Assembly (NCBI GenBank): GCA_017410325.1
Contig: JAFQRA010000031.1
Span: 1-64,000 of the forward strand
Source: Clostridia bacterium
Lineage (GTDB): Bacteria; Bacillota; Clostridia; Oscillospirales; Acutalibacteraceae
Direction of reading: 5' to 3'
DNA length: 64,000 nt
The notes below the pieces were generated by a model that was not told the DNA's origin, did no database searches, and saw only the letters and a program-made list of their open reading frames with translations. This document shows positions 1 through 64,000 of this stretch, in pieces. The position numbers and the translations under genes were made by a program. How positions within the stretch are numbered: the first letter of the stretch is position 1; each line of letters begins with the position of its first letter.

Positions 1-1
1 C

Positions 2-28
2 GTAGGGGACGGCGTCCTCGACGTCCCA
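2..28. repeat. Partial TGTAGGGG-type palindromic repeat at window edge
   Basis: GTAGGGGACG is followed by a short hairpin (GGGACG at 6-11 pairs with CGTCCC at 22-27). The layout matches the left part of the complete element at 61-139, so this is probably another copy cut by the window edge. Bases 29-60 hold nothing I recognise. Confidence 0.4.
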
Positions 29-60
29 TTGCAAAATGTTATATCATTTTTATGGCGAGC

Positions 61-139
61 TGTAGGGGAGGGGCTCTGTCCCCTCCCGTTACGTAACTGA
101 TACATCAATGTCGGGAGGGCATGGAAGCCCTCCCCTACA
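61..139. repeat. MITE-like element with TGTAGGGG terminal inverted repeats
   Basis: The 79-bp element starts with TGTAGGGGAGGG and ends with its exact reverse complement CCCTCCCCTACA (12-bp terminal inverted repeat). Each half also folds on itself: GGGGAGGGG with CCCCTCCC on the left, and GGGAGGGC with GCCCTCCC on the right. There is no coding capacity. Related elements with the same ends lie near 20.0-20.2 kb. It could be a non-autonomous mobile element or a REP-type repeat. Confidence 0.65.
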
Positions 140-186
140 ATTTTGATATACAATTTAACGCTTACGACATCTCGACAAACTGTAAT

Positions 187-560
187 TTACCGCTTCTTCC
201 TGTACACCACCACTCCTATGATGATTTCCGCAAGATAAATCAGCATAAATCCGCCGTGGATGACGAGGCCTTTAACACCTTCTGCGTGATACCGAAGGTC
301 ATCGCTTGTGTACGTGGTTACGGGCATACCGTTTTCGCTGTCGCCCCAGTGAATTTCAACAACGCTTTCGTTTATATGCGAATACCTGAATACCTCTTTG
401 CCGTTGCGGACGAAGGCTTCTTCATTTTCCTTGAGTATGTCTTCCCATTCCTGTTCGGACTCCGCTGTACCGTGTTATGACAACACCTTACAGAAGAATT
501 ATATTTGTTCGTTTTTATCTTGTAAATAGCATAGCCTGACAGCAGACAAAATATAGCAAT
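187..560 (-). pseudogene. Decayed membrane-protein gene (frameshifted, no start)
   Basis: Read on the minus strand, bases 474 to 187 encode an open stretch of about 95 residues. It has an acidic hydrophilic part (ESEQEWEDILKENEEAF), then a C-terminal hydrophobic helix (GFMLIYLAEIIIGVVVY) ending in RKKR and TAA. A TAA at 475-477 closes this frame upstream and no start codon lies between. In the neighbouring frame, bases 560 to about 465 encode another hydrophobic segment (IAIFCLLSGYAIYKIK), so a one-base shift would join an N-terminal membrane helix to the C-terminal part. I infer a decayed small membrane protein. The family is not recognised. Confidence 0.5.
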
Positions 561-587
561 TCAATTTTTGTTTATCTTATTTTAATG

Positions 588-616
588 TTTACAAAAAATA
601 TTGTATATGCTATATT
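588..616 (+). promoter_or_regulatory. Predicted sigma-A promoter of the MATE gene
   Basis: TTTACA and TATATT are separated by 17 bp, with a TG one base before the -10 (extended -10). The start codon is 54 bp downstream. Confidence 0.5.
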
Positions 617-669
617 TACAAATGTATTTCAGATAAGAAAATTTTTACAATTTCTACGGAGGAAAAACG

Positions 670-2073
670 GTGAAAAGCAAAGCTTCCTCATTGCGTAGCA
701 ACCTGATAGGCGACAAGGTGTTTTATTCGCAGGTTTTAGCTATAGTTGTTCCCATAATTATTCAGAATACAATTACGAACGTTGTAAGCCTGCTTGACAA
801 CATTATGGTCGGCAGGGTCGGCACGCTTGAAATGTCCGCTGTTGCAATTGACAACCAGCTGTTGTTCGTTTTTTCGCTGTGCATTTTCGGCGGTATGGCA
901 GGTGCCGGTATTTTTGCAACGCAGTATGCGGGCGCAAACGACCACACGGGTGTGCGCAACTGCTTCAGGGTAAAGCTGATGGTAGGCTTGCTTATGCTTG
1001 CCGCCGCATTCACGCTTTTTCTTGCGTTGCCGGATAAGCTGATTTCACTCTACCTTGCCGAGGATACTGACCCTGCGGATGCTGCCGCAACGCTCAGCTT
1101 TGCCTTTGATTATCTGCGCCTGATGCTTGTGGGGCTTGTGCCCTTTACGGTTTCGCAGGCTTATGCAAGCACCCTGCGCGAGGTCGGCGAAACACGTGTG
1201 CCGATGATTTCAAGCGTAATTGCAATTGCGGTTAACCTTGTTTTTAACTACCTGCTCATTTTCGGAAAGCTCGGCTTCCCGAAGCTCGGTGTGGCAGGCG
1301 CGGCAATAGCAACCGTACTCTCCCGCTTTGTGGAGGCGGTAATAATTGTTTCCTTTACGCACAGAAATTCACGCCGTTTCCCGTTTATCAAGGGCAGCTA
1401 CGGCAGCATCAGAGTGCCCGGCGGTCTTATGCGTGATATTATGAAGCGCGGTATGCCTTTGCTTGTCAACGAGTTTCTCTGGTCGGCAGGTATGGCAACT
1501 CTTTCGCAGTGTTACTCCGTAAGAGGGCTTGAGGTTGTTGCGGCGGTGAATATTTCAACCACAGTTGCCAACCTTTTCAACGTTGTTTTCATTTCAATGG
1601 GCAACGCCGTTGCGATTATGGTCGGTCAGTACCTGGGCGCAAACGAAATAGAAAAAGCTAAGCAGACTGCGTGGAGAATTATTACCGCAACAGTTGCGGC
1701 GAGTGTTGTAATGGGTACAATAATGGCGTTCAGTGCACCGTTTATTCCGAGAATTTACAACACCGAGGATTCCGTGCGCGAAACGGCAAGACAGCTGCTG
1801 ATTATCGGCGCGTTTATGATGCCTGTTCTTTCCTTCACTCACGACTGTTATTTCACCATGCGCTCAGGCGGTAAAACGGGCATCGTTTTTGCATTTGACA
1901 GCGGCTTTACCTGGGGCATAGTCGTGCCGTTTGCCTTCGTGCTGGCGAATTTCACCTCCGTGCCGATAATTCCGCTTTACTTTGCCGTGCAGTCAATGGA
2001 AATCATAAAAGGCATAGTCGGCTTTATATTGGTTAAAAAGGGTGTTTGGGTGCGGAATATAATAAATGAATAA
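670..2073 (+). CDS. MATE family efflux transporter
   Basis: This 467-residue inner-membrane exporter of the MATE family is expected to expel cationic drugs or metabolites in exchange for Na+ or H+. It has about 12 hydrophobic helices in two similar halves. The first half carries the typical segment VVPIIIQNTITNVVSLLDNIMVG, shown here only by its start; the second half begins near residue 255 (KRGMPLLVNEFLWSAGM). The length is normal for the family. GTG is chosen as start because GGAGGA lies 7 bp upstream. It stands alone with its own promoter, so the substrate cannot be deduced from neighbours. Confidence 0.9.
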   Translation: MKSKASSLRSNLIGDKVFYSQVLAIVVPIIIQNTITNVVSLLDNIMVGRVGTLEMSAVAIDNQLLFVFSLCIFGGMAGAGIFATQYAGANDHTGVRNCFRVKLMVGLLMLAAAFTLFLALPDKLISLYLAEDTDPADAAATLSFAFDYLRLMLVGLVPFTVSQAYASTLREVGETRVPMISSVIAIAVNLVFNYLLIFGKLGFPKLGVAGAAIATVLSRFVEAVIIVSFTHRNSRRFPFIKGSYGSIRVPGGLMRDIMKRGMPLLVNEFLWSAGMATLSQCYSVRGLEVVAAVNISTTVANLFNVVFISMGNAVAIMVGQYLGANEIEKAKQTAWRIITATVAASVVMGTIMAFSAPFIPRIYNTEDSVRETARQLLIIGAFMMPVLSFTHDCYFTMRSGGKTGIVFAFDSGFTWGIVVPFAFVLANFTSVPIIPLYFAVQSMEIIKGIVGFILVKKGVWVRNIINE

Positions 2074-2165
2074 TGAATGATGAATAATGAAAAATGAATA
2101 ATTTGGTGGTGAGGGCGAAGCCCAGCCGCAATTTTGCACTTTGCACTTTGCATTCTTCACTAACA
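2074..2165. repeat. Short direct repeats in spacer
   Basis: The spacer after the MATE gene contains near-repeats of GAATGATGAATAATGAA and a run of TGCACTT/TGCATT units (GCACTTTGCACTTTGCAT). The second motif resembles the TGCAAAATGCAAAA runs at 43.24 kb. It has no coding potential. Confidence 0.45.
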
Positions 2166-2199
2166 AAAAGGTCCTGCTCATTTGAGCAGGACCGCTTTT
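2166..2199. terminator. Bidirectional rho-independent terminator
   Basis: The 11-bp perfect stem GGTCCTGCTCA / TGAGCAGGACC is flanked by A5 on the left and T5 on the right, so it can end transcription of the MATE gene and of the convergent permease. Confidence 0.85.
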
Positions 2200-2202
2200 T
2201 GT

Positions 2203-3585
2203 TTACTTGTCGCCTTTGGATTTCTTTGCGTTGTCGTATTCGTCTGCCTTGAAAACGTAATCCTTGCCGGGAAGGATGGCGTTGAGCACGATACCTGCGA
2301 TAGAGGCAACTGCAAGACCGGAAAGGGTGATTGCGGCTGAGCCTACGTTGAAGCTGATGCCGCCGGACATACCGAGGGCTGCAACAAGGATAACGGCTGC
2401 AACGATGAGGTTGCGGCTCTTTGTGAAGTCAACCTTGTTTTCAACAACGTTGCGTACACCGATAGCGGAAATCATACCGTAAAGCACGAAGGAGATACCG
2501 CCGATAACCGCTGTGGGAATGAGGTTGATGAGTGCTGCTACCTTGGGTGAGAAGGAGAGGAGAATTGCTACGATAGCTGCAATGCGGACTACCTTGGGGT
2601 CGTAAACCTTTGTAAGAGCGAGAACGCCTGTGTTTTCGCCGTAGGTTGTGTTTGCAGGACCGCCGAAGAGTGCGGAGAAGCTGGTCGCAAGGCCGTCACC
2701 GATGAGCGTCTTCTTGAGGCCGGGGTCAGCAAGGAAGTTTTTGCCCGTTGTTGCGCTGATTGCGCTGATGTCGCCGATGTGCTCCATCATAGTTGCAAGG
2801 GAAATCGGTACGATGGCAATAATTGCGCTGATAATCTTGGACTTGTCGGGAACGTTGCCGAAAACAATGCCGCTCTTCTGAATCGGGAAGCCTATCCATG
2901 CAGCATCCTTGAGAGCCTGGATTTTGCCGGCATCAAATACGGGAGTATCGCCGACGTTGTGAATAATAACAGCAACGACGCAGGAAACGATGATACCGAG
3001 AAGGATAGGAACGATTTTGCTCATACCCTTGCCCCAGATGTTGAAGATAATAACGGTTGCAAGAGCAATAAAGGCGAGGAACCAGTTCGTTTCGCAGTTG
3101 GAAACTGCGCTGCCTGCAAGACCGAGGCCGATGGCAATAATAATCGGGCCTGTAACAACAGGCGGGAAGTATTTCATAATCTTTACAGAATCAAAGATTG
3201 CAAAAAGAACCGCAAGTACGAGGTAAACGAGACCTGCTACGGCAACACCAAGGCAGGCATAGGGAAGCATAGCCTTGTCGATAAGTGTTTCGCCTGCTTC
3301 GTTTGTGTAGTTCGTAACCGCCGCATAGCCGCCGAGGAAAGCGAAGGACGAGCCGAGGAAGGCAGGAACCTTACCCTTTGTTACGAGGTGGAAGAACAGT
3401 GTACCCAGGCCTGCCATAAGCAGGGTGGTTGCAATGTCAAGACCCGTGAGCAGCGGAACAAGTACCGTTGCGCCGAACATTGCAAAGGTGTGCTGGAAAC
3501 CGAGGATGAGCATCTTGGGGACACCGAGCTGTTTTGCGTCGTAAATAGGCTCGTTGCCTACTGCGACTTTTTCTTTTTTAGCCAT
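2203..3585 (-). CDS. NCS2 uracil/xanthine permease
   Basis: This 460-residue nucleobase:cation symporter of the NCS2 family (UraA/PbuX type) imports uracil or a purine base. It has about 14 hydrophobic segments. Characteristic motifs are the early LGFQHTFAMFGATVLVPLL and the signature region GDGLATSFSALFGGPANTTYGENTG near residues 310-335, which includes the conserved substrate-helix Glu-Asn-Thr-Gly. AACGGAGG precedes the ATG. It lies downstream of HPr on the same strand but has its own promoter, and a terminator separates the two. UraA-like substrate choice is likely from the motif but not certain. Confidence 0.92.
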   Translation of the reverse strand: MAKKEKVAVGNEPIYDAKQLGVPKMLILGFQHTFAMFGATVLVPLLTGLDIATTLLMAGLGTLFFHLVTKGKVPAFLGSSFAFLGGYAAVTNYTNEAGETLIDKAMLPYACLGVAVAGLVYLVLAVLFAIFDSVKIMKYFPPVVTGPIIIAIGLGLAGSAVSNCETNWFLAFIALATVIIFNIWGKGMSKIVPILLGIIVSCVVAVIIHNVGDTPVFDAGKIQALKDAAWIGFPIQKSGIVFGNVPDKSKIISAIIAIVPISLATMMEHIGDISAISATTGKNFLADPGLKKTLIGDGLATSFSALFGGPANTTYGENTGVLALTKVYDPKVVRIAAIVAILLSFSPKVAALINLIPTAVIGGISFVLYGMISAIGVRNVVENKVDFTKSRNLIVAAVILVAALGMSGGISFNVGSAAITLSGLAVASIAGIVLNAILPGKDYVFKADEYDNAKKSKGDK

Positions 3586-3612
3586 TTTTTTACCTCCGTT
3601 GTTTTTATAAAC

Positions 3613-3631
3613 CGAAATACCGTGTATTTCG
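3613..3631. promoter_or_regulatory. Palindrome in permease leader
   Basis: The 8-bp inverted repeat CGAAATAC-CGT-GTATTTCG lies just downstream of the predicted permease start site. It could be an operator or a leader hairpin. I see no known purine or preQ1 riboswitch core here. Confidence 0.4.
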
Positions 3632-3642
3632 CTCTTATTTTT

Positions 3643-3670
3643 ATTTTATACTTTCACACGGCAATGTCAA
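3643..3670 (-). promoter_or_regulatory. Predicted promoter of the NCS2 permease
   Basis: On the minus strand TTGACA and TAAAAT are separated by 16 bp, about 60 bp before the permease start. Confidence 0.55.
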
Positions 3671-3686
3671 GCGCAAATAAAGAAAA

Positions 3687-3716
3687 AATCTTACCGCACC
3701 TGTTGCGGTAAGATTT
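3687..3716 (-). terminator. Terminator after HPr gene
   Basis: On the minus strand the stem CTTACCGCA / TGCGGTAAG is followed by ATTTTTTC. It ends the HPr transcript before the permease promoter. Confidence 0.8.
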
Positions 3717-3741
3717 CATCGAATGCTTTTAAGTTTTTAAA

Positions 3742-4005
3742 TTATTCGGAGAAGCCGGACTCTACGAGACGGACAAGCTCTTCAACAGCCTGTGTTTCGT
3801 CTGCACCGCCTGCGATGATGCGGATGTCTGTGCCGCCCATGATACCGAGAGAAAGGACACCGAGAAGGCTCTTTGCGTTAACGCGGCGGTCTTCCTTTTC
3901 TACCCAGATGGAGGACTTGAACTCATTTGCCTTCTGAATGAAGAATGTTGCGGGACGAGCGTGAAGGCCAACCTGATTCTGGACTGTTACATCTTTAACG
4001 TACAT
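3742..4005 (-). CDS. ptsH: Phosphocarrier protein HPr
   Basis: This 87-residue cytoplasmic phosphocarrier of the phosphotransferase system is also a cofactor of carbon catabolite control in Firmicutes. His15 lies in GLHARPA, so it can accept phosphate from enzyme I, which rules out a Crh protein. Ser46 in NAKSLLGVLSLG is the site used by HPr kinase. The length is standard. GAGGGAG precedes the ATG. The gene is monocistronic; enzyme I and PTS permeases are not in this window, so a mainly regulatory role is possible. Confidence 0.95.
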   Translation of the reverse strand: MYVKDVTVQNQVGLHARPATFFIQKANEFKSSIWVEKEDRRVNAKSLLGVLSLGIMGGTDIRIIAGGADETQAVEELVRLVESGFSE

Positions 4006-4064
4006 AATAAAATCTCCCTCTAACTAATATGATTAACACATAATTACGCCATTTCGTATTACAT

Positions 4065-4092
4065 ATTATACCACAAAAACCGCCCTCGTCAA
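4065..4092 (-). promoter_or_regulatory. Predicted promoter of HPr gene
   Basis: On the minus strand TTGACG and TATAAT are separated by 16 bp, with TG near the -10. The rest of the 300-bp gap 4006-4307 holds only this promoter and that of the yhcH-like gene. Confidence 0.6.
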
Positions 4093-4240
4093 TGAATTTT
4101 CGGCAGTTCTTGACCCGTTTTCAAAAAATCGGCGAGGCTTCCAAACCTTGTATTTTTGTTTAAACCGAGTTTGTGCAACTTGCCTACTTTTTTTTTCGAT
4201 TTTTCTACATATTGCCAAGTGCCCAAAGCCAAAAAATCCC

Positions 4241-4269
4241 TTGTATAAGTTTACTTTTCATTTTATAAT
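4241..4269 (+). promoter_or_regulatory. Predicted promoter of yhcH-GH16 operon
   Basis: TTGTAT and a perfect TATAAT are separated by 17 bp, 38 bp before the first start codon of the operon. Confidence 0.6.
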
Positions 4270-4307
4270 CATTTTAGAAGAAAAACAATGAAAGGCGGAT
4301 AACACCG

Positions 4308-4772
4308 ATGATTACAGGCAAAATGACAGATTTCAACCGTTACTATTCTGTTGACCCTTCTTTTGAAGCGGCACACAAGTTTTATAACGAATTTGTTGCC
4401 GAGCCGAAGGAAAGCGGCGAATATGTAATTATCCCCGATAAGCTCAAGGCTATTGTTGCAACAAATGAGCTTGAGGGTGCAGACACCAAAAATTTTGAGG
4501 CACACCGTGCTTATGCAGATATTCAGGTTATCGTAAAGGGTATGGAGCGTATCGACTGGGCAGACCTTGACACCTGCGGCGCAGTTGTAAGCGAGGAATA
4601 TTCAAAGGGCGGCGACATTGCCTTTTACGAGGATCCCGAGTTTGTAAGCGAGGTAACGCTTTACGAGGGCGGCTTTATGGTTATGTTCCCCGAGGATGCA
4701 CACAAGCCCTGTGTCAAGCCCTGCGAAAACGCTGCACCCGCAACAAAAATCGTGTTCAAAGTTAAACTTTGA
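4308..4772 (+). CDS. YhcH/YjgK/YiaL (EbgC-like) family protein
   Basis: This 154-residue cytoplasmic cupin-type protein belongs to the YhcH/YjgK/YiaL family, which includes the E. coli EbgC subunit. Members are linked to sugar or sialic-acid catabolism, often as anomerase-like proteins. Diagnostic motifs are AHRAYADIQ near residue 67, FYEDPEF, and FPEDAHKPC near residue 130, whose His residues bind a metal in the family. AGGCGG precedes the ATG. It is followed after 17 bp by three GH16 genes, so it probably processes a sugar released by those enzymes. The exact substrate is unknown. Confidence 0.85.
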   Translation: MITGKMTDFNRYYSVDPSFEAAHKFYNEFVAEPKESGEYVIIPDKLKAIVATNELEGADTKNFEAHRAYADIQVIVKGMERIDWADLDTCGAVVSEEYSKGGDIAFYEDPEFVSEVTLYEGGFMVMFPEDAHKPCVKPCENAAPATKIVFKVKL

Positions 4773-4789
4773 TATTAGGAGAGATAAAA

Positions 4790-5725
4790 ATGTTTGAAAA
4801 GTTTTTAGTTGAAACTCTTAAGCTTGCTCCCAGACAGATGTGGGGCGTTGAACAGCTTGGCGTATATTTCAAAAAGCTGTTTTCCGCAAAAGGTGCAAAG
4901 GCTGTAATTGCCTGCATTGTCGCAATTGCCGAATGTATCGGCCTTATAGTTTTTGACTTTGCAACCACACCCCGCGGTGAGGCGCTTGACCTTTCGGGCT
5001 ACACTCTCGTTTTTGAGGATGAGTTTGAGGGCGATTCGCTCAACCTTGATGATTGGAGATACGTTGCGAGCGGTCGTGACAGAGGCGGCTTCAATTCTCC
5101 CAGTCAGGTCAGCGTTAAAGACGGTAACCTTATTATGACCGCCGAGTACAACGAAGATGGCACCTACGGTGCAGGTTGGTACGGCGCAGATATAGCACTC
5201 AACGAGTGGTACAAGCAGGGTTATTTTGAAATAAGATGTATTTGTAATCCCGGCGGCGGCTTCTGGTCAGCCTTCTGGATTCAGGCAAGGCACCCGTACG
5301 AGGCGCAGTATTCTCAGGGCGGTGTCGGCGGCGCAGAGCTCGATATTTTTGAAGCTATGGATTACGGCGAATTCGGCTGTGAGAACGCCGTAGCACAGAC
5401 AATCCACTGTGCAGGTGTCGGCGGTGTGCAGGAGGGCTTCCAGTCCCGTATGCTCGGCTGCTTCAACGGTAACAACATTTACGAGGAGTACAACACCTAC
5501 GGTCTCAAGTGGACGGAGGACGAGTATATCTTCTACATAAACGGCGTTGAAACAGTACGTTCAACCTTTGGCGACGGTGTTTCACAGGTTGAGGAGCAGG
5601 TAAGAGTTTCGCTTTGTATTCCCACAGCGGAAAAGCTTGAAATGCTTGACAAGGAAACCTACAACAACAGCTTTGTAATTGACTACGTAAGGATTTATCA
5701 GCCCACTCTTACGGCGGCTGAATAA
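4790..5725 (+). CDS. GH16 family glycoside hydrolase, copy 1
   Basis: This 311-residue glycoside hydrolase of family 16 would cleave beta-1,3- or mixed beta-glucans or related polysaccharides. The GH16 domain starts near residue 70 (YTLVFEDEFEG). Catalytic residues are E183, D185 and E188 in ELDIFE, the beta-bulge type seen in laminarinases. FWSAFWIQ and IYQP are also typical. There is no cleavable signal peptide. Residues 1-60 form a basic amphipathic segment and a short hydrophobic helix (about 38-55) with a Glu inside. The ATG at 4790 is preferred over one at 4769 because TAGGAGAG precedes it and the two paralogues start in the same way. Copies 1 and 2 are the closest pair. Confidence 0.88.
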   Translation: MFEKFLVETLKLAPRQMWGVEQLGVYFKKLFSAKGAKAVIACIVAIAECIGLIVFDFATTPRGEALDLSGYTLVFEDEFEGDSLNLDDWRYVASGRDRGGFNSPSQVSVKDGNLIMTAEYNEDGTYGAGWYGADIALNEWYKQGYFEIRCICNPGGGFWSAFWIQARHPYEAQYSQGGVGGAELDIFEAMDYGEFGCENAVAQTIHCAGVGGVQEGFQSRMLGCFNGNNIYEEYNTYGLKWTEDEYIFYINGVETVRSTFGDGVSQVEEQVRVSLCIPTAEKLEMLDKETYNNSFVIDYVRIYQPTLTAAE

Positions 5726-5745
5726 TCATAAAAGGAGAAGCAGAT

Positions 5746-6681
5746 ATGTTTGAAAAATTTTTAAGAGAAACCCTTAAAATGGCTCCCCGTCAGGTGTGGG
5801 GTGTTGAGCAGATAGGAGTTTACTTTAAAAAGCTCTTTTCTGCAAAGGGCGCAAAGGCGGTTATCGCCTGCGTTGTTGCAATTGCAGAATGCATAGGTCT
5901 TGCAATTCTCGACCTGCCCACAACTCCGAGAGGCGACGAACTTGACCTTACGGGCTACACTCTCGTTTTTGAGGATGAGTTTGACGGAAACGAGCTTGAC
6001 ACCTCCGTCTGGAGGTACAGAGGCAGCGGCAAATGGCGTGGCGGCTACAGCGCCGAAAGCCAGGTTACGGTCAAGGACGGCAACCTTATCATAAAGGCAG
6101 AATACCTTGACAACGGTCAGTTTGGCGAGGGCTGGTACTCAGGCAGAGTCAGCCTGAAGGAATACTACTGCAAGGGCTATTTTGAAATCCGCTGTAAGGT
6201 GAATGCAGGCTCGGGCTTCTGGTCAGCGTTCTGGATTCAGGCAGACCATCCGTACGAAGCCGCATATTCCAAGGGCGGTGTCGGCGGCTGTGAAATTGAT
6301 ATTTTTGAAGCAATGGGCTGGGATAGCCCGCTGGAAAGAGATTCTATCACGCAGACTGTTCACTGCGCAGGCGTTGACGGTGTGCAGGAGGGCTTCCAGT
6401 CTTATATGCTCGGCAGCTTCTACGGCAACAATATTCACGAGGAATACAACACATACGGTCTTAAGTGGACGGACGAAGAGTATATTTTCTACGTAAACGG
6501 TGTTGAAACAAGACGTACTTCATTCGGCAACGGTGTTTCCGAGGTACCCGAAGAGGTTATTGTTTCGCTCGAAACTCCCACAGAGGATAAGCTTGAACCT
6601 CTTGACAAGGCAAGCTACAGCACGGAGTATATCGTAGATTACGTTAAAATCTATCAGCCTACACTTACATCAGTTGATTAA
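5746..6681 (+). CDS. GH16 family glycoside hydrolase, copy 2
   Basis: This second tandem GH16 paralogue also has 311 residues. Its catalytic triplet E183, D185, E188 (EIDIFE) falls at exactly the same positions as in copies 1 and 3. The N-terminal 60 residues are nearly the same as in copy 1 (MFEKFL, TLKMAPRQ, YFKKLFSAKGAKAV, AIAECIGL), so this part is under the same constraint as the catalytic domain or was duplicated recently. The loop after the active site differs (MGWDSPLERDS against MDYGEFGCEN), which could change substrate fit. AAAGGAG lies 9 bp before the ATG; the gap to copy 1 is 20 bp. Confidence 0.88.
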   Translation: MFEKFLRETLKMAPRQVWGVEQIGVYFKKLFSAKGAKAVIACVVAIAECIGLAILDLPTTPRGDELDLTGYTLVFEDEFDGNELDTSVWRYRGSGKWRGGYSAESQVTVKDGNLIIKAEYLDNGQFGEGWYSGRVSLKEYYCKGYFEIRCKVNAGSGFWSAFWIQADHPYEAAYSKGGVGGCEIDIFEAMGWDSPLERDSITQTVHCAGVDGVQEGFQSYMLGSFYGNNIHEEYNTYGLKWTDEEYIFYVNGVETRRTSFGNGVSEVPEEVIVSLETPTEDKLEPLDKASYSTEYIVDYVKIYQPTLTSVD

Positions 6682-6699
6682 TTAAAGGAGTAATAAAAA

Positions 6700-7635
6700 A
6701 TGTTTGATAAATTTCTTACAGAAGTTCTTAAGCTTGCTCCGTGGCAGATGCACGGCGTTGACCTTCAGAGAAAATACCTGAAAAAAGCATTCACCGCCGG
6801 CTCCGCAAAGAAGGCAATTGCCGCACTTCTTGTTGTTTTTGAGCTGATAGGGCTTACGGTTTTTGATATGCCTGTACGACCTCTCGGCGATGAGCTTGAC
6901 CTTACCGGCTACACTCTCGTTTTCGAGGATGAGTTTGAGGGTAACGCACTCAACACGGATGTTTGGGACTACAGGTACAGCGGCCCCCGCAGAGGCGGCT
7001 TCAACGCAGAAAGCCAGGTCAGAATCGAAAACGGCAATATGATTATGACGGGCGATTACCAGACCGACGGCACCTACGGCGAGGGCTGGTACACCGGTAT
7101 GATAAAGCTCAAGGAGCGTTACTGCAAGGGCTATTTTGAAATCCGCGCTATCCTCAACGAAGGCTCCGGCTTCTGGTCGGCCTTCTGGCTTCAGGCAGAC
7201 GCTCCCTATACCGCTTCAATTTCCAAGGGCGGTATCGGCGGTGCAGAAATTGACATAATGGAAAGCTATAACGACGAAAACCACAAGCGTTACGAATCCA
7301 TCGCACAGACTATTCACTGCGCAGGTGTAAACGGCGCAACGGAGGGCTATCAGTCCGAGCGTCTCGGTTATTACAAGGGCAACAACATTCACCAGGAGTA
7401 CAACACCTACGGCCTTATGTGGACGGATGATGAGTATATTTTCTACGTCAACGGCGTTGAAACCTGCCGCAGCTCGTTTGGCAACGGCGTTTCCGAGGTG
7501 CTCGAGGACGTTATCGTTTCCCTCGAAATTCCCGACGAAACCCAGCTCGCCGCCCTTGATAAGGAAATCTATAAAACAGAATTTATCGTTGACTACGTAA
7601 AAATTTATCAGCCGAAATTAACAGCAGTAGATTAA
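6700..7635 (+). CDS. GH16 family glycoside hydrolase, copy 3
   Basis: This third tandem GH16 paralogue has 311 residues and is the most diverged. The active site is E183, D185, E188 in EIDIME. The N-terminus keeps the pattern (MFDKFL, LKLAPWQMHGV, FELIGLTVFDM) with the Glu inside the hydrophobic helix, but the sequence differs from copies 1 and 2. An 18-bp spacer with AAAGGAG separates it from copy 2, so all three are probably co-transcribed from the promoter at 4241. The product may be membrane-bound with the catalytic domain outside, or cytoplasmic if the short helix is only amphipathic; the sequence alone does not decide. Confidence 0.88.
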   Translation: MFDKFLTEVLKLAPWQMHGVDLQRKYLKKAFTAGSAKKAIAALLVVFELIGLTVFDMPVRPLGDELDLTGYTLVFEDEFEGNALNTDVWDYRYSGPRRGGFNAESQVRIENGNMIMTGDYQTDGTYGEGWYTGMIKLKERYCKGYFEIRAILNEGSGFWSAFWLQADAPYTASISKGGIGGAEIDIMESYNDENHKRYESIAQTIHCAGVNGATEGYQSERLGYYKGNNIHQEYNTYGLMWTDDEYIFYVNGVETCRSSFGNGVSEVLEDVIVSLEIPDETQLAALDKEIYKTEFIVDYVKIYQPKLTAVD

Positions 7636-7640
7636 AAAAC

Positions 7641-7673
7641 AAGAGGTTGTATCAACTCGTGATACAACCTCTT
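7641..7673. terminator. Terminator between GH16 operon and convergent lipoprotein gene
   Basis: The 14-bp perfect stem AAGAGGTTGTATCA / TGATACAACCTCTT has a 5-base loop. On the minus strand it is followed by GTTTTTTA. On the plus strand the T-tract is weaker (ACTTTATT). Confidence 0.8.
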
Positions 7674-7676
7674 ACT

Positions 7677-9299
7677 TTATTCAACAGGTTTAACAGAGGA
7701 AAAATAATTTTCTCCGTTCTTGATTGTGAATGTAACGGATGCTTCGCCGAAATCGCCGTTAACGTCGCCATCGGGGCGTTGCATACCGCCGGGCCTTTCG
7801 CCTTCGGGTCTCGGCATATCTTCAAAGCCTTCGGGAGGAGTCATACCTTCGGGCATCTCGGGGCGGGAGAAATCCTCAAAGCCTTCGGGTGGTGTCATAT
7901 TCTCGGGCATATTATAAGGCTTTTCGGGACGTGACATATCTTCAAAGCCTTCGGGTGGAGTCAATGCTTCGGGCATTGAAAAATCTTCGGGCATTTCATA
8001 GTCAGGTCTGAAGCCTGCGTGACCGCCCATACCCTGTGCGCTAACACCCTCAAGCCGGGTATCTTCGCACCATAAGGTGTAGTCGCCCGCAGAAAGGCTC
8101 TCACTTGCAACGATAAGATACGTAAAATCGTTTTGAGGTTCACCTGAGAAAAGAACCTCTTCCTTTTCGTTTCGCAGGGAATATATGTTTTCACCCTTCT
8201 GCTTTTCTGTAAAGGAGAATACAGCGTAGTTGATTTCGCTTTCGGAAATTCTGTCAAGCATATTACCTGTTGCGAACACATAACCGCCGTTGATGTGTAT
8301 GCCCATATCGGAGTCAATACCCGCATCACCACTGAAAGCGCAAGCCTGTGCAACAACGCTGCCGCCGTTTATTACAAGCCAGCCATTGGAGTCAATGCCG
8401 TCACCCTCGCCTGTTTCGCCGTTGACAAGGATATTAAGACTGCCGCCGTTGATTGTTGTAACGGAAACATAGTCCTCGTTTGTGTTGATGCCGTCGTTGC
8501 CGGAAACAATGTTTATATTACCGCCGTTTACAGTCAGGTGAAGCTCGGAATCAAGTCCCTCGTTTTCGGCGTTTATATTGAGTATGCCGTCGCCTTTTGT
8601 GCCGCTGCTAACATTCATCGACACTTTTGAATAGAAAGCGGCGTCGTATTTATGCAGCTTCTTTGCATCCTCTACCTCGGTGCCGTCCTCGTTGAGAACA
8701 ACGCTGTCGGGCTTATATATGCGGGCAACATAGGCGCCGTTCACGGTGTTTTCACTGCCGTCTGCTATAATGACATTTGCACCTGCCTTGCTTGTGTCAA
8801 CATCCTTTGTTGCGGTTTCGGTGTCCGTGTCGCCGCATTCGTAAACGCTGTAGAAAATAACAGCAGGAGCAACCTCACAGGTAATGTCAACACTATTCAG
8901 AACAAGCGTAACAACGGCTTCGGGATTTTCTTCAGCCTCGTCACCAAGGTCAACGGCAATCTGCCCCTTTGACAGTTTACCGCTGAGAACATACTGACCG
9001 GGCTGGGTTATGCGAACAACCGTGTGCGCATCAGCCTCTTCCTTGCTGTGGGCGTCTGCGTCTGTTCCTTCGCCGTAGGTGAAGTCGTGCCCCTCTTCAT
9101 AATAAACAATATCGTTTGCCGTGTATACTGCCTGCGCCGTATCGGCGGATATTTCCGCACCGTCAACGGTAATTTTGCTGTCGGCAAGCACAATCTGTGT
9201 TCCCTCATAGGGTTCCAGTTCAGGCGCTTTTGTTCCGCAGCCCGATAAAACACAAGCTGTGAGGGTGAATACAAGCGTCAGTACGGTTAGTCTTTTCAT
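7677..9299 (-). CDS. Cthe_2159-type beta-helix carbohydrate-binding lipoprotein
   Basis: This 540-residue lipoprotein (signal peptide with lipobox LSGC near residue 20) is related to Clostridium thermocellum Cthe_2159, a Ca2+-dependent polygalacturonate-binding parallel beta-helix. Helix repeats such as GDGILNINAENEGLDSELHL and NGGNINIVSGNDGINTNED occupy about residues 240-340. Residues 435-515 contain three imperfect Pro-Glu-rich repeats of the type MPE-TPPEGFED-SRPE, which look like a flexible linker or wall-spanning region, before a short final strand. The start follows AAGAAGGAAT, which overlaps the stop of the ABC ATPase gene, so the two are translationally coupled. The ligand is inferred, not proven. 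Confidence 0.82.
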   Translation of the reverse strand: MKRLTVLTLVFTLTACVLSGCGTKAPELEPYEGTQIVLADSKITVDGAEISADTAQAVYTANDIVYYEEGHDFTYGEGTDADAHSKEEADAHTVVRITQPGQYVLSGKLSKGQIAVDLGDEAEENPEAVVTLVLNSVDITCEVAPAVIFYSVYECGDTDTETATKDVDTSKAGANVIIADGSENTVNGAYVARIYKPDSVVLNEDGTEVEDAKKLHKYDAAFYSKVSMNVSSGTKGDGILNINAENEGLDSELHLTVNGGNINIVSGNDGINTNEDYVSVTTINGGSLNILVNGETGEGDGIDSNGWLVINGGSVVAQACAFSGDAGIDSDMGIHINGGYVFATGNMLDRISESEINYAVFSFTEKQKGENIYSLRNEKEEVLFSGEPQNDFTYLIVASESLSAGDYTLWCEDTRLEGVSAQGMGGHAGFRPDYEMPEDFSMPEALTPPEGFEDMSRPEKPYNMPENMTPPEGFEDFSRPEMPEGMTPPEGFEDMPRPEGERPGGMQRPDGDVNGDFGEASVTFTIKNGENYFSSVKPVE

Positions 9300-9301
9300 T
9301 T

Positions 9302-9997
9302 TTATTCCTTCTTTTCGTTTTTATAATCCTCTACAATCTTTCCGTCCTGGATGCGGATTACGCGCTCGGCCTCGTTGGCAATGCCGTTGTCGTGGGTGAT
9401 AAGGATTACCGTTCTGCCTTCTTTGTGAAGCTCGTGCAGGATTTGCATAACCTCCTTGCCCGAGCGGCTGTCGAGGTTGCCCGTGGGCTCGTCGGCGAGG
9501 ATTACGGGGGGCTTTGCCGCAACTGCTCTTGCAATTGCAACACGCTGCTGCTGACCGCCCGACATCTGGTTGGGCAGGTGGTGCATACGCTTTTCAAGGC
9601 CTACTCTTTTGAGTGCGCTCTCACTAAGCTCGTGCCTCTGCTCTGCCTTTACGCCTCTGTAAACGAGCGGAAGTTCAACGTTTGCCTGTGCGGTAAGGCT
9701 GGGGATAAGGTTGAAGCCCTGGAAAATAAAGCCGATTTCCTTGTTGCGGATTTCGGAAAGCTGGTCGTCTGTCATTGTGGAAACGTCAACGCCGTCGAGC
9801 TCATATCTGCCCGAGGTGCAAACGTCAAGCAGGCCGAGCATATTCATCAGCGTGCTTTTGCCGGAGCCGGACTGACCTATAATCGCAACGAACTCACCCC
9901 TGTCGATAGTGAGGCTCACGCCGTCAAGAGCGTGCACCTCGTTTTCGCCGGGGTTGTAAATTTTATATACGTCTTTGACATCAATAAGGTGTGACAT
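9302..9997 (-). CDS. ABC transporter ATP-binding protein (MacB/LolD type)
   Basis: This 231-residue ATPase is of the MacB/LolD/FtsE type, which normally works with an FtsX-like permease. It has Walker [10 protein letters not shown] near residue 40, Q-loop [10 protein letters not shown], signature MSGGQQQR, Walker B VILADEP and the H-loop THD. AAGGAG precedes the ATG. No permease gene is adjacent: the only partner in the transcription unit is the beta-helix lipoprotein 2 bp downstream. In related bacteria such lipoproteins sit in ABC ATPase-permease clusters, so the permease has either been lost or is encoded elsewhere. Confidence 0.93.
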
Positions 9998-10028
9998 AAT
10001 TTACTCCTTAAAATCAGTTGCTGTTTTT

Positions 10029-10057
10029 ATTTTATACCCGTTGCTTTTTTCAGTCAA
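10029..10057 (-). promoter_or_regulatory. Predicted promoter of ABC ATPase-lipoprotein operon
   Basis: On the minus strand TTGACT and TAAAAT are separated by 17 bp, about 30 bp before the ATPase start. It is divergent from the cyclophilin promoter. Confidence 0.55.
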
Positions 10058-10071
10058 GCAAAAAACGGCGA

Positions 10072-10100
10072 TTGAAAAAAGAATTACATTATGCTATAAT
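10072..10100 (+). promoter_or_regulatory. Predicted promoter of cyclophilin gene
   Basis: TTGAAA and TATAAT are separated by 17 bp, with an extended -10 (TGC before TATAAT), 40 bp before the start codon. Confidence 0.65.
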
Positions 10101-10139
10101 CAATTAAATTATAAAATTGTTGTGAAAAGGTGACAAAAG

Positions 10140-10808
10140 ATGAAAAAAAGTATTATTTTTAAAATTTTGTGTGTTGCGCTTTCTGCGCTGACTCTTTGCT
10201 TTGCCTTTGCCGCCTGCGGCGATAAGGATGTTGCAATTATCGGCGGTGCGGACGGCCCGACTAAAATCATCGTCGGCGAAAGCACGGACACCGTAAAGGT
10301 GCGCTTCGATATGGAGTGCGGCGGCAAGGATATAGGCAGCTTCACAATGATGCTTTACCCCGAATACGCACCGATTACGGTTGAAAACTTCGTCGGTCTT
10401 GTTCAGGAGGGCTTCTACGACGGCGTAACCTTCCACCGCATAGCCGAGGGCAGATACGGCCCGTTTGTTGCCCAGGGCGGCGACCCCGACGGTGACGGTA
10501 TCAGCGACCCCGGCCAGGAGAAAATCAAGGGCGAATTTGCCGCAAACGGCGTTGACAATCCGCTTGCCGACAGCCACGTCCGTGGCGTTGTATCAATGGC
10601 AAGAACAAACGATTACAACTCCGCAAGCAGCCAGTTCTTCATCTGCTATAACGATAACTACGGAGCATCTCTCAATGGCCAGTACGCCGCCTTCGGCAGG
10701 GTTATCGAGGGTATGGAGGTTGTCGATTCCTTCCTTGAGGTTGAGCGTGATTACAACGACAAACCGCTGACGGATATTATAATTACAAAGGCTGAAATCG
10801 TTGAATAA
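10140..10808 (+). CDS. Cyclophilin-type peptidyl-prolyl isomerase, lipoprotein
   Basis: This 222-residue extracytoplasmic lipoprotein (lipobox FAAC, Cys26) has a cyclophilin domain from about residue 53. Typical elements are APITVENFVGL, VTFHRI, FVAQGGDP, ASSQFFICY and FGRVIEGMEVVD; they fit a proline isomerase helping exported proteins fold. Directly after the lipid-anchored Cys, residues 32-41 read AIIGGADGPT. The same ten residues occur in the core of the oadB product in this window, where they belong to a conserved membrane motif. What this tag does in a lipoprotein is unknown. The gene is monocistronic with its own promoter and terminator. Confidence 0.92.
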   Translation: MKKSIIFKILCVALSALTLCFAFAACGDKDVAIIGGADGPTKIIVGESTDTVKVRFDMECGGKDIGSFTMMLYPEYAPITVENFVGLVQEGFYDGVTFHRIAEGRYGPFVAQGGDPDGDGISDPGQEKIKGEFAANGVDNPLADSHVRGVVSMARTNDYNSASSQFFICYNDNYGASLNGQYAAFGRVIEGMEVVDSFLEVERDYNDKPLTDIIITKAEIVE

Positions 10809-10814
10809 AAAATG

Positions 10815-10850
10815 CGGCATCTGCAAAGAAAAAGCAGATGCCGTTCTTTT
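10815..10850. terminator. Bidirectional terminator between cyclophilin gene and Rnf-like operon
   Basis: The stem CGGCATCTGC / GCAGATGCCG has a 9-base A-rich loop, TTCTTTT on the right and TTTTTTA-type sequence on the minus strand. It serves both convergent units. Confidence 0.85.
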
Positions 10851-11178
10851 ATTGCTGTGTCGGTGTTTCATCAACAGCCTGTGATATCGCTGCGGTCGTT
10901 TCGGGAATGGGCTGCTTTGAAATCTTGATACAGGTGTCCGTAATCACAAAGGTGACTATAAACACAAATATCAGAAGCAGAATATATGCCGCCGCCGAAT
11001 ACGCCTTGCGGCGAGCCTCCTCTTGCGCAAAACTGAGCGTGTGGGTGGAGGTAGGCGATTCCTCAACGGGGTAGTTTTTGTTGAACGGCAGTATCGCTCT
11101 TCTGTGCTGTTCGGGCTCGGGAATTACGGGTCTGAAATCCTCGGGGAGCTGTTCGTTGGGCGTTTTGTGTTCTTCCAT
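10849..11178 (-). CDS. Small single-helix membrane protein of the Rnf-like operon
   Basis: This 109-residue protein is of unknown family. It has a hydrophilic Pro-Glu-rich N-terminus (MEEHKTPNEQLPEDFRP), one membrane helix (about residues 63-85, AAAYILLLIFVFIVTFVIT) and a short Thr/Pro-rich outer tail. The ATG at 11178 is chosen over an upstream one at 11244 because GAGGTG lies 7 bp before it and the longer form would run far into rnfA. It starts 10 bp after the rnfA stop and is the last gene of the operon. It has no sequence features of RnfB, RnfC or RnfG (no Cys clusters, no flavin motif). Confidence 0.75.
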   Translation of the reverse strand: MEEHKTPNEQLPEDFRPVIPEPEQHRRAILPFNKNYPVEESPTSTHTLSFAQEEARRKAYSAAAYILLLIFVFIVTFVITDTCIKISKQPIPETTAAISQAVDETPTQQ

Positions 11179-11188
11179 AGCTTTCACC

Positions 11189-11776
11189 TCATACAAACAG
11201 CGACGTGCCCGAGAGGCCTGCAAAGCCGAGCGAGATGAGTGCAATATAAATAAACGTCACGGGCTTGCCCTTGAAAAACGGGCTGATGCTGTCGTTATTT
11301 CTCAGTCGGCTTTCGCCCTCGCCTATAAGAACAACGGCAATGATGAACGCAATGCCTGCGCCGATGCCAAGGCCGATTGACTCAATAACGTCAAAGGCGG
11401 CACGGCGGTTAATCATCGGCACGGCAAGCACGAGTGTGTTTACCGCAGCCATACCTATGCGGTGAATATCGCTTGTGTTGCGCTTGAGGCCGAGTTTGAT
11501 TATTGCCGTAAAGCTCAGGTATATTACCGCAAGCACACCGCAGTAAACCGCAAGGTGAAGCGAGGTGCTCAAGGCGTTGATTGCGGGGATTGAATCGAGT
11601 GCGGAGCAGGCCGCCGCGGTTGCGCTTGTGAAAAAGGCAACAAGCAGGGCAATGGGGAAGAAATCCCTGGGCTTTGTGGCAATTCTTATTGCCTCGCTCA
11701 TACCGAAGCCGCCGTTGAAAACAAGGTTCTGCAGCAGCAGGGCAAACATAGAGGCGTTCAAAAATGCGTAAATCAT
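11189..11776 (-). CDS. rnfA: RnfA-like membrane subunit lacking cluster cysteines
   Basis: This 195-residue membrane protein has six helices and matches RnfA/RsxA in length and pattern (N-terminal LLLQNLVFNGGFG, central RNTSDIHRIGMAAVNTLVL). In normal RnfA a Cys in LGLCPFMG and another in TTNCAVLG hold an intramembrane iron-sulfur cluster shared with RnfE. Here the aligned positions are Ser27 and Thr114, so both ligands are missing. The rnfE stop and this start overlap (ATGA), which shows tight coupling. RnfA homology is inferred from pattern and operon order. Loss of the Cys residues suggests it no longer carries electrons, or does so differently. Confidence 0.82.
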   Translation of the reverse strand: MIYAFLNASMFALLLQNLVFNGGFGMSEAIRIATKPRDFFPIALLVAFFTSATAAACSALDSIPAINALSTSLHLAVYCGVLAVIYLSFTAIIKLGLKRNTSDIHRIGMAAVNTLVLAVPMINRRAAFDVIESIGLGIGAGIAFIIAVVLIGEGESRLRNNDSISPFFKGKPVTFIYIALISLGFAGLSGTSLFV

Positions 11777-12840
11777 TCCTTACCCTCCTTGTGCCCGAAA
11801 ACGTCATCCATCGAACGGCTCATAAGCTTTTCAAGCTCATCGTCTGCAACGTCGTCGAAGCCGTAGTGCTTTTCTTCCTTTGCTTCGGGCTCAGCCTCTT
11901 CAACGGTAACATCTTCAATTTTAAGCTCTTCATATTGTGTATGCTCTTCGGGCTCGGGAATTTCCTCGGGTCCGTTTTCTGTTTCGTCTGTCCTGATTTC
12001 TGTTTCGGCAGTCTGACCTGCTTCTTGCTCAGCGGTAACGGATGCTTCTTCGGCAACGGCAGCTTCTTCTGCCTGCGGTTTATCTTCAGCCTGATTTTCG
12101 GCAGGCAATTCGTCAAAGTTTATGTCCGTTTCCTCGGGCGTCAGGTCTGGCAGTATTGCCGCGATGCCGGCTTTTGCCTCCGGCTTTGGCGCGTGAGCTT
12201 TTTTGCCGTGTTTGGGCTTGGGCTGCTTCTTGTCAAGAAATTTCGGCCAGTAGGCGGAAATAAAGCTTCTGAGGGCTGCACCCGCAAAGCCTATCATAAG
12301 AAAGCCGCCAAAGGGGAGAAGAAGACCCGTGAGAGTCCTGCCTTCCCAAAATTTAAAGCCTGCAATTGCACCGCTGCCGATAATTTCGCGTATTGCGCCG
12401 ACAAGCAGAAGCACGGCGGCGTAGCCTGCGGAGGCAGTGACACCGTCTGCAAGGGCGGCAAGCGGCTTGATTCTTACCGCAAAACGCTCGCAACGCAGTA
12501 CAAGCAATGAGTTAACCGCCATTACGGGCAGATAAATGCCGAGTGTGCCGAAAAGCTCAGGGTTTACTTTTTCGATAAGGTACATAATCGGCACAACGAG
12601 TGCACAGCCGATTATGATATAAATACCCGTTCTTACCCAACGGGGAATTACTTTGAGGAAGGCGGAGGCAATAACCTCGCTGACGGTTATTGCAATTGCG
12701 GCAACAACGGCAAGCAGGGCGGCACCCTTGATTGTCGTAGCCATAGCAACAACGGGGCAAAGTCCGACGGCCTGAACAAGCACAGGGTTGAATATACCTG
12801 CGTTACGAAGCAGTAAGCCGGGGTTTTTGCTGTTAGCCAT
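11773..12840 (-). CDS. rnfE: RnfE-like membrane subunit with long acidic tail
   Basis: This 355-residue protein has an N-terminal six-helix domain (about residues 1-205) that is clearly RnfE/RsxE: FNPVLVQAVGLCPVVAM, GIYLPVMAVN, GAIREIIGSG. Cys28 of GLCP is present, but the second cluster Cys (normally in TNCIV) is replaced by Ser111; Cys117 lies six residues away. RnfE usually ends near residue 200-230. Here about 150 extra residues follow, Glu/Ala-rich and with no membrane segment, ending in a short conserved-looking helix (DDELEKLMSRSMDDVFGHK). The tail is probably cytoplasmic. AAAGGAGG precedes the ATG. Confidence 0.85.
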   Translation of the reverse strand: MANSKNPGLLLRNAGIFNPVLVQAVGLCPVVAMATTIKGAALLAVVAAIAITVSEVIASAFLKVIPRWVRTGIYIIIGCALVVPIMYLIEKVNPELFGTLGIYLPVMAVNSLLVLRCERFAVRIKPLAALADGVTASAGYAAVLLLVGAIREIIGSGAIAGFKFWEGRTLTGLLLPFGGFLMIGFAGAALRSFISAYWPKFLDKKQPKPKHGKKAHAPKPEAKAGIAAILPDLTPEETDINFDELPAENQAEDKPQAEEAAVAEEASVTAEQEAGQTAETEIRTDETENGPEEIPEPEEHTQYEELKIEDVTVEEAEPEAKEEKHYGFDDVADDELEKLMSRSMDDVFGHKEGKE

Positions 12841-12876
12841 CGTTAAGCCTCCTTTAAATAAAATTTGAACTGAGAA

Positions 12877-13659
12877 TTAATATCCGAACAACAGTACCCA
12901 GTAATAGGTCTCGCCGTCGTTATAACAGCCTATGGCGGCTGATTTGTAGGTTTCGTTTAAAATGTTGTCCTTGTGTCCCTGGCTGTTCATCCAGGAGTTT
13001 ATAACGGATGCAGGGGCAGTCTGGCCCGAGGCAATGTTTTCGCCGTAAACGTATTCGCTTACCGTAAAGCAGGTTGTACCGTCCGGCCTTGTGTGGGAAA
13101 AGGCTACCGTCAGCTCACGGGCGCGTACATCTGCCGCCTTTGCAAGTTCCTTGGAATATTTCAGGGTGGGCAGGTCTTTTTCGCTGCGCTCGGCGTTTAC
13201 AAGGCGCAGAAGCTCGGTTTCAAAAGCCTTGTCTTCCTCATCCTCAACCGTAAGTATTGTGGTTGTAACCGTCGGGTATTCAATTTCGGGCGGCTCGGTA
13301 ACTACGGGCTTGCGTGTGGTGGGTATCGTGGTTGCCTGGGTTGTGGGCGCTGAAGTGGTGGAAACGGGTTTGGTAGTGGTTGTGCGGCGGGGCCTTGTGG
13401 TTTTCGGTGCGGTTGTGCTTGAGGAAGGCTCGCTGTTTCCGCTTTCGTCAGCGGCAGCAGAGCTGTATTCTTCCGTGAATTCCCAGAAAAACTCTTCGGT
13501 ATAGATCTGAGTTGTTGTGGTTTCTTCACGGATTATGTCGTTGTGCTCAAAGCCGAATATTTCGTCCTTGGTTTTAACCTCGTTTGCAGAACAGCAGGCA
13601 AGCCCCAGACATAAAATAAAAGTAATAACAATTGCGGCAAACGAACGGGATTTACGCAT
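12877..13659 (-). CDS. CAP/SCP-domain lipoprotein inside the Rnf-like operon
   Basis: This 260-residue secreted lipoprotein has a signal peptide with lipobox GLACCS near residue 22. A Thr/Pro/Ser-rich linker of about 70 residues follows (runs of TTTT, TTAPKTTRP), then a C-terminal CAP domain (about 145-260: LLRLVNAERSEKDLPTL, FSHTRPDG, YGENIASG, SWMNSQGHKDNIL). CAP domains of this bacterial type (YkwD-like) are extracellular with unsettled function. Its ATG overlaps the rnfD stop (ATGCGTAA), so it is a true member of the operon and not a chance neighbour. No RnfG-like flavin motif is present. Confidence 0.9.
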   Translation of the reverse strand: MRKSRSFAAIVITFILCLGLACCSANEVKTKDEIFGFEHNDIIREETTTTQIYTEEFFWEFTEEYSSAAADESGNSEPSSSTTAPKTTRPRRTTTTKPVSTTSAPTTQATTIPTTRKPVVTEPPEIEYPTVTTTILTVEDEEDKAFETELLRLVNAERSEKDLPTLKYSKELAKAADVRARELTVAFSHTRPDGTTCFTVSEYVYGENIASGQTAPASVINSWMNSQGHKDNILNETYKSAAIGCYNDGETYYWVLLFGY

Positions 13660-14599
13660 TTTTCGTGCCTCCCTTTTTCTTGGCGAGTGCGTTTACGAGC
13701 TGTCTGTCAACGGCGTTCCAGACGGCGTTGATAATAAGTATACCGAAGCACGCACATTCTTCAAACGCACCGAAACGGCGCATAAGCATACAGACAATAC
13801 CTGCGCTGATGCCGTAAAGCAGACGGCTCAGGGGAAGCTTGGGCTGTGTGCCCTGCTCGGTTAAAAGGAATAGGGCGGCAAAAATCATATAGCCCGCAAC
13901 AAGCTCAAGCACAACCGATGAAAGAAGGCTCGTAACCCTCGGGAAGCACAGCGCCGTTAATGCCGCACCGCCGATGAAGCCTGCAACGCTTATGAAAAGC
14001 TTTGTGCGGCGTATGAGTAAATAGAAGGCACTGCCGAAAAGAACGATGATACAGCCTGCTCCCATAGGGCCGGGGTAATTGCCTGTAAAAATGTCAATTG
14101 CTTTGACAGAGCTTAAGCTGATAGACGTGTTCTGCGAGAGCAGATATGCAAGCGAAGAGCCGCTTGAGCCCGTGAGGGCGGTGTTTGCGGCAATTCGGGG
14201 ATAGTCAAAAATCAGGTCGGAGAAGCATATAGTTAAAAAGGCCATACCTGCCGCGGCCGGCGAAAAGGGCAGAGTTTCGTTTCTGCCGAAGGGGAGCTTT
14301 GCGGCAATTACGGCAAAGCTGCTGCCGACTGCAGGCATCCATACGGGTGCATTTGCGGGCAGCATAAGGGCTAAAATAATGCCTGTCGTAACTGCGCTCA
14401 GGTCGCTGATTGTTGCGTGCTGGCGCAGAAGCTTTCTGCCGAAAAATTCGCACAGCACGGCGGTAATAACGCTCACGGCAATCAGCCGAAGAGCCTTTGC
14501 GCCGTAGAAGTACCACGCACTTACGCACGGAAGCAGGAGAATTGCGAGCATATCAAGCTGTAATGAACGGGTAGTCTTGGTCGAAAATTTTTCCGGCAT
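13652..14599 (-). CDS. rnfD: RnfD-like membrane subunit with altered flavin site
   Basis: This 315-residue membrane protein has about nine helices and the RnfD/NqrB layout: N-terminal TTRSLQLDMLAILLLPC, SDLSAVTTGIILALMLP, and LPFSPAAAGMAFL. In RnfD, FMN is bound to a Thr in a motif close to (S/T)(G/S)ATPLA. The corresponding stretch here reads TGSSGSSLAYL (residues 143-153), so Thr appears replaced by Ser148 and the ATP triplet is absent. GAAAGGAG precedes the ATG. It is the first gene of the operon. The flavin-site alignment is by eye and should be checked. Confidence 0.82.
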   Translation of the reverse strand: MPEKFSTKTTRSLQLDMLAILLLPCVSAWYFYGAKALRLIAVSVITAVLCEFFGRKLLRQHATISDLSAVTTGIILALMLPANAPVWMPAVGSSFAVIAAKLPFGRNETLPFSPAAAGMAFLTICFSDLIFDYPRIAANTALTGSSGSSLAYLLSQNTSISLSSVKAIDIFTGNYPGPMGAGCIIVLFGSAFYLLIRRTKLFISVAGFIGGAALTALCFPRVTSLLSSVVLELVAGYMIFAALFLLTEQGTQPKLPLSRLLYGISAGIVCMLMRRFGAFEECACFGILIINAVWNAVDRQLVNALAKKKGGTKNA

Positions 14600-14699
14600 A
14601 GTGCAAATCTCCTTTCTTTAATACCATTATTTGTGCCTTGATTTTGCAGGGCTTTAAAGGTTACGATTTATATGTAAGATTTAAGCTGGGGGTAAGGAT

Positions 14700-15299
14700 A
14701 TGAAAATAGAATCTCTTACAGACGAAACGATTATAGTTGAACTCTCCGAAGAGGATATGAAAAATCTCAATATCACCTATGAGGAGATGGATTATTCAAA
14801 GGTAGAAACAAAGCGCGTTATCTGGACTATACTCTCCCGTGCCCGAAGAACTCTCGGCAGGGAGCTGGATACCTCGGGCAGGCTTTTCGTTGAAGCAATG
14901 CGCCATGAGGCCGGCGGCTGCGTGCTGTTCTTTTCTGTTGAACAGGACGAAAAAACATCGCGCCGTACAAAACGTTATCTGATAAAAAGAGGGGAATACA
15001 TAACCTGTGAATTTGAAAGCGCACAGACGCTGTGTGACTGCGCAAAAAGAATAAGCTTTACGGGCTATTCGTGCGACAGCAGGCTTTACCGCCTTGAAAA
15101 TAAGTACCGTTTGTTGCTCAGACCTCACTCGGGGGCAGGGCGCATAAGGCTCTGCCTGCCCGAATTCTGTAAGGTCATCGGAGAAAACTCCCTGCTCACC
15201 GAATTCACCGATGAGCATTGGGAGTGTATTGCTGAAGAAAACGCCGTGGAATTACTTAGCCTGGAAAAGAAGCATCATAAAGCCTGCGGCAACTGCTGA
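14700..15299 (+). CDS. MecA-like ClpC adaptor protein
   Basis: This 199-residue cytoplasmic protein resembles MecA/YpbH, adaptors that bring targets to the ClpCP protease. It has the typical N-terminus MKIESLTDETIIVELSEEDM followed by NITYEEMDY, and a separate C-terminal domain with EFESAQTLCDCAKRI and YRLENKYRLLLR, the usual MecA C-terminal pattern. The acidic linker between the two domains is short. TAAGGATATG gives the start. Its last 48 bp overlap the 3' end of oadB on the other strand, which is unusual. Confidence 0.75.
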   Translation: MKIESLTDETIIVELSEEDMKNLNITYEEMDYSKVETKRVIWTILSRARRTLGRELDTSGRLFVEAMRHEAGGCVLFFSVEQDEKTSRRTKRYLIKRGEYITCEFESAQTLCDCAKRISFTGYSCDSRLYRLENKYRLLLRPHSGAGRIRLCLPEFCKVIGENSLLTEFTDEHWECIAEENAVELLSLEKKHHKACGNC

Positions 15300-16430
15300 G
15301 CCGATAACGCCTGCAACGTTGGGGCCCATAGCGTGCATAAGCAGGAAGTTCGTCGGGTTTGCCTTTTTGCCTTCAACCTGAGCAACGCGGGCCGCCATGG
15401 GAACGGCGGAAACGCCTGCCGCACCGATAAGGGGATTGACCTTGCCCTTGGTGATGATATACATCAGCTTGCCAAGGAGAACACCGCCTGCGGTGGAGAA
15501 GGAGAACGCAAGCAGACCGATACCGATAATCATGAGCGTATCAAGTTTTAAGAACTGCTCGCCGTTTGCGGTTGCACCGACCGTTACGCCCAGAAGAATG
15601 GTAACGATGTTGCAAAGTGCGTTCTGTGCAACGTCGCTGAGTCTTTCAACAACGCCGCTTACTCGGAACAGGTTGCCGAGCATAAGCATACCGATAAGGG
15701 GAGCAACGCTCGGAAGAATAAGAACGCAGAGAACGGTAACGATAATCGGGAAAATAACGAGCTCTGTTCTGCTGACCTTACGCAGCTGACCCATCTTGAC
15801 CTCGCGCTCTTTCTTGGTTGTGAGCGCACGCATAATGGGTGGCTGGATAAGCGGAATGAGAGCCATATAGGAATATGCCGCAACCGAAATGGGGGCAAGC
15901 AGATGGTCTGCCAGCTTGGAAGCGGTAAGGATTGCCGTGGGGCCGTCTGCACCGCCGATGATGGCGATTGCGGCGGCTTCTGCAGGCTCAAAGCCGAGCA
16001 GAATGGCAAGAATAAACGCAATGTAAATACCGAGCTGTGCAGCTGCACCGAGCAGAAGGCTCGAAGGGTTGGCAAGCAGGGGAGCAAAGTCCGTCATTGC
16101 GCCGACACCCATAAAGATAAGGCAGGGGAAAATACTGCTCTTGACACCGGCGTATATAAGCCTTAAAACGCCCGTGTCGTACCAATGTGCACCCTCAACG
16201 ATGTTGGAGGTGTCCATAAGTCCCGTCGGGTCTGCCATAAGACCTGCCGCAGGGAGGTTAGCAAGCAGCATACCGAAGGCGATGGGCAGAAGCAGCATCG
16301 GCTCGTACTTCTTGACGATTGCCATAAACAGAAGCACGAACGAAACAAGGAGCATAACGCCCTGCTGCCACGTCATAACCGCAAGACCGGAGCTTTCCCA
16401 GATGCCCTGTAAAACACCTAAAAAGTCCAT
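15252..16430 (-). CDS. oadB: Na+-translocating decarboxylase beta subunit (OadB)
   Basis: This 392-residue membrane subunit couples decarboxylation of the carboxybiotin carrier to Na+ export. It has about 10-11 membrane segments and the hallmark motif AIIGGADGPTAIL near residue 155, which includes the Asp used for Na+ binding. GNLFRVSGVVERLSD and GAAGVSAVPMAARV are also typical. GGAGGC precedes the ATG. It is the last gene of oadA-oadG-oadC-oadB. The alpha subunit points to oxaloacetate as substrate. Its 3' end overlaps the convergent mecA-like gene. Confidence 0.95.
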   Translation of the reverse strand: MDFLGVLQGIWESSGLAVMTWQQGVMLLVSFVLLFMAIVKKYEPMLLLPIAFGMLLANLPAAGLMADPTGLMDTSNIVEGAHWYDTGVLRLIYAGVKSSIFPCLIFMGVGAMTDFAPLLANPSSLLLGAAAQLGIYIAFILAILLGFEPAEAAAIAIIGGADGPTAILTASKLADHLLAPISVAAYSYMALIPLIQPPIMRALTTKKEREVKMGQLRKVSRTELVIFPIIVTVLCVLILPSVAPLIGMLMLGNLFRVSGVVERLSDVAQNALCNIVTILLGVTVGATANGEQFLKLDTLMIIGIGLLAFSFSTAGGVLLGKLMYIITKGKVNPLIGAAGVSAVPMAARVAQVEGKKANPTNFLLMHAMGPNVAGVIGSAVAAGFMMLLFQAK

Positions 16431-16448
16431 AGAACCGTATGCCTCCGA

Positions 16449-16877
16449 TTAATATACTGCAAGAACGTCGTCTGTGTTGACAACCGTGCCGTTTGAAACG
16501 AGAATCTGCTTGACTGTGCCGTCAAACTCTGCGGTGATTTCGTTTTCCATCTTCATAGCCTCAAGGATGAAGAGAACGTCGCCTGCCTTGACAGCCTGAC
16601 CCTGGCTTACGAGTACCTTGAGAATTGTGCCGGGCATGGGGCTGATGCACTTCTGACCGTCTGCGCTGGGGGCGGCAACGGGAGCGGGAGCAGCTTCCTC
16701 AGCGGGAGCGGCTGCGGGAGCAGGAGCTGCAACGGGGGCTGCAACGGGAGCCGGAGCGGCAACAGCAACGGGAGCGGGAGCGGCACCTTGAGCTGTTGTT
16801 ACGTTTGTGATAACTGCATCGGTCTCGTTGACCTCTACCTCATAGTTCTTACCGTTAAGTGTTACGATGTATTTCAT
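16449..16877 (-). CDS. Biotin carboxyl carrier protein of the decarboxylase
   Basis: This 142-residue carrier has a short N-terminal strand region ([16 protein letters not shown]), an Ala/Pro-rich flexible arm (about residues 33-75) and a C-terminal biotinyl domain. The biotin attachment site is Lys109 in EAMKMEN. It moves CO2 from the alpha carboxyltransferase to the membrane beta subunit. In some decarboxylases this domain is fused to alpha; here it is separate, as in the glutaconyl-CoA and methylmalonyl-CoA enzymes. It lies 18 bp upstream of oadB. Confidence 0.95.
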
Positions 16878-16910
16878 TGTTTTTTACCTGTACCTTTCTC
16901 TAAATATTAA

Positions 16911-17495
16911 TTATTCTTCAATAAGCTTTATTGATTTGAAATCGAGCCTTTCGAGCGGAATACCCGTCCGGTGGCTGACAAGTGCCATAATAACTGCGGC
17001 TGTGGGTTCGTCTATACCGTTCCACTCAAGCGCTCTGATTGATTTGAAATCGAGCTTTTCAAGCGGAATACCCGTCTGATAACTGAGCGTTGCCATTACG
17101 ACTGCGGCTGTCGGCTCATCTACGCCGATGAGCTGCAGCGGCTGGTCGAGCAGCTTTATTGATTTGAAATCGAGGTGTTCGAGCGGCTTGCCGATACCGT
17201 GGCTGAGCGAAGCCATAACTGCGGCGGCCGTAGCCTCATCAACTCCGTAAAGCTCAACACGGCTCTGTCCGGAAGCGGACGGAGAAGAAGCGGCCTTTTT
17301 CACAACGCCGTTTCCGCCGATTTCGGCAACGGACTGTGCGCCGTCTTCTTCGCCTTTGTTTGTGAGCGTGCGGATTATACGGGAGAGCAGATATACGAGC
17401 ACTGCAAGCAGTGCAAGCTCTGCCATAACGACAAGAATGCCGACACCGGAAACGAGTAACGCATCAGTCAGACCAAGTGCTTTTCCTGCTAACAT
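16911..17495 (-). CDS. Decarboxylase gamma subunit (OadG-like) with three internal repeats
   Basis: This 194-residue protein has one N-terminal membrane helix (ALLVSGVGILVVMAELALLAV, shortened here) in the OadG manner; OadG assembles the alpha and beta subunits. The C-terminal 115 residues are three tandem repeats of about 36 residues with the pattern GVDEPTAAVVMA-LS--TG-PLE-LDFKSIK. Each repeat looks like a two-helix unit. Classical OadG is under 100 residues and has no such repeats, so this is an extended variant, possibly holding the biotin domain or alpha. AAGGAG in the oadA stop region provides the ribosome binding site. Confidence 0.82.
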   Translation of the reverse strand: MLAGKALGLTDALLVSGVGILVVMAELALLAVLVYLLSRIIRTLTNKGEEDGAQSVAEIGGNGVVKKAASSPSASGQSRVELYGVDEATAAAVMASLSHGIGKPLEHLDFKSIKLLDQPLQLIGVDEPTAAVVMATLSYQTGIPLEKLDFKSIRALEWNGIDEPTAAVIMALVSHRTGIPLERLDFKSIKLIEE

Positions 17496-17502
17496 TGACT
17501 GA

Positions 17503-18894
17503 TCACTCCTTGATTTCCTTTATTGCATATTTGAACGTGTTCTTTTCTCTCTCTTTTCTTGCCTCAAAGAAGGCCTGTGCCTGCTGGGGGAAGGCGATAT
17601 AGGAAAGAACGTCCTCGTCACAGCGTGCGTCCTTGCCGAGTTCTTCCTTAGCGGCCTCAAAGCCGGGCTCAAGAGTGTCTGCAAAGCGGCCTGTGAAGGG
17701 CTTCTCGTCGCCGAGAACGAGCTTCTGAAGCTCCTTGCTTACCTTGCCGGGTGCCTTGCCGTATTCGCCCTTGATATATGCCTTTACTTCCTTGGAGATG
17801 TTCTTGTATCTCTCGCCCAGAAGAACGTTGAACGTTGCCTGAACGCCGACCATCTGACTCATGGGAGTAACGAGGGGCGGATAACCGAGGTCCTCACGCA
17901 CTCTGGGCGTTTCGGCAAGAACTTCGTCGAGCTTGTCGAGCTTGCCCTGTGCGGTGAGCTGAGCAACAAGGTTGGAAAGCATACCGCCGGGAATCTGATA
18001 GTCGAGAGCGTCTGTTTCCGTTGCCATAACAACGGGGTTGAGAACGCCTTCTTCAAGGTACTTTGCGCGAAGCGGCTTGAAGTAGCCGTTGATTTTTGAA
18101 AGAACCTTCGGGTCAAGGTCAACCTTGTAGCCCTGATTCTTAAGTGCGTAAACGAGTGTTTCCGTCGGGGGCTGGCTTGTACCGCCGGAAAGGCTGGAAA
18201 TGGCGGTGTCGATAATGTCTGCGCCTGCCTCAACAGCCTTCTGCAGCGTAATCATGCCCAGGCCCGTTGTGGAGTGTGTGTGAACGACAACGGGGAGCTT
18301 GACTGCGCTCTTGAGTGCCTTGACAAGGTCGTAAGCCTCCTGCGGAGCGAGAATACCTGCCATATCCTTGATGCAGATGGTCTGTACGCCCATCTTCTCA
18401 AAGCCCTCTGCAACCTTTACGTAGCTTTCGATGTTGTGAATGGGGCTTGTGGTGTAGCAGATTGTACCCGAAGCTATAGCGCCGCTTTTGAGAGTCTGGT
18501 CAACCGCTACCTCAACGTTGCGAAGGTCGTTGAGCGCATCGAAAATACGGATTACGTCAATGCCGTTTTCAACGCTCTTGGAAACGAACTTGCGAACTAC
18601 GTCGTCGGGGTAGTGCTTGTAGCCGAGAAGGTTCTGGCCTCTGAGAAGCATCTGGAGCTTGGTGTTGGGACAAGCCTCTTTGATTGTGCGGAGTCTGACC
18701 CACGGGTCTTCGTTGAGATAACGAAGGCAGGAGTCGAAGGTTGCGCCGCCCCAGCACTCAAGCGAGTAGTAGCCCGCTTTGTCGAGCTCGCCGAGGATAC
18801 CCTTGAAATCTTCAATGGGCATTCTTGTGGCGATAAGAGACTGGTTGGCATCGCGCAGAACGGTTTCTGTGAATTGTACTGTCTTCTTTGCCAT
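17503..18894 (-). CDS. oadA: Oxaloacetate decarboxylase alpha (carboxyltransferase) subunit
   Basis: This 463-residue cytoplasmic carboxyltransferase transfers the carboxyl group of oxaloacetate to biotin. It shows the metal and substrate motifs of the pyruvate-carboxylase/OadA fold: TVLRDANQSL near residue 12, ECWGGATFD, MLLRGQN, the Lys of TICIKDMAG, and the metal ligands in HTHSTTG. The C-terminal conserved PYC_OADA region follows (PGGMLSNLV, YPPLVTPMSQMVG). It lacks a fused biotin domain, which is supplied by the carrier gene. GAAAGGAA precedes the ATG. It is the first gene of the operon. Confidence 0.95.
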   Translation of the reverse strand: MAKKTVQFTETVLRDANQSLIATRMPIEDFKGILGELDKAGYYSLECWGGATFDSCLRYLNEDPWVRLRTIKEACPNTKLQMLLRGQNLLGYKHYPDDVVRKFVSKSVENGIDVIRIFDALNDLRNVEVAVDQTLKSGAIASGTICYTTSPIHNIESYVKVAEGFEKMGVQTICIKDMAGILAPQEAYDLVKALKSAVKLPVVVHTHSTTGLGMITLQKAVEAGADIIDTAISSLSGGTSQPPTETLVYALKNQGYKVDLDPKVLSKINGYFKPLRAKYLEEGVLNPVVMATETDALDYQIPGGMLSNLVAQLTAQGKLDKLDEVLAETPRVREDLGYPPLVTPMSQMVGVQATFNVLLGERYKNISKEVKAYIKGEYGKAPGKVSKELQKLVLGDEKPFTGRFADTLEPGFEAAKEELGKDARCDEDVLSYIAFPQQAQAFFEARKEREKNTFKYAIKEIKE

Positions 18895-18964
18895 ATCTTT
18901 TCCTTTCGGAAGATTAAAACTTAACGCAAAAATCTTCCCATTTTAAAAAATTTTATACATCGTT

Positions 18965-18993
18965 ATTTTACCCTTTTTTTGCGTTTAATGCAA
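18965..18993 (-). promoter_or_regulatory. Possible promoter of oad operon
   Basis: On the minus strand TTGCAT and TAAAAT are separated by 17 bp, about 70 bp before oadA. The rest of 18895-19187 is AT-rich with no gene seen. Confidence 0.4.
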
Positions 18994-19107
18994 TGCCTAA
19001 TAGTTAAATTTTAGCATTTTTATACAGCCAAAATTTATTCAATATGTTTAAAGTGCGTAAAATATGCTTGATAATTGTAAACTTTTTATTAAATATTTAA
19101 AATAACA

Positions 19108-19136
19108 TTGATTAATAATAATTATAATTATATAAT
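19108..19136 (+). promoter_or_regulatory. Predicted promoter of YdbC-like gene
   Basis: TTGATT and TATAAT are separated by 17 bp in a very AT-rich stretch, about 50 bp before the start. Confidence 0.5.
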
Positions 19137-19187
19137 ACAACCGTATACGCTTAACGAAGCGACTATTAGTTTAAAGGAGAAATACCA

Positions 19188-19409
19188 ATGCCTGAATTCA
19201 CCTACGAAATCGTTGAAACTCTCGGCACACTTTCCGAAACAGCAAAGGGCTGGACAAAGGAACTCAATCTCATCAGCTGGAACGGCAGAGAGCCCAAGCT
19301 CGACATCCGTGAGTGGGCACCCGAGCACGAGAAGATGGGCAAGGGCGTAACTCTCACAGAGGAAGAGGCTCAGGAAATCCTCAAGATTCTCGGCAAGCGT
19401 TACTCATAA
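19188..19409 (+). CDS. YdbC/PC4-like ssDNA-binding protein
   Basis: This 73-residue cytoplasmic protein is of the YdbC family, bacterial relatives of the eukaryotic coactivator PC4 that bind single-stranded DNA as dimers. The family core is visible: IVETLGTLSETAKGWTKELN, ISWNGREPKLDIREW, and HEKMGKGVTLTEEEA. The length is typical. AAAGGAG precedes the ATG. Strong promoter- and terminator-like signals flank it, so it is monocistronic and may be well expressed. Its cellular role is not settled. Confidence 0.9.
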   Translation: MPEFTYEIVETLGTLSETAKGWTKELNLISWNGREPKLDIREWAPEHEKMGKGVTLTEEEAQEILKILGKRYS

Positions 19410-19443
19410 GCTTCAGCGTTTTTCTACATAATATAATAAAAAC

Positions 19444-19493
19444 GGCTGCGTAAAGTATACTTTTACAGTATGCTTGGCGTAGCCTTGTTTTTT
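19444..19493 (+). terminator. Terminator after YdbC-like gene
   Basis: An imperfect 17-bp stem (GGCTGCGTAAAGTATAC with GTATGCTTGGCGTAGCC) is followed by TTGTTTTTTG. Confidence 0.75.
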
Positions 19494-19571
19494 GCCGTTT
19501 GCCTGTCAAACGGCAGTGAAATAAATCCTTAAGGATTTGTGAAATAACTACAGTCACGAAGAAGGCAAAAA

Positions 19572-19985
19572 ATGAAAAACAACAAATTCAGAATAACGGC
19601 AGTTATTGTCCTTTGGCTGATTACAATTGCTGTACCGTTTATTATTTATAATATTCCGCACGAAAGTCATAGCGGCGGTTTGGTCAGCGAATACTAGGTT
19701 GAGTATAAAGGCGATACTTACAGGTGTATTGATATACACACCGATTTTTCCGAATATGCAAGAAAGGAAAAAATTCGGGCAGGTGTGATGAAAATCTTTT
19801 GGCTGATAAAAGACGAAAACGGGGAAGAGTTTATTTACGTTTCGCAATACGGCGAGAATTTTCTGTGCGAAAAAACAGCAGAAAAAGCCTCTGTTACGAT
19901 TTTAAAAATCATAGTAACAACTATAATTTTAGCTATGCTTTCTGTTTTGACAACGTTATTTGTGTGTAGGATAAAGAAGCGATAA
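19572..19985 (+). pseudogene. Small membrane protein gene with in-frame amber codon
   Basis: From the ATG at 19572 the frame runs 41 codons, meets TAG at 19695-19697, then continues open for 95 more codons to TAA at 19983. The two parts make one sensible protein: an N-terminal membrane helix (AVIVLWLITIAVPFIIY), an outer domain (VEYKGDTYRCIDIHTDF), and a C-terminal helix (TIILAMLSVLTTLFVC) ending in RIKKR. There is no other lesion. Either a recent nonsense mutation broke the gene or TAG is read through. AAGAAGGC is the ribosome binding site. The family is not recognised. The amber codon could derive from CAG, GAG or AAG. Confidence 0.6.
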
Positions 19986-20040
19986 TTACATTTTATTGGA
20001 TTATTAAACCTGTAGTACATTGTAACAACTAAAACTTCAC

Positions 20041-20110
20041 TGTAGGGGCGGCTATCAGCCGCCAGCAAACCGAGCAATATCAGCACGGGCGGATAATATC
20101 CGCCCCTACA
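20041..20110. repeat. MITE-like element with TGTAGGGG terminal inverted repeats
   Basis: This 70-bp element has perfect 11-bp ends (TGTAGGGGCGG / CCGCCCCTACA) and inner hairpins (GGCGGCTatcAGCCGCC and GGGCGGATaatATCCGCCC). It is the same family as 61-139. Non-coding. Confidence 0.7.
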
Positions 20111-20133
20111 AAAGTCAACTTTAAGATGTTACA

Positions 20134-20214
20134 ATGTAGCAGGGGCAATTCACGAATTGCCCGTGGTTTAACGTCATATCCCTTTTACGGCGGTCGATTA
20201 AAAATCGCCCCTAC
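20134..20214. repeat. Second, diverged TGTAGGGG-type element
   Basis: TGTAGCAGGGGCAATT at the left and AAAATCGCCCCTAC at the right enclose about 80 bp with inner hairpins (GGGCAATTC / GAATTGCCC and GCGATTTT-type). It is directly adjacent to the copy at 20041-20110. Together with it, it fills the gene-free stretch 19986-20276. Confidence 0.55.
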
Positions 20215-20228
20215 TTTATACAGATAAT

Positions 20229-20265
20229 AAAAACCTGGCTCACATAATATGAGGCAGGTTTTTAT
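20229..20265. terminator. Terminator of zinc-ribbon membrane protein gene
   Basis: The stem AAAAACCTGGCTCA / TGAGGCAGGTTTTT lies 12 bp past the stop of the minus-strand gene at 20277. Confidence 0.7.
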
Positions 20266-20276
20266 CAATTGCATTT

Positions 20277-21317
20277 TTACATCCGAGAAATGTTGATATA
20301 TGCGTTTATTGCGGAGTTATCGGCGGCAATTTTGGAATGATAAGCGGCAAGTGCGGTATTCTTTTCAATCATTTTATTTGAAGCAATAAGCGTGTCTGAC
20401 TGTTGACAGATTCGTTCAGCAATGCTGTTGCTCTCCAAAATAGCTTCATAAAGAGCATTTTGGTTTTGTCTGATTTGTTCAAGTCTTGAAATTACCACAT
20501 CGAGTTTTTCAATTATTGTTTTATGCAACAATTCATCTTCATATTTATTATAGGCATCAGAAAGCGTAGTGTGTCTGCCCGATTCAAAGTATTCGTACAA
20601 GGTTACAATGGGAATGAGATTTCTGTATTTTGGATAGATTATGTTCAACGAATAGAAATCACTCATTACGGATTCTATTTCTGCTATCTTTCGGTCTATT
20701 TCTGCCTGCTGGGTTTGGAGAAATCCAATTTGTCGTTGTTCGTTTATTACTCTTTTGTTGTCAGCATCAACAGCTTGCTTATATTTCTGACATTGTTGCT
20801 TGTATGTTGACCTGCTGATACAAGCCGCAAATATGCCTACTACCAGACCGGCAGCAACGGCACAGCCTAATGCTATTCCGGCGTTAATAAGCAATTCAGT
20901 GTTGAAAAAGATTAATACAATGGTGATGATGCTCAATAAATTTGCAAAAATATCTCCATCGTTGCTGACAGCGGCTGCAACGACAAACCCGATGAGCAGA
21001 ACTATTACAAAGGCTATTATAAAAAAGATTTTGAATGACTCAAAAGAATCGGATTTCGGTGCACGGAACTCTTTACGAAAACCAAGTTGATTTATTCGGT
21101 TTTGAAGTTGATTTTTTGTTGTGATAAGCGCAAGACGGTTTGTTTCTAATTTTTTAGCGTAGGACAAGTATTCTTTTACTTCGTTGTAGGATGGCTGAGA
21201 GATAAAGTTAGAAGTTGTTGAGGCTGGTGATAAGTTTTGGTTAGAGATATGATATCCGCAACTTGAGCAAAACTGTGCGTTGTCGGGGATATTTGTTCCG
21301 CAATTAATACAAAACAT
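20277..21317 (-). CDS. Zinc-ribbon membrane protein with coiled coil
   Basis: This 346-residue protein starts with a zinc ribbon (CINCGTNIPDNAQFCSSCG, residues 3-21). A basic coiled-coil-like segment and two or three membrane helices (about 105-175, FFIIAFVIVLLIGFVVAAAV among them) follow. Next comes a long Gln/Glu-rich coiled coil (180-230), and the cytoplasmic C-terminus ends in AADNSAINAYINISRM. The family is not recognised beyond the ribbon; such proteins are common in clostridia without known function. GGAG precedes the ATG. It is divergent from the XRE regulator at 21416, which may control it. The DNA is more AT-rich than its flanks. Confidence 0.8.
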   Translation of the reverse strand: MFCINCGTNIPDNAQFCSSCGYHISNQNLSPASTTSNFISQPSYNEVKEYLSYAKKLETNRLALITTKNQLQNRINQLGFRKEFRAPKSDSFESFKIFFIIAFVIVLLIGFVVAAAVSNDGDIFANLLSIITIVLIFFNTELLINAGIALGCAVAAGLVVGIFAACISRSTYKQQCQKYKQAVDADNKRVINEQRQIGFLQTQQAEIDRKIAEIESVMSDFYSLNIIYPKYRNLIPIVTLYEYFESGRHTTLSDAYNKYEDELLHKTIIEKLDVVISRLEQIRQNQNALYEAILESNSIAERICQQSDTLIASNKMIEKNTALAAYHSKIAADNSAINAYINISRM

Positions 21318-21352
21318 CTTTCAAACTCCTTTATTATTGTTTGAAAAATATT

Positions 21353-21389
21353 ATAGGTCAATTTCACCCTAAAGTCAATAGGTCAATTT
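21353..21389. promoter_or_regulatory. Tandem operator-like repeat in divergent promoter region
   Basis: ATAGGTCAATTT occurs twice, at 21353-21364 and 21378-21389 (25-bp period). The second copy continues as a small palindrome (GTCAATTTGAC). It lies between the divergent zinc-ribbon and XRE genes and is a likely binding site of the XRE protein. Confidence 0.5.
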
Positions 21390-21415
21390 GACATAATTAT
21401 AAACGGGTGATGTAT

Positions 21416-21640
21416 ATGAACCGTTTGAAAGAATTGAGAAAAGAAAAAGGTTTAACTCAAATACAAATGCAGTTTTTAACGGGAATTGACCAAAGCGACT
21501 ATTCTAAAATTGAGAATGGAAAGAGATATTATACTTTTGAACAGTGTAAAAGAATAGCTGTTGCGCTTGACACAAGTATGGATTACCTTGCGGGATTGAC
21601 AGATGAAAAGGTGCCGTACCCAAGAAAAAGTAATGATTAA
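21416..21640 (+). CDS. XRE family transcriptional regulator
   Basis: This regulator of about 74 residues consists almost entirely of a Cro/C1-type helix-turn-helix (RLKELRKEKGLTQIQMQFLTG, then DQSDYSKIENGKRYYTFEQ, shown in part). The ATG at 21416 is preferred because GGGTGA lies 6 bp upstream; starts at 21407 (GTG) or 21410 (ATG) would overlap that site. It has no effector domain. It most likely represses itself and the divergent zinc-ribbon gene through the tandem repeats between them. Confidence 0.85.
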   Translation: MNRLKELRKEKGLTQIQMQFLTGIDQSDYSKIENGKRYYTFEQCKRIAVALDTSMDYLAGLTDEKVPYPRKSND

Positions 21641-21650
21641 AAAATTTTTC

Positions 21651-21681
21651 TTGACTTTTACCCAAGGCAGAGTAATAGAAT
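21651..21681 (+). promoter_or_regulatory. MerR-type promoter with 19-bp spacer and dyad
   Basis: TTGACT and TAGAAT are separated by 19 bp. The spacer contains the dyad TTACCC-AAGGCA-GAGTAA (21658-21675). Over-long spacers with a central dyad are the hallmark of promoters activated by MerR-family proteins, and the next gene encodes one. Confidence 0.7.
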
Positions 21682-21704
21682 AATGCCGAAAGGGGGTTAT
21701 CTTC

Positions 21705-23051
21705 TTGAAAATCAAAGAGATAACACAGCTTACAGGTTTAACCGACAAGGCAATCAGGCTGTATATTGAAAACGGTCTGGTTTCGCCCGGCATATCGGAA
21801 GATTACAACGGTAGAAGAAAAATAGACTTTTCGCAGGCTGATGCCGACCGACTGAAAAATATTGCCGTTCTTCGAAAAGCAGGCTTTTCAATCAGCGAAA
21901 TAAAGCAGATAATCTGCGGCGGCGAAGAAGCAGAAAAAACGGTTAAAGCATTTGTTGAAAAAACTAAAATACAAATCGGTCAGCAGAGCGACACGGTGGC
22001 AATACTTGAAAACGCTGATTTTGAGCAGGGAATAACGCTTGAAAATCTTTGCGCCGTGCTTATGAACTCATCGGCCGAAAAATCCGTGCCCAAAGAGGAT
22101 ATGGAAACACCGCCGGGTGAAAGAATAGTGCGGCAGGCTTTCAGCATTATCGGCGTTATCGGTGCGGTTTTAAGTCTGATTCCCGTGGGCTGGTTTATGT
22201 GGAACTGGCTCAGCTATAAGCATTTGAAATTCGATGCGGGAATGATTTTCTGGGCAGCTGTTACCAATATATGCTTTGCCGTGCTTTTCTTTTTATGGCT
22301 CATCCTGTATCGGGGCAACACGGAAAACCGCTTCTTCCGCAGAAAAAAGAAGATGAGAATTAAATCAAATGTTGCAGTTTCGGCTTTGTTAGCGGGTGCT
22401 ATGCCGTTGGCAGTTGTTTGGTTTGCGTTTTGTGCTTGGATTTTCGGCGGAGATATCTACTGTGAAACCGACAGGCCTGAACACTATCTGGACTTTTATG
22501 AAGAAGCTAATTGGATATACAGCCGGGCAATTGAAATATTCCCGCCTGAAATACCGGAGTACGCTGAAAACGTAAAATATTATTACCGTCTGGACGGCGA
22601 GCTGTATGAACTTTTTGCCGAGTGGAGAGTGCCCGAATATACAACTTCCGAAAAAGATATGAAAGAGTTTCTGGAAGAAATACACGGGGATGATTATTAC
22701 GGGCTTTTTGAGGATATGAAAGAACAGAATTTTTATGAAGTGAAAAATATGGAGTACGAAAGAGCAAAGGCAAGAGTTATTGAAACAACCTTGAGCATAC
22801 GTACATATACCGATTTCGATGTTGATGATGAAAACAGAGAGTTTTCAGCTGCAGAGCTAAAATATGAGATAAACAAGATTCATCCCGTAAACAAAGGTGA
22901 CTGGGTGTGCTATTTCTTTGAAGGAGACAACCTGAACGGCTATTGGAGAGATGACTATATGCTTTTTGCTTATAATGATAAAACACAGACTCTGCGCTAT
23001 TTCATATCAAGAAGCGAAAGCGATCCGTATGCGGCACAGTTGGAGTGGTGA
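21705..23051 (+). CDS. Membrane-anchored MerR-type transcriptional regulator
   Basis: This 448-residue protein has an N-terminal MerR DNA-binding domain (residues 1-75: ITQLTGLTDKAIRLYIENGL, then FSQADADRLKNIAVLRKAGF) and a helical linker. Three membrane helices follow (about 142-165, 178-200, 220-245). The outer C-terminal domain of about 200 residues is rich in Asp, Glu and Tyr. A MerR head on a membrane sensor suggests one-component signalling from the cell surface to DNA. TTG is the start, with AGGGGG 8 bp upstream. The promoter directly before it has MerR architecture, so it probably controls itself. The ligand is unknown. Confidence 0.85.
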   Translation: MKIKEITQLTGLTDKAIRLYIENGLVSPGISEDYNGRRKIDFSQADADRLKNIAVLRKAGFSISEIKQIICGGEEAEKTVKAFVEKTKIQIGQQSDTVAILENADFEQGITLENLCAVLMNSSAEKSVPKEDMETPPGERIVRQAFSIIGVIGAVLSLIPVGWFMWNWLSYKHLKFDAGMIFWAAVTNICFAVLFFLWLILYRGNTENRFFRRKKKMRIKSNVAVSALLAGAMPLAVVWFAFCAWIFGGDIYCETDRPEHYLDFYEEANWIYSRAIEIFPPEIPEYAENVKYYYRLDGELYELFAEWRVPEYTTSEKDMKEFLEEIHGDDYYGLFEDMKEQNFYEVKNMEYERAKARVIETTLSIRTYTDFDVDDENREFSAAELKYEINKIHPVNKGDWVCYFFEGDNLNGYWRDDYMLFAYNDKTQTLRYFISRSESDPYAAQLEW

Positions 23052-23089
23052 ACAATTTATTGTTGCGTTAAACCGTAATCTAAACAGCA

Positions 23090-23116
23090 AAAAGCACCCG
23101 AAAGGGTGCTTTTTTA
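23090..23116. terminator. Bidirectional terminator between merR-like gene and hemW
   Basis: The stem AAAAGCACCC / GGGTGCTTTT has a GAAA tetraloop, followed by TTTTAA. It ends both convergent units. Confidence 0.85.
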
Positions 23117-24223
23117 ATCCAATAATTCAGCTATAATTGTGTTTGAAACGAGGAAGCCCTGAGGTGTGAGGCGGATGCCTTTTTTGTCGGAAACGAGCAG
23201 GCCGTTTTTCTCGAAAACCGTTGATTTATCAACCATTTTCGTCGGAATTTCAAAGCCGAAGCGGCTTTTACAGCCCTCGTTTGTCAAGCCCTCGGTGAGC
23301 CTTAAACGAAGCATTGTGTATTCCTCAAAGTTGCCGCCTTCGCCGTCCTCAACTGGCTGTGCGCCGTTGATAAAAGCTGTGGCATCGCTCGGGAAATAAA
23401 AGCGTTTTCCGCCGAAAAAGGAGTGTGCCGCCGCACCGATACCGAGGTATTCACGGCAGTCCCAATAAATGAGATTGTGGCGGCTTTCAAAGCCTTCTCT
23501 GGCAAAATTCGATATTTCGTACTGCCTGTAGCCGCGTTTTTCAAGCTCCTCGCAGGCGGTCAGATACATTTCACAGCAACCGTCCTCGTCGGGCAAATCG
23601 AGCAGTTTTTCCACCTTTTCAAAGGGTGTGCCCTGCTCGATCTTGAGCAGGTAGCTGCTAACGTGCTTTGCACCGCTTTCGGCGCAGAAAGCAATGCTTT
23701 CTTTTATGCTGTCTGTAGTCTGGAAAGGTATTCCGAGCATTAAATCAAGCGAAAAATTGTCAATTCCGCCGTCCTTAATCATACGGACGGCCTTTTCAAT
23801 TTCTGCCCTGCCTGCACGCCTGCCTAAGGTTTTGCGCTCCTTATCTATGGCAGACTGCATACCCATTGAAATGCGGTTTACGCCTGCGCTTTTCAGCAAG
23901 GCAATGTCGCTGTAACTCCAGCCCTCGCTCAGGTCAAACGGGTTGCATTCAACCGTGACCTCGCAGACGGGCTGCTTTTTTATTGTTTTTACGATTTCGG
24001 CAAGGCGGCTGCTGCCAAGCTGTGAGGGTGTGCCGCCGCCGAAATAAACGGTAGAAAAGCCGTTTTTCACGCTTTCCTGCCATATTATAATGTTTTTAAT
24101 AATAGAGGCGGTGTATTCGTCCTTCGTTTTTTCGTCTGCCGTAAAGGAGTAAAAATCGCAGTACGGGCACTTTGAACGGCAGAACGGAACGTGAATATAC
24201 AGCCCCGGTGCATCAGCCCTCAT
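23114..24223 (-). CDS. hemW: HemW-like radical SAM heme chaperone
   Basis: This 369-residue radical SAM protein of the HemW family was formerly called oxygen-independent coproporphyrinogen oxidase-like; HemW proteins bind heme. The cluster motif is [12 protein letters not shown] near residue 14. [15 protein letters not shown] and ISNFAREG are family signatures. The start at 24223 (or the ATG just before, 24226) places the first motif correctly; a longer reading frame upstream is just lepA in another frame. It overlaps the lepA stop by 11 bp, the usual lepA-hemW order in Firmicutes. Confidence 0.92.
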
Positions 24224-26027
24224 CATCGAGCTTGAGCACGGCCATAAACGCCTCCTGCGGCACTTCAACAGTACCGAACTGGCGCATACGCTTCTTGCCT
24301 TCCTTCTGCTTTTCAAGCAGCTTTTTCTTTCGCGTGATGTCACCGCCGTAGCACTTGGCAAGAACGTCCTTCCTCATAGCCTTGACGGTTTCACGGGCAA
24401 TAACCTTGCCGCCGATTGCAATCTGAATCGGAATTTCAAACATCTGGCGCGGAATATTGTCCTTGAGCTTTTCGGCAATCTTTCTTGCTCTGCCGTAAGC
24501 CTTGTCGGAGTGGATTATGAAGGAAAGGGCATCGATTATATCGCCGTTGAGAAGCACGTCGAGCTTGACGAGCTTTGACGGCTGGTAATCGGAAATCTCG
24601 TAGTCAAACGAGGCGTAGCCCCTTGTACGGGATTTGAGCGTGTCGAAGAAATCGTAGATAATTTCATTGAGCGGCAGCTCGTAGTGAATGTCAACTCTGC
24701 CGTTGGTGATGTAGGACATATCCTTGAATACGCCTCGTCTGTCCTGGCAAAGGTCCATAACCGCGCCGACGTAATCGCTCGGTGCGTAAATATGAGCGTT
24801 AGTCATAGGCTCCTCGCAGGCGGTAATCAGACCGGGGTCGGGGTAGTTTGTCGGGTTGTCGATTTCGACAATCGAGCCGTCGGAAAGGTGGATTTTGTAA
24901 ATAACGCTCGGCACGGTTGTGACAAGGTCAAGGTTATATTCTCTTTCAAGCCTTTCCTGTATGATTTCAAGGTGGAGAAGACCGAGGAAGCCGCAGCGGA
25001 AGCCGAAGCCGAGTGCGCCCGAGGTTTCGGGCTCGTAGGAAAGGGCGGCATCGTTGAGCTGTAGTTTTTCGAGCGCATCACGAAGTGACTCGTAGTCTGC
25101 GCCGTCGGCAGGGTAGATGCCGCAGAAAACCATCGGGTTGACCTTGCGGTAGCCGGGCAGAGGCTCGGAGGCGGGATTTTCGGCGGTAGTTACCGTGTCA
25201 CCGACACGGGCATCGCCGACGGTCTTGATAGATGCGGTGATGTAGCCTACTTCGCCCGCGGTAAGCTCGTCGGCCGACTCAAGAGAGGTGGCTCTCATAT
25301 AGCCGACCTCGACAACGGTAAACTGTGCGCCCGTTGCCATCATTCTCATTGTGTCGCCTGCCTTGATTTTGCCGTCCATAACTCTTACGTAGACGATAAC
25401 GCCTCTGTAGCTGTCATAGACGGAATCGAAAATAAGTGCACGAAGCGGCAGGTTTTCGTCTGCCGTTGGTGCGGGGATATCCTGAACAATGCGTTCAAGC
25501 ACCTGCTCTATGTTTTCACCCGTCTTTGCGGAAACACGGGGTGCGTTTGAGCAGTCAAGGCCGATTATGTCCTCAACCTCTGCGGCAACTCTGTCGGGGT
25601 CGGCGGCAGGCAGGTCGATTTTGTTGATAACGGGCACAAGCTCAAGGTCGTGGTCAAGCGCAAGGTAGGTGTTGGCAAGAGTCTGCGCTTCCACACCTTG
25701 CGATGCATCGATAATCAATACCGCACCGTCACACGCGGCAAGCGAACGCGAAACCTCGTAGTTGAAGTCAACGTGGCCGGGTGTGTCAATAAGGTTAAGC
25801 TCATACTCTTGACCGTCCTTGGCATTGTAGTTGAGCTTAACGGCGTGCGCCTTTATTGTAATTCCGCGCTCACGCTCAAGGTCCATATTGTCAAGCAGCT
25901 GCGACTGCATATCACGCTTTGCAACGGAATCCGTCAGCTCAAGCAGTCTGTCCGCAAGGGTGGATTTGCCGTGGTCAATGTGAGCGATAATTGAAAAGTT
26001 TCTTATATTTTCCTTGGGTACTGACAA
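24213..26027 (-). CDS. lepA: Elongation factor 4 (LepA)
   Basis: This 604-residue translational GTPase acts on ribosomes. Its G motifs are [14 protein letters not shown] near residue 16, DTPGHVDF and NKIDLP; LepA-specific features include [20 protein letters not shown] and the C-terminal [21 protein letters not shown]. Full length. The start codon is TTG, with GAGGTG 7 bp upstream; it gives the conserved beginning [19 protein letters not shown]. It is the second-last gene of a long minus-strand run. Confidence 0.97.
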
Positions 26028-26078
26028 AATTTCACCTCATATAAAGAATGTCTTTGAATTTTCAGAGGCATCCGGATG

Positions 26079-26750
26079 TTATTTCTGTTTCTTTGCTTTA
26101 GGGGCTTTGGGTGTCTTTACCTCGTCAAGGTTGATGAGAATAAAGGAAAGTGTCCAGATAATCTCGAAAATGAAGATGAGAAGGACGGTTACGACAGCGG
26201 AGGAAAGCTGAAGTATTTTCAGCTCGCCTATAACGCTGGTCAGCGAGCCTGCACCGAGCAGACCTGCTATGCTTGCAATTGTGTTGCCCGAGCCCTTGAG
26301 AATTTCATCAATAATCGTGCTCAGCGGAAGCTCGCCCGAAATTACGATGTCCGTCATACTGTTGAACGAGGCGATTGCACCGATAACAGCAATACCGCCA
26401 AGGGCACTGAAAATCAGGTTAATCTTTTTTGCGTTTGTAAATGCCGAGCAGAAAAATACCGCAAGCACCATAACGATAGCAAGACAAAGGAAGACGAGAG
26501 CCGTAATACCCGGGGCCTTGAGCGGCTCAAGTATCTTGATTACGTTTTCGGAAAGGCCTATGCTTTCGGAGTTGAGCTCAATGCTGTAATCTCTGATAAA
26601 GTTCACAACGTCCTCAACCGAAAAGGCATCGTCAAAGTATCCCTCGGCAAAGCCGAGCTCCATAACGATTCTTATAAGCTTGAGAAAGTACAGGGCCGGA
26701 AAGGCGAGCAAAGCCGCCAAAGCCGCCACTATTCTGTAGAGAGCTTTCAT
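26079..26750 (-). CDS. Conserved-looking four-helix membrane protein
   Basis: This 223-residue protein has an N-terminal membrane helix (residues 4-25). An extracytoplasmic helical part of about 55 residues follows, then helices near 82-104 and 112-132, a loop, a last helix near 185-208, and a Lys/Pro-rich cytoplasmic end (TPKAPKAKKQK). I do not recognise the family. GAGG lies 10 bp before the ATG. It sits 11 bp after glnS and 51 bp before lepA, so it is probably co-transcribed with translation genes, but nothing ties its function to them. Confidence 0.75.
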   Translation of the reverse strand: MKALYRIVAALAALLAFPALYFLKLIRIVMELGFAEGYFDDAFSVEDVVNFIRDYSIELNSESIGLSENVIKILEPLKAPGITALVFLCLAIVMVLAVFFCSAFTNAKKINLIFSALGGIAVIGAIASFNSMTDIVISGELPLSTIIDEILKGSGNTIASIAGLLGAGSLTSVIGELKILQLSSAVVTVLLIFIFEIIWTLSFILINLDEVKTPKAPKAKKQK

Positions 26751-26761
26751 TTGTGTTTACC

Positions 26762-28399
26762 TCATTTCCAGGAGGAGTTGAGCGCAACCGTTCTGTTGAT
26801 AACGAGTGCGTCTGCGGTTGAATCCTTGTCAACGCAGTAATAGCCCTGGCGCATAAACTGGAAGGTGTCGCCCGGCTTGATATCCTTAAGGCCGCCTTCA
26901 ATCTTACAGCCTTCAAGAACGGTAAGTGAATCGGGGTTAAGGTCATCAAGGCTTTCGGGTGTTTCAACGTTGTAAAGCCTGTCGTACATCTTGACCGTTG
27001 CATCAACGCAGTCATCGGCACTTACCCAGTGAAGCGTGCCCTTGACCTTTCTGCCGTCGGGTGAATCGCCGCCCTTGGTTTCGGGGTCGTAAGTGCAGTG
27101 CAGGCAGGTTACTTCGCCGTTTTCATCGGTTTCATAGCCCGTGCAGGTTACAAAGTACGCGGCCTTGAGTCTTACCTCGTTGCCGGGGTAAAGGCGGAAA
27201 TATTTCTTTACGGGCTCAGCCATAAAGTCGTCCTGCTCAACGTAGAGGTTGCGTGAGAAGGTGATTGTTCTCTTGCCGAGCTCGGGCTTGTCGGGGTGAA
27301 CGTCAACCTCGATTGTTTCTGTCTGACCCTCGGGGTAGTTGTCGATAACAACCTTAAGAGGACGAAGGACTGCCATTGCACGGGGTGCGTTGGCGTTGAG
27401 GTTGTCGCGCACGCAGGCCTCAAGCAGGCCGTAGTCCACAACGCTGTGTGCCTTGGAAACGCCGACTCTGTCTATGAAATCGCGCACGGCCGCTGCGGGA
27501 TAGCCTCTGCGGCGCATACCGCAAAGAGTAACCATTCTCGGGTCGTCCCAGCCGCTGACTATGCCCTTTTCAACAAGCTCAAGGCACTTTCTTTTGCTGG
27601 TCTGGCAGTAGTTGACGTTAAGACGGGCAAACTCAATCTGTCTGGGCGGCTCGTCAAAGCCTATCTGCTCAATGAACCAGTTGTAGAGCGGTCTGTGGTT
27701 TTCAAATTCAAGTGAGCAAAGGGAATAGGTTACGTTTTCCTTTGCATCGGAAAGGGGATGTGCAAAGTCGTACATCGGGTATACGCACCACTTGTCACCC
27801 GTCTGGTGGTGGGTGACGTGAGCAATACGGTAGATAACGGGGTCACGCATATTGATGTTGGGGGAAGCCATATCAATCTTTGCACGAAGCACGCGTTCGC
27901 CGTTTGCAAATTCGCCCTTTGTCATTCTCTCGAAAAGGTCAAGGTTTTCCTCAATGCTTCTGTCACGGTAGGGGCTGTTTTTGCCGGGCTCGGTAAGCGT
28001 GCCGCGGTATTCTCTGATTTCGTCCGCAGTGAGGTCGCAGACGTAAGCCTTGCCGTCCTTGATGAGCTTTATAGCACATTCGTATATAAAATCAAAATAG
28101 CTGGAGGCATAGTAGCACTCGTTCCACTTGAAGCCGAGCCACTCAATGTCTTCTTTAATGGCGTCAACGTACTCAACGTCCTCCTTGGAGGGGTTGGTGT
28201 CGTCAAGACGGAGGTTGCATATACCGCCGTACTTTTCTGCCGTTGTAAAGTCAATGCAGATGGCCTTGGCGTGGCCTATGTGGAGATAGCCGTTGGGCTC
28301 GGGTGGGAAACGGGTCTGCACTCTCGTGTTGACACCTGCGGCTAAATCTTCATCGATAAAATCGTGAATAAAGTTTGATATTACTTTCTCTTCTTCCAT
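26762..28399 (-). CDS. glnS: Glutaminyl-tRNA synthetase
   Basis: This 545-residue class I synthetase charges tRNA-Gln directly. It has the GlnRS form of the HIGH motif, [14 protein letters not shown] near residue 32, the region [16 protein letters not shown], and the KMSKS-like loop QTSKRK. The C-terminal anticodon-binding beta-barrels are present ([11 protein letters not shown], then [14 protein letters not shown]). The gene follows gltX by 22 bp with CGGAGG at the start. GlnRS is found in only part of the Firmicutes, which otherwise make Gln-tRNA through GatCAB. Confidence 0.96.
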
Positions 28400-28421
28400 T
28401 GTTGTTAAACCTCCGTGTATA

Positions 28422-30083
28422 TTAAAGAGTTGAGATTGCGTTGTTGATTCTTGCCGTTACCTCGTCCTTGCCGAGCAGCTGCATAATTGCGCAAAGGTCG
28501 GGTGTGTTGGAGCGTGAGGTTACAGCCATACGGATTACGCCGGAAACGTCGCCGACGTGACCCTTGAAGGCTTCGGGAGTCTTCTTGTATTCCTTTACGT
28601 TGGGTGTGAAGCCGAGAGGCTCACACATATCCTTGATTTTTGCAAACCATTCGTCCTTGCCGTCGGCAGGGTCGTAAACCTCAAGATATTTTGTGAGGAT
28701 AGCCTTTACGTCTGCCTTGTCAAGCTTTTCGTCAAACCTGAAGCAGGGGGTGTAAAGAGCGTTGTAAAGATAGCTTACATAGTCCTTTACTTCATTCCAC
28801 TTAGCTATGTCTTTACGGGGCTTGGGGCACTCACGGTCTATGTTGAGTACGGCTGTCGAGTATTCGGGGTCTGCGGTAAAGATTTCACAGAAATCCCTGT
28901 CGGCAGCCTCAGCCCACTTTGCAACGTTTTCGTAAACCTGTGCGGCACTCATAACGGAAATAACGTTCTTGCTTACGTCGTTGAGCTTTACAAGGTCGAA
29001 AAGACAGCCGCTGGAGCTCATCTTCTTGAGGTTGAACGGGAATTTTGCAATGTCCTCTCTCGGGTTTGCCCTGCGCCAGTCCTCAAAGTTGGAGTTGATA
29101 AGCGTGAGCAGGTATTCGAGCACGCTTTCCTTCGGGAAGCCCTCGTCGACAAAGTAGCTTACTGCCGCCTCGGGGTCCTTGCGCTTGGAAAGCTTGCGCT
29201 TGTCGCCCGTTTCCTCGTCAATTTTAAGCACCTGCGGTGTGTGTGCGTACTTGGGGCATTTATAGCCGCAGACGCGGAAAAGCTCGATGTGCTTGGGCAC
29301 GGAGGAAATCCATTCCTCGCCGCGGATAACGTGGGTCGTTCTCATAAAGTGGTCGTCACAGGCGTGGGCAAAGTGGTAGGTAGGTATGCCGTCGGACTTG
29401 AGAAGCACCTCGTCAATCGTGTTTTCGGGCATTTCAATTCTGCCCCTGATAACGTCATCAAATGCAATTCTCTTGTTTTCGTCACCCTGTGAGCGAAGGC
29501 GGAGCACGTAGCTTTCGCCTGCCTTGATTCTTGCCTCCTGCTCCTCAAAGCTGAGGTCGCGGCACTTGGCGTATTTGCCGAAGTAGCCCTTGATAAGTGC
29601 GCCCTCGCTTTCCTGCTTTTCACGAAGTGCGGTAAGCTCGTCCGCCGTGCAGAAGCAGGGGTATGCAAGGCCCTTTTCAACAAGGCTCTTTGCAACCGTC
29701 TGATAAAGCTCAACACGCTTGCTCTGCGTGTAGGGGCCGTAGTCACCCTTTTCGGTGCCGTAGCCGGTAACACCCTCGGTAAAGCCTACGCCGAAATAGT
29801 CAAAGCCGCTTACGATAGCGGAAACGCCGTCGTCAATCTCACGCTTTTTGTCGGTGTCCTCAATTCTCAGGAAGGATACACCGCCCGTGGACTGCGCCGT
29901 GAGAATATCAACAAGTGCGCTGAAAAAGCCGCCGATGTGCAGATAGCCCGTGGGGCTGGGTGCGAAACGGGCAACTCTTGCGCCCTCGGGGAGATTGCGG
30001 GGCGGATAAATCTTCTCATAATCCTCCGGTGTTTTTGTAATGTGCGGAAAGAGAAGCTGTGCAAGTTTTTCGTTGTTAGTCAT
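28422..30083 (-). CDS. gltX: Glutamyl-tRNA synthetase
   Basis: This 553-residue class I synthetase has the HIGH motif [14 protein letters not shown] near residue 40, the GluRS region [16 protein letters not shown], and the KMSKS motif KLSKRKDPE. It is longer than the common bacterial GluRS (about 480 residues): about 35 extra residues precede the catalytic core ([20 protein letters not shown]), and the anticodon-binding part is also extended. This clostridial type usually occurs with a GlnRS, as here. AATGAGG precedes the ATG. Confidence 0.95.
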
Positions 30084-30105
30084 TTGCTTTTTACCTCATT
30101 TATTT

Positions 30106-30459
30106 TCAGCCGATTTTAGTATCTGCTTTATTTACGATTTCGTGTTTTGCTTCCGCTTTGCGGAAATACGGGTCGGGCGCAGGCGGAGAAAAAACAGCTT
30201 TGAGAACAATGTGTGTTACTCCGAGTCCTGCGGCTGCGCCGAGGATTATTGCGGGAATAAATACAGCGGACTGTTTCGGAGAAGCTTTATCTACGACCTC
30301 GCTGTCAATATAGTCCTGCTCCATTTCGTTGTAATTATCGTATTCCTCATAGTAGTAATCTTCGTTTCCGTCTTGGATTTCAGCCTGTGCGGCGGCACAG
30401 AATATTAACGGCAAAGCGAAAAACACAGCCGAAACGGAAAAAATAAATTTTTTTACCAT
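30106..30459 (-). CDS. Small exported membrane protein
   Basis: This 117-residue protein has a signal-like N-terminus (FIFSVSAVFFALPLIFCAAAQA), an acidic Tyr/Glu/Asp stretch (NEDYYYEEYDNYNEM), a second membrane helix (about 67-90) and a short charged tail. The ATG at 30459 overlaps the stop of the preceding gene (ATGGTAA); a longer frame upstream is only that gene in another frame. The family is not recognised. By position it works with the 245-residue membrane protein; in related bacteria such partners often carry a TPM domain, absent here. Confidence 0.7.
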   Translation of the reverse strand: MVKKFIFSVSAVFFALPLIFCAAAQAEIQDGNEDYYYEEYDNYNEMEQDYIDSEVVDKASPKQSAVFIPAIILGAAAGLGVTHIVLKAVFSPPAPDPYFRKAEAKHEIVNKADTKIG

Positions 30460-31190
30460 AGTGTTTTCACCGCCATCCATATAAGCTGGCCGATTACGGC
30501 GCCGATTGCTGCACCTGCGCCGAGCAGGGCAACGGTTTTGTTTGTGCTCCTTGGCGGCACGCCTGCAATTTTGCCCGTCTGTCCGTTCATAAATAAACGG
30601 CAGGGCTGACCCTTGTATTCGCAGTCGAGCACCCACATCGGGAGCAGTATATTTGTTGTGTCCAGGCTGTCGAGTTCGTGCGAAAGCTCAAGCGTTTTTT
30701 CGCTTGTGTAGTCACGGAGTGTTTTTTTGATTTCGTTTACTGCCGCTTGTTCAATCTCGGGCCTGATTTTTTCAAAAGCTTCCTCTGCGGAAAGCACGGC
30801 TTGATGAATATCGGCTTTTACAGCAAGGGCAGAATCAAAAGCTTTAAGTCCTTGCAAATCGTAAGGCTCAAGAAGGCTGAACAGGGTTTCGTCCACCTTG
30901 TCTCCCGAAAGAGCCAACAAGCCGCTGAAGCGTGATTTCAGTTCACGCTGTACAGTTACGGCGGAAAATTCCTCTGCCTCACGCTGCGTGCATTCACTTT
31001 TGAGCTTTGTTGTTATTTCACAGCCGAATTCAAAAGCGGGAAAATAAACGGGCTTTACCCTTCCCTGCCTTGCCGCTTCAAAAATCTCGGTAGGGTTGAG
31101 CTTGTTGCGGGAAATATAGCGTGCAAAGCTGTGAGATGCCTGCTGTGCCGTAAATTCAAAGGGGATTATTTTTGTGTTTAAATCTGACAT
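30453..31190 (-). CDS. Membrane-associated protein of the TFIIB-type zinc-ribbon family, ribbon missing
   Basis: This 245-residue protein has IIPFEFTAQQASHSFARYI at its start and, near residues 185-215, ILLPMWVLDCEYKGQPCRLF followed by MNGQTGKIAGVPP. It ends in one or two membrane helices. This layout matches clostridial 'TFIIB-type zinc ribbon' membrane proteins, but the usual N-terminal Cys-x2-Cys ribbon is absent, so it is a shortened relative. It lies 7 bp after a glycerophosphodiesterase gene and overlaps the next small gene. Function unknown. Confidence 0.7.
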   Translation of the reverse strand: MSDLNTKIIPFEFTAQQASHSFARYISRNKLNPTEIFEAARQGRVKPVYFPAFEFGCEITTKLKSECTQREAEEFSAVTVQRELKSRFSGLLALSGDKVDETLFSLLEPYDLQGLKAFDSALAVKADIHQAVLSAEEAFEKIRPEIEQAAVNEIKKTLRDYTSEKTLELSHELDSLDTTNILLPMWVLDCEYKGQPCRLFMNGQTGKIAGVPPRSTNKTVALLGAGAAIGAVIGQLIWMAVKTLW

Positions 31191-31197
31191 AGGTCAA

Positions 31198-32091
31198 TCA
31201 TTCCTCTGCCGTGTTGTATACAATTCGGTTGGTTGTAAATGTTGTTATTCCTCTCTCGTAAAGCTTTTCGAGCTTTGAGGGGGAATCTATCGTCCAGCAG
31301 GCGAGTTTTATACCCTTTTCGGTAAAGGCATCAATCTCCTTTTGCGTGCCTGCCTTGTTGCCGTTGAAGGAAACACCGATTTCGGGTGTCTTCGCGGCAG
31401 TTTCAAGCGTTTCGCCGTCAAGATTGTTTGTCAGCCAGTAAAGCTCAACCGTTTCCTGTATAAAGGTGGTTTTGCCGGTGCTGATAAGCGTGCTGATGTA
31501 CTCAATCTGCTCACGGTCAAAGCTGATTATCATCATATCGGTGTTTCTGCGTGCGGCAATGAAATTGAGAAGCTCGGGTATATGCTCCGTGCCGCCGTCT
31601 TTGATTTCAATAACGGGCTTTAAGCTCTTTTCCGAACACACAGCGAGCATCTGCTCAAGAGTGGGTACGGTGATTACGTAGGAAAGAGCATCCTTTAAGT
31701 TTTTACCCTCGTCAATGCGGCAGGAAATAATCTGCTTATAAGTAAGGTCGCCGACCTTGCCTTCGCCGTCTGTCATACGGTCAATATCCTCATCGTGCAT
31801 AAGCACCCACATACCGTCCTTGGTGCGGCGGATGTCAAATTCAACATATCCGTAGCCGTACTCGGCGCTTTTTGCGGCGGCTTCAAGCGTGTTTTCGGGG
31901 GCAAGCTTGTTAAGACCTCTGTGGGATATGAGCGTAACTGCACCGTTGTCTTCAATACCTGCACGGGAAAGCTTGCATACGCTGTTGCCGTTTATTACGC
32001 AGGCAATTACAACCGCAATTATTATAATCGGAACGGCAATGGCGGCGGCAATAAGACCCTTTTTGAATTTTTTGTTCAGTATAAGATACAA
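31198..32091 (-). CDS. Glycerophosphodiester phosphodiesterase, membrane-anchored
   Basis: This 297-residue enzyme hydrolyses glycerophosphodiesters (deacylated phospholipids) to glycerol-3-phosphate and an alcohol. An N-terminal membrane helix (about 12-32) places the GDPD domain outside. Catalytic signatures are SHRGLNKLAPENT (His57 and Arg58), EFDIRRTKDG and LMHDEDIDRMT. The TTG at 32091 is taken as start because AAGGA from the end of the lipase gene lies 9 bp upstream; the preceding lipase stop is 5 bp away. The partnership fits: the lipases remove acyl chains and this enzyme cleaves the remaining head group. Confidence 0.9.
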   Translation of the reverse strand: MYLILNKKFKKGLIAAAIAVPIIIIAVVIACVINGNSVCKLSRAGIEDNGAVTLISHRGLNKLAPENTLEAAAKSAEYGYGYVEFDIRRTKDGMWVLMHDEDIDRMTDGEGKVGDLTYKQIISCRIDEGKNLKDALSYVITVPTLEQMLAVCSEKSLKPVIEIKDGGTEHIPELLNFIAARRNTDMMIISFDREQIEYISTLISTGKTTFIQETVELYWLTNNLDGETLETAAKTPEIGVSFNGNKAGTQKEIDAFTEKGIKLACWTIDSPSKLEKLYERGITTFTTNRIVYNTAEE

Positions 32092-32096
32092 AGCTG

Positions 32097-33869
32097 TCAG
32101 TCCTTATATTCAAAATAGATTGTGCGTGTGAACGGGTCGGAAAGCAGGTCGTTTTTACGCTCGTAACGGATTTCAACCTTCAGGCGGTCCGTGCCTTCCG
32201 GAATTACGCAGGGTACGGTGATTTCACCGGCACGGCATACCGTAAGGTTTTCGCCGATGTTCTGCTCAACACCGTTTATTTTTACGGAAAGGATGTTGAG
32301 CGAATAGCTATCGGTGAGGCTCTTTATGAGCATTTCACTGCTCTGCTGGCTGTATTCGCCCGTTTTGCTGTCGGTAAAGCGTACGTAAACTCCGTCAAGC
32401 GGATTCTGGGAAAGCTCAAACTGCGGATACCTGCCGTCGGAATGAACGTCGGTTATATTGTCGGTTAAAAGCAGTTCGAGAATAAGACATCTCGTGTAGG
32501 GGTCAAACCAGGTCTGCGTGTGGTATTGCTCGTAAACAAACCAGGTGTTTTCGGGCAGATAGCAGCAGGATGCGTCAACCGTGCCCGTCGGTGCAATGTG
32601 GTCGTGTGAAGCGTCTTTGCAGACCGTATTTTTCTGAACGTAGTCCTTGCCGAGCGTTTCGCCGTAAACGCTTGCGTTTGCACCGCAGGTGTGGGTGGTG
32701 TTGATAATAAAGTCGGAATCAATCTTTTTGCCCGTGCCGAGCTGTGTGCCGTAGTTGGAGATTATGTTGATGCTCACTCCTGCCTGCTGTGCCCGTCTTA
32801 AGCCTTCGCCCATATTTGCCATACATTCGTAGTGCATTTTGTCTGCCTTTTCGATTATTTCGGCATTTTCTACGGGGTCAAGGTATACGTCACGCAGTGC
32901 GGTGTAGGTTTCAATGTCCATAAAATCCCAAACCGAGCCGAAATATATTGCGTGGGGCAGAAGTACCTCGTTGAAAGCCGTTTTTACAAGGCTGTTGAGG
33001 AATTCCTGCGGAAGCAGTCTGCCGAGCCAGCGCAGGTCAAGCTCAATGTTGAGCATAACGCAGGCAAAGCGGAGCAGCTCTTCCAGATTGAAGTTTATGG
33101 GGTCTGCGCCGAGCAGCTCCGTTACGAGCGTTGTGCCGCCCGTAGCAGGAGAATTGAGCACGGCGTTGTCTACCTTGCCTTCGGTGCCGTAGTAATAAAG
33201 GTAGGTTGCGGTAAGCTGACCGCCGTGGCTCATTGAGAAAATGTCAACCTTGTCTGCGCCTGTCTTGGCAAGCACGCTGTCAATAAACTCGGCAAGGTGT
33301 GCACTGTTGTCAATCTGGCTTCGGCGCCAGTCGGTGTTGAATACGTAAATATATTCCTCCGGTACGGTCTTTGCCATTGTATCTATGAAATCATCCTGGA
33401 AGAAGGGCATACCGTCGCCGTTGAGCTCATCTTTAATATAGGTTATGCTTGCCTCTTCAACCGTGGAAGGGAAGGAGACTATATTGTATTTTGATGAACC
33501 GTCGGGCAGCATTGAAATATCGTCGATAAGCTCGGCGGATACTTCTCTGAACTGCTCGACAAACGGCGCAGTGTCACCGTCGGCATATTTTGAAATGCTG
33601 GAAAGGATACCGTACAGGTTGGGTATGAGCTTTTTGAAAAGGTCTCCGGGCTTTATGCCCCAGACCTGTTCTTCGGTCTCAAGCCCTCTGTCTCTTATAA
33701 GTATCGGTCCCGAATAGCCCTGAATGAATATCACAGGGTGGCCGTCCCATTCAAAGGACGGAAGGTTTTCTTCTTTTGCGGCTGTTGCGGCGCTTGCCGT
33801 ACAGCTGAATATCATTACAGCGCAAAGAATTACGCTGATTACTCTTTTCATTTTCATTTTCATTTTCAA
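32097..33869 (-). CDS. Secreted LCAT-like lipase/acyl hydrolase, copy 2
   Basis: This 590-residue exported alpha/beta hydrolase has a signal peptide (VISVILCAVMIFSCTASAATA). The serine nucleophile elbow is FSMSHGGQLTATYLYY near residue 215, with GHPVIFIQGYSGPI near residue 45 as oxyanion region. Sequence layout resembles lecithin:cholesterol acyltransferase-type lipases, so a phospholipid or acyl-glycerol substrate is likely. It is a clear paralogue of the next gene (DWRRSQIDNSAHLAEFIDSVL against DWRLGQIDNSERLAEFIDDVL, abbreviated). The start is ambiguous: TTG at 33869 and ATGs at 33863, 33857 and 33851 are all in frame in an ATGAAA repeat. Confidence 0.85.
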   Translation of the reverse strand: MKMKMKMKRVISVILCAVMIFSCTASAATAAKEENLPSFEWDGHPVIFIQGYSGPILIRDRGLETEEQVWGIKPGDLFKKLIPNLYGILSSISKYADGDTAPFVEQFREVSAELIDDISMLPDGSSKYNIVSFPSTVEEASITYIKDELNGDGMPFFQDDFIDTMAKTVPEEYIYVFNTDWRRSQIDNSAHLAEFIDSVLAKTGADKVDIFSMSHGGQLTATYLYYYGTEGKVDNAVLNSPATGGTTLVTELLGADPINFNLEELLRFACVMLNIELDLRWLGRLLPQEFLNSLVKTAFNEVLLPHAIYFGSVWDFMDIETYTALRDVYLDPVENAEIIEKADKMHYECMANMGEGLRRAQQAGVSINIISNYGTQLGTGKKIDSDFIINTTHTCGANASVYGETLGKDYVQKNTVCKDASHDHIAPTGTVDASCCYLPENTWFVYEQYHTQTWFDPYTRCLILELLLTDNITDVHSDGRYPQFELSQNPLDGVYVRFTDSKTGEYSQQSSEMLIKSLTDSYSLNILSVKINGVEQNIGENLTVCRAGEITVPCVIPEGTDRLKVEIRYERKNDLLSDPFTRTIYFEYKD

Positions 33870-33914
33870 TACATTTTCCTTTTGGTGATTGCTAAATTGG
33901 TGATTGCCAAAAAT

Positions 33915-35648
33915 TTATTTTGCGCAGAAGTAAACTGTCTTTGTGAACGGTGAGGTGAGGAATTCACCCTTGCGTACGTAGGTGATATCAACCTTGATGT
34001 TGCCGCCCGAAAGCTTTGTGCAGGGGATTTCGAGCTCTTCGCCGGGTGCGATTACCGCACTCTTGTCAACGGTGAACTCACAGCCCTCTGCCTCAACGCT
34101 CTTTACGGTTATGCTGTACTTTTCGGAAAGGTTGCGTACGAGAAGGGCGTTGCTCTCGCTGTTATAGAAGCCTGAGGTTTCGTTTGTGAACTTTGCGTAT
34201 ACTGCGTCTACGGGGTTCTGGCCGAGCTCGAACTGCGGGTAGTCGGGGTCGGAACGAACGTCAACGATATCGTCCGTGAGAAGCATTTTTACAATAAGGG
34301 GACGGGTGTAGCTGTCCCAGTAAATCATACCGTGGTACTGACCCTTTATGAACCACGTTTTTTCGGGCAGAAATGCGCAGGATGCGTCAATCGTGCGGCC
34401 GGGCGAAATGTGGTTGTGTGTCGGGTCTGTGCAGGTGGTGTTCTTCTGCTTGTAGTCTGCGGGGAACTGCGTGCCGAATTCAGCCGTGTATGCACCCGAG
34501 GAGCAGGTCGTGTCAATAACGAAGTCTGCATCGATTGCTTCGCCCGAACCGAGGCGTGTGCCGCAGTTGGAGAGAATATAGATGTTTGCGCCTGCTGCTT
34601 CGGCCGCCTTGAGACCCTCGCTCATATTGACCATACAGTCGTAGTGCATCTTGTCGTGCTTTTCAATCATCTTTGCGTTGGTAAGAGGATTGAGATACAT
34701 CTCCTTAAGCTGGGTGTAGGACTCAATATCCATAAAATCCCAAACACTGCCGAAGGTCATTGCATAGGGCTGGAAGCACTCTACGAAAGCGATCTTAAGC
34801 AGCTCGTTGAGAAATTCGCCGGGCAGAATTTTGCCGAGCCAGCGAAGGTCAGCCTCCGTGCGGAGAAGGACGTTTGCAAAACGGCTGATTTCATCCATAT
34901 CAAAGTTTGCCGCGCCGAGGCCGAGCAGACCCTTTACTATTGACGTGCCGCCGATTGCGGGTACGTCAAGCAGAGCGTTGTCAACCTTGCCCTCTTCACC
35001 GTGGTAGTAAAGGTAGGCGGCGGCGGTCTGGCCGCCGTGGCTGAGTGCGTAGATATCTACCTTGTCCTTGCCCGTGATTTCAAGAACGTCGTCAATAAAC
35101 TCTGCAAGGCGTTCGGAATTGTCAATCTGGCCCAGACGCCAGTCCGTGTTAAAAATATAAATGGATTCTTCGGGTACGTATTCGGCAATGTAGCCGTTGA
35201 TTTCCTGCTCGGGCACAAAGTCAGCCTTGCCGTTTGCCTTGAGCGTGGCAATGGAGGCTTCCTCTGCGTAGTAGGGGTAGGGGGTTACGTTGTATTTTGA
35301 TGTGCCGTCGGGGTTGCAGGCCATCTGGCCGAGCTTTACGCTTACAAGGTAATCGATACCGCTGATAAGCAGGTCGCTCTCGCCGCCGAGAATATACGAA
35401 ACAAGGCCGATGAGAATAGGCGGTACGGCGGCTACAATTCGTCCTGTGTCGAATTCAGCGCCTGCACCCCAGATGCCGGTTTCGGTTTCAAGACCTCTGT
35501 CAAGAACAAAGGGTGAGCCCGTGAAGCCCTGAAGGAAAACTACGGGGTCTCCGTCCCATTTGATTTCGTCTTCACTTGCCTGTGTGCCGATTGCAACCGT
35601 ACCGAAAAGCAGGGCGGCGCAAAGGATAATGCTTACGAGTTTTTTCAT
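33915..35648 (-). CDS. Secreted LCAT-like lipase/acyl hydrolase, copy 1
   Basis: This 577-residue paralogue of the downstream gene has a signal peptide (KKLVSIILCAALLFGTVAIG) cleaved near TQAS, the oxyanion segment GDPVVFLQGFTGSP and the nucleophile elbow YALSHGGQTAAAYLYY. Both copies share the middle region MHYDCMVNMSEGLKAAEAAG and a C-terminal beta-rich domain of about 100 residues. The ATG at 35648 is chosen because AGAAAGGA lies about 11 bp upstream; an ATG at 35660 would overlap that site. It lies 36 bp after the MFS gene, so transporter, two lipases and GDPD form one unit. Confidence 0.85.
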   Translation of the reverse strand: MKKLVSIILCAALLFGTVAIGTQASEDEIKWDGDPVVFLQGFTGSPFVLDRGLETETGIWGAGAEFDTGRIVAAVPPILIGLVSYILGGESDLLISGIDYLVSVKLGQMACNPDGTSKYNVTPYPYYAEEASIATLKANGKADFVPEQEINGYIAEYVPEESIYIFNTDWRLGQIDNSERLAEFIDDVLEITGKDKVDIYALSHGGQTAAAYLYYHGEEGKVDNALLDVPAIGGTSIVKGLLGLGAANFDMDEISRFANVLLRTEADLRWLGKILPGEFLNELLKIAFVECFQPYAMTFGSVWDFMDIESYTQLKEMYLNPLTNAKMIEKHDKMHYDCMVNMSEGLKAAEAAGANIYILSNCGTRLGSGEAIDADFVIDTTCSSGAYTAEFGTQFPADYKQKNTTCTDPTHNHISPGRTIDASCAFLPEKTWFIKGQYHGMIYWDSYTRPLIVKMLLTDDIVDVRSDPDYPQFELGQNPVDAVYAKFTNETSGFYNSESNALLVRNLSEKYSITVKSVEAEGCEFTVDKSAVIAPGEELEIPCTKLSGGNIKVDITYVRKGEFLTSPFTKTVYFCAK

Positions 35649-35684
35649 AATCTGTGACATCCTTTCTTTAATTCAATCAGCAGT

Positions 35685-37010
35685 TCAGTTGCTACTCTTT
35701 TTGAGGTTTTTTGCAAGGAAAACAAGCGGTACAAAAATTGTAAGACCGATTGCCGCTGCCGCAAGATAGATGTGCGGTGCGGGAATGTTTACCGCTGCGC
35801 CGTACTCGTTGGTGTACTGTGCAGTTGCAAAAGCGTTCGTGACCTTAACTGCAACAGCGGGGCCGATTGTCATAGGCAGAAGCACCGAGAATATCATTCT
35901 GATGCCCTGAAGCTGTCCCGCTTTGTCCTCGGGCGTGAAGTCACGGATTGCGGCGTTGAGCATAATCATAAGCAGACCGTAGCCTACGAGCGCCACAAGT
36001 GCGGAAAGCGCAAAGTAGATGATGTTTCTGTCTGCAAAATATACGAGCACAAGACCGATTGCAAAGAAAGCGGCAGAGGGGAAAAGGAAGGGGGCCTTGC
36101 CCTTTTTGTCGCTGAGAATAATGAACGAAACAAGTGTTGCAATGCAGGCGGCAAAAACAGCAACGGCAAGAATAATAACCGGTACGGTAAGCTGAAGCGT
36201 GCTCATATCAATGTAGTGTTCAACATAAATAAACAGATAGGGGAAGAACACCTGGCTGGCGATTGCGAAAATACCCATACATACCAGAGAAAGGTAAAGG
36301 TTTTTGTTCTCTTTAATAACGGCGGGTCTGAAGCCGTAGGTCATCGTTTCGACAAAGCCTGCGGTTGTTTTGACACCCGTTCTGGACTCCTTTATGGAGA
36401 AGATACCGATTACGCCGCAGATTGTAACGATAAGGCCGAGTCCGATAAAGCAGGCAGGGTAGCCGAACTTTACGGAAAGGCTGCCGAAGGCCGCGGTAAC
36501 GCCGACAAGCGCAACAACGGGAAGAATGGCGAGAACGGATTCGGTTTTCGCTCTGTTGGAGGTTGAGGTGATATCCGTAATCCATGCGTTGAAGGCTGCA
36601 TCGTTGCTGGTTGAACCCATAAAGGTCATAATGCAGTCCATAACGATAACGAGCATTACCGTTGCCGAAACAGCGGCTACGGGTGTTGTGCCCATAACCT
36701 TGGCAACGTTTTCGGGCGAGATAAGGGCAAACGCCATAACCGTGAAGCCCCAGACAATATAACCGCCGCAGATGAAAATCTTGCGCTTGTTGATTTTGTC
36801 GCTAAGGCTGCCCATAAACAGCGTTGTCAGTACCGCCACAACGGAGCTTGCGGTAACCATACGGGAAATATCCTCGGGCGTACCGCCGATTTCGTTGAAG
36901 AGGAAGAGGTTGAAGAAGTTGTTTTCTACTGCCCAGGCTACCTGACCCATAAAGCCGAAAAGGACTATATTCAGCCAGAGGTTGCCCGTGAGCTTGCTGC
37001 TTTTGCTCAT
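35685..37010 (-). CDS. MFS transporter
   Basis: This 441-residue major facilitator has 12 hydrophobic segments. The loop between helices 2 and 3 carries the family signature MGSLSDKINKRKIF (near residue 65). Helix 1 reads LWLNIVLFGFMGQVAW; a long central loop separates the halves (IKESRTGVKTTAGFVETMTYG). It is the first gene of the unit that encodes two lipases and a glycerophosphodiesterase, so import of a lipid breakdown product (for example glycerophosphodiester or glycerol phosphate) is a reasonable guess, not shown. GAAAGGCGG precedes the ATG. Confidence 0.88.
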   Translation of the reverse strand: MSKSSKLTGNLWLNIVLFGFMGQVAWAVENNFFNLFLFNEIGGTPEDISRMVTASSVVAVLTTLFMGSLSDKINKRKIFICGGYIVWGFTVMAFALISPENVAKVMGTTPVAAVSATVMLVIVMDCIMTFMGSTSNDAAFNAWITDITSTSNRAKTESVLAILPVVALVGVTAAFGSLSVKFGYPACFIGLGLIVTICGVIGIFSIKESRTGVKTTAGFVETMTYGFRPAVIKENKNLYLSLVCMGIFAIASQVFFPYLFIYVEHYIDMSTLQLTVPVIILAVAVFAACIATLVSFIILSDKKGKAPFLFPSAAFFAIGLVLVYFADRNIIYFALSALVALVGYGLLMIMLNAAIRDFTPEDKAGQLQGIRMIFSVLLPMTIGPAVAVKVTNAFATAQYTNEYGAAVNIPAPHIYLAAAAIGLTIFVPLVFLAKNLKKSSN

Positions 37011-37177
37011 TGCTTTGTCCGCCTTTCGTGTTGCAGTACGGTGTGAAAAGTAAACACGGACATACTGCGACTAATAAATAATTATTAATTATAATAACAA
37101 AAAAATTATTATCAGTCAATGGGATTTTATTATTCACAAAAATTTTTTTATTTGTCGAAAAAAGAAGAAAATAATGT

Positions 37178-37205
37178 TTGATTTTTTCACAAACTGTGCT
37201 ATAAT
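37178..37205 (+). promoter_or_regulatory. Predicted promoter of two-component system operon
   Basis: TTGATT and TATAAT are separated by 16 bp, with TGC directly before the -10 (extended -10), 43 bp before the response-regulator start. The gap 37011-37247 is otherwise AT-rich and gene-free. Confidence 0.65.
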
Positions 37206-37247
37206 GCAATTAATTGTGAGCTTTCACGATTACAGGGAGGAATAAAA

Positions 37248-37940
37248 ATGGCTTTGGAAAAGATTTTAATTGTAGATGACGATACCAACATCTGCGAGCT
37301 GTTGAGACTTTATATCGAAAAAGAGGGCTTTACCGTTATGATGGCAAACGACGGTGCAACCGCAGTGCGTATGTTCCGTGAACAGCAGCCCGACCTTATG
37401 CTGCTGGACGTTATGCTGCCCAAGCTTGACGGCTGGCAGGTCTGCCGTGAGGTGCGCAAGTTCTCCGAAAAGCCTATAATTATGCTCACCGCAAAGGGAG
37501 AAACCTTCGACAAGGTTCTCGGCCTGGAGCTTGGCGCCGACGACTATGTCGTAAAGCCCTTTGACACGAAAGAGGTTGTTGCAAGAATCAAGGCTGTTCT
37601 GCGCCGTTCGGGCGGGGCTTCCGCGGCTGTTGCCGTTCAGGAGGTTCACTACGACAAGCTTGCCATTAACCTCACAAATTACGAGCTTAAGGTAAACGGT
37701 GTTGCCGTTGATACTCCGCCCAAAGAGATGGAGCTTATCTTCCACCTTGCCAGCAACCCGAACAGAGTCTATACCCGCGACCAGCTTCTTGACGAGGTAT
37801 GGGGCTTCGATTACTATGGCGACTCCAGAACCGTTGACGTTCACGTCAAGCGCTTAAGGGAAAAGCTTGAAGGCGTTTCGGACAAGTGGGAGCTTCGCAC
37901 CGTATGGGGTGTAGGCTACAAGTTCGAAACCAAGGAATAA
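37248..37940 (+). CDS. OmpR/PhoB-family response regulator
   Basis: This 230-residue two-component regulator has a receiver domain with acidic pocket DDD at 10-12, phospho-acceptor Asp54 in LLDVMLP, and Lys in VVKPF near residue 104. A winged-helix output domain follows (about 130-228: PPKEMELIFHLASNPNRVYT, then DVHVKRLREKLE and VWGVGYKF). GGGAGGA precedes the ATG. It is followed by its histidine kinase and an HtrA protease, the order seen for cell-envelope stress systems of the VicR/WalR type. Confidence 0.95.
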   Translation: MALEKILIVDDDTNICELLRLYIEKEGFTVMMANDGATAVRMFREQQPDLMLLDVMLPKLDGWQVCREVRKFSEKPIIMLTAKGETFDKVLGLELGADDYVVKPFDTKEVVARIKAVLRRSGGASAAVAVQEVHYDKLAINLTNYELKVNGVAVDTPPKEMELIFHLASNPNRVYTRDQLLDEVWGFDYYGDSRTVDVHVKRLREKLEGVSDKWELRTVWGVGYKFETKE

Positions 37941-37953
37941 TTTTTATAAATCT

Positions 37954-39450
37954 ATGTCAAAGAAAACGAACAAAAGCAAACGAAGGCACGGTGGCGTATC
38001 AATCCGTGCGAGATATACGGCAATGCTTTCGCTTATAATTCTCGCCTGCTTCAGCCTGCTGGGTTTTTCTCTTGCGGCGTTTGCGGGCAGCTACTGGTAT
38101 TCGCAGAACGAAGCCCTGCTCAGCGAAAACGCAAAGAGCATAGCGGAAACCTCTTCAAGTCTGCTTTCCGGCGGCTATATTTCAATGTTCGGCGACGGCG
38201 ATACCTCAATTGCAATGCTCTGCTCGTCACTCGGCGTTATTTCCGATGCAATCAATGCGGACGTTTTTATATGCGACACCACGGGTCATATAATCGTTTG
38301 CCGTGACTACTTTGTAAACGGCGTTCTTGTCGGAAACTACTGTGAAATTCACGATAATCTCGTTATGACCAAGGAGGCTGTTGACGGCGCTTCGGCGGGC
38401 TCATATTCAACGGTGAGCACGCTCGGCGGTCAGTTCAGCGGTCTGCAGTATATTGTCGGTGAGCCCGTAAAGGTTGCCGGTGTTACGGTTGCAACCGTTT
38501 TTGCCGTTGCGCCCGTATCGAATTCGGTCATATCGTTTGTTCTGCCGATTATAGAGCTTTTCTGCTTTGCGGTTGCAGTTGCTCTCGTTTTCGGAATTAT
38601 TGCCGTTTACCGCACCTCACGCAGCTTCACAAAGCCGCTTGAGCTTATGGCGGATGCAACAAGAAGCTATGCTTCGGGCGATTTTACCCCGAGAATAAAT
38701 ATAGAACGAAGCGACGAAATAGGTGAGCTTGCCACGGCGTTCAACACAATGGCGGGCAGCCTTGCACAGCTTGAAAGCTCAAGGCGCAGCTTTGTTGCCA
38801 ATGTTTCGCACGAGCTGAAAACTCCTATGACCACTATCGGCGGCTTTATTGACGGTATGCTCGACGGCACCATTCCGCCTATGGAACAGGACCATTATCT
38901 GCGTGTTGTTTCAAAGGAAGTCAAGCGCCTTTCGAGAATTGTTGTTTCAATGCTCAATCTTTCGAAGATTGAAGCGGGTCAGCTTGAGCTTAATTTCACC
39001 AAAGTCAATCTTTCCGATATGGTGCTGGGCACCTTCCTCAACTTTGAAAAGAAAATTGACGACGGCAAAATCGAAATAAGAGGTCTTGATTTGCTGGGTG
39101 CGCACTATGTCCGTGCGGACAGTGATATGCTCAGCCAGGTTATCTATAATCTTGTCGACAACGCCGTAAAATTCACTCCCGAGCACGGCTATATCAGCGT
39201 AAGCATTACCGAAAACGACGGCTTTATCGAAACTGCCGTTACCAACAGCGGTACGGGCGTTGCCCCCGAAGAGCTCAGTATGATTTTTGAGCGTTTTTAC
39301 AAGGTCGATAAATCCAGAAGCTACGATGCCAAGAGCACGGGTCTGGGCTTGTATATTGTAAAAAGCATACTGGATCTTCACGGCGGTACTGTTTCCGCCG
39401 AAAGCGAAGAGGGCAGATACACGCGTTTTGTGTTCTGTCTGCCAAAATAA
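37954..39450 (+). CDS. Sensor histidine kinase
   Basis: This 498-residue membrane kinase has a basic N-terminus and a first helix (about 24-48). An extracytoplasmic sensor domain of about 145 residues follows, then a second helix (about 193-215), a HAMP domain (SFTKPLELMADATRSYASGD, shortened) and a HisKA domain with phospho-acceptor His in NVSHELKTPMTTIGGF. The ATPase domain carries an N-box (NLVDNAVKFTP), SGTGVAPEE and TGLGLYI. It starts 13 bp after the regulator stop. The AAGGAATAA around that stop provides a weak ribosome binding site, so translation is probably coupled. The stimulus is unknown; the HtrA neighbour hints at envelope stress. Confidence 0.95.
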   Translation: MSKKTNKSKRRHGGVSIRARYTAMLSLIILACFSLLGFSLAAFAGSYWYSQNEALLSENAKSIAETSSSLLSGGYISMFGDGDTSIAMLCSSLGVISDAINADVFICDTTGHIIVCRDYFVNGVLVGNYCEIHDNLVMTKEAVDGASAGSYSTVSTLGGQFSGLQYIVGEPVKVAGVTVATVFAVAPVSNSVISFVLPIIELFCFAVAVALVFGIIAVYRTSRSFTKPLELMADATRSYASGDFTPRINIERSDEIGELATAFNTMAGSLAQLESSRRSFVANVSHELKTPMTTIGGFIDGMLDGTIPPMEQDHYLRVVSKEVKRLSRIVVSMLNLSKIEAGQLELNFTKVNLSDMVLGTFLNFEKKIDDGKIEIRGLDLLGAHYVRADSDMLSQVIYNLVDNAVKFTPEHGYISVSITENDGFIETAVTNSGTGVAPEELSMIFERFYKVDKSRSYDAKSTGLGLYIVKSILDLHGGTVSAESEEGRYTRFVFCLPK

Positions 39451-39553
39451 AAACACATTAATTTAAAAAAATGTTCACATATATGAAAAGTGAGTATAAT
39501 ACACAGTGTATAGACTTTAATCGCAATCTTTCTACACAAGGAGTAAATTATTA

Positions 39554-41119
39554 ATGAACGACAGAGAAGATATTTTCGGCGCGGAAGAGCCCGAGGAAAA
39601 CACACAGCCGACACCTCCCGAGGTGCTTGAGCCCGAGGAGGAGTCTGCGGAAAGCATAGCGGAAAAATATATCGGCGAGCCTGTTGTTGAGGCTCAGTCC
39701 GTTCCCGTTGAAGAACAGCCGCAGACACCGCCTGTTTACGGCGCTTATACACCGCCGCAGCAGTCCTATCAGCAGTGGCAGCCTGAGTATTCCTATCAGC
39801 CGCCTCAGAGCGGCGATAACGAGCCGCAAAAGAAAAAGAAGAAGGGCAGAAAGGCTTTCTGCATAATTCTTGCCCTTGCCCTTATAATTTCGGCGGTTGC
39901 AATTCCCGTTTCCCTTCTCAGGGATGATGAGGATTTAAACGGCGGAGTCGGCAGCTATCAGGACAATAATGCGGGGCAGTCAAATGCAGTTGACGAAAAT
40001 GCGCCTCAGCTTGAAATCGAAAAAACGCCTGCAGCTACAGGCGGCCATAGCGGCAGCGTGCTTTCTCCCGAGGAAGTTTACGAAAAAATTGCAGATATAA
40101 ACGTTGCCGTTATGATTTACAAAAGCGACAGCCTTTATACGGAAGGTACGGGCATCGTTATGGGCCAGGACAAGTCGGGCAAGTATACCTACATCATCAC
40201 CTGCGCCCACGTTATTTCCGACCCCGGTATCGAAGCCGTCATTCAGCTTGAGGACGGCACACGCTACGACGCCGTAATTTCCGGCTATGATGCAAGAACG
40301 GATATCGGTGTGCTTAAAATTGAGGCAAAGGGTCTCAAGGCGGCAGAATTCGGCGATTCCGATTCGCTGAAGGTAGGCAGTACCGTTTATGCAATAGGCA
40401 ATCCCGGCGGCTCGGCGCTTTTCGGCACGTTTACGGACGGCAGAGTTTCCGCAATCGGCAGAAATATTACAAGCAGTATAGGTTACGATATGGTTTGTAT
40501 TCAGCACAATGCCGCTATCAGCCCCGGTAACTCCGGCGGTGCGCTTGTCAACGAATACGGCCAGGTAATCGGCATCAACTCGGCAAAAATTGCCGCAACC
40601 GAATACGAGGGAATTTCCTTTGCAATTCCGATAACACAGGCAAAGGATATAATCGATAAGGTTATAGCCTACGGCTACGTGCCCGGCAGAGCAAAGCTCG
40701 GTATTTCTTACGTTGCTAACGATTCTTCCGCAATCAGCGGCATTTACGGTATGGCTGTCCAGATGATGGACCTTCCCAGCGGCTCACTTGTTATTTATTC
40801 AATTGACAGCAATAGTGCTCTTACAGGCACCGAGGCACAGCCCGGCGATATGATTATTTCCGTCAACGGCAAGGACCTTGACAAGCCGGATGTTCTTCTT
40901 GAAATCATAGAGGACTCCTCCGTGGGCGACGTGCTGACTCTCGAACTTTTCCGAATCACCACCACGGGCGGCAGATACCACACTGAGGAGCTTACCGTCA
41001 AGGCAAAGCTTATTGAGGAAAACAATACGAAGGTTGAAGAAACCACAACCGCAGGCGTTTACGGCAACGACAGCTATGGCTACGGCGGCTATGATTTCGG
41101 CTTCGACTTCGGCTTCTGA
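39554..41119 (+). CDS. HtrA/DegP-like membrane serine protease
   Basis: This 521-residue envelope protease has an acidic, Pro/Gln-rich cytoplasmic N-terminus of about 95 residues, a KKKKKGRK stop-transfer and one membrane helix (about 102-122). A trypsin-like domain follows with His219 (TCAHVIS), Asp250 (RTDIGVLKI) and Ser327 (SPGNSGGAL), then a PDZ domain (about 375-480: SGSLVIYSIDSNSALTGTEA, in part). The last 25 residues are a Gly/Tyr/Phe-rich tail (YGYGGYDFGFDFGF), unusual for the family and perhaps a degradation or surface tag. AAGGAG precedes the ATG. It probably belongs to the stress regulon of the upstream two-component system. Confidence 0.93.
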   Translation: MNDREDIFGAEEPEENTQPTPPEVLEPEEESAESIAEKYIGEPVVEAQSVPVEEQPQTPPVYGAYTPPQQSYQQWQPEYSYQPPQSGDNEPQKKKKKGRKAFCIILALALIISAVAIPVSLLRDDEDLNGGVGSYQDNNAGQSNAVDENAPQLEIEKTPAATGGHSGSVLSPEEVYEKIADINVAVMIYKSDSLYTEGTGIVMGQDKSGKYTYIITCAHVISDPGIEAVIQLEDGTRYDAVISGYDARTDIGVLKIEAKGLKAAEFGDSDSLKVGSTVYAIGNPGGSALFGTFTDGRVSAIGRNITSSIGYDMVCIQHNAAISPGNSGGALVNEYGQVIGINSAKIAATEYEGISFAIPITQAKDIIDKVIAYGYVPGRAKLGISYVANDSSAISGIYGMAVQMMDLPSGSLVIYSIDSNSALTGTEAQPGDMIISVNGKDLDKPDVLLEIIEDSSVGDVLTLELFRITTTGGRYHTEELTVKAKLIEENNTKVEETTTAGVYGNDSYGYGGYDFGFDFGF

Positions 41120-41182
41120 TTAAGGGGTATTTTTTCAAATAAAATATCCCAAGGGTAGTAATAAAAAGGGGTAAAAATTTTA

Positions 41183-41971
41183 ATGTACGACAAGTCGGTT
41201 TTTGGAAAGACAAAATACTTTATCATTGATATGGACGGCACGTTCTATCTGGGCAATTCAATCATTCCGGGTGCCGAAACCTTCATTGAAAAGCTGAAGG
41301 AAACGGGACGGGATTTCCGCTTTTTCACAAACAACTCCTCAAACAATGTTGAGGTCTGCCGTAAAAAGCTTGAAAAGATGGGCTTCCCCGTGTCAGAAGA
41401 GAAAATTATAATTTCTTCCCACGTTACCATTGATTATCTCAAGCGGAATCATCCGGGCGAAAAGGTTTACCTTCTCGGCAATGAAAGGCTGACAAACGAC
41501 TTTATAAGTGCAGGCATCATTCTGACCGAAGAAAAGCCCGACGTAATCGTTCTCGGCTTTGACACCACCCTGACTTATGAGAGAATCAGCAAGGCTGCCA
41601 ACTGGATGGCGCAGGGAGTTACCTATATCGCCACTCATCCCGACCTCAACTGCCCGATGGCAGAGGGCTTTATGCCCGACACAGGCTCGATGATTGAAAT
41701 GTTTGCCGCCTCAACCGGTAAGCGTCCCTTAGTTATGGGCAAGCCTATGGAGGAAACGGTCAACTATGTTACAAACCTTCTCGGTTGCGAGAGGGAGGAA
41801 ATAGCCTTTGTCGGTGACAGACTGGCAACGGATATAGCAATCGGCTTCAACCACGGCATTCCCAGCGCACTCGTGCTCAGCGGAGTTACAAGCGCCGAAG
41901 AATACGCACAAAGCCCGATAAGGGCAAGCGTTGTTGCCGAAGACCTCAGACAGCTCGGCGAATATCTTTGA
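41183..41971 (+). CDS. HAD-IIA family sugar-phosphate phosphatase (NagD-like)
   Basis: This 262-residue HAD phosphatase has motif I FIIDMDGTFYLGN (nucleophile Asp16 and Asp18), motif II FFTNNSSNN, and the C-terminal Lys and Asp motifs GKPMEETV and VGDRLATDIA. The cap position between motifs II and III marks subclass IIA (NagD/PNP type), cytoplasmic enzymes acting on nucleotide or sugar phosphates. AAAAAGGGG is the ribosome binding site. Substrate not predictable from context. Confidence 0.9.
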   Translation: MYDKSVFGKTKYFIIDMDGTFYLGNSIIPGAETFIEKLKETGRDFRFFTNNSSNNVEVCRKKLEKMGFPVSEEKIIISSHVTIDYLKRNHPGEKVYLLGNERLTNDFISAGIILTEEKPDVIVLGFDTTLTYERISKAANWMAQGVTYIATHPDLNCPMAEGFMPDTGSMIEMFAASTGKRPLVMGKPMEETVNYVTNLLGCEREEIAFVGDRLATDIAIGFNHGIPSALVLSGVTSAEEYAQSPIRASVVAEDLRQLGEYL

Positions 41972-41996
41972 TTCAACCCGAAAGGAATGAAAAACT

Positions 41997-42383
41997 ATGC
42001 TTCACGAAAATCTCAAAAGACTCCGTAAGTCTTGCGGCTTCAGGCAGGAGGAAGTAGCGAAGGTTCTGGGAGTTGACCGTTCGGCCTACTCTTATTACGA
42101 GAGCGGTAAAACCGAGCCGAGTGTAAAAAACCTTATCAAAATTGCAAGAATGTTCAAGGTCGATATTGACGTGCTTGTCGGTAACAGCGAATATGTAAGC
42201 GCACTCGCTCTTAACAGCGAGCCTGCCGATGAATACGATTCACAGCTTTGCGCTGACCTGGATTCACTGAGCAAATGCTCGTCACAGGAAAGAATTCTTG
42301 TCGCCATGCTCCGCCAGGCGCAGGATAAAGATGCCTTTATCTCGGCTGTAAAAGCACAGTATAAGGCTGAAGTTTCAGAATAA
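41997..42383 (+). CDS. XRE family transcriptional regulator
   Basis: This 128-residue protein has an N-terminal helix-turn-helix (LKRLRKSCGFRQEEVAKVLG, DRSAYSYYESGKTEPSVKNL) and an acidic C-terminal half (about 70-128) without recognised domain; it may mediate oligomerisation. AAAGGA precedes the ATG. It lies between a phosphatase and a zinc-ribbon membrane protein gene, 18 bp before the latter, which may be its target. Confidence 0.88.
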   Translation: MLHENLKRLRKSCGFRQEEVAKVLGVDRSAYSYYESGKTEPSVKNLIKIARMFKVDIDVLVGNSEYVSALALNSEPADEYDSQLCADLDSLSKCSSQERILVAMLRQAQDKDAFISAVKAQYKAEVSE

Positions 42384-42401
42384 AAAGAGAGAGGTGTAAT
42401 T

Positions 42402-43157
42402 ATGTTTTGTCAGAATTGCGGTACACAGATAGCTGACGGAACCGTCATCTGTCCCGCCTGCAATACCCAGCTTTCACCCAGTATGGGAAACGGACCTTCT
42501 CCGGCTCCGGCTCCCGCTACCGAGCCCGCTGCGCAGCCTGAGCCTCAGCCCGCTGCAAAGGGCAAAACCGAAAATCCCAAGGGTAAGGGCTACGCCGCCG
42601 TTGTTTCGGCGCTTATGGCTTTCCCGACACTCATCTGCCTCGTTGCCGATTATCTCGGCCCGCCCGAATGGATAAGAAGCTTTTTCCCCGGCAGAGAATG
42701 GGCAGAGCCCGGTATTATCACTTGGTCAGCCTATCTTCTCGGCATCGTAATGTGCCTGTGGATGATGATAGTCCTGCCCGCAATCAAGCCCAAACGCCCT
42801 GCGGTAACCGTCGGCGTGTGTATGGCTGTTCTCTCGCTCTATCTGCTCTTCCTCGCCTACATAAATCACAGCGCAGGCTGGTATGTGGATTACGTTCTTC
42901 CCGTCTGCCTTATGCTTACGGTTTCCTCGGCGATAATGAGTATACTTATGGCGTACAAGGTCATCCCTCCCGGACACATCGCTTCTGCAATTATCGTTCA
43001 GGGTGCCCTGCTGTGCCTTGGTATCGAAATTCTTTTCGATATGCAGAAAAGAGGTCAGCTTGAGCTTCGCTGGTCAATCATACTTGCAGTTGCCGCAATC
43101 TCCGCAGTCGGCATCTACGAAGCCGTCAGCTATGCGGTGAGAATAAATAAGAAATAA
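42402..43157 (+). CDS. Zinc-ribbon multi-helix membrane protein
   Basis: This 251-residue protein starts with a zinc ribbon (CQNCGTQIADGTVICPACN, residues 3-21), followed by a Pro/Ala-rich linker (about 28-55) and five to six membrane helices. No transport or enzyme motif is seen. The ribbon type matches the protein at 20277, but the rest is unrelated. AGAGAGGTG precedes the ATG. It is the last gene of the plus-strand run. Function unknown. Confidence 0.82.
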   Translation: MFCQNCGTQIADGTVICPACNTQLSPSMGNGPSPAPAPATEPAAQPEPQPAAKGKTENPKGKGYAAVVSALMAFPTLICLVADYLGPPEWIRSFFPGREWAEPGIITWSAYLLGIVMCLWMMIVLPAIKPKRPAVTVGVCMAVLSLYLLFLAYINHSAGWYVDYVLPVCLMLTVSSAIMSILMAYKVIPPGHIASAIIVQGALLCLGIEILFDMQKRGQLELRWSIILAVAAISAVGIYEAVSYAVRINKK

Positions 43158-43229
43158 TAAAGTCAGGAGGCTTACGGCTTGTTCGTAAGTCTCATTTTTC
43201 AAATTACGGTTTGTCGATTTCATCGACAA

Positions 43230-43275
43230 ACCGTAATTAATGCAAAATGCAAAACTCAAAATGCAAAATTAAGGG
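43230..43275. repeat. TGCAAAATGCAAAA direct repeats in gene-free stretch
   Basis: The 309-bp gap 43158-43466 contains the inverted pair ACGGTTTGTCGAT / ATCGACAAACCGT-type sequence near 43205-43236, which may act as terminator for the preceding gene. Three TGCAAAA units follow, resembling the spacer repeats at 2.1 kb, and then the larger palindromic repeat at 43313-43381. Confidence 0.4.
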
Positions 43276-43312
43276 TCGCTTTGCTCCGATTTTTAAAAAG
43301 CAACCTTGCAGA

Positions 43313-43381
43313 GCGTCATCCTGAGGCGAAGCCGAAGGATCTTTTACATCTTTAAGATTCTTCGCTTTCGCTCAGAATGAC
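43313..43381. repeat. Palindromic TCATCCTGAGGCGAAGC repeat
   Basis: GTCATCCTGAGGCGAAGCCGAAGGATCTT is followed after a short loop by AAGATTCTTCGCTTTCGCTCAGAATGAC (both abbreviated elsewhere). The two arms form a long imperfect hairpin. The 'CATCCTGAG-CGAAG-GAAGGATCTT' unit is a widespread intergenic palindrome in many bacterial genomes. It does not encode a protein. Confidence 0.7.
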
Positions 43382-43466
43382 ACCGCTTTTTGTTTCATCT
43401 TTTGTATGCGGGTGTGGGCGAAGCTCACCCGCCTTTATTATTTATTCTTTTATTTCAGATTGCAGT

Positions 43467-44618
43467 TTACTCTATCAACATTTCCTTCGCAACGCCTGCG
43501 CTTGTCTGGTATAAAAACTCTCCCGTGATTTTTCCGTTAACGAAAACCTTTTCTTCAAGTATTTCAGCACCGCCGAGAGTATTAATTTTGTTCAATAAAT
43601 ATTCCTCTGCGGTACACAGCTTAAGCCGGCTGCTGTCAATTTCCGTTTCCTGCGCGGTGTAGGTATTGAAAATCTGCTTTGTACAGCCCACGGGCAAATA
43701 AATTCCGCCTATGCAAAGGGCGGATTTTCTTGTTGCCGAGGGTACGGCTTCGCTGTCGATAAACAGCGGTATGTCAAGCCCGAATACGTGTAAGGTCGTG
43801 TGCGTTTTCTGTTCCGTGAGCACTGCGGTTTCTGCCGTTTTTCGCGGCTCGGCACGAATTTCTGTCTGCGCGGTTATAACGGCGTACGCTTCCGCGTGGC
43901 GGAATCTCACCGACCCGTCAGCCAGCTCAACAAAACCGCCTGCGAGCACGTCGCCTGCTCTTACGGCTTCGCCGGGGCTGTACATTTTTGTGCCCTCGTA
44001 AACCTCAAGCACGGCTATCTGTCCGTCAACCGCGCTTACAACGTCACACGGTGCCTCGTCCGAAATAAGCGGCGGTACGGGCGTGCGCTCCGTAACCTCA
44101 ACGTTTACGGCGGAGCCCATACGGTTTATGGCGATATACGTGACGTTTTCAAGCCGTGACAGCGCAAAAAAGCGGATTTCGGCGGCGTTTATTGAGTCGC
44201 CGAAAACGCCCGGCTCAAGCCCGCTTTCAGCCAGAACGGCAAGTATTTCCTCATCGGTTGTAACGGTGTTTCCGCTAATGTTGATTGTCCACACCATAGA
44301 TGACATAACAAAAATTATTGCAATGAAAAGCACGAACCCGATCAGCAGACCCGAACGGCGGCGGTACTTGTCGAGAAAAAACGGCATACCGCGCCTTTGC
44401 TGTACTTTCAGCCTCATTCCCGAACGCACGGCGCACTTTTTTATGTTAAGGTAACCGTTAATGCTTGTGCACGCCGTGATTCCTTCATTGCCGGGTCTAA
44501 GGTTCCACAGCGGAATGCCCGCAAGCGAGCAGAGGTTAATAAACCTTTCCGTAAATCCGCCCGAAGCCGAAAAGCGGACATAGCCGCAAAGCAGGTGTAA
44601 AAGAACGGAGAATATCAT
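43467..44618 (-). CDS. yqfD: Sporulation protein YqfD
   Basis: This 383-residue protein of the YqfD/SpoIV-type family is needed for efficient sporulation in Bacillus and conserved in spore-forming Firmicutes. The N-terminal cytoplasmic part (about 1-90) ends in RRRSGLLIG; one membrane helix follows (about 92-115), then an extracytoplasmic part with FIGSNTV-like NISGNTVTTDEEILAVL and a long beta-rich domain. CGGAGG precedes the ATG. It lies 14 bp after yqfC, the normal gene pair. Confidence 0.93.
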   Translation of the reverse strand: MIFSVLLHLLCGYVRFSASGGFTERFINLCSLAGIPLWNLRPGNEGITACTSINGYLNIKKCAVRSGMRLKVQQRRGMPFFLDKYRRRSGLLIGFVLFIAIIFVMSSMVWTINISGNTVTTDEEILAVLAESGLEPGVFGDSINAAEIRFFALSRLENVTYIAINRMGSAVNVEVTERTPVPPLISDEAPCDVVSAVDGQIAVLEVYEGTKMYSPGEAVRAGDVLAGGFVELADGSVRFRHAEAYAVITAQTEIRAEPRKTAETAVLTEQKTHTTLHVFGLDIPLFIDSEAVPSATRKSALCIGGIYLPVGCTKQIFNTYTAQETEIDSSRLKLCTAEEYLLNKINTLGGAEILEEKVFVNGKITGEFLYQTSAGVAKEMLIE

Positions 44619-44632
44619 TCTTCAGCCTCCGT

Positions 44633-44905
44633 TCAGTTGAATTCAATACAGGAAAACATACCGCTTACAAGAGCGTTTTCACCGTCAAAAGACGTTATTT
44701 CAAGCCCGAGACCGCAGAAAGAAACGCTCATACTGCCAAGGCTCAGTACGATTTTTTCCGTACAGTATTCAACAATGCCTCTGCACCCCTCAATTGATGC
44801 GCAGGTGTTGCCCGAAAGCTCGATTGAAGCACAGTCGCCGACCGCAAGCGGCGGCATTTCAAGGCCTGCCAGAAATTTATCTTTGATTTTTCTTTCTCTT
44901 TCCAT
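44633..44905 (-). CDS. yqfC: YabP/YqfC family sporulation protein
   Basis: This 90-residue protein has the YabP/YqfC pattern: an N-terminal basic helix (RERKIKDKFLAGLEMP), the central segment SIEGCRGIVEYCTEKIVL and ITSFDGENALVSGMFSCIEF at the end. YqfC is a sigma-E-controlled spore protein usually encoded just before yqfD, as here. GGAGAG lies upstream of the ATG at a slightly long distance. Confidence 0.88.
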   Translation of the reverse strand: MERERKIKDKFLAGLEMPPLAVGDCASIELSGNTCASIEGCRGIVEYCTEKIVLSLGSMSVSFCGLGLEITSFDGENALVSGMFSCIEFN

Positions 44906-44983
44906 AATTCATCTATCACTCTCCATTGGTAATATATACGTTTGAAAAACAATAAAATTACATTGAAAGAGAGTTGGTATGAT

Positions 44984-46036
44984 ATGAAAAAATTCAAAAT
45001 ATCGGGCTTTGCCGTGCCCGTTGCTGCAGTCGGTACAGCCTGTATGCTTGTTGCCTGCCCCGAATGCTGTGTGAAGGGCGCTGTGTCGGGGCTTATCACC
45101 TGCGCCTCGGTTGTCATACCGTCGCTTTTCCCGTTTCTTATTGTCAGCAGCTTTGTTGCCTTGTCACCCTCGTGCGGCAGAGCAATGCGCGTTTTTTCGC
45201 CGGTAATGCGTCATATTTTCCGCTTGCCCGCCTGTGCCGCACCTGCCGTAATTTTCGGCTTCTTCGGCGGCTATCCGGTGGGCTGTTCCGTTGCGGCGCA
45301 ATTCTTTCGGTGCGGCTTGATTGATGCCGAGCAGGCACAGCGCATAACCTGCTTTTGTGTCAACGCCGGGCCCGCCTTCGTAATAACGGCAGTCGGCACG
45401 GTTATGCTCGGCAACATTCGCGCCGGTGTGATTCTGTTCCTTTCCGTTTTAATTTCGGGAATATTTCTGGGCTTTGCACTCGGGCTGACTGCGCCCAAGC
45501 CGCAAAAGCAAACGGAAAATGAAGCGACCTCGCTCACCAATTCGCAGGCTCTTGTTGAATCGGTGGAAAACGGCGCGGTGGCTATGATGAAAATCTGCGC
45601 GTGGACGGTTGTGTTTTCCTGCGTTTCGGGTATGCTTTCTCATTGGAATTTAGGTGCGGATGTGCTCACGGCACTCAACTGTGTTTTAGAGGTTACGGCA
45701 GGCTGTACGTTGGCTTCAGAAAACGCAAATCTCTGCACTCTCGCCGCCGCTCTGGGCTGGGGAGGCCTTTGCGTGGGGCTTCAGGTGCTGGGCAACGTGA
45801 AAAGTGTCGGCACAAGGCCGGCAGTGTTTTTCGCTTTCCGTGCCGTCAATGCAGGACTTTCTGCTGTAATCTGCGGCGTGATTACAAGGCTGTTTCCGCT
45901 TGAAGCAAGTGTGTTTTCAAACGTTGCCGCCGTTTCGGCACGGCAGTTTTCATATTCGTTGCCTGCAACCGCGGCGTTGATTTGCCTTTGCACCGTTTTT
46001 ATAATAGACCTTGATAGAAACAGAAAAGTATGTTAA
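44984..46036 (+). CDS. ylbJ: YlbJ-like sporulation membrane protein
   Basis: This 350-residue membrane protein with nucleoside-recognition-type (Gate) domains, about 8-9 helices, resembles YlbJ, a sigma-E-dependent protein for spore cortex formation. Typical segments are SVVIPSLFPFLIVSSFV, FGFFGGYPVGC and NAGPAFVITAVG. The ATG at 44984 is chosen because AGAGAGTTGG lies just upstream and it begins MKKFKISGF; an ATG at 44942 would precede the ribosome binding site. It is divergent from yqfC-yqfD, so three sporulation genes share this locus. Confidence 0.88.
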   Translation: MKKFKISGFAVPVAAVGTACMLVACPECCVKGAVSGLITCASVVIPSLFPFLIVSSFVALSPSCGRAMRVFSPVMRHIFRLPACAAPAVIFGFFGGYPVGCSVAAQFFRCGLIDAEQAQRITCFCVNAGPAFVITAVGTVMLGNIRAGVILFLSVLISGIFLGFALGLTAPKPQKQTENEATSLTNSQALVESVENGAVAMMKICAWTVVFSCVSGMLSHWNLGADVLTALNCVLEVTAGCTLASENANLCTLAAALGWGGLCVGLQVLGNVKSVGTRPAVFFAFRAVNAGLSAVICGVITRLFPLEASVFSNVAAVSARQFSYSLPATAALICLCTVFIIDLDRNRKVC

Positions 46037-46061
46037 ACTCTATTCATCCGAGGTGTTTGAG

Positions 46062-46286
46062 ATGAAAAAGAAAAATAAACTTCTTAATATGAAAACGGTA
46101 AATAAGGTGTGCCTTAACTGCGTTCACGGGAAGCACTCTCCCGGCGGCGAGAGCGTTCTGTGTATAAAAAAGGGCGTAATGCTGCCGAATTCCACTTGCC
46201 GTAAATTTGAATATGACCCGCTCAACAGGACTCCTGCCCGTCCCGTGGCCTTCGGCGAGTTTTCTGCGGAGGATTTTGAGCTGTGA
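46062..46286 (+). CDS. Small Cys-containing protein
   Basis: This 74-residue basic protein has four Cys (CLNCVHG and later VLCIKKG, STCRKFEY), a spacing that could hold a metal ion or Fe-S cluster. CLNCVHG-type small proteins are common in clostridia without known role. GAGGTG lies 7 bp before the ATG. Its stop overlaps the GTG start of the glycerate kinase gene by 4 bp, so translation is coupled. Confidence 0.8.
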   Translation: MKKKNKLLNMKTVNKVCLNCVHGKHSPGGESVLCIKKGVMLPNSTCRKFEYDPLNRTPARPVAFGEFSAEDFEL

Positions 46287-47380
46287 GAGTGCTCGTTGCG
46301 CCCGATTCGTTCAAGGGCTCGCTTTCCGCAACACGGGTGTGCGAAATAATCGGGTCGGCCCTGCCGCATTGTGAGGTTGACTGTATTCCCGTTGCAGACG
46401 GCGGCGAGGGTACGGTTGACAGCTTTGCCTATGCCGCTTGTGCTCAGCTTAAATCCTGCGTTGTAACCGACCCGAAGGGCGACAGGGTTACAGCGTGCTT
46501 TGCTGTGGTTGGTGATACAGCCGTTATAGAATCCGCAAAGGCCTGCGGTCTGCCGCTTGCGGGAACGGATAATGACCCTGCCCGTGCCACAACGTACGGA
46601 GTAGGCGAAATTATAAAAGCGGCGCTTGATACGGGGTGCCGTAAAATCGCAATAGGTATCGGCGGAAGTGCTACGAACGATGGCGGTATCGGCTGCGCAA
46701 GCGCACTCGGTGTCAGGTTTACCGATGAAAGCGGAAATACCGTTTCGCCCGACGGATACGGTATGGCGGCGATAAAGAATATTGATGTTTCAGGGCTTGA
46801 CAGCCGTGTCAGGAATACGGAAATCACCGTGCTTTGCGACGTTGAAAACCCGCTTTACGGCGAAAACGGTGCAGCTTACGTCTATGCCCCGCAAAAGGGT
46901 GCCGACAGCGAGAAGGTACTGTTTCTTGACGAGGCATTGAGGAATCTGGAAAGAGCGGTAAAATCCGACCTCGGGCTGGATTTTGCAAATGAAAAAGGCT
47001 CAGGTGCCGCAGGCGGTATGGGCTACGGTTTGCGCGTCTTCCTCGGCGCAAAGCTCCGAAGCGGTGCCAAAACCGTGCTTGACCTTTGCGGCTTTGATGA
47101 AAGAGCAAAAAAAGCGGATGTAATAATTACGGGTGAGGGCAGACTGGACAGCCAGAGTCTTATGGGCAAGGTTATAAGCGAGGTTACAAAGAGGGCAGGG
47201 GACAAGCCCGTTGCCGTTGTGTGCGGCTTAAGCACACTCGAAAAAGTGCCCGAAGAAATAACTGCCGTGTTTGAAACCAATCCGAAGCACCTGCCTTTTG
47301 AGGCGGTTTTACCCACCTGCGAAAAGGCTCTGTACGACACCGTTTCGGCAGGTGTTTGCGAATTTTTAAAAAATTTTTAA
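46283..47380 (+). CDS. Glycerate kinase
   Basis: This 365-residue cytoplasmic kinase of the GlxK/GarK family phosphorylates D-glycerate, normally at position 2. Signatures are APDSFKGSLSA at the start, VADGGEGTVDSF near residue 38, IGGSATNDGGIGCA near residue 120, and EKGSGAAGGMGYG near residue 240. The length is typical. The start is GTG, overlapping the previous stop (GTGA), with GGAGG 14 bp upstream. It feeds glycerate into glycolysis. Confidence 0.93.
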   Translation: MRVLVAPDSFKGSLSATRVCEIIGSALPHCEVDCIPVADGGEGTVDSFAYAACAQLKSCVVTDPKGDRVTACFAVVGDTAVIESAKACGLPLAGTDNDPARATTYGVGEIIKAALDTGCRKIAIGIGGSATNDGGIGCASALGVRFTDESGNTVSPDGYGMAAIKNIDVSGLDSRVRNTEITVLCDVENPLYGENGAAYVYAPQKGADSEKVLFLDEALRNLERAVKSDLGLDFANEKGSGAAGGMGYGLRVFLGAKLRSGAKTVLDLCGFDERAKKADVIITGEGRLDSQSLMGKVISEVTKRAGDKPVAVVCGLSTLEKVPEEITAVFETNPKHLPFEAVLPTCEKALYDTVSAGVCEFLKNF

Positions 47381-47387
47381 AAAACGC

Positions 47388-47416
47388 TTGACAAGGGCGA
47401 AATCATTTGATATTAT
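47388..47416 (+). promoter_or_regulatory. Near-consensus promoter of the 5S rRNA pair
   Basis: TTGACA and TATTAT are separated by exactly 17 bp, about 36 bp before the first 5S gene. This is one of the strongest promoters in the window. Confidence 0.8.
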
Positions 47417-47452
47417 GTACAAGCGTTCTGCGAGACGGAACTTGCAGACATA

Positions 47453-47568
<116 letters not shown>

Positions 47569-47575
47569 ACCCTTA

Positions 47576-47691
<116 letters not shown>

Positions 47692-47701
47692 ACAATAAGG
47701 T

Positions 47702-47730
47702 AGCCACCCAATAGGGTGGTTATTTTTTTT
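47702..47730 (+). terminator. Terminator of 5S rRNA pair
   Basis: The 8-bp stem AGCCACCC / GGGTGGTT has an AATA loop, followed by ATTTTTTTT. Confidence 0.88.
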
Positions 47731-47836
47731 ATGCTGTGAAAAATGGGCTCGTCTGCACCGTTTTTTGCCCACTCGACGTACCTTTGTACGCCTTCGGAGC
47801 AAAGAAACGGCACATCCAAACCCATTTTTTCAGCAT
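47731..47836. repeat. Inverted-repeat element downstream of 5S genes
   Basis: ATGCTGTGAAAAATGGG at the left and CCCATTTTTTCAGCAT at the right are near-perfect inverted repeats (one indel) around a 73-bp core with an inner palindrome (CGTACCTTTGTACG). No coding capacity. It may be a MITE-like insertion. Confidence 0.55.
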
Positions 47837-47866
47837 AACTTTTTCTTTAAAAAACTTAAAATAACT

Positions 47867-47902
47867 AAAAACCGTATTTTGTATAATGCAAATACGGTTT
47901 TT
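47867..47902. terminator. Symmetric terminator-like hairpin
   Basis: The perfect 13-bp stem AAAAACCGTATTT / AAATACGGTTTTT can act on both strands. It separates the RNA region from the next gene. Confidence 0.7.
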
Positions 47903-48045
47903 CATATATTGTTGCGAAATATTAGTGTTTGCAAGTGTTTATATGATTGAATAAGCAAATATGCAACACTATACTGAATTGCATAGAGAAAAACTGTAAA
48001 GTTGAAGTTAAGTGCAAACGGTTAAAAAACGAGAAAGGTGATAAG

Positions 48046-48510
48046 ATGAAAAAGATAATTTCAATTTTAATGGTAATTATTACTCTTGTATCCGGCTTTA
48101 GTATTTCCGCAAATGCAGCAAATCTCAGTAGTTGTAAATGGAACACCAACTATATGTATGTAACGGAAAAAGGTACTGCCTACGGCACAAACACATTCAC
48201 AATTTACGGAGAGTTAGGACAGAAAAAAGTAAGAATTAAGAATTCTACTGCCGGTAGCCGCCTCAAAGTAAAGGATTGCGAAAATGATGTTTACGACGTT
48301 GCTAAATTTAGTGTTAAAATATACAAGAGCAGCAAATTGGTTAAAAGTTATACTGTTAAGCTCGGTAGTACATTTAATTTACCTTCAGGTTGGGGTACAA
48401 AATACACAGTAAAGATTAAGTATATTCCCCCGACAAATATGACTTATATGTATAAAAAATGTTGTGCAAGCAATGCATGGTATTTAACTTACAAATTAGT
48501 TGAACTTTAA
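48046..48510 (+). CDS. Small secreted protein of unknown family
   Basis: This 154-residue protein has a clear signal peptide (KKIISILMVIITLVSGFSIS, cleaved near ANA-AN). The mature part is Lys/Tyr/Thr-rich, predicted mostly beta, with Cys pairs near the start (SSCKWN), middle (KDCEND) and end (KKCCASN). The ATG at 48046 has GAAAGGTGA upstream; longer forms lack a signal. AT-rich codon use (AAA, ATT, TTA) differs from the surrounding genes, which suggests transfer. It is flanked by hairpin terminators. Function unknown. Confidence 0.75.
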   Translation: MKKIISILMVIITLVSGFSISANAANLSSCKWNTNYMYVTEKGTAYGTNTFTIYGELGQKKVRIKNSTAGSRLKVKDCENDVYDVAKFSVKIYKSSKLVKSYTVKLGSTFNLPSGWGTKYTVKIKYIPPTNMTYMYKKCCASNAWYLTYKLVEL

Positions 48511-48536
48511 TGAATAATGGCTTCGCTTTACAGTTG

Positions 48537-48575
48537 AAAAGGACCTTCTTGTAATGAGAATGTCCTTTTTCTTTT
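48537..48575 (+). terminator. Terminator after secreted-protein gene
   Basis: The stem AAAAGGAC / GTCCTTTT has an imperfect inner helix, followed by TTTTTCTTTT. Confidence 0.7.
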
Positions 48576-48699
48576 GCAAAATTAATGTTAGCTATTTAAC
48601 AAGAAATATCTTTATGTATTTATTTTAATATCCTCTTGACAAATGCTTCGTTTTGAATTAAAATAACTTTTGCTGTTAATCGGCACAAACTTAATATTT

Positions 48700-48786
48700 G
48701 CGGGTATGGCGGAATTGGCAGACGCGTTAGATTCAGGTTCTAATAGTTGCAAGGCTGTGCAGGTTCAAGTCCTGTTACCCGCACCA
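48700..48786 (+). tRNA. tRNA-Leu (anticodon CAG)
   Basis: This 87-nt tRNA has acceptor stem GCGGGTA / TACCCGC, type II long variable arm, anticodon loop TTCAGGT with stem TTAGA/TCTAA giving anticodon CAG, and T-loop GGTTCAAGTCC. The CCA end is encoded. It reads CUG codons. Confidence 0.95.
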
Positions 48787-48787
48787 T

Positions 48788-48830
48788 AGTGAGTGTTCAT
48801 AACACAAGTGAACACTCACTTTTCTTTTTT
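48788..48830 (+). terminator. Terminator after tRNA-Leu
   Basis: The perfect 12-bp stem AGTGAGTGTTCA / TGAACACTCACT is followed by TTTCTTTTTT. Confidence 0.9.
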
Positions 48831-48872
48831 GCATTTCCTCATAGTTGAATTTAATATGATTTGTTATGTATC

Positions 48873-48898
48873 GAGCAGGTTGGGGTCTGCTCTTTTTT
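48873..48898 (+). terminator. Second terminator-like hairpin
   Basis: The stem GAGCAG / CTGCTC is followed by TTTTTT. The surrounding stretch 48831-49040 has no recognisable gene and may be remnant DNA. Confidence 0.65.
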
Positions 48899-49042
48899 GT
48901 TGTGCCGTGAAATTTTTTCAGACAACAAAATGGCTTTTTAAAACCGGGAGAGCAAAATACGGTATCGGTCTGAGCAACAATGTAATTGTGAGTTTTTAAC
49001 AAAGCGGCCATCAATATGTTGGTGAAAATCTACAGTCGCATG

Positions 49043-49083
49043 TTTACAGATAAGTTGACAGTTGTAAATGTTAGTGCTAAAAT
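49043..49083 (+). promoter_or_regulatory. nad operon promoter with candidate NiaR operator
   Basis: TTGACA (49055) and TAAAAT (49078) are separated by 17 bp. The promoter lies within repeated elements of the type TTTACAG, TTGACAG, TTGTAAA and CTGTAAA, forming the dyad TTTACA-N14-TGTAAA (49043-49068). Since the operon encodes NiaR, this is a probable operator for niacin-dependent repression. Confidence 0.6.
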
Positions 49084-49121
49084 CTGTAAAGGTAATATCT
49101 TTTTACAAAGAGGAAACACGG

Positions 49122-50027
49122 ATGAAAAATCGGATTGAACAATTAAAAAAAGAAAAGAATGCTGTAATTCTTGCTCATTACTATGCGCCTGCAGAAATTC
49201 AAGAAGTGGCTGATTATGTCGGTGATTCGTTCTATCTTGCGAAAATTGCAAAGCAAAGCAAGGCTGATATTATCGTGTTCTGCGGTGTGTACTTTATGGG
49301 GGAAAGTGCTAAAATCCTCAATCCCGACAAAAAAGTTCTTATGCCCGACCTTACCGCTGATTGTGCAATGGCACACATGGTTGCCGACGGAATTATCGAT
49401 GAAATGAGAAGCCGCTATGATGACCTTGCGGTTGTGTGCTATATCAATTCAACCGCCGAGCTTAAATGCAAAAGCGATGTTTGTGTCACTTCATCCAACG
49501 CAGTAAAAATTGTAAAGTCGCTTCCGAATAAAAACATTTTCTTTATTCCCGATAAAAATCTCGGCAATTTTGTTGCGCAACAGGTTCCTGAAAAAAATAT
49601 AATAATCAATGACGGCTGCTGTCCCATTCACGCAAAGATTTCGGCGGAGCAGGTGCAATTTGAACGCAACAGTCACCCCAATGCACTTGTGCTGACTCAC
49701 CCAGAATGTGAAGCTGATGTTGTTGCAATGTCTGATTTTGTCGGCAGCACGGCAGAAATTATTGATTTCGCAAGAAAAAGCAACTGCCGCGAGTTTATTG
49801 TCTGCACAGAAAAAGGCGTTGATTATAAGCTTATAACAGATAACCCCGATAAACACTTTTATTATCCCGTTCCCCTTCCGTGCTGTGCCGATATGAAGCT
49901 CAACACACTTGAAGCTGTTTTATCGGTTCTTCAGAATGAAGACAAAGAAGTTTTTGCAGAAGATACGCTTCGTTCCGGAGCGCTTTTGCCGCTTGAAAAA
50001 ATGTTATATATTGCAGGTAAAGGATAA
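49122..50027 (+). CDS. nadA: Quinolinate synthase
   Basis: This 301-residue cytoplasmic Fe-S enzyme condenses iminoaspartate with dihydroxyacetone phosphate to quinolinate in NAD synthesis. Substrate motifs are AHYYAPAEIQEVADYVGDS and FCGVYFMGE. The likely cluster ligands are the Cys of KSDVCVTSSNA, of THPECEADV, and of PLPCCADMK. The ATG at 49122 has AGAGGA upstream; an earlier ATG at 49068 lies inside the promoter. It is the first gene of nadA-nadB-nadC-niaR. Its stop overlaps the nadB start (TAATG). Confidence 0.96.
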   Translation: MKNRIEQLKKEKNAVILAHYYAPAEIQEVADYVGDSFYLAKIAKQSKADIIVFCGVYFMGESAKILNPDKKVLMPDLTADCAMAHMVADGIIDEMRSRYDDLAVVCYINSTAELKCKSDVCVTSSNAVKIVKSLPNKNIFFIPDKNLGNFVAQQVPEKNIIINDGCCPIHAKISAEQVQFERNSHPNALVLTHPECEADVVAMSDFVGSTAEIIDFARKSNCREFIVCTEKGVDYKLITDNPDKHFYYPVPLPCCADMKLNTLEAVLSVLQNEDKEVFAEDTLRSGALLPLEKMLYIAGKG

Positions 50028-51301
50028 TGATTACTGATATAATAATTGTAGGCTGCGGCGTAGCGGGTTTATACTGCGCGCTTAATCTGCCCGGGGATAA
50101 GAAAATAACTGTTGTTACAAAAAACATTGCCAGTAAAAGCGACTCGTTTCTGGCACAAGGCGGAATTTGTGTGCTGCGTGATGAGAACGATTATAAATCG
50201 TTTTTTAACGACACAATGGAAGCCGGTCATTATGAGAACAATCCCGAATCGGTTGAGATTATGATTCGCTCTTCACAAGATGTAATCAAGGATTTGGTTT
50301 CCTTCGGGGTTCGTTTTGAAAAGGACGGCAAGAGCTTTACATATACCCGTGAAGGTGCACATTCCAAGCCGAGAATTCTGTTTCACGAGGATGAAACCGG
50401 CAAAGAAATCACCTCACATCTGCTTGAAACCGCCCGAAAACGCCAAAACATAAGCCTGATTGAAAACTTTACGATGGTTGACCTTATCTGTTATGATAAC
50501 GACTGCAAAGGAATTATCGGCCACGATGCAGACGGAAACTATGTTTCAATCATCGCCGATTATACCGTTCTTGCTACGGGCGGTATAGGCGGACTGTTCA
50601 AGCATTCAACCAATTACAGGCACCTTACAGGCGATGCAATTGCGTTGGCGCTTAAACACAATATAAATTTGCAGCACATTGACTATATACAGATTCACCC
50701 CACAACACTTTATACCAAAAAGCACGGCCGTGAATTCCTGATTTCGGAATCAGTCAGAGGCGAGGGTGCAATACTTCTGAATTCCAAGGGTGAAAGGTTT
50801 GTTAATGAGCTTCTTCCGCGTGACGTGGTTGCAAACGCCATATTTGATGAAATGAAAAAAGAAAACAGCGAACACGTCTGGCTTTCATTGGCACCGATAC
50901 CCGAGGAAGAAATCAAAGCCCATTTTCCTAACATTTATAAGCATTGTTTGGATGAGGGATACGACATCACCAAAGAGCCCATACCGGTTGTTCCTTCACA
51001 GCATTATTTTATGGGCGGAATAGATGTTGACCGATACAGCAAAACCTCTATGGAGCGTTTGTATGCGGTTGGTGAAACTGCCTGCAACGGTGTTCACGGC
51101 AGAAACAGATTGGCGAGCAATTCGCTGCTTGAAAGTCTTGTGTTTGCAAAAAGAGCGGCTGAACACATCAAAAACAACTATACACAGGCAGAACAAACAA
51201 ACGAGGCTATAATTGATCCCGTTATATATGAGGGATATGCAGAAAAGTATAAGGAAGCAGTTTTAGCCGCTATCGAAAAGGAGAAGAAAAGACATGAATA
51301 A
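50027..51301 (+). CDS. nadB: L-aspartate oxidase
   Basis: This 424-residue flavoenzyme oxidises aspartate to iminoaspartate, the partner step of NadA. It has the FAD dinucleotide motif IIVGCGVAGLYCALNL at the start, SFLAQGGICV, ATGGIGGLFKHSTN, and RNRLASNSLLESLVFAKRAA (in part) near the end. The helical C-terminal domain found in the longer E. coli enzyme is largely missing, as in other clostridial NadB. It overlaps nadC by 8 bp. Confidence 0.95.
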   Translation: MITDIIIVGCGVAGLYCALNLPGDKKITVVTKNIASKSDSFLAQGGICVLRDENDYKSFFNDTMEAGHYENNPESVEIMIRSSQDVIKDLVSFGVRFEKDGKSFTYTREGAHSKPRILFHEDETGKEITSHLLETARKRQNISLIENFTMVDLICYDNDCKGIIGHDADGNYVSIIADYTVLATGGIGGLFKHSTNYRHLTGDAIALALKHNINLQHIDYIQIHPTTLYTKKHGREFLISESVRGEGAILLNSKGERFVNELLPRDVVANAIFDEMKKENSEHVWLSLAPIPEEEIKAHFPNIYKHCLDEGYDITKEPIPVVPSQHYFMGGIDVDRYSKTSMERLYAVGETACNGVHGRNRLASNSLLESLVFAKRAAEHIKNNYTQAEQTNEAIIDPVIYEGYAEKYKEAVLAAIEKEKKRHE

Positions 51302-52145
51302 TATTACAATGAAATTGAACGCAGATGACATTATTTTAAATGCCCTTAAAGAAGATATAACGAGTGAGGATATTTCCACTAACTCCGTTATGCGGCACTA
51401 TCAGCTCGGCGAGGTTGACCTGATTTGTAAAGAAGACGGTGTTATTGCGGGCCTTGATGTTTTCAAGAGAGTGTTTGAGCTGCTTGACAATAAAACAGAG
51501 CTTACCTTTTTTGTTCAGGACGGTGACGCAGTAAAGAACGGACAAAAAATAGGTGTTGTACGCGGTGATATCCGTGTGCTTCTTTCCGGCGAAAGAACAG
51601 CTTTGAATTACTTGCAACGTATGAGTGGTATCGCAACGTATACCCGTAAAATTGCCGATTTGCTTGAAGGCACAAACACGAAACTTCTGGACACAAGGAA
51701 AACAACGCCCGGTATGCGTGTGTTTGAAAAATATGCAGTTAAGGTTGGCGGCGGTTATAATCACCGCTTTAATCTCAGCGACGGAATTCTGCTTAAAGAT
51801 AACCACATCGGTGCCGCAGGCGGTGTAAAGCAGGCTGTTGCGATGGCAAAGGAATATGCACCTTTTGTACGCAAAATCGAAATTGAAGTTGAGAATCTTG
51901 AAATGCTCAAGGAAGCACTTGAAGCAGGTGCGGATATCATAATGCTGGATAATATGAGCATCGAAGATATGAAAAAAGCCGTTGAACTCTGCAAAGGCAA
52001 GGCTGAAACAGAGTGCAGCGGAAACGTAACAAAAGAAAATGTTGCAAAGCTCACCGATATTGGTGTAAACTATATATCAAGCGGAGCTCTTACACATTCT
52101 TCTCCTATTTTAGATCTCTCGCTTAAAAATTTGCACGCTGTATAA
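51294..52145 (+). CDS. nadC: Nicotinate-nucleotide pyrophosphorylase (carboxylating)
   Basis: This 283-residue enzyme turns quinolinate and phosphoribosyl pyrophosphate into nicotinate mononucleotide. Family motifs are GERTALNYLQRMSGIAT, LLDTRKTTPGMR, KVGGGYNHRFNLSDGILLKD (in part) and IEVEVENLEML. The ATG at 51294 has AAAAGGAGAA upstream in nadB. With nadA and nadB it gives the complete aspartate route to NAD. Confidence 0.96.
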   Translation: MNNITMKLNADDIILNALKEDITSEDISTNSVMRHYQLGEVDLICKEDGVIAGLDVFKRVFELLDNKTELTFFVQDGDAVKNGQKIGVVRGDIRVLLSGERTALNYLQRMSGIATYTRKIADLLEGTNTKLLDTRKTTPGMRVFEKYAVKVGGGYNHRFNLSDGILLKDNHIGAAGGVKQAVAMAKEYAPFVRKIEIEVENLEMLKEALEAGADIIMLDNMSIEDMKKAVELCKGKAETECSGNVTKENVAKLTDIGVNYISSGALTHSSPILDLSLKNLHAV

Positions 52146-52157
52146 AGGGGTGAATCA

Positions 52158-52670
52158 ATGAAAGCCGCTGACAGAAGAAAGGCAATCGTTAATTTGCTGT
52201 TGTCATCAACCGAGGCCATATCCGGCGGAAAGCTTTCCGAAGAATTTGGTGTGTCGAGACAAATTATTGTTCAGGATATAACAGTTCTGAAGGGCTTGGG
52301 CTACGAAATTCTCTCAACGCATAACGGATATATTATTCAAAAATCCCCTTTAAAAGAGCGGGTTTTTAAAGTGTACCATACAACCGAACAAACCGAAGAC
52401 GAGTTGAATACCATCGTGAATCTCGGCGGTACCGTTGTTGATGTGTTTGTCTGGCACAAGGTATACGGTAAAATGACAGCACCGTTGAATATCTTTTCAA
52501 GCCTTCATATAAAACAGTTCATTGAAGGCGTGAGAAGCGGTAAATCAAGCGAGCTTATGAATATAACAGGCGGTTATCATTACCATACCGTACGGGCAGA
52601 TTCTGAAGATGTTTTAGACAGAATTCAAAGCGCACTTGAAAAGCGAGGATATATCGCTCAAGGAAATTGA
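52158..52670 (+). CDS. niaR: NiaR-type transcriptional repressor of NAD synthesis
   Basis: This 170-residue repressor has an N-terminal helix-turn-helix (AISGGKLSEEFGVSRQIIVQ, DITVLKGLGYEIL) and a C-terminal 3H domain with the metal-binding His residues of VFKVYHTTEQ, VFVWHKVYG and GGYHYHTVRAD. NiaR proteins bind niacin and repress NAD genes. Here it is the last gene of its own target operon, so feedback is expected through the promoter site near 49050. AAAGGGGTG precedes the ATG. Confidence 0.93.
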   Translation: MKAADRRKAIVNLLLSSTEAISGGKLSEEFGVSRQIIVQDITVLKGLGYEILSTHNGYIIQKSPLKERVFKVYHTTEQTEDELNTIVNLGGTVVDVFVWHKVYGKMTAPLNIFSSLHIKQFIEGVRSGKSSELMNITGGYHYHTVRADSEDVLDRIQSALEKRGYIAQGN

Positions 52671-52750
52671 GATATGACCCGCCGTACCGCTTTTGTTTTC
52701 CGGCAAATCCTTCTCAAAGAAAAAGCAAGGAAGGCATACATAATTTCCTT

Positions 52751-52828
52751 ATGAAAGAGCTGCACGACAACAAAAAGGTAACCGAGCTTTACAAGAAAAT
52801 AAAACCGTTGCTTAAAGACAAAAGTTAA
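52751..52828 (+). pseudogene. Short lysine-rich reading frame, probable gene remnant
   Basis: A 25-residue frame (KELHDNKKVTELYKKIKPLL) continues an open frame upstream (KSKEGIHNFLM) that has no good start or ribosome binding site. It lies between niaR and its terminator. It could be the tail of a lost gene. Family unknown. Confidence 0.3.
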
Positions 52829-52833
52829 AAATC

Positions 52834-52876
52834 GGGCTGTATCACTCGTTTGAATGATACAGCCCTTGTTCTTTAT
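52834..52876. terminator. Bidirectional terminator of nad operon and second GDPD gene
   Basis: The 11-bp perfect stem GGGCTGTATCA / TGATACAGCCC is followed by TTGTTCTTTATTTT on the plus strand. On the minus strand it is followed by GATTTTTAAC. Confidence 0.85.
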
Positions 52877-53892
52877 TTTACGCTTTGTATCGCTTGGGTC
52901 GCTCTTTGCGGGTAGTCGGTCATAATGCAGTCGGCGCCGTTAAGCGTGAGGTGCTTTATGTCATCTTCATTGTTGATTGTCCAGTACTGCACGGCGATGT
53001 TGTTCTTGTGTGCGTAGTTGAGCAGCTCTCTCGTGCCCAGATTTATGAGGTTGTCAAGTGCGTTTTCGCCGTAGGGAATCTGAAGCGCAACGTACGAGGG
53101 GCTTACGTCCTGCAAATCCCAGCCCATACGCTGGTAAAAATAGAACTGAATTGCTTCAATTGCGTCTGCCGTGCGGCTGATTTCAGGGTAATTTTTCACC
53201 ATATATCCCGAAACGTCGGGCGCAAAGGTTGACCAGATTACTCTGTCCTGCAGGCCCCTTTCGGTGATGATTTCGTACAGCCTGTCAACGGCTCTTTTGC
53301 CGTTTGAAAGTATGCTCTTGATTTCAATGCAGTACATATATTTCTTTTCGCCGCTGTTGGCCTCTGCGTAGTCGATAACCTCGTCGCAGGTTGTTACACG
53401 CAGGTTGTCGGGAATTTCCTCGCCGCGAAGACCTCTGTAGGGGTAGCTGCCGTCACCCTTGAAGTTTTCGCCCATATTCAGTGCTTTTGCTTCTTCAAGC
53501 GTGATTGAGGAAACGTAGTTGTTCTTCTTGCCGAAAACCTCAACGGCGTTTGTAATATTGTCGTATGTCAGGTCGTGCATAAGTACAAGCTCGCCGTCTT
53601 TTGTAATCTGAACGTCAAATTCAAGCATATCCACGCCGAGCGAATCGGCATTTTCTATTATGTTTTCAAACGCCATCATCGTGTTCTGCGGCGCAAGACC
53701 TGCACCCGAGCGGTGTGCGGCAACAACGGGGTCAAGATATTCGGTTATGTAAGGGTTGGTGGCTTCGGCGTTGATTTCTACCTTTGTGTCGGGGCTGCCC
53801 TCGTTGCCCATTGTGGCAATTATCGGAATGAGCATAATTACGGCGGCAAAGCCGTGAAAAATGTTTTTAAACGTCAGAAATATTGCAGACAT
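52873..53892 (-). CDS. Glycerophosphodiester phosphodiesterase, second copy
   Basis: This 339-residue enzyme has an N-terminal membrane or signal helix (NIFHGFAAVIMLIPIIATMG) and an outer GDPD domain. The motifs are AAHRSGAGLAPQNTMMAFE (catalytic His-Arg; usual RG is RS here), EFDVQITKDG, LMHDLTYDNIT and the C-terminal YWTINNEDD with GADCIMTDYP. The ATG at 53892 follows ACGGAG; longer upstream starts lack a site. It is only distantly related to the GDPD at 31.2 kb, so the two probably have different substrates. Confidence 0.9.
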   Translation of the reverse strand: MSAIFLTFKNIFHGFAAVIMLIPIIATMGNEGSPDTKVEINAEATNPYITEYLDPVVAAHRSGAGLAPQNTMMAFENIIENADSLGVDMLEFDVQITKDGELVLMHDLTYDNITNAVEVFGKKNNYVSSITLEEAKALNMGENFKGDGSYPYRGLRGEEIPDNLRVTTCDEVIDYAEANSGEKKYMYCIEIKSILSNGKRAVDRLYEIITERGLQDRVIWSTFAPDVSGYMVKNYPEISRTADAIEAIQFYFYQRMGWDLQDVSPSYVALQIPYGENALDNLINLGTRELLNYAHKNNIAVQYWTINNEDDIKHLTLNGADCIMTDYPQRATQAIQSVK

Positions 53893-53961
53893 ATTATTAC
53901 TCCGTTTCGCTTTCTTTTTTGATATTATATAACATTTTCTTTTAGTATTCAAGTGTGCTTA

Positions 53962-53990
53962 TTGTAACGCGGTGTAATTTGTGATAAACT
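53962..53990 (+). promoter_or_regulatory. Possible promoter of GH28-like gene
   Basis: TTGTAA and TAAACT are separated by 17 bp, 31 bp before the start codon at 54022. Confidence 0.4.
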
Positions 53991-54021
53991 GTTTTTATAT
54001 TGTAAACGGAGGGTTAAGGAT

Positions 54022-55551
54022 ATGTTTATTGTCAACGTAATGTCTTCACCGTACAATGCAAAGGGTGACTCGGTTACCAACGACCGTGCGGCTATTCAGC
54101 AGGCAATTGATGATGCCTTTGCCGCAGGCGGCGGAACGGTTGTGCTCGACGGGGGCAGAACGTTTCTGAGCGGTAACATAATACTCAGAAGCAACGTGGA
54201 GTTGCATTTCGGCGACGGCGCAACGCTTTTTCAAAGCTCCGACCCCGACGGTTTTGTAAAGCCCGTCGACGGCGGCTATCGGCCGTACAGACCGCAATGC
54301 GGCCACAATATCTGCGCCGAAATCAAGTGGAGCCACCTCTGGTACTATAACTATCCCTTCGTTTTTGCCGAGAAGGGTGCACACGATTTCAAAATTACGG
54401 GTAAGGGCACAATCCGCATGATGCCCGTTGATGACCCCGAAAAGCTTTTCAAGCTCTGCCCGATAGGCTTCTACCGTGTCAGCGATTTTGAAATATCCGA
54501 TATTACGATTACGGATTACCACTCTTACGCTATGATGCCGTTTACAAGCAGAAACGGACTCATTAAAAATGTAACCATAGAAAATTCAAGCCACGGCAAC
54601 GGCGACGGAATCTGCCTTATGAACAGCCGTGATATCCGCATTACGGGCTGCCGTATGTCAACGGGTGACGACTCGGTTTATATCTTTTCTTCCTACAAAG
54701 ACCCGAGGAAAAGCGAGTGGTGGTCGTCCGATGAGCCTGAGCCGAGCGTGAATATCGAAATTGACCACAACGACCTCAAATCCGACCATTGTAAGGCCTT
54801 CGGTATGATACTGTGGGGAATAGACTGCCCCGACCAGTCAAAGGTCGAGGTCAGAAACGTTTACGTGCACGACAATCATTTCCAGACTATGGGCAATTGG
54901 AATTACAATCCCTACACAACCAGGCCCGGCTGTCCGCCCGTAACCACAGTGCGCTTTGAAAACAACGTTGTTGACGGAATTGAGCCGAATTTCTTTGAAA
55001 CTCAGGTCAGCGATATGAACTATTACCACTCAAGCCGTGAATTCCACAACGGCGATTTTGAATCGGGCGGTCTCGTTTTCTGGGCTTACCGTAAGAATGA
55101 GGACGAAAACAGCGTATCCTTAAGCTGTGACGGAGAGGGCAATCACTTCGGCTGTATTTCCTCGCTTGAAAAGGGTGACGCTTCGCTTTATCAGGGGCTT
55201 TACATAAGTGCACACGCACCCTGCTGTTTTTGGGCGAAGGTGCAGACAAGCGGCGATGGCTGCCGTATGTTTGTGCGCGACCTTGAAACGCAGGCTCTTG
55301 TTGCTTCAAAGGATTTGAGCAATACCGAGTGGGAGGACGTGTGGTTTGAATTTTCCGTACCCGAATCGGGCAACTATCATGTCGGTATTGAAAGAGGCGA
55401 GGCGGAAAAAGGCTGGGCGAAGATTGACAACGCCGTTTTGCTCGGCAACAATGATGCCGCCTTCGGCTATGCCCGTGTTGCAACCGACCCCCAACGCAGC
55501 TGGAAGCCGCTTTATTTCTACGACCCCGATTTGTGGAAGGACGAAAAGTAA
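54022..55551 (+). CDS. GH28-like (polygalacturonase-fold) glycosidase
   Basis: This 509-residue protein has an N-terminal right-handed beta-helix of the GH28/pectate-lyase type (residues 1-340): start motif KGDSVTNDRAAIQQAIDDAF, then NGDGICLMNS and STGDDSVYIFS, which match the Asp motifs of GH28. The usual GHG motif is replaced by HCKAFGM. A C-terminal jelly-roll-like domain (about 350-480) may bind carbohydrate. No signal peptide, so it should act in the cytoplasm on imported oligosaccharides, or be a lyase/epimerase-like relative. GGAGGGTTAAGG precedes the ATG. Confidence 0.8.
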   Translation: MFIVNVMSSPYNAKGDSVTNDRAAIQQAIDDAFAAGGGTVVLDGGRTFLSGNIILRSNVELHFGDGATLFQSSDPDGFVKPVDGGYRPYRPQCGHNICAEIKWSHLWYYNYPFVFAEKGAHDFKITGKGTIRMMPVDDPEKLFKLCPIGFYRVSDFEISDITITDYHSYAMMPFTSRNGLIKNVTIENSSHGNGDGICLMNSRDIRITGCRMSTGDDSVYIFSSYKDPRKSEWWSSDEPEPSVNIEIDHNDLKSDHCKAFGMILWGIDCPDQSKVEVRNVYVHDNHFQTMGNWNYNPYTTRPGCPPVTTVRFENNVVDGIEPNFFETQVSDMNYYHSSREFHNGDFESGGLVFWAYRKNEDENSVSLSCDGEGNHFGCISSLEKGDASLYQGLYISAHAPCCFWAKVQTSGDGCRMFVRDLETQALVASKDLSNTEWEDVWFEFSVPESGNYHVGIERGEAEKGWAKIDNAVLLGNNDAAFGYARVATDPQRSWKPLYFYDPDLWKDEK

Positions 55552-55580
55552 TTTATATTTATAACTAGTATTAAGAAAAT

Positions 55581-55609
55581 TTGACATAAAGAAAAATATG
55601 GTGTACTCT
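55581..55609 (+). promoter_or_regulatory. Predicted promoter of ceramidase-like gene
   Basis: TTGACA and TACTCT are separated by 17 bp, 54 bp before the start. Confidence 0.5.
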
Positions 55610-55662
55610 ATAAGTTAACGATGAATTATAAACATTTTTCAGTATTTAAGGAGGATATAAAA

Positions 55663-57096
55663 ATGGATTTAGGCGATCTTGCAACCAAAGCCCTAAGGGC
55701 AATTGCGATTAAAAAGGGCAAGTCCCTTGCTAAAAAGATGGATGCACCCGTAATCGAAAAGGCACAGCCGATTGTTATGAAAAACAAAACGGACGGCCTT
55801 TTCAACGCAGGCTTTGCCTGCACCGAGGTTATGCCCAAGGACGTAACCGCAAAGAAGTATTACATAGCAGGCTATAAAATGGACCACCCCGTAACAGGCG
55901 TAAACGACCCGCTTACCGTGCGTGCAATGTGGCTTGACTGTAAGGACGGCGGCGGTATCGTGCTCGTCAGTGCAGACGTTATCGGTCTTACCGGATTTGA
56001 AGTAAACCGTGTGCGTGAGTCCCTCAGCGATTTCACAAAGAAGACGGACTGCAAGCTCATCAACATTTCCTGCACCCACTCCCACGCAAGCATTGATACC
56101 GTAGGCTATTGGGGCAGGCTTATGCCTCCGCAGAGCGGTGTCGACAAGGAATACCTTGAGCAGCTGCTTGCCGCAATCAAAAAGGTTTGTATCGAAGCCT
56201 ACGAAAACCGCAAGGAGGGCAAGATGTACGTCGGCAGTGTCCGCGTGCCCGATGCGGTTGACACGGGCAGAGCCTCCGTTGACGACAGGCTGACCCGCTT
56301 CCGCTTTGTTCCCGAGGACGGCGACGCTGAAACCTGGTTCCTCAACTTCGGTGCTCACCCCAACACAATGGGCGGCGACTGCACCAAGGTCAGTGCCGAC
56401 TACCCCTACTATATGCGTGAGGCCATCAACAGAGAAAAGGCAGTAAACGTTCTTTTCAGTGTCGGCCCGATTGCTTCAATCAACATCAACGGCGAACTTG
56501 CAGAGGACAGGGTTGAAAGAACAAGACTCGGCGGCGAGATGCTTGCAAAGGCGGCTCTCGGCATTGATAACGATGAGCTTATGCCTGCCGAAATTACGGT
56601 TGTTCACCAGCCGTACTATGCCCCCATTGAAAACTACGTTCTCGGCTTTATGTTTATTCTCGGTCTTTGCTCCGCAAGAGCATATCCCAACAAGGACAGC
56701 TCACTCGGTCTGGCTCTCCTTACCGAAATGAACTACATAAAAATCGGCACGCAGAAAATTCTCACCCTCGGCGGCGAAACCTTTGCCGAAAACGTTGACG
56801 GTAAGTATTTTGATGCCGCAAATTCGGGCACGGGCATAGGCCCCGAGGTCAATGCAAAGCCCCTGCGTGAAATTGCAAACGACGATAAGCTCATTATCTT
56901 CGGCGTTACAAACGATATGACAGGCTATATGGTGCCCGCAAACAACGCCGTGCTTCACCCGACACAGGCTTATCTTTCCAGCTACAGAGACAATCTCGAC
57001 CGCAACCACTACCACGAAACAAACGGCCTGAGCGTTGAGATTACGCACCTTGTAGCAAAGGAATTTGAAGATATAATCAAGAGAACAGAAGGCTGA
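55663..57096 (+). CDS. Neutral-ceramidase-like hydrolase
   Basis: This 477-residue protein resembles the N-terminal domain of neutral/alkaline ceramidases. Motifs are AGYKMDHPVTGVNDPLTVRA, VSADVIGLTGFEVNRVRESL, NISCTHSHASIDTVGYWG (Zn His region) and NFGAHPNTMGGDCTKVSADY. No signal peptide is evident; the N-terminus is a basic helix (ATKALRAIAIKKGKSLAKK), so it may be cytoplasmic. The substrate need not be ceramide: such bacterial relatives can hydrolyse other amides or esters. AAGGAGG precedes the ATG. It is followed after 25 bp by the large phosphoesterase gene, so the two are probably co-transcribed. Confidence 0.8.
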   Translation: MDLGDLATKALRAIAIKKGKSLAKKMDAPVIEKAQPIVMKNKTDGLFNAGFACTEVMPKDVTAKKYYIAGYKMDHPVTGVNDPLTVRAMWLDCKDGGGIVLVSADVIGLTGFEVNRVRESLSDFTKKTDCKLINISCTHSHASIDTVGYWGRLMPPQSGVDKEYLEQLLAAIKKVCIEAYENRKEGKMYVGSVRVPDAVDTGRASVDDRLTRFRFVPEDGDAETWFLNFGAHPNTMGGDCTKVSADYPYYMREAINREKAVNVLFSVGPIASININGELAEDRVERTRLGGEMLAKAALGIDNDELMPAEITVVHQPYYAPIENYVLGFMFILGLCSARAYPNKDSSLGLALLTEMNYIKIGTQKILTLGGETFAENVDGKYFDAANSGTGIGPEVNAKPLREIANDDKLIIFGVTNDMTGYMVPANNAVLHPTQAYLSSYRDNLDRNHYHETNGLSVEITHLVAKEFEDIIKRTEG

Positions 57097-57121
57097 AAAT
57101 AAAGAGAAAAGGGGAAAACCA

Positions 57122-60100
57122 ATGAAGAAAAGGTTAATTAAAATTATTTCCGTTGTGCTTACCGTTGCGCTTCTTGCGGCGGCTGTACCCTCAACGGTAT
57201 TTGCACAGAACACGGACAGCGGTGTGCTGGACATCGGCGTTATGACCGACCTGCATTATTATTCGCCCAAAAACGTTGACGATATGACCGTTTTCGGCGA
57301 GGTCAGCGAAAAGACGATATCCGCAAGCCACCTTTCACACAACATTCTGCTCACCGCGCTTGACTTTTATAAGGTCAAGGCAGAAAACGGCGAGCTTGAC
57401 TACCTGTTTATTCCCGGTGACCTGACAAAGGACGGCGACCTTGTAAGCCATACGGAGCTTGCAGGCATCCTTGAAAACTGGGAAGAGGAAACGGGCATTC
57501 CCGTTCTCGTCACCAACGGCAACCACGATATCAACAACTCCAATGCCAAGGTGTTCAAAAACGGTGCTATGACCAAGGACGGTGCTCAGATTACGACACC
57601 CGAGCAGTTCCGTGAGCTTTACAAAAACCTCGGCTTCGACCTTGCTGTTGAAGAATTCACACCTCCCTCGGGCGAAAAGGCAGGTATGCTTTCCTACGTT
57701 GCACAGCTTGAAAACGGCTACCGTCTGGTGGTAATTGACGGCGGTATCTATTCGGCGGATGCAACACTAGACGGTGTTGACGAGCACGAAACGGCAGGCC
57801 GATTTTCCGATGCTACGCTCGAATGGGCACTTGAAATGGTTGAAGAATCCGTTGCAAGCGGCTACAGCGTAATCGGTATGACCCACTGGAATCTCGTTTC
57901 CCACCTCGGCTATAAGGAGCACTCAACCTTTACGGCCTTCCTTATCGAGGACAGCCAGTACGTTGCAGAGCTTCTTGCCGATGCAGGTATGAAGTATGCC
58001 TTCACGGGCCATATGCATATCCACGATATTTCACAGCTCGTTTCCGACAGCGGAAATATTATCTACGATATTGCAACCTCTTCCCTCATCAACTTCCCCA
58101 ACCTTATCAGAACCGTTGAATTTGACAACACGGCTGACGGCGTTGTCAAGGCGGATATAAAGAGCCACAATTTTGACGAGCTCAAGCCCCTTGAGTGGAA
58201 CGGCAAGACCTTTGAGCAGCCGTTCTCGGATTATGCTTTCGGTATCAACTTTGTCGGCGACAGCGCAAAGAATATGGTAATGGAGCTTGCAGGCTACTAT
58301 GTGGACAGCTTTGTTCCGCAGATTGAGGCCGCGGGCGGTCTTTACAACTTCCTCAACGATATGCTCGGCCTTGAAGCCCTGATTGACGGCCTGTTTGATG
58401 ACCTTCTGGGCGGCGGTATCGGCTTTGCAGGCATCACAATTCTCGGCACAAAGAACGCAATGGGCCTTATCAAGGACCTGTGCGCACAGATTGACGAGGC
58501 TTACGTCAAACACCCCGAAGAGCTTATGGGCATGGTTTCCGACCTGCTTGACGGTCTTATCAACATTCAGGTAAGCGATATTCCCTGCACGAAATTCCTT
58601 GATTCATACGGCTTCGGCGATGCCTCCAAGGGCGGCACCTTCGGCGATATGATTTCAAGCGTGCTTGTCTATATGTATCTTCCCGGTGCGGATATGTCCG
58701 ATGATGCATTCGTTATGGACGTTATGGAAAAGCTCGACACAGGTGAGATTTCCAAAAAGGTATTTGATGCACTTCTTGAGCACCTTGTCAACGGCTTCCT
58801 GCTTGACGGGCTTCTCAGCACGCTTGACCTCAACCTTGCTTCCGCCTTCCCCTTCGGTACGTTGGGTCACGTTCTTGTCACCGCAATTGACACTGTTCTC
58901 ACAGTCGTTCTCTGGGGCGACAAGTCCTTCACGAATATTGCAAATACCGTTATCGGTCTTCTCGGCACATTCGGTGTGCTTGAGGGCCACGATGTAAACA
59001 GCCTTCTTGACCACTACATAGAAGAGTATCTCACCGACAGTCAGTTTGAAACCATTGACGGTGAGCTCAAGAATTTTGTAAACGACCTTTGCATTGACGA
59101 TAATTCCGAGGACAGTAATATTCTCCTCACTGCAAGTCTCAGCGGTAGCTACGACGTTGAGAAGACGGCGGACAATCTCCGTCTGCCCTCAAATGTTGCC
59201 GTTTCCTTCGGCGACGATACCGCTTCAACGCGCAACATCAGCTGGATTACAAAGAAGAGCGTAACGGGCTCGGACGTTCAGATTTCTCTTGATGCGGCTG
59301 CTCTTACCGATGAGCTTCCCGAGGGTGTTAAGGTTACAACAACAAGCGAAACCGTACAGCGTATGAACTACGGTATCGATATCGGTATCGCAGGTATTCT
59401 CAAGTATTTCTTCGATGTCAACCGTCATACCGCAAAGATTGAAGGACTTGAGCCCGATACAACCTACTACTACCGCATAGGCGATGCCGCAAAGGGCTAC
59501 TGGAGCCCCGTCGGCACAATCACCACCGCCGACAATTCCGATTCCTTCACCTTCTTCCATATGAGTGACTCACAGTCGGGTATGGAGCGCCAGTACAAGG
59601 TATGGGCAAATGTTGTCGATACCGCCTTCACAATGTATCCCGAGAGTGCGTTTATTCTTCATACGGGCGACCACGTTGACCACGGCGACAACTTCCACCA
59701 CTGGAAGTGGCTGTTCAATACTGCCGCACCCAACCTTATGAATACTGCCTATATGCCTACGGCAGGTAACCACGAGGAGCACGGTACATTTGCAATTCAG
59801 ACCAACTTCCTCCTTCCCTCACACCCCGAGCAGGATGAGGAAACAGGCACATACTATTCCTTCGAGTACAACAATGCCCTCTTTATGGTGCTCAACGCAA
59901 ACAGCCTCAACGAGGATGACGGCCTGAGCGATGACCAGATTGAGTGGCTGAAGGCTACCGCCTCAGCAAGCGATGCGGATTGGAAGTTCGTTGCGCTTCA
60001 TAAGGCAACCTACTCCAACGGCTCGCACTACGATGACAGCGATGTAATCGAAATCAGAGCACAGCTTTCAACACTTATGCCAGAGCTCGGTGTCGATATG

Positions 60101-60520
60101 GTATTCCAGGGCCACGACCACGTATATCTCAGAACGGATGCCATGAACAACAACGAGGTTGTCGAGGTTTACGAAATGAGCGTTGACAATAACGGCAAGA
60201 CCTACACCGCAAAGGTTAACCCCGACGGTACGGTTTACGTAATTGATGCCTGCTCCGGTGTCAAGTACTACCAGACCAAGGATGCGGCAGATACAGACGA
60301 GCTCTTCCCCAGAGCTCAGGCTATTGTTGATGCAACCTATCCCGTATTTGCGGCTATCCGCATTGAGGGCAACTCACTCTACTTCGATTCCTACGGCGTA
60401 ACGGACGAGGGCACTGAGTGCATCGATTCCTTCGCTATCGTAAAGGATGCTTCAATTCAAACACCCAAGTACGAGCAGGGCGGAAAGTGCCCGATAAATA
60501 AACTCTTTGCAGCGGCATAA
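57122..60520 (+). CDS. Secreted double metallophosphoesterase with purple-acid-phosphatase domain
   Basis: This 1132-residue exported protein has a signal peptide (LIKIISVVLTVALLAAAVPS, cleaved after VFA). The first phosphoesterase domain (about 30-350) has GVMTDLHYY, IPGDLTKDGD, TNGNHDI, GMTHWN and TGHMHIHD. An alpha-helical middle of about 300 residues follows. Then comes a fibronectin-like domain (about 730-800, LEPDTTYYYRIGD) and a C-terminal purple acid phosphatase (HMSDSQSG, LHTGDHVDHG, TAGNHEEHG, ALHKATYSNG, FQGHDHVYLR). Two complete metal centres in one chain is unusual. It probably releases phosphate from extracellular phosphodiesters and monoesters in sequence. GAAAAGGGG precedes the ATG. 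Confidence 0.9.
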   Translation: MKKRLIKIISVVLTVALLAAAVPSTVFAQNTDSGVLDIGVMTDLHYYSPKNVDDMTVFGEVSEKTISASHLSHNILLTALDFYKVKAENGELDYLFIPGDLTKDGDLVSHTELAGILENWEEETGIPVLVTNGNHDINNSNAKVFKNGAMTKDGAQITTPEQFRELYKNLGFDLAVEEFTPPSGEKAGMLSYVAQLENGYRLVVIDGGIYSADATLDGVDEHETAGRFSDATLEWALEMVEESVASGYSVIGMTHWNLVSHLGYKEHSTFTAFLIEDSQYVAELLADAGMKYAFTGHMHIHDISQLVSDSGNIIYDIATSSLINFPNLIRTVEFDNTADGVVKADIKSHNFDELKPLEWNGKTFEQPFSDYAFGINFVGDSAKNMVMELAGYYVDSFVPQIEAAGGLYNFLNDMLGLEALIDGLFDDLLGGGIGFAGITILGTKNAMGLIKDLCAQIDEAYVKHPEELMGMVSDLLDGLINIQVSDIPCTKFLDSYGFGDASKGGTFGDMISSVLVYMYLPGADMSDDAFVMDVMEKLDTGEISKKVFDALLEHLVNGFLLDGLLSTLDLNLASAFPFGTLGHVLVTAIDTVLTVVLWGDKSFTNIANTVIGLLGTFGVLEGHDVNSLLDHYIEEYLTDSQFETIDGELKNFVNDLCIDDNSEDSNILLTASLSGSYDVEKTADNLRLPSNVAVSFGDDTASTRNISWITKKSVTGSDVQISLDAAALTDELPEGVKVTTTSETVQRMNYGIDIGIAGILKYFFDVNRHTAKIEGLEPDTTYYYRIGDAAKGYWSPVGTITTADNSDSFTFFHMSDSQSGMERQYKVWANVVDTAFTMYPESAFILHTGDHVDHGDNFHHWKWLFNTAAPNLMNTAYMPTAGNHEEHGTFAIQTNFLLPSHPEQDEETGTYYSFEYNNALFMVLNANSLNEDDGLSDDQIEWLKATASASDADWKFVALHKATYSNGSHYDDSDVIEIRAQLSTLMPELGVDMVFQGHDHVYLRTDAMNNNEVVEVYEMSVDNNGKTYTAKVNPDGTVYVIDACSGVKYYQTKDAADTDELFPRAQAIVDATYPVFAAIRIEGNSLYFDSYGVTDEGTECIDSFAIVKDASIQTPKYEQGGKCPINKLFAAA

Positions 60521-60533
60521 ATATCAGCAATGT

Positions 60534-60573
60534 GCAGCCGGCATATGATTTTTCAAAATCATATGCCGGCTGC
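60534..60573. terminator. Perfect 19-bp palindrome after phosphoesterase gene
   Basis: GCAGCCGGCATATGATTTT is followed by TC and its exact reverse complement, then AAAATTTTG. It is probably a terminator, though the T-tract is short. It could also be a protein-binding site. Confidence 0.6.
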
Positions 60574-60613
60574 AAAATTTTGTGATATAGTTTTTAATAA
60601 GGAGGTTTTAAAA

Positions 60614-60898
60614 ATGAAAGAAAATGAGTTTAGATGCTTTTTGGAAAATGTTGAGCAAATAACAAGCAAAGAAAAAGCAATTAAATCCCGGATAAGCAGA
60701 GCGTATTTAGTTGAAGAGATTTTATGTGAAGATTTGGATTGTATAGTAAATGATGATAAGAAGATGTATGACGCTTTAATCGTTCTAAAAGAGCTGCCGG
60801 ATGAACATAATGGAAATTTGCAGAACGCTTTGAGATGGTATTATAAATTTGCAAACAATAAAGAATTTCCGAGGTTGCATTCTTATTCAAGAAAATAA
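60614..60898 (+). CDS. Small helical protein of unknown family
   Basis: This 94-residue cytoplasmic protein is predicted all-helical (ENEFRCFLENVEQITSKEKA, then SRAYLVEEILCEDLDCIV, LQNALRWYYKFANN). A perfect AAGGAGG site supports the ATG at 60614. It is AT-rich compared with flanking genes and lies alone between the phosphoesterase and the symporter genes. The pattern resembles small phage- or defence-associated proteins, but I cannot assign it. Confidence 0.7.
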   Translation: MKENEFRCFLENVEQITSKEKAIKSRISRAYLVEEILCEDLDCIVNDDKKMYDALIVLKELPDEHNGNLQNALRWYYKFANNKEFPRLHSYSRK

Positions 60899-60944
60899 TG
60901 TATTTCTTCTGTTGTAACTACCTTTAAATCATCTATAAAACTAA

Positions 60945-60973
60945 TTGATTTTACAACCTGAATATGATATCAT
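60945..60973 (+). promoter_or_regulatory. Predicted promoter of GPH symporter gene
   Basis: TTGATT and TATCAT are separated by 17 bp, 36 bp before the start. Confidence 0.45.
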
Positions 60974-61009
60974 AAATTTATATTAGATGCTTTTCAGGAG
61001 GTCGTTTTT

Positions 61010-62482
61010 ATGGCAGAAGCTGCTGTTCAGGAACAGAAGGCATTATCCGGCAACCGCCGCTACGTCGGCACAAGGGAAACCGTTGCCTACGTTGCCTACG
61101 ACGTTGCACAAAGCTTCAACATCAATAAATATGCCGATATTTTCATAACTGATATTGTCCAGATAGCTCTCAGCTTCCAGACTCTTGTTACCTTTGTTAT
61201 CGGTATATGGGACGTTATAAACGATATTTTCCTTGCTGCAATTGTTGACAAAACCCGAACACGCTTCGGCAAATTCAGGCCGTGGCTTCTCGTGTGCTCA
61301 GGTCCCGGCTTCCTGCTGACCCTTATATACTGGCTTTTGCCCATACTCTTTGCAGGCACAAGCCCCGAACACGCAGGCAAGCTGGCGTTTTATATGATAT
61401 TCCAGCTTGTAAATAACCTCAACGGTTCGCTTGCCAATATTTCAAGAACGGGTATGCTTTCCACAATCACCCCCAACGTTATTGAACGTACAAGGCTGAT
61501 TACCCAGGCAAGCCTGTTTTCGGGCTTTGTCGAAAAGTGGCCCGAAATATTTATGGGTCTGCTTATCGACCTTATCAACCACGGCAAGCTGAAAATACCG
61601 ATGCGCTCGCTTTACGTTACCGCAGGTGTTTTCACCGCAACGGTTTCCGCCGCACTGGGTCTGTTCTTCGTGTTTACGGCAAAGGAAAGAGTTGTTCAGA
61701 ACACCGAAAAGCCCAGTATTTTCCAGGGAATAAAATCCGTTATCAACAACAAGCCCCTGCTCATTCTGACAATCACGGAGTTTATGACCGCCTTTGGTAT
61801 GAATTCCGGCACGAACTATTACTACATAAACGTTCTCGGCTTTGCTTCAATGACAACCGTTGTCGGTATCCCGGGTGCCTTCGTTTCGCCCACAAGCTAT
61901 GCCTTCGTTACCAAGGCGCGTGAGCGGTTTTCCACCAGAACCCTGTGGATTTTCAGCTCCCATATCGGCGATTTCCTTATGATTTTTGTTTACATCATCG
62001 GCGCAATCAACAAGAACTACAAGAAGCTTGCCGTTATGATTCCCGCCTTTATGATAAGAGAAACGCTGTGGATGACCTGCTGGGGTCTGATGAACGTTAT
62101 TCCTGAGGAAATGCGCAACGAAACCATCGACTACGGCGAATGGAAAAACGGCTACAGAACCGAGGGTATGACGGGCGTTGCCAAGGATTTGGCAAGAAAG
62201 CTTGTCGGTACGGTAGGCGCTTCGATAAAAGCCTTCCTGCTCAGCAAAATCGGCTACGTCGAGGGCGCAGGCTACGGCAACCAGTCCGCAAGAACGGAGT
62301 ATATGCTCTTTGCAATGTGTACGCTTCTTCCCACGGTTACAAGCGTATTCGGCCTTATTCCCAAATTCTTCTACGACCTTTCGGGTGAAAAGAGGGAGCG
62401 TATGTACCGTGAGCTTATGGAACGCCGCCAGAGCATCATAGACAAGGCAAACGAGCTCGGCGAAGACCTCAATAAAGAATAA
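61010..62482 (+). CDS. GPH-family sugar:cation symporter (MelB-like)
   Basis: This 490-residue transporter has 12 helices and glycoside-pentoside-hexuronide symporter motifs: YDVAQSFNINKYADIFITDI, WDVINDIFLAAIVDKTRTRFGKFRPWLL (in part, the MelB loop 2-3 signature), and DYGEWKNGYRTEGMT near residue 385. The cation is probably Na+ or H+. CAGGAGG precedes the ATG. Downstream is a bidirectional terminator. The GH28-like enzyme 6 kb upstream might use a glycoside imported by it, but the genes are not in one operon. Confidence 0.92.
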   Translation: MAEAAVQEQKALSGNRRYVGTRETVAYVAYDVAQSFNINKYADIFITDIVQIALSFQTLVTFVIGIWDVINDIFLAAIVDKTRTRFGKFRPWLLVCSGPGFLLTLIYWLLPILFAGTSPEHAGKLAFYMIFQLVNNLNGSLANISRTGMLSTITPNVIERTRLITQASLFSGFVEKWPEIFMGLLIDLINHGKLKIPMRSLYVTAGVFTATVSAALGLFFVFTAKERVVQNTEKPSIFQGIKSVINNKPLLILTITEFMTAFGMNSGTNYYYINVLGFASMTTVVGIPGAFVSPTSYAFVTKARERFSTRTLWIFSSHIGDFLMIFVYIIGAINKNYKKLAVMIPAFMIRETLWMTCWGLMNVIPEEMRNETIDYGEWKNGYRTEGMTGVAKDLARKLVGTVGASIKAFLLSKIGYVEGAGYGNQSARTEYMLFAMCTLLPTVTSVFGLIPKFFYDLSGEKRERMYRELMERRQSIIDKANELGEDLNKE

Positions 62483-62493
62483 CAGATTAAATT

Positions 62494-62534
62494 AAAACTG
62501 CCCGGTTTTCATCAAAAGAAAATCAGGCAGTTTT
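62494..62534. terminator. Bidirectional terminator of symporter and antiporter genes
   Basis: The stem AAAACTGCC / GGCAGTTTT has an inner helix GGTTTTC / GAAAATC. It includes the antiporter stop codon. Confidence 0.8.
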
Positions 62535-63836
62535 GTTATGTGCTCTTTTGTTTTTTATCGTTTCAACCGCCAATTGCCACAGCGGCAATATGTACGGGAA
62601 GAAGGCGAAAGCAATACAAATCGGTGAGCAGCCTACCGAGGCTATCGGCACAGCCGCCGCAGTTGACCACGGGATAAGTGCAGGTATAAGCACCGCTGTA
62701 TCCTCAAGGTGAATTGCAGACTTTTCACCGCGCTTTTCAAGCTCTGCGCAAAGCTGATGGGTGAGTATTACGGTGAGTGTCTGATTGCAGGCGATTACAC
62801 TGCCGAGCACCGATGTGCAAAGCGTTGCAATATACGGCGAGGTGCGCTGTGACAGCTTGGAGATACTTTCCTTTATCCCGTCAAGCAAGCCCGTTTTAAG
62901 GAATATTCCCGAATATGAAGAGGAAAGGCAGACTATGGCACCCGCCTTGAGCATTGATACGATTCCGCCGCCGTTGAGAATAGCTGCAACCTCGGCGTTT
63001 TCTCCGACAAAGCCGCTGAACATCAGCTGCGGCAGTTCGGCCGGCGAAGTGTGCTGAACGAACAGACAAATCGGAATTGAAACGAGAATGCTTGCCGACA
63101 TTGTAATGCGCACGTTCACCTTGAAAAGCGAAAGTACAACGATTACTGCGGCAGGCAGAAGCGTTACGGGGTGAAGCGCAAATTCTTTGCCGAAAAGCCC
63201 GTATAAATCGGGGGTTTCGCCGACACCTTCCGTGAAAAAGCCGAGCAGTATATACGCCGCACAGGTCAGCGCAAACGGAACGGCGGCCGTGCGGAGCATA
63301 TTTTTAACGTTCAAAAAGATATTGGTGTGCGTCAGTTGCGAAACGAGCATTGCGCTTGCGGAAACGGGTGAGCAGCGGTCGCCGAAATATGCGCCCGAAA
63401 GCACCGCACCGCCCATAAAAACGGGGTTTATTCCGATTGCGGCGGCTATTGTTGCGCATATCACGCCCATCGTTGCCGAGGTGCCGAAAGCCGTGCCCGT
63501 AAGGCACGAAACCAAAGCGTTGAGCAGAAAGGCCGCAAGCAGAAAAACGTGAGGATTTATCAGCCTTGAAGCGTAGCAGACGATTGTTGCAATTGTGCCT
63601 GCCTCACGCCACACTGCGGTCATAATTCCGATAAAAAGAAAGGAAACAAGCACGGTTTTGGCCTTGCCTGCGCCCGAAATCAGCATCCTTAAAAGCTCTG
63701 ACAGACCGTAGCCTTTTTTTATTCCGTAGAGCATAAAAATTACAAGACCTGCTATGAGGGCGGGGAGTACGGAAAAACCGAATATTATGCACACGAGCAG
63801 GGCTATACAGAATAATGAAAGCGTAATCAGCTCCAC
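62523..63836 (-). CDS. NhaC-family Na+/H+ antiporter
   Basis: This 437-residue membrane antiporter has about 11 helices. Characteristic segments are SCLTGTAFGTSATMGVICAT, GAVLSGAYFGDRCSPVSASA, and the second-half GSVIACNQTLTVILTHQLCA. In the NhaC family such segments carry the Asp and Ser/Thr for Na+ exchange. GTG at 63836 is chosen, with AGAGGTGG just upstream; a TTG at 63863 would extend it by nine residues. Together with the decarboxylase it supports Na+ circulation. Confidence 0.88.
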   Translation of the reverse strand: MELITLSLFCIALLVCIIFGFSVLPALIAGLVIFMLYGIKKGYGLSELLRMLISGAGKAKTVLVSFLFIGIMTAVWREAGTIATIVCYASRLINPHVFLLAAFLLNALVSCLTGTAFGTSATMGVICATIAAAIGINPVFMGGAVLSGAYFGDRCSPVSASAMLVSQLTHTNIFLNVKNMLRTAAVPFALTCAAYILLGFFTEGVGETPDLYGLFGKEFALHPVTLLPAAVIVVLSLFKVNVRITMSASILVSIPICLFVQHTSPAELPQLMFSGFVGENAEVAAILNGGGIVSMLKAGAIVCLSSSYSGIFLKTGLLDGIKESISKLSQRTSPYIATLCTSVLGSVIACNQTLTVILTHQLCAELEKRGEKSAIHLEDTAVLIPALIPWSTAAAVPIASVGCSPICIAFAFFPYILPLWQLAVETIKNKRAHNKTA

Positions 63837-63884
63837 GCCGCCACCTCTTTTCGACAAATTCAAAAATATTATAGCCTCTTTTTC

Positions 63885-63923
63885 AAAAAAATCAACAGCC
63901 GATCCGTCATAAAATCGGCTGTT
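63885..63923 (-). terminator. Terminator of gene entering from right edge
   Basis: On the minus strand the perfect 10-bp stem AACAGCCGAT / ATCGGCTGTT is followed by GATTTTTTT. It lies 7 bp after the stop of the partial gene. Confidence 0.85.
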
Positions 63924-63929
63924 GTTCGG

Positions 63930-64000
63930 TTATGTCAGTTCTTTCAGCAGGGCTTCACAACCCTCAACAATATCAGCGTAAGTTACCTCAAAATTTCCCG
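63930..64000 (-). CDS. C-terminal end of an unidentified gene (partial)
   Basis: The last 22 codons of a minus-strand gene (GNFEVTYADIVEGCEALLKE, then LT and TAA) enter from the right edge. The frame is supported by codon use and by the terminator just downstream. Too short to identify. Confidence 0.65.
   Translation of the reverse strand, partial: GNFEVTYADIVEGCEALLKELT

Follow-up and report, generated by a model that had tools for sequence, protein, structure and literature searches.

The operon

The window analysed here is a stretch of 64,000 nucleotides from a Clostridia bacterium of the Acutalibacteraceae (assembly GCA_017410325.1, contig JAFQRA010000031.1, positions 1 to 64,000). An operon of five minus-strand genes (RnfD', CAP, RnfE', RnfA' and a small membrane protein) lies at 10849-14599, with intact reading frames and a Shine-Dalgarno-like stretch 5' of each gene, next to a divergent mecA-like gene:

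13652..14599, minus strand: RnfD', 315 aa, RnfD/NqrB homologue (PF03116, E 7.8e-58; 7zc6_D, E 1.3e-34)
12877..13659, minus strand: CAP/SCP-domain protein, 260 aa (PF00188, E 5.2e-21)
11773..12840, minus strand: RnfE', 355 aa (PF02508, E 1.3e-33; 7zc6_E, E 3.7e-19)
11189..11776, minus strand: RnfA', 195 aa (PF02508, E 1.3e-18)
10849..11178, minus strand: small protein S, 109 aa, single-pass membrane protein
14700..15299, plus strand: mecA-like adaptor gene, divergent neighbour (PF05389, E 2.6e-17)

An initial annotation of this DNA had described RnfD, RnfE and RnfA together with two non-Rnf proteins, and this is borne out by one match to PF03116, two to PF02508 and one to PF00188, and by protein S, which matched no family in the search that placed the other four genes. 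D', E' and A' are recognised as homologues of RnfD, RnfE and RnfA, but their scores do not reach the curated cut-offs set for Rnf subunits. The likely start of S is at 11178, and its longest open reading frame starts at 11244. The CAP protein has an N-terminal hydrophobic segment and is probably secreted or anchored. A family search of the operon found no gene for RnfB or RnfG, nor for an RnfC homologue (C'), NqrC or NqrF.

A clade that has lost its cofactor ligands

The module is one of 79 loci that form a clade separate from Rnf, from Nqr and from a reduced D-G-E-A type, with 100/100 support on an alignment from which the ligand columns had been removed. A typical locus runs rpe, (mecA), [C'], D', E', A', [DUF4015 protein] and has neither rnfB nor rnfG; no credible RnfB or RnfG was found in 83 module loci, the one ferredoxin-like match (29 bits, in L138) lying far from the operon. 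The gene order D'-E'-A' is conserved in loci that carry four different family labels within the order, A' is present in all 10 congeners, and dN/dS values of 0.03-0.20 place D', E' and A' under selection. Members of the window's genus show neither C' nor the DUF4015 domain, keep a protein matching the membrane anchor of the DUF4015 protein, and have the CAP gene. CAP genes like that of the window (phmmer, with the window protein as query) occur at 11 of the 83 loci, namely those of the window, of nine congeners and of L075. A MecA-like gene is found at 48 of the 82 loci having enough upstream sequence, opposite in strand to D' in all 47 other than the window, and the window copy is the only MecA gene found in its genome; mecA is a conserved neighbour of the module and is not claimed as a subunit.

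The residues singled out by eye in the initial annotation proved exact on alignment. The [2Fe-2S] ligand positions of RnfA' are Ser27 and Thr114, RnfE' keeps the first cluster Cys (Cys28) and has Ser111 for the second, so that one of the four cluster Cys residues survives in the window, and the RnfD' motif reads GSSLA, with Ser149 in the FMN-Thr column. The suggestion that conservation of this loss be checked in homologous operons gave a clear outcome: all four Cys are kept in 0 of the 79 module loci having both A' and E', versus 17 of the 17 comparators in which all four could be read, and on these alignments the ligand loss is more than chance. The A' column of the former Cys25 holds Ser in 58 of 80 cases.

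The FMN-Thr column of 82 D' proteins holds Ser in 60, Thr in 10, Gly in 9, Ala in 2 and Asn in 1 (not Thr in 72), and the D-x-x-[ST]-G-A-[ST] motif is absent from the 79 D' rows scanned, a strict motif that the same genome's ordinary RnfD (ITTTATPLA) also fails. FMN has likely been lost from the window D', but Ser149 alone is no proof of this, because Ser is also described as open to modification by ApbE (PMC12052999) and TALTGSS in the window D' partly matches the motif.

Relation to the ordinary Rnf of the same genome

A whole-genome search located a complete rnfCDGEAB locus with apbE elsewhere in the genome. The initial annotation had foreseen that a complete rnfBCG locus might exist and pair with the window's subunits; the locus does exist, but itself encodes D, E and A subunits in which every ligand is present, and the window module is on this evidence a paralogue. 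The genome holds only two PF03116 genes and one full-length RnfB. In a related genome, G183, the only PF03116 gene is that of the module and no match to a full-length RnfB was obtained, and pairing with an ordinary Rnf is therefore not required there. That the module has given up ferredoxin:NAD electron transfer, as had been proposed, is well supported by the sequences, given that the module has no B or G and that the cluster ligands are no longer complete anywhere in the clade examined. The window version is unlikely to work with an outside electron partner; relatives keeping a C' with two [4Fe-4S] motifs might still have one.

Sodium-route residues and predicted fold

Published models disagree on the sodium path, some placing it in RnfA/E and others in RnfD. 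For Acetobacterium woodii, alternating access around the cluster has been put forward as the way in which the A/E pair moves sodium, and RnfE Arg67, Asn107 and Glu115 and RnfA Asn112 are described as part of the route studied (PMC11889175). These match Arg70, Asn110 and Glu118 of the window RnfE' and Asn113 of its RnfA', and retention across the module is 74, 70 and 62 of 81 for the three RnfE residues and 79 of 80 for Asn112. The 26 RnfE positions that are invariant in 17 comparators have a median retention of 0.62; the value for Arg67 is 0.91 and that for the second Cys 0.00. The remaining RnfA route residues are largely gone (Glu88 0/80, Gln85 0/80, Thr110 5/80, Thr111 0/80), in a protein that has diverged everywhere (median retention 0.20 over 34 comparator-invariant positions). 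Thr111 also varies among comparators, and changing it to Gly in A. woodii reportedly gave no phenotype at normal sodium; growth was likewise not lost when Glu115 was changed to Ala (PMC11889175).

Glu185 and Asn90 of RnfD have been proposed for a sodium half-channel in that subunit (PMC9588780). Their equivalents in the window are Ala and Met, and both are absent from all 82 D' proteins (with one gap at Glu185), while comparator RnfD proteins have Glu185 in 8/8 and Asn90 in 5/8. The Asp248 equivalent is Glu in the window and acidic (Asp or Glu) in 70 of the 82 D' proteins, so that D' may still hold a riboflavin site. A structure model of A' predicts an RnfA fold with broken TM1 and TM4, the helix breaks at residues 22-25 and 112-113 being retained. 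RnfE' has a long, acidic C-terminal tail ending in a short motif that is conserved in the genus.

The DUF4015 protein and protein S

Of the 74 loci whose downstream sequence is long enough, 43 encode a DUF4015 protein and 10 encode S, and a profile search added one further full DUF4015-type protein, at L156. Even after that search, neither the DUF4015 protein nor an anchor was found at 19 of the 74 loci, and this partner is therefore not universal. Compared by hhalign with the N-termini of DUF4015 proteins, S gives a probability of 97.7% for one group and 68.2% for the other; it is likely the counterpart of the cytoplasmic portion and membrane anchor of the DUF4015 protein, without the glycosidase-like domain. 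The dN/dS of S is 0.11-0.13 in three pairs, a fourth being saturated. A cytoplasmic motif of the type SYYxFxKxYP, whose Ser, Tyr, Tyr, Phe and Pro do not vary among 18 aligned DUF4015 proteins, is kept in similar form in S and is not common to the second group of DUF4015 proteins.

Possible origin and function

The module may have begun when an rnf operon was duplicated in Oscillospirales-type Clostridia, the duplicate then losing rnfB and rnfG, the intramembrane [2Fe-2S] ligand set and probably the RnfD FMN as well. Purifying selection would have kept it as a separate complex, C'D'E'A' or D'E'A', and the window would represent a derived form from which C' and the extracytoplasmic DUF4015 domain have gone and which the CAP protein has joined. 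Because relatives keep it under selection, the stripped core probably does a different, non-electrical job in the envelope. A transporter or channel, as the initial annotation suggested, is a plausible new role, and our tentative preference is that a redox-inert Rnf core has come to serve as an ion conduit or transporter associated with the envelope. The A'E' pair would still make an hourglass-shaped path, and since fixed residues, mostly hydroxyl (Ser/Thr), would replace the redox switch, it would act as a redox-independent conduit for cations, most likely sodium, or as a gradient-driven transporter. D' would partner it in the membrane, and a single-pass protein bearing the conserved cytoplasmic motif (the DUF4015 protein or its remnant S) would tie the core to cell-surface glycan or wall proteins.

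We infer ion transport with support from the loss of the four Cys residues in one constrained clade, the retention on the RnfE side and of RnfA Asn112, the Ser column and predicted fold of A', the DUF4015 protein or S, and the G183 genome. Counting against it are the failure to keep RnfA Glu88, Gln85, Thr110 and Thr111 and the RnfD half-channel residues, the dispensability of Glu115 in A. woodii, the possible riboflavin site in D', and the 19 of 74 loci that show neither the DUF4015 protein nor its anchor. It is doubtful, if conceivable, that the superfamily has in this module a third branch next to Rnf and Nqr, one in which a sodium pump once powered by redox chemistry now works without cofactors, as a cation transporter or channel that is driven by a gradient and linked to glycan or wall proteins of the cell surface.

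The missing RnfA Glu88 and RnfD Glu185 would also fit a complex that moves nothing, with D'E'A' as a platform that both places and regulates a surface protein (the DUF4015 protein, CAP) and a cytoplasmic partner on the acidic RnfE' tail. The invariant motif of DUF4015 proteins, its similar form in S and the conserved tail tip point the same way, but such a platform has no obvious need for three transporter-type subunits with buried Asn, Arg and Glu retained, both surface candidates are missing at the 19 loci mentioned above, and the second DUF4015 group does not share the motif. We consider this reading unlikely.

A residual redox device at loci with C', in which electrons still pass through the [4Fe-4S] clusters of C' and a possible riboflavin of D' on the cytoplasmic face, whether for sensing or to reduce a membrane acceptor, seems rather improbable. 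Two CxxCxxCxxxC motifs do occur in 16/16 C' proteins, and the acidic residue at the Asp248 position and a Ser that ApbE may modify are in keeping with it. However, the exact N-x-x-E-C-E-P-Y motif is absent from the same 16/16 (one, L049, reads NAIEDEPY), A'E' lacks the full cluster ligand set, and 66 of 82 loci, including that of the window, yielded no C'. Quite improbable is a solute channel formed by D' alone with A'E' as accessory, a return to the ammonium/urea-transporter-like fold of RnfD/NqrB: RnfD/NqrB has been described as kin of ammonium and urea transporters (PMC12174285), and D' has mostly lost its redox residues while keeping several Gly, Pro and Arg, but the identified neighbours give no link to nitrogen use. 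A decaying, functionless duplicate, as lost ligands and missing subunits might suggest, is scarcely credible, being already contradicted by the dN/dS values and at odds with the intact frames, the presence of A' throughout the congeners and the conserved gene order.

Comparison with known systems

With Rnf (RnfABCDGE; Clostridium tetanomorphum 7zc6, Acetobacterium woodii 9eri), the module shares homologous D', E', A' and, where present, C', the relative order C-D-E-A, the predicted A' fold and most of the RnfE Arg67/Asn107/Glu115 and RnfA Asn112 residues. It differs in having no B or G, in the lost cluster Cys set and C' motif, in an FMN-Thr column that mostly holds no Thr, and in its extracytoplasmic neighbours. 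Descriptions of Rnf and Nqr treat both as redox pumps, and a lineage that keeps the core without the cofactor ligands is a natural experiment on the sodium path; this one mostly keeps the RnfE side of the proposed route and loses the RnfD half-channel residues. Rnf-annotated genes in these bacteria should be checked for ligands and partners before being counted as energy-conserving Rnf.

A parallel in origin may be seen in Na+-NQR, which has been traced to a duplicate rnf operon from which rnfB disappeared (PMC4014512), a history that the present module would share. The two NQR comparators differ in keeping all cluster Cys residues and in having NqrC and NqrF, and the module is not itself an Na+-NQR: it branches apart from the two NQR rows in the tree and scores higher with Rnf than with Nqr models. 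Partial use of RnfD-type membrane domains is also known from NQR/RNF-like systems within flavinylation clusters, described as fusing RnfD to an NAD-binding domain (PMC8238504); the module is not of this kind, since D' is PF03116 alone, without a PF00175 fusion. The D-G-E-A clusters (L208, L209 and L211) resemble it as a reduced second Rnf-like cluster with no B or C detected, but all three keep RnfG, the four Cys residues and the ATP motif in D.

Gene content of the window operon

The module (a term that here includes the loci of relatives, with primes marking the module versions of Rnf subunits) consists in the window of the following genes:

Minus strand, within 14599-10849: RnfD', 315 aa (PF03116, E 7.8e-58)
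Minus strand, within 14599-10849, between RnfD' and RnfE': CAP-domain protein, 260 aa
Minus strand, within 14599-10849: RnfE' with a long acidic tail, 355 aa (PF02508, E 1.3e-33)
Minus strand, within 14599-10849: RnfA', 195 aa (PF02508, E 1.3e-18)
Minus strand, within 14599-10849: S, a single-pass membrane protein, 109 aa

Where adjoining frames do not overlap, the gap between them is 36 bases or less, and a Shine-Dalgarno-like stretch precedes all five starts, an arrangement that makes these genes look like a single operon. The initial annotation had described D, E and A together with two non-Rnf proteins, and this gene content holds, with D', E' and A' being the Rnf/Nqr homologs. Their closest solved relatives are the Rnf chains of C. 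tetanomorphum (E 1.3e-34, 3.7e-19 and 7.1e-8, respectively), but all three score below the cut-offs of the NCBIfam Rnf-subunit models (D' 128.9 versus 207 bits, E' 100.5 versus 213, A' 39.6 versus 229). The acidic tail of RnfE' (window 11773-12840) ends in a short motif, approximately LExLMxRSxxDx, that is conserved in the window genus and at locus L046, suggesting a docking peptide.

Relationship to ordinary Rnf

The operon had been presented as an Rnf module without RnfB, RnfC and RnfG. These genes do exist in the same genome, on another contig where rnfC, D, G, E, A and B are consecutive and apbE lies past two small genes; that locus has its own D, E and A, with all four Cys ligands of the RnfA/RnfE [2Fe-2S] cluster and the RnfD Thr. 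Because the genome holds this complete locus, only two PF03116 genes and a single full-length RnfB match, the window operon is a paralog and not the sole Rnf of the cell. Among 28 module-holding genomes picked for an RnfB search, 26 gave a long match (E 4.3e-60 or better, with one stop reported inside in three); the match in genome G388 is short (residues 4-90, 45% identity), and that in G183 spans only 52 residues. Since the sole PF03116 gene of G183 (99% complete, two contigs) is the module's own, and its RnfB match is so short, the module can be retained by a genome that has no ordinary Rnf.

Clade-wide loss of cluster ligands

RnfA' was present in 10/10 congeners (68-97% identity). A scan of one-genome-per-species contigs, made with profiles from ligand-poor proteins and hence biased towards ligand-poor relatives, returned 44 loci, 43 of module type (including L093, a cut-off D' only) and one (L096) of ordinary Rnf. 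With regions of further genomes added and 12 duplicates dropped, 83 distinct module loci were assembled, which span four family labels (f1, f5, f23, f24) in one order. Named records are titled Oscillospiraceae, Ruminococcaceae, Ruminococcus, Clostridia, Clostridiales, Eubacteriales or Bacillota bacteria, and include Candidatus Limimonas (Acutalibacteraceae), Fimenecus and Caccousia. When the ligand columns are removed, the resulting tree, which flags some rows for long branches or odd composition, places the module loci in one clade (support 100/100) apart from Rnf, Nqr and D-G-E-A loci.

The ligand loss read by eye in the window proteins extends to their relatives: four Cys residues are found in 0/79 module loci with both A' and E' (two in 1, one in 44, none in 34), versus 17/17 comparators (12 Rnf, two Nqr, three D-G-E-A). 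A further E. coli row, kept outside the 17, is missing the start of A and retains its three readable Cys. By position, RnfA Cys25 is kept in 0/80 module loci and Cys113 in 14/80, RnfE Cys25/26 in 34/81 and Cys108/109 in 0/81. The whole clade is without RnfA Cys25 and RnfE Cys109, and accounting for the other two positions on the tree takes seven and eight changes. Ligand loss characterizes the clade as a whole.

Two other arrangements were encountered. The D-G-E-A clusters (L208, L209, L211) are second, reduced clusters that retain every redox ligand and branch as a clade of their own; neither RnfB nor RnfC was detected in them. In four genomes of genus g228 (family f57, another family of the class; L203-L206), an RnfC-RnfD-like pair holds the sole PF03116 gene, and no RnfE, A, G or B turned up in the vicinity.

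RnfD' and RnfC'

Across 82 loci, the FMN-Thr column of D', whose alignment is unsure, reads Ser (60), Thr (10), Gly (9), Ala (2) or Asn (1). Ser is also modifiable by ApbE, whose motif is given as D-x-x-[ST]-G-A-[ST] in PMC12052999. A scan of 79 D' rows gave no instance of the strict full motif, and the ordinary RnfD of the window genome likewise has no match. RnfD Glu185 and Asn90, for which PMC9588780 proposes a role in sodium movement via RnfD, lack equivalents in 82/82 D' (one a gap at Glu185); among comparators Glu185 is present in 8/8 and Asn90 in 5/8. The Asp248 position is Asp or Glu in 70/82 D'. An RnfC-like C' was detected in 16 of the 82 module loci having enough upstream sequence; all 16 have two CxxCxxCxxxC motifs and none the exact N-x-x-E-C-E-P-Y, with NAIEDEPY in one.

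Constraint and probable nature of the module

The module genes are under constraint. Between the window and four congeners, dN/dS was 0.09-0.14 for D', 0.11-0.20 for E', 0.03-0.12 for A', 0.12-0.32 for CAP and 0.11-0.13 for S (three pairs, the fourth saturated), with dS above 1 for module genes in the two more distant pairs; ordinary Rnf genes in the same pairs gave 0.01-0.27. The module is very probably a conserved, redox-inert Rnf paralog; that it works at the envelope as a transporter or an ion conduit is a more tentative proposal. The nearest precedent is NQR, whose origin is likewise explained by duplication of an rnf operon and loss of rnfB from the copy (PMC4014512). However, the two Nqr rows keep all four cluster Cys and the module branches apart from them. 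No description of the module was found in the literature searched, most subscription journals and bioRxiv lying outside its reach.

Neighboring genes

Neighbors were counted only at loci with enough flanking sequence (82 upstream, 74 downstream). An rpe gene occurs in 71/82, in all 71 upstream of D' on the same strand, and a mecA-like gene in 48/82. Downstream, the DUF4015 protein is found in 43/74 loci and S in 10/74 (a weak match at L083); of the 21 with neither, the DUF4015 profile then matched two (L156 strongly, L087 over a short stretch). CAP is present in 11/83.

The DUF4015 proteins appear single-pass. A SYYxFxKxYP-type motif precedes the membrane helix, with Ser-Tyr-Tyr, Phe and Pro invariant in 18 aligned proteins; a second group is without it. 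The predicted domain is glycosidase-like, the top match being hypothetical protein Cthe_0052 (4s1a, E 6.2e-13), followed by PgaB C-terminal domains, with GH191 further down. S aligns with the anchor segment (probability 97.7% for the first group, 68.2% for the second) and the window genome gave no DUF4015 match; thus, in the window genus, the enzyme domain seems to have disappeared and the anchor to have been kept, with CAP gained between D' and E'.

A sodium-pumping decarboxylase operon (OadB, biotin carrier, OadG-like, OadA; window 15252-18894) adjoins the module. In 7 congener loci, too, OadB is next to the module; one further locus, L133, has it at a different position. In the OadG-like protein (16911-17495), a unit of about 30 residues (GVDEPTAAVVMATLS...LEKLDFKSI) occurs three times past the membrane helix. 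A cyclophilin with a signal-like N-terminus (10140-10808) shares an IIGGADGPT stretch with the neighboring OadB (weak Pfam OAD_beta match, E 0.0053). At 7677-9299, a Cthe_2159-type carbohydrate-binding protein, whose C-terminal part is repetitive and rich in Pro, Glu and Met, stands beside an ABC-type ATPase. Finally, a tandem pair of 5S rRNA genes separated by 6 bases lies at 47453-47692, the only rRNA reported in the window.
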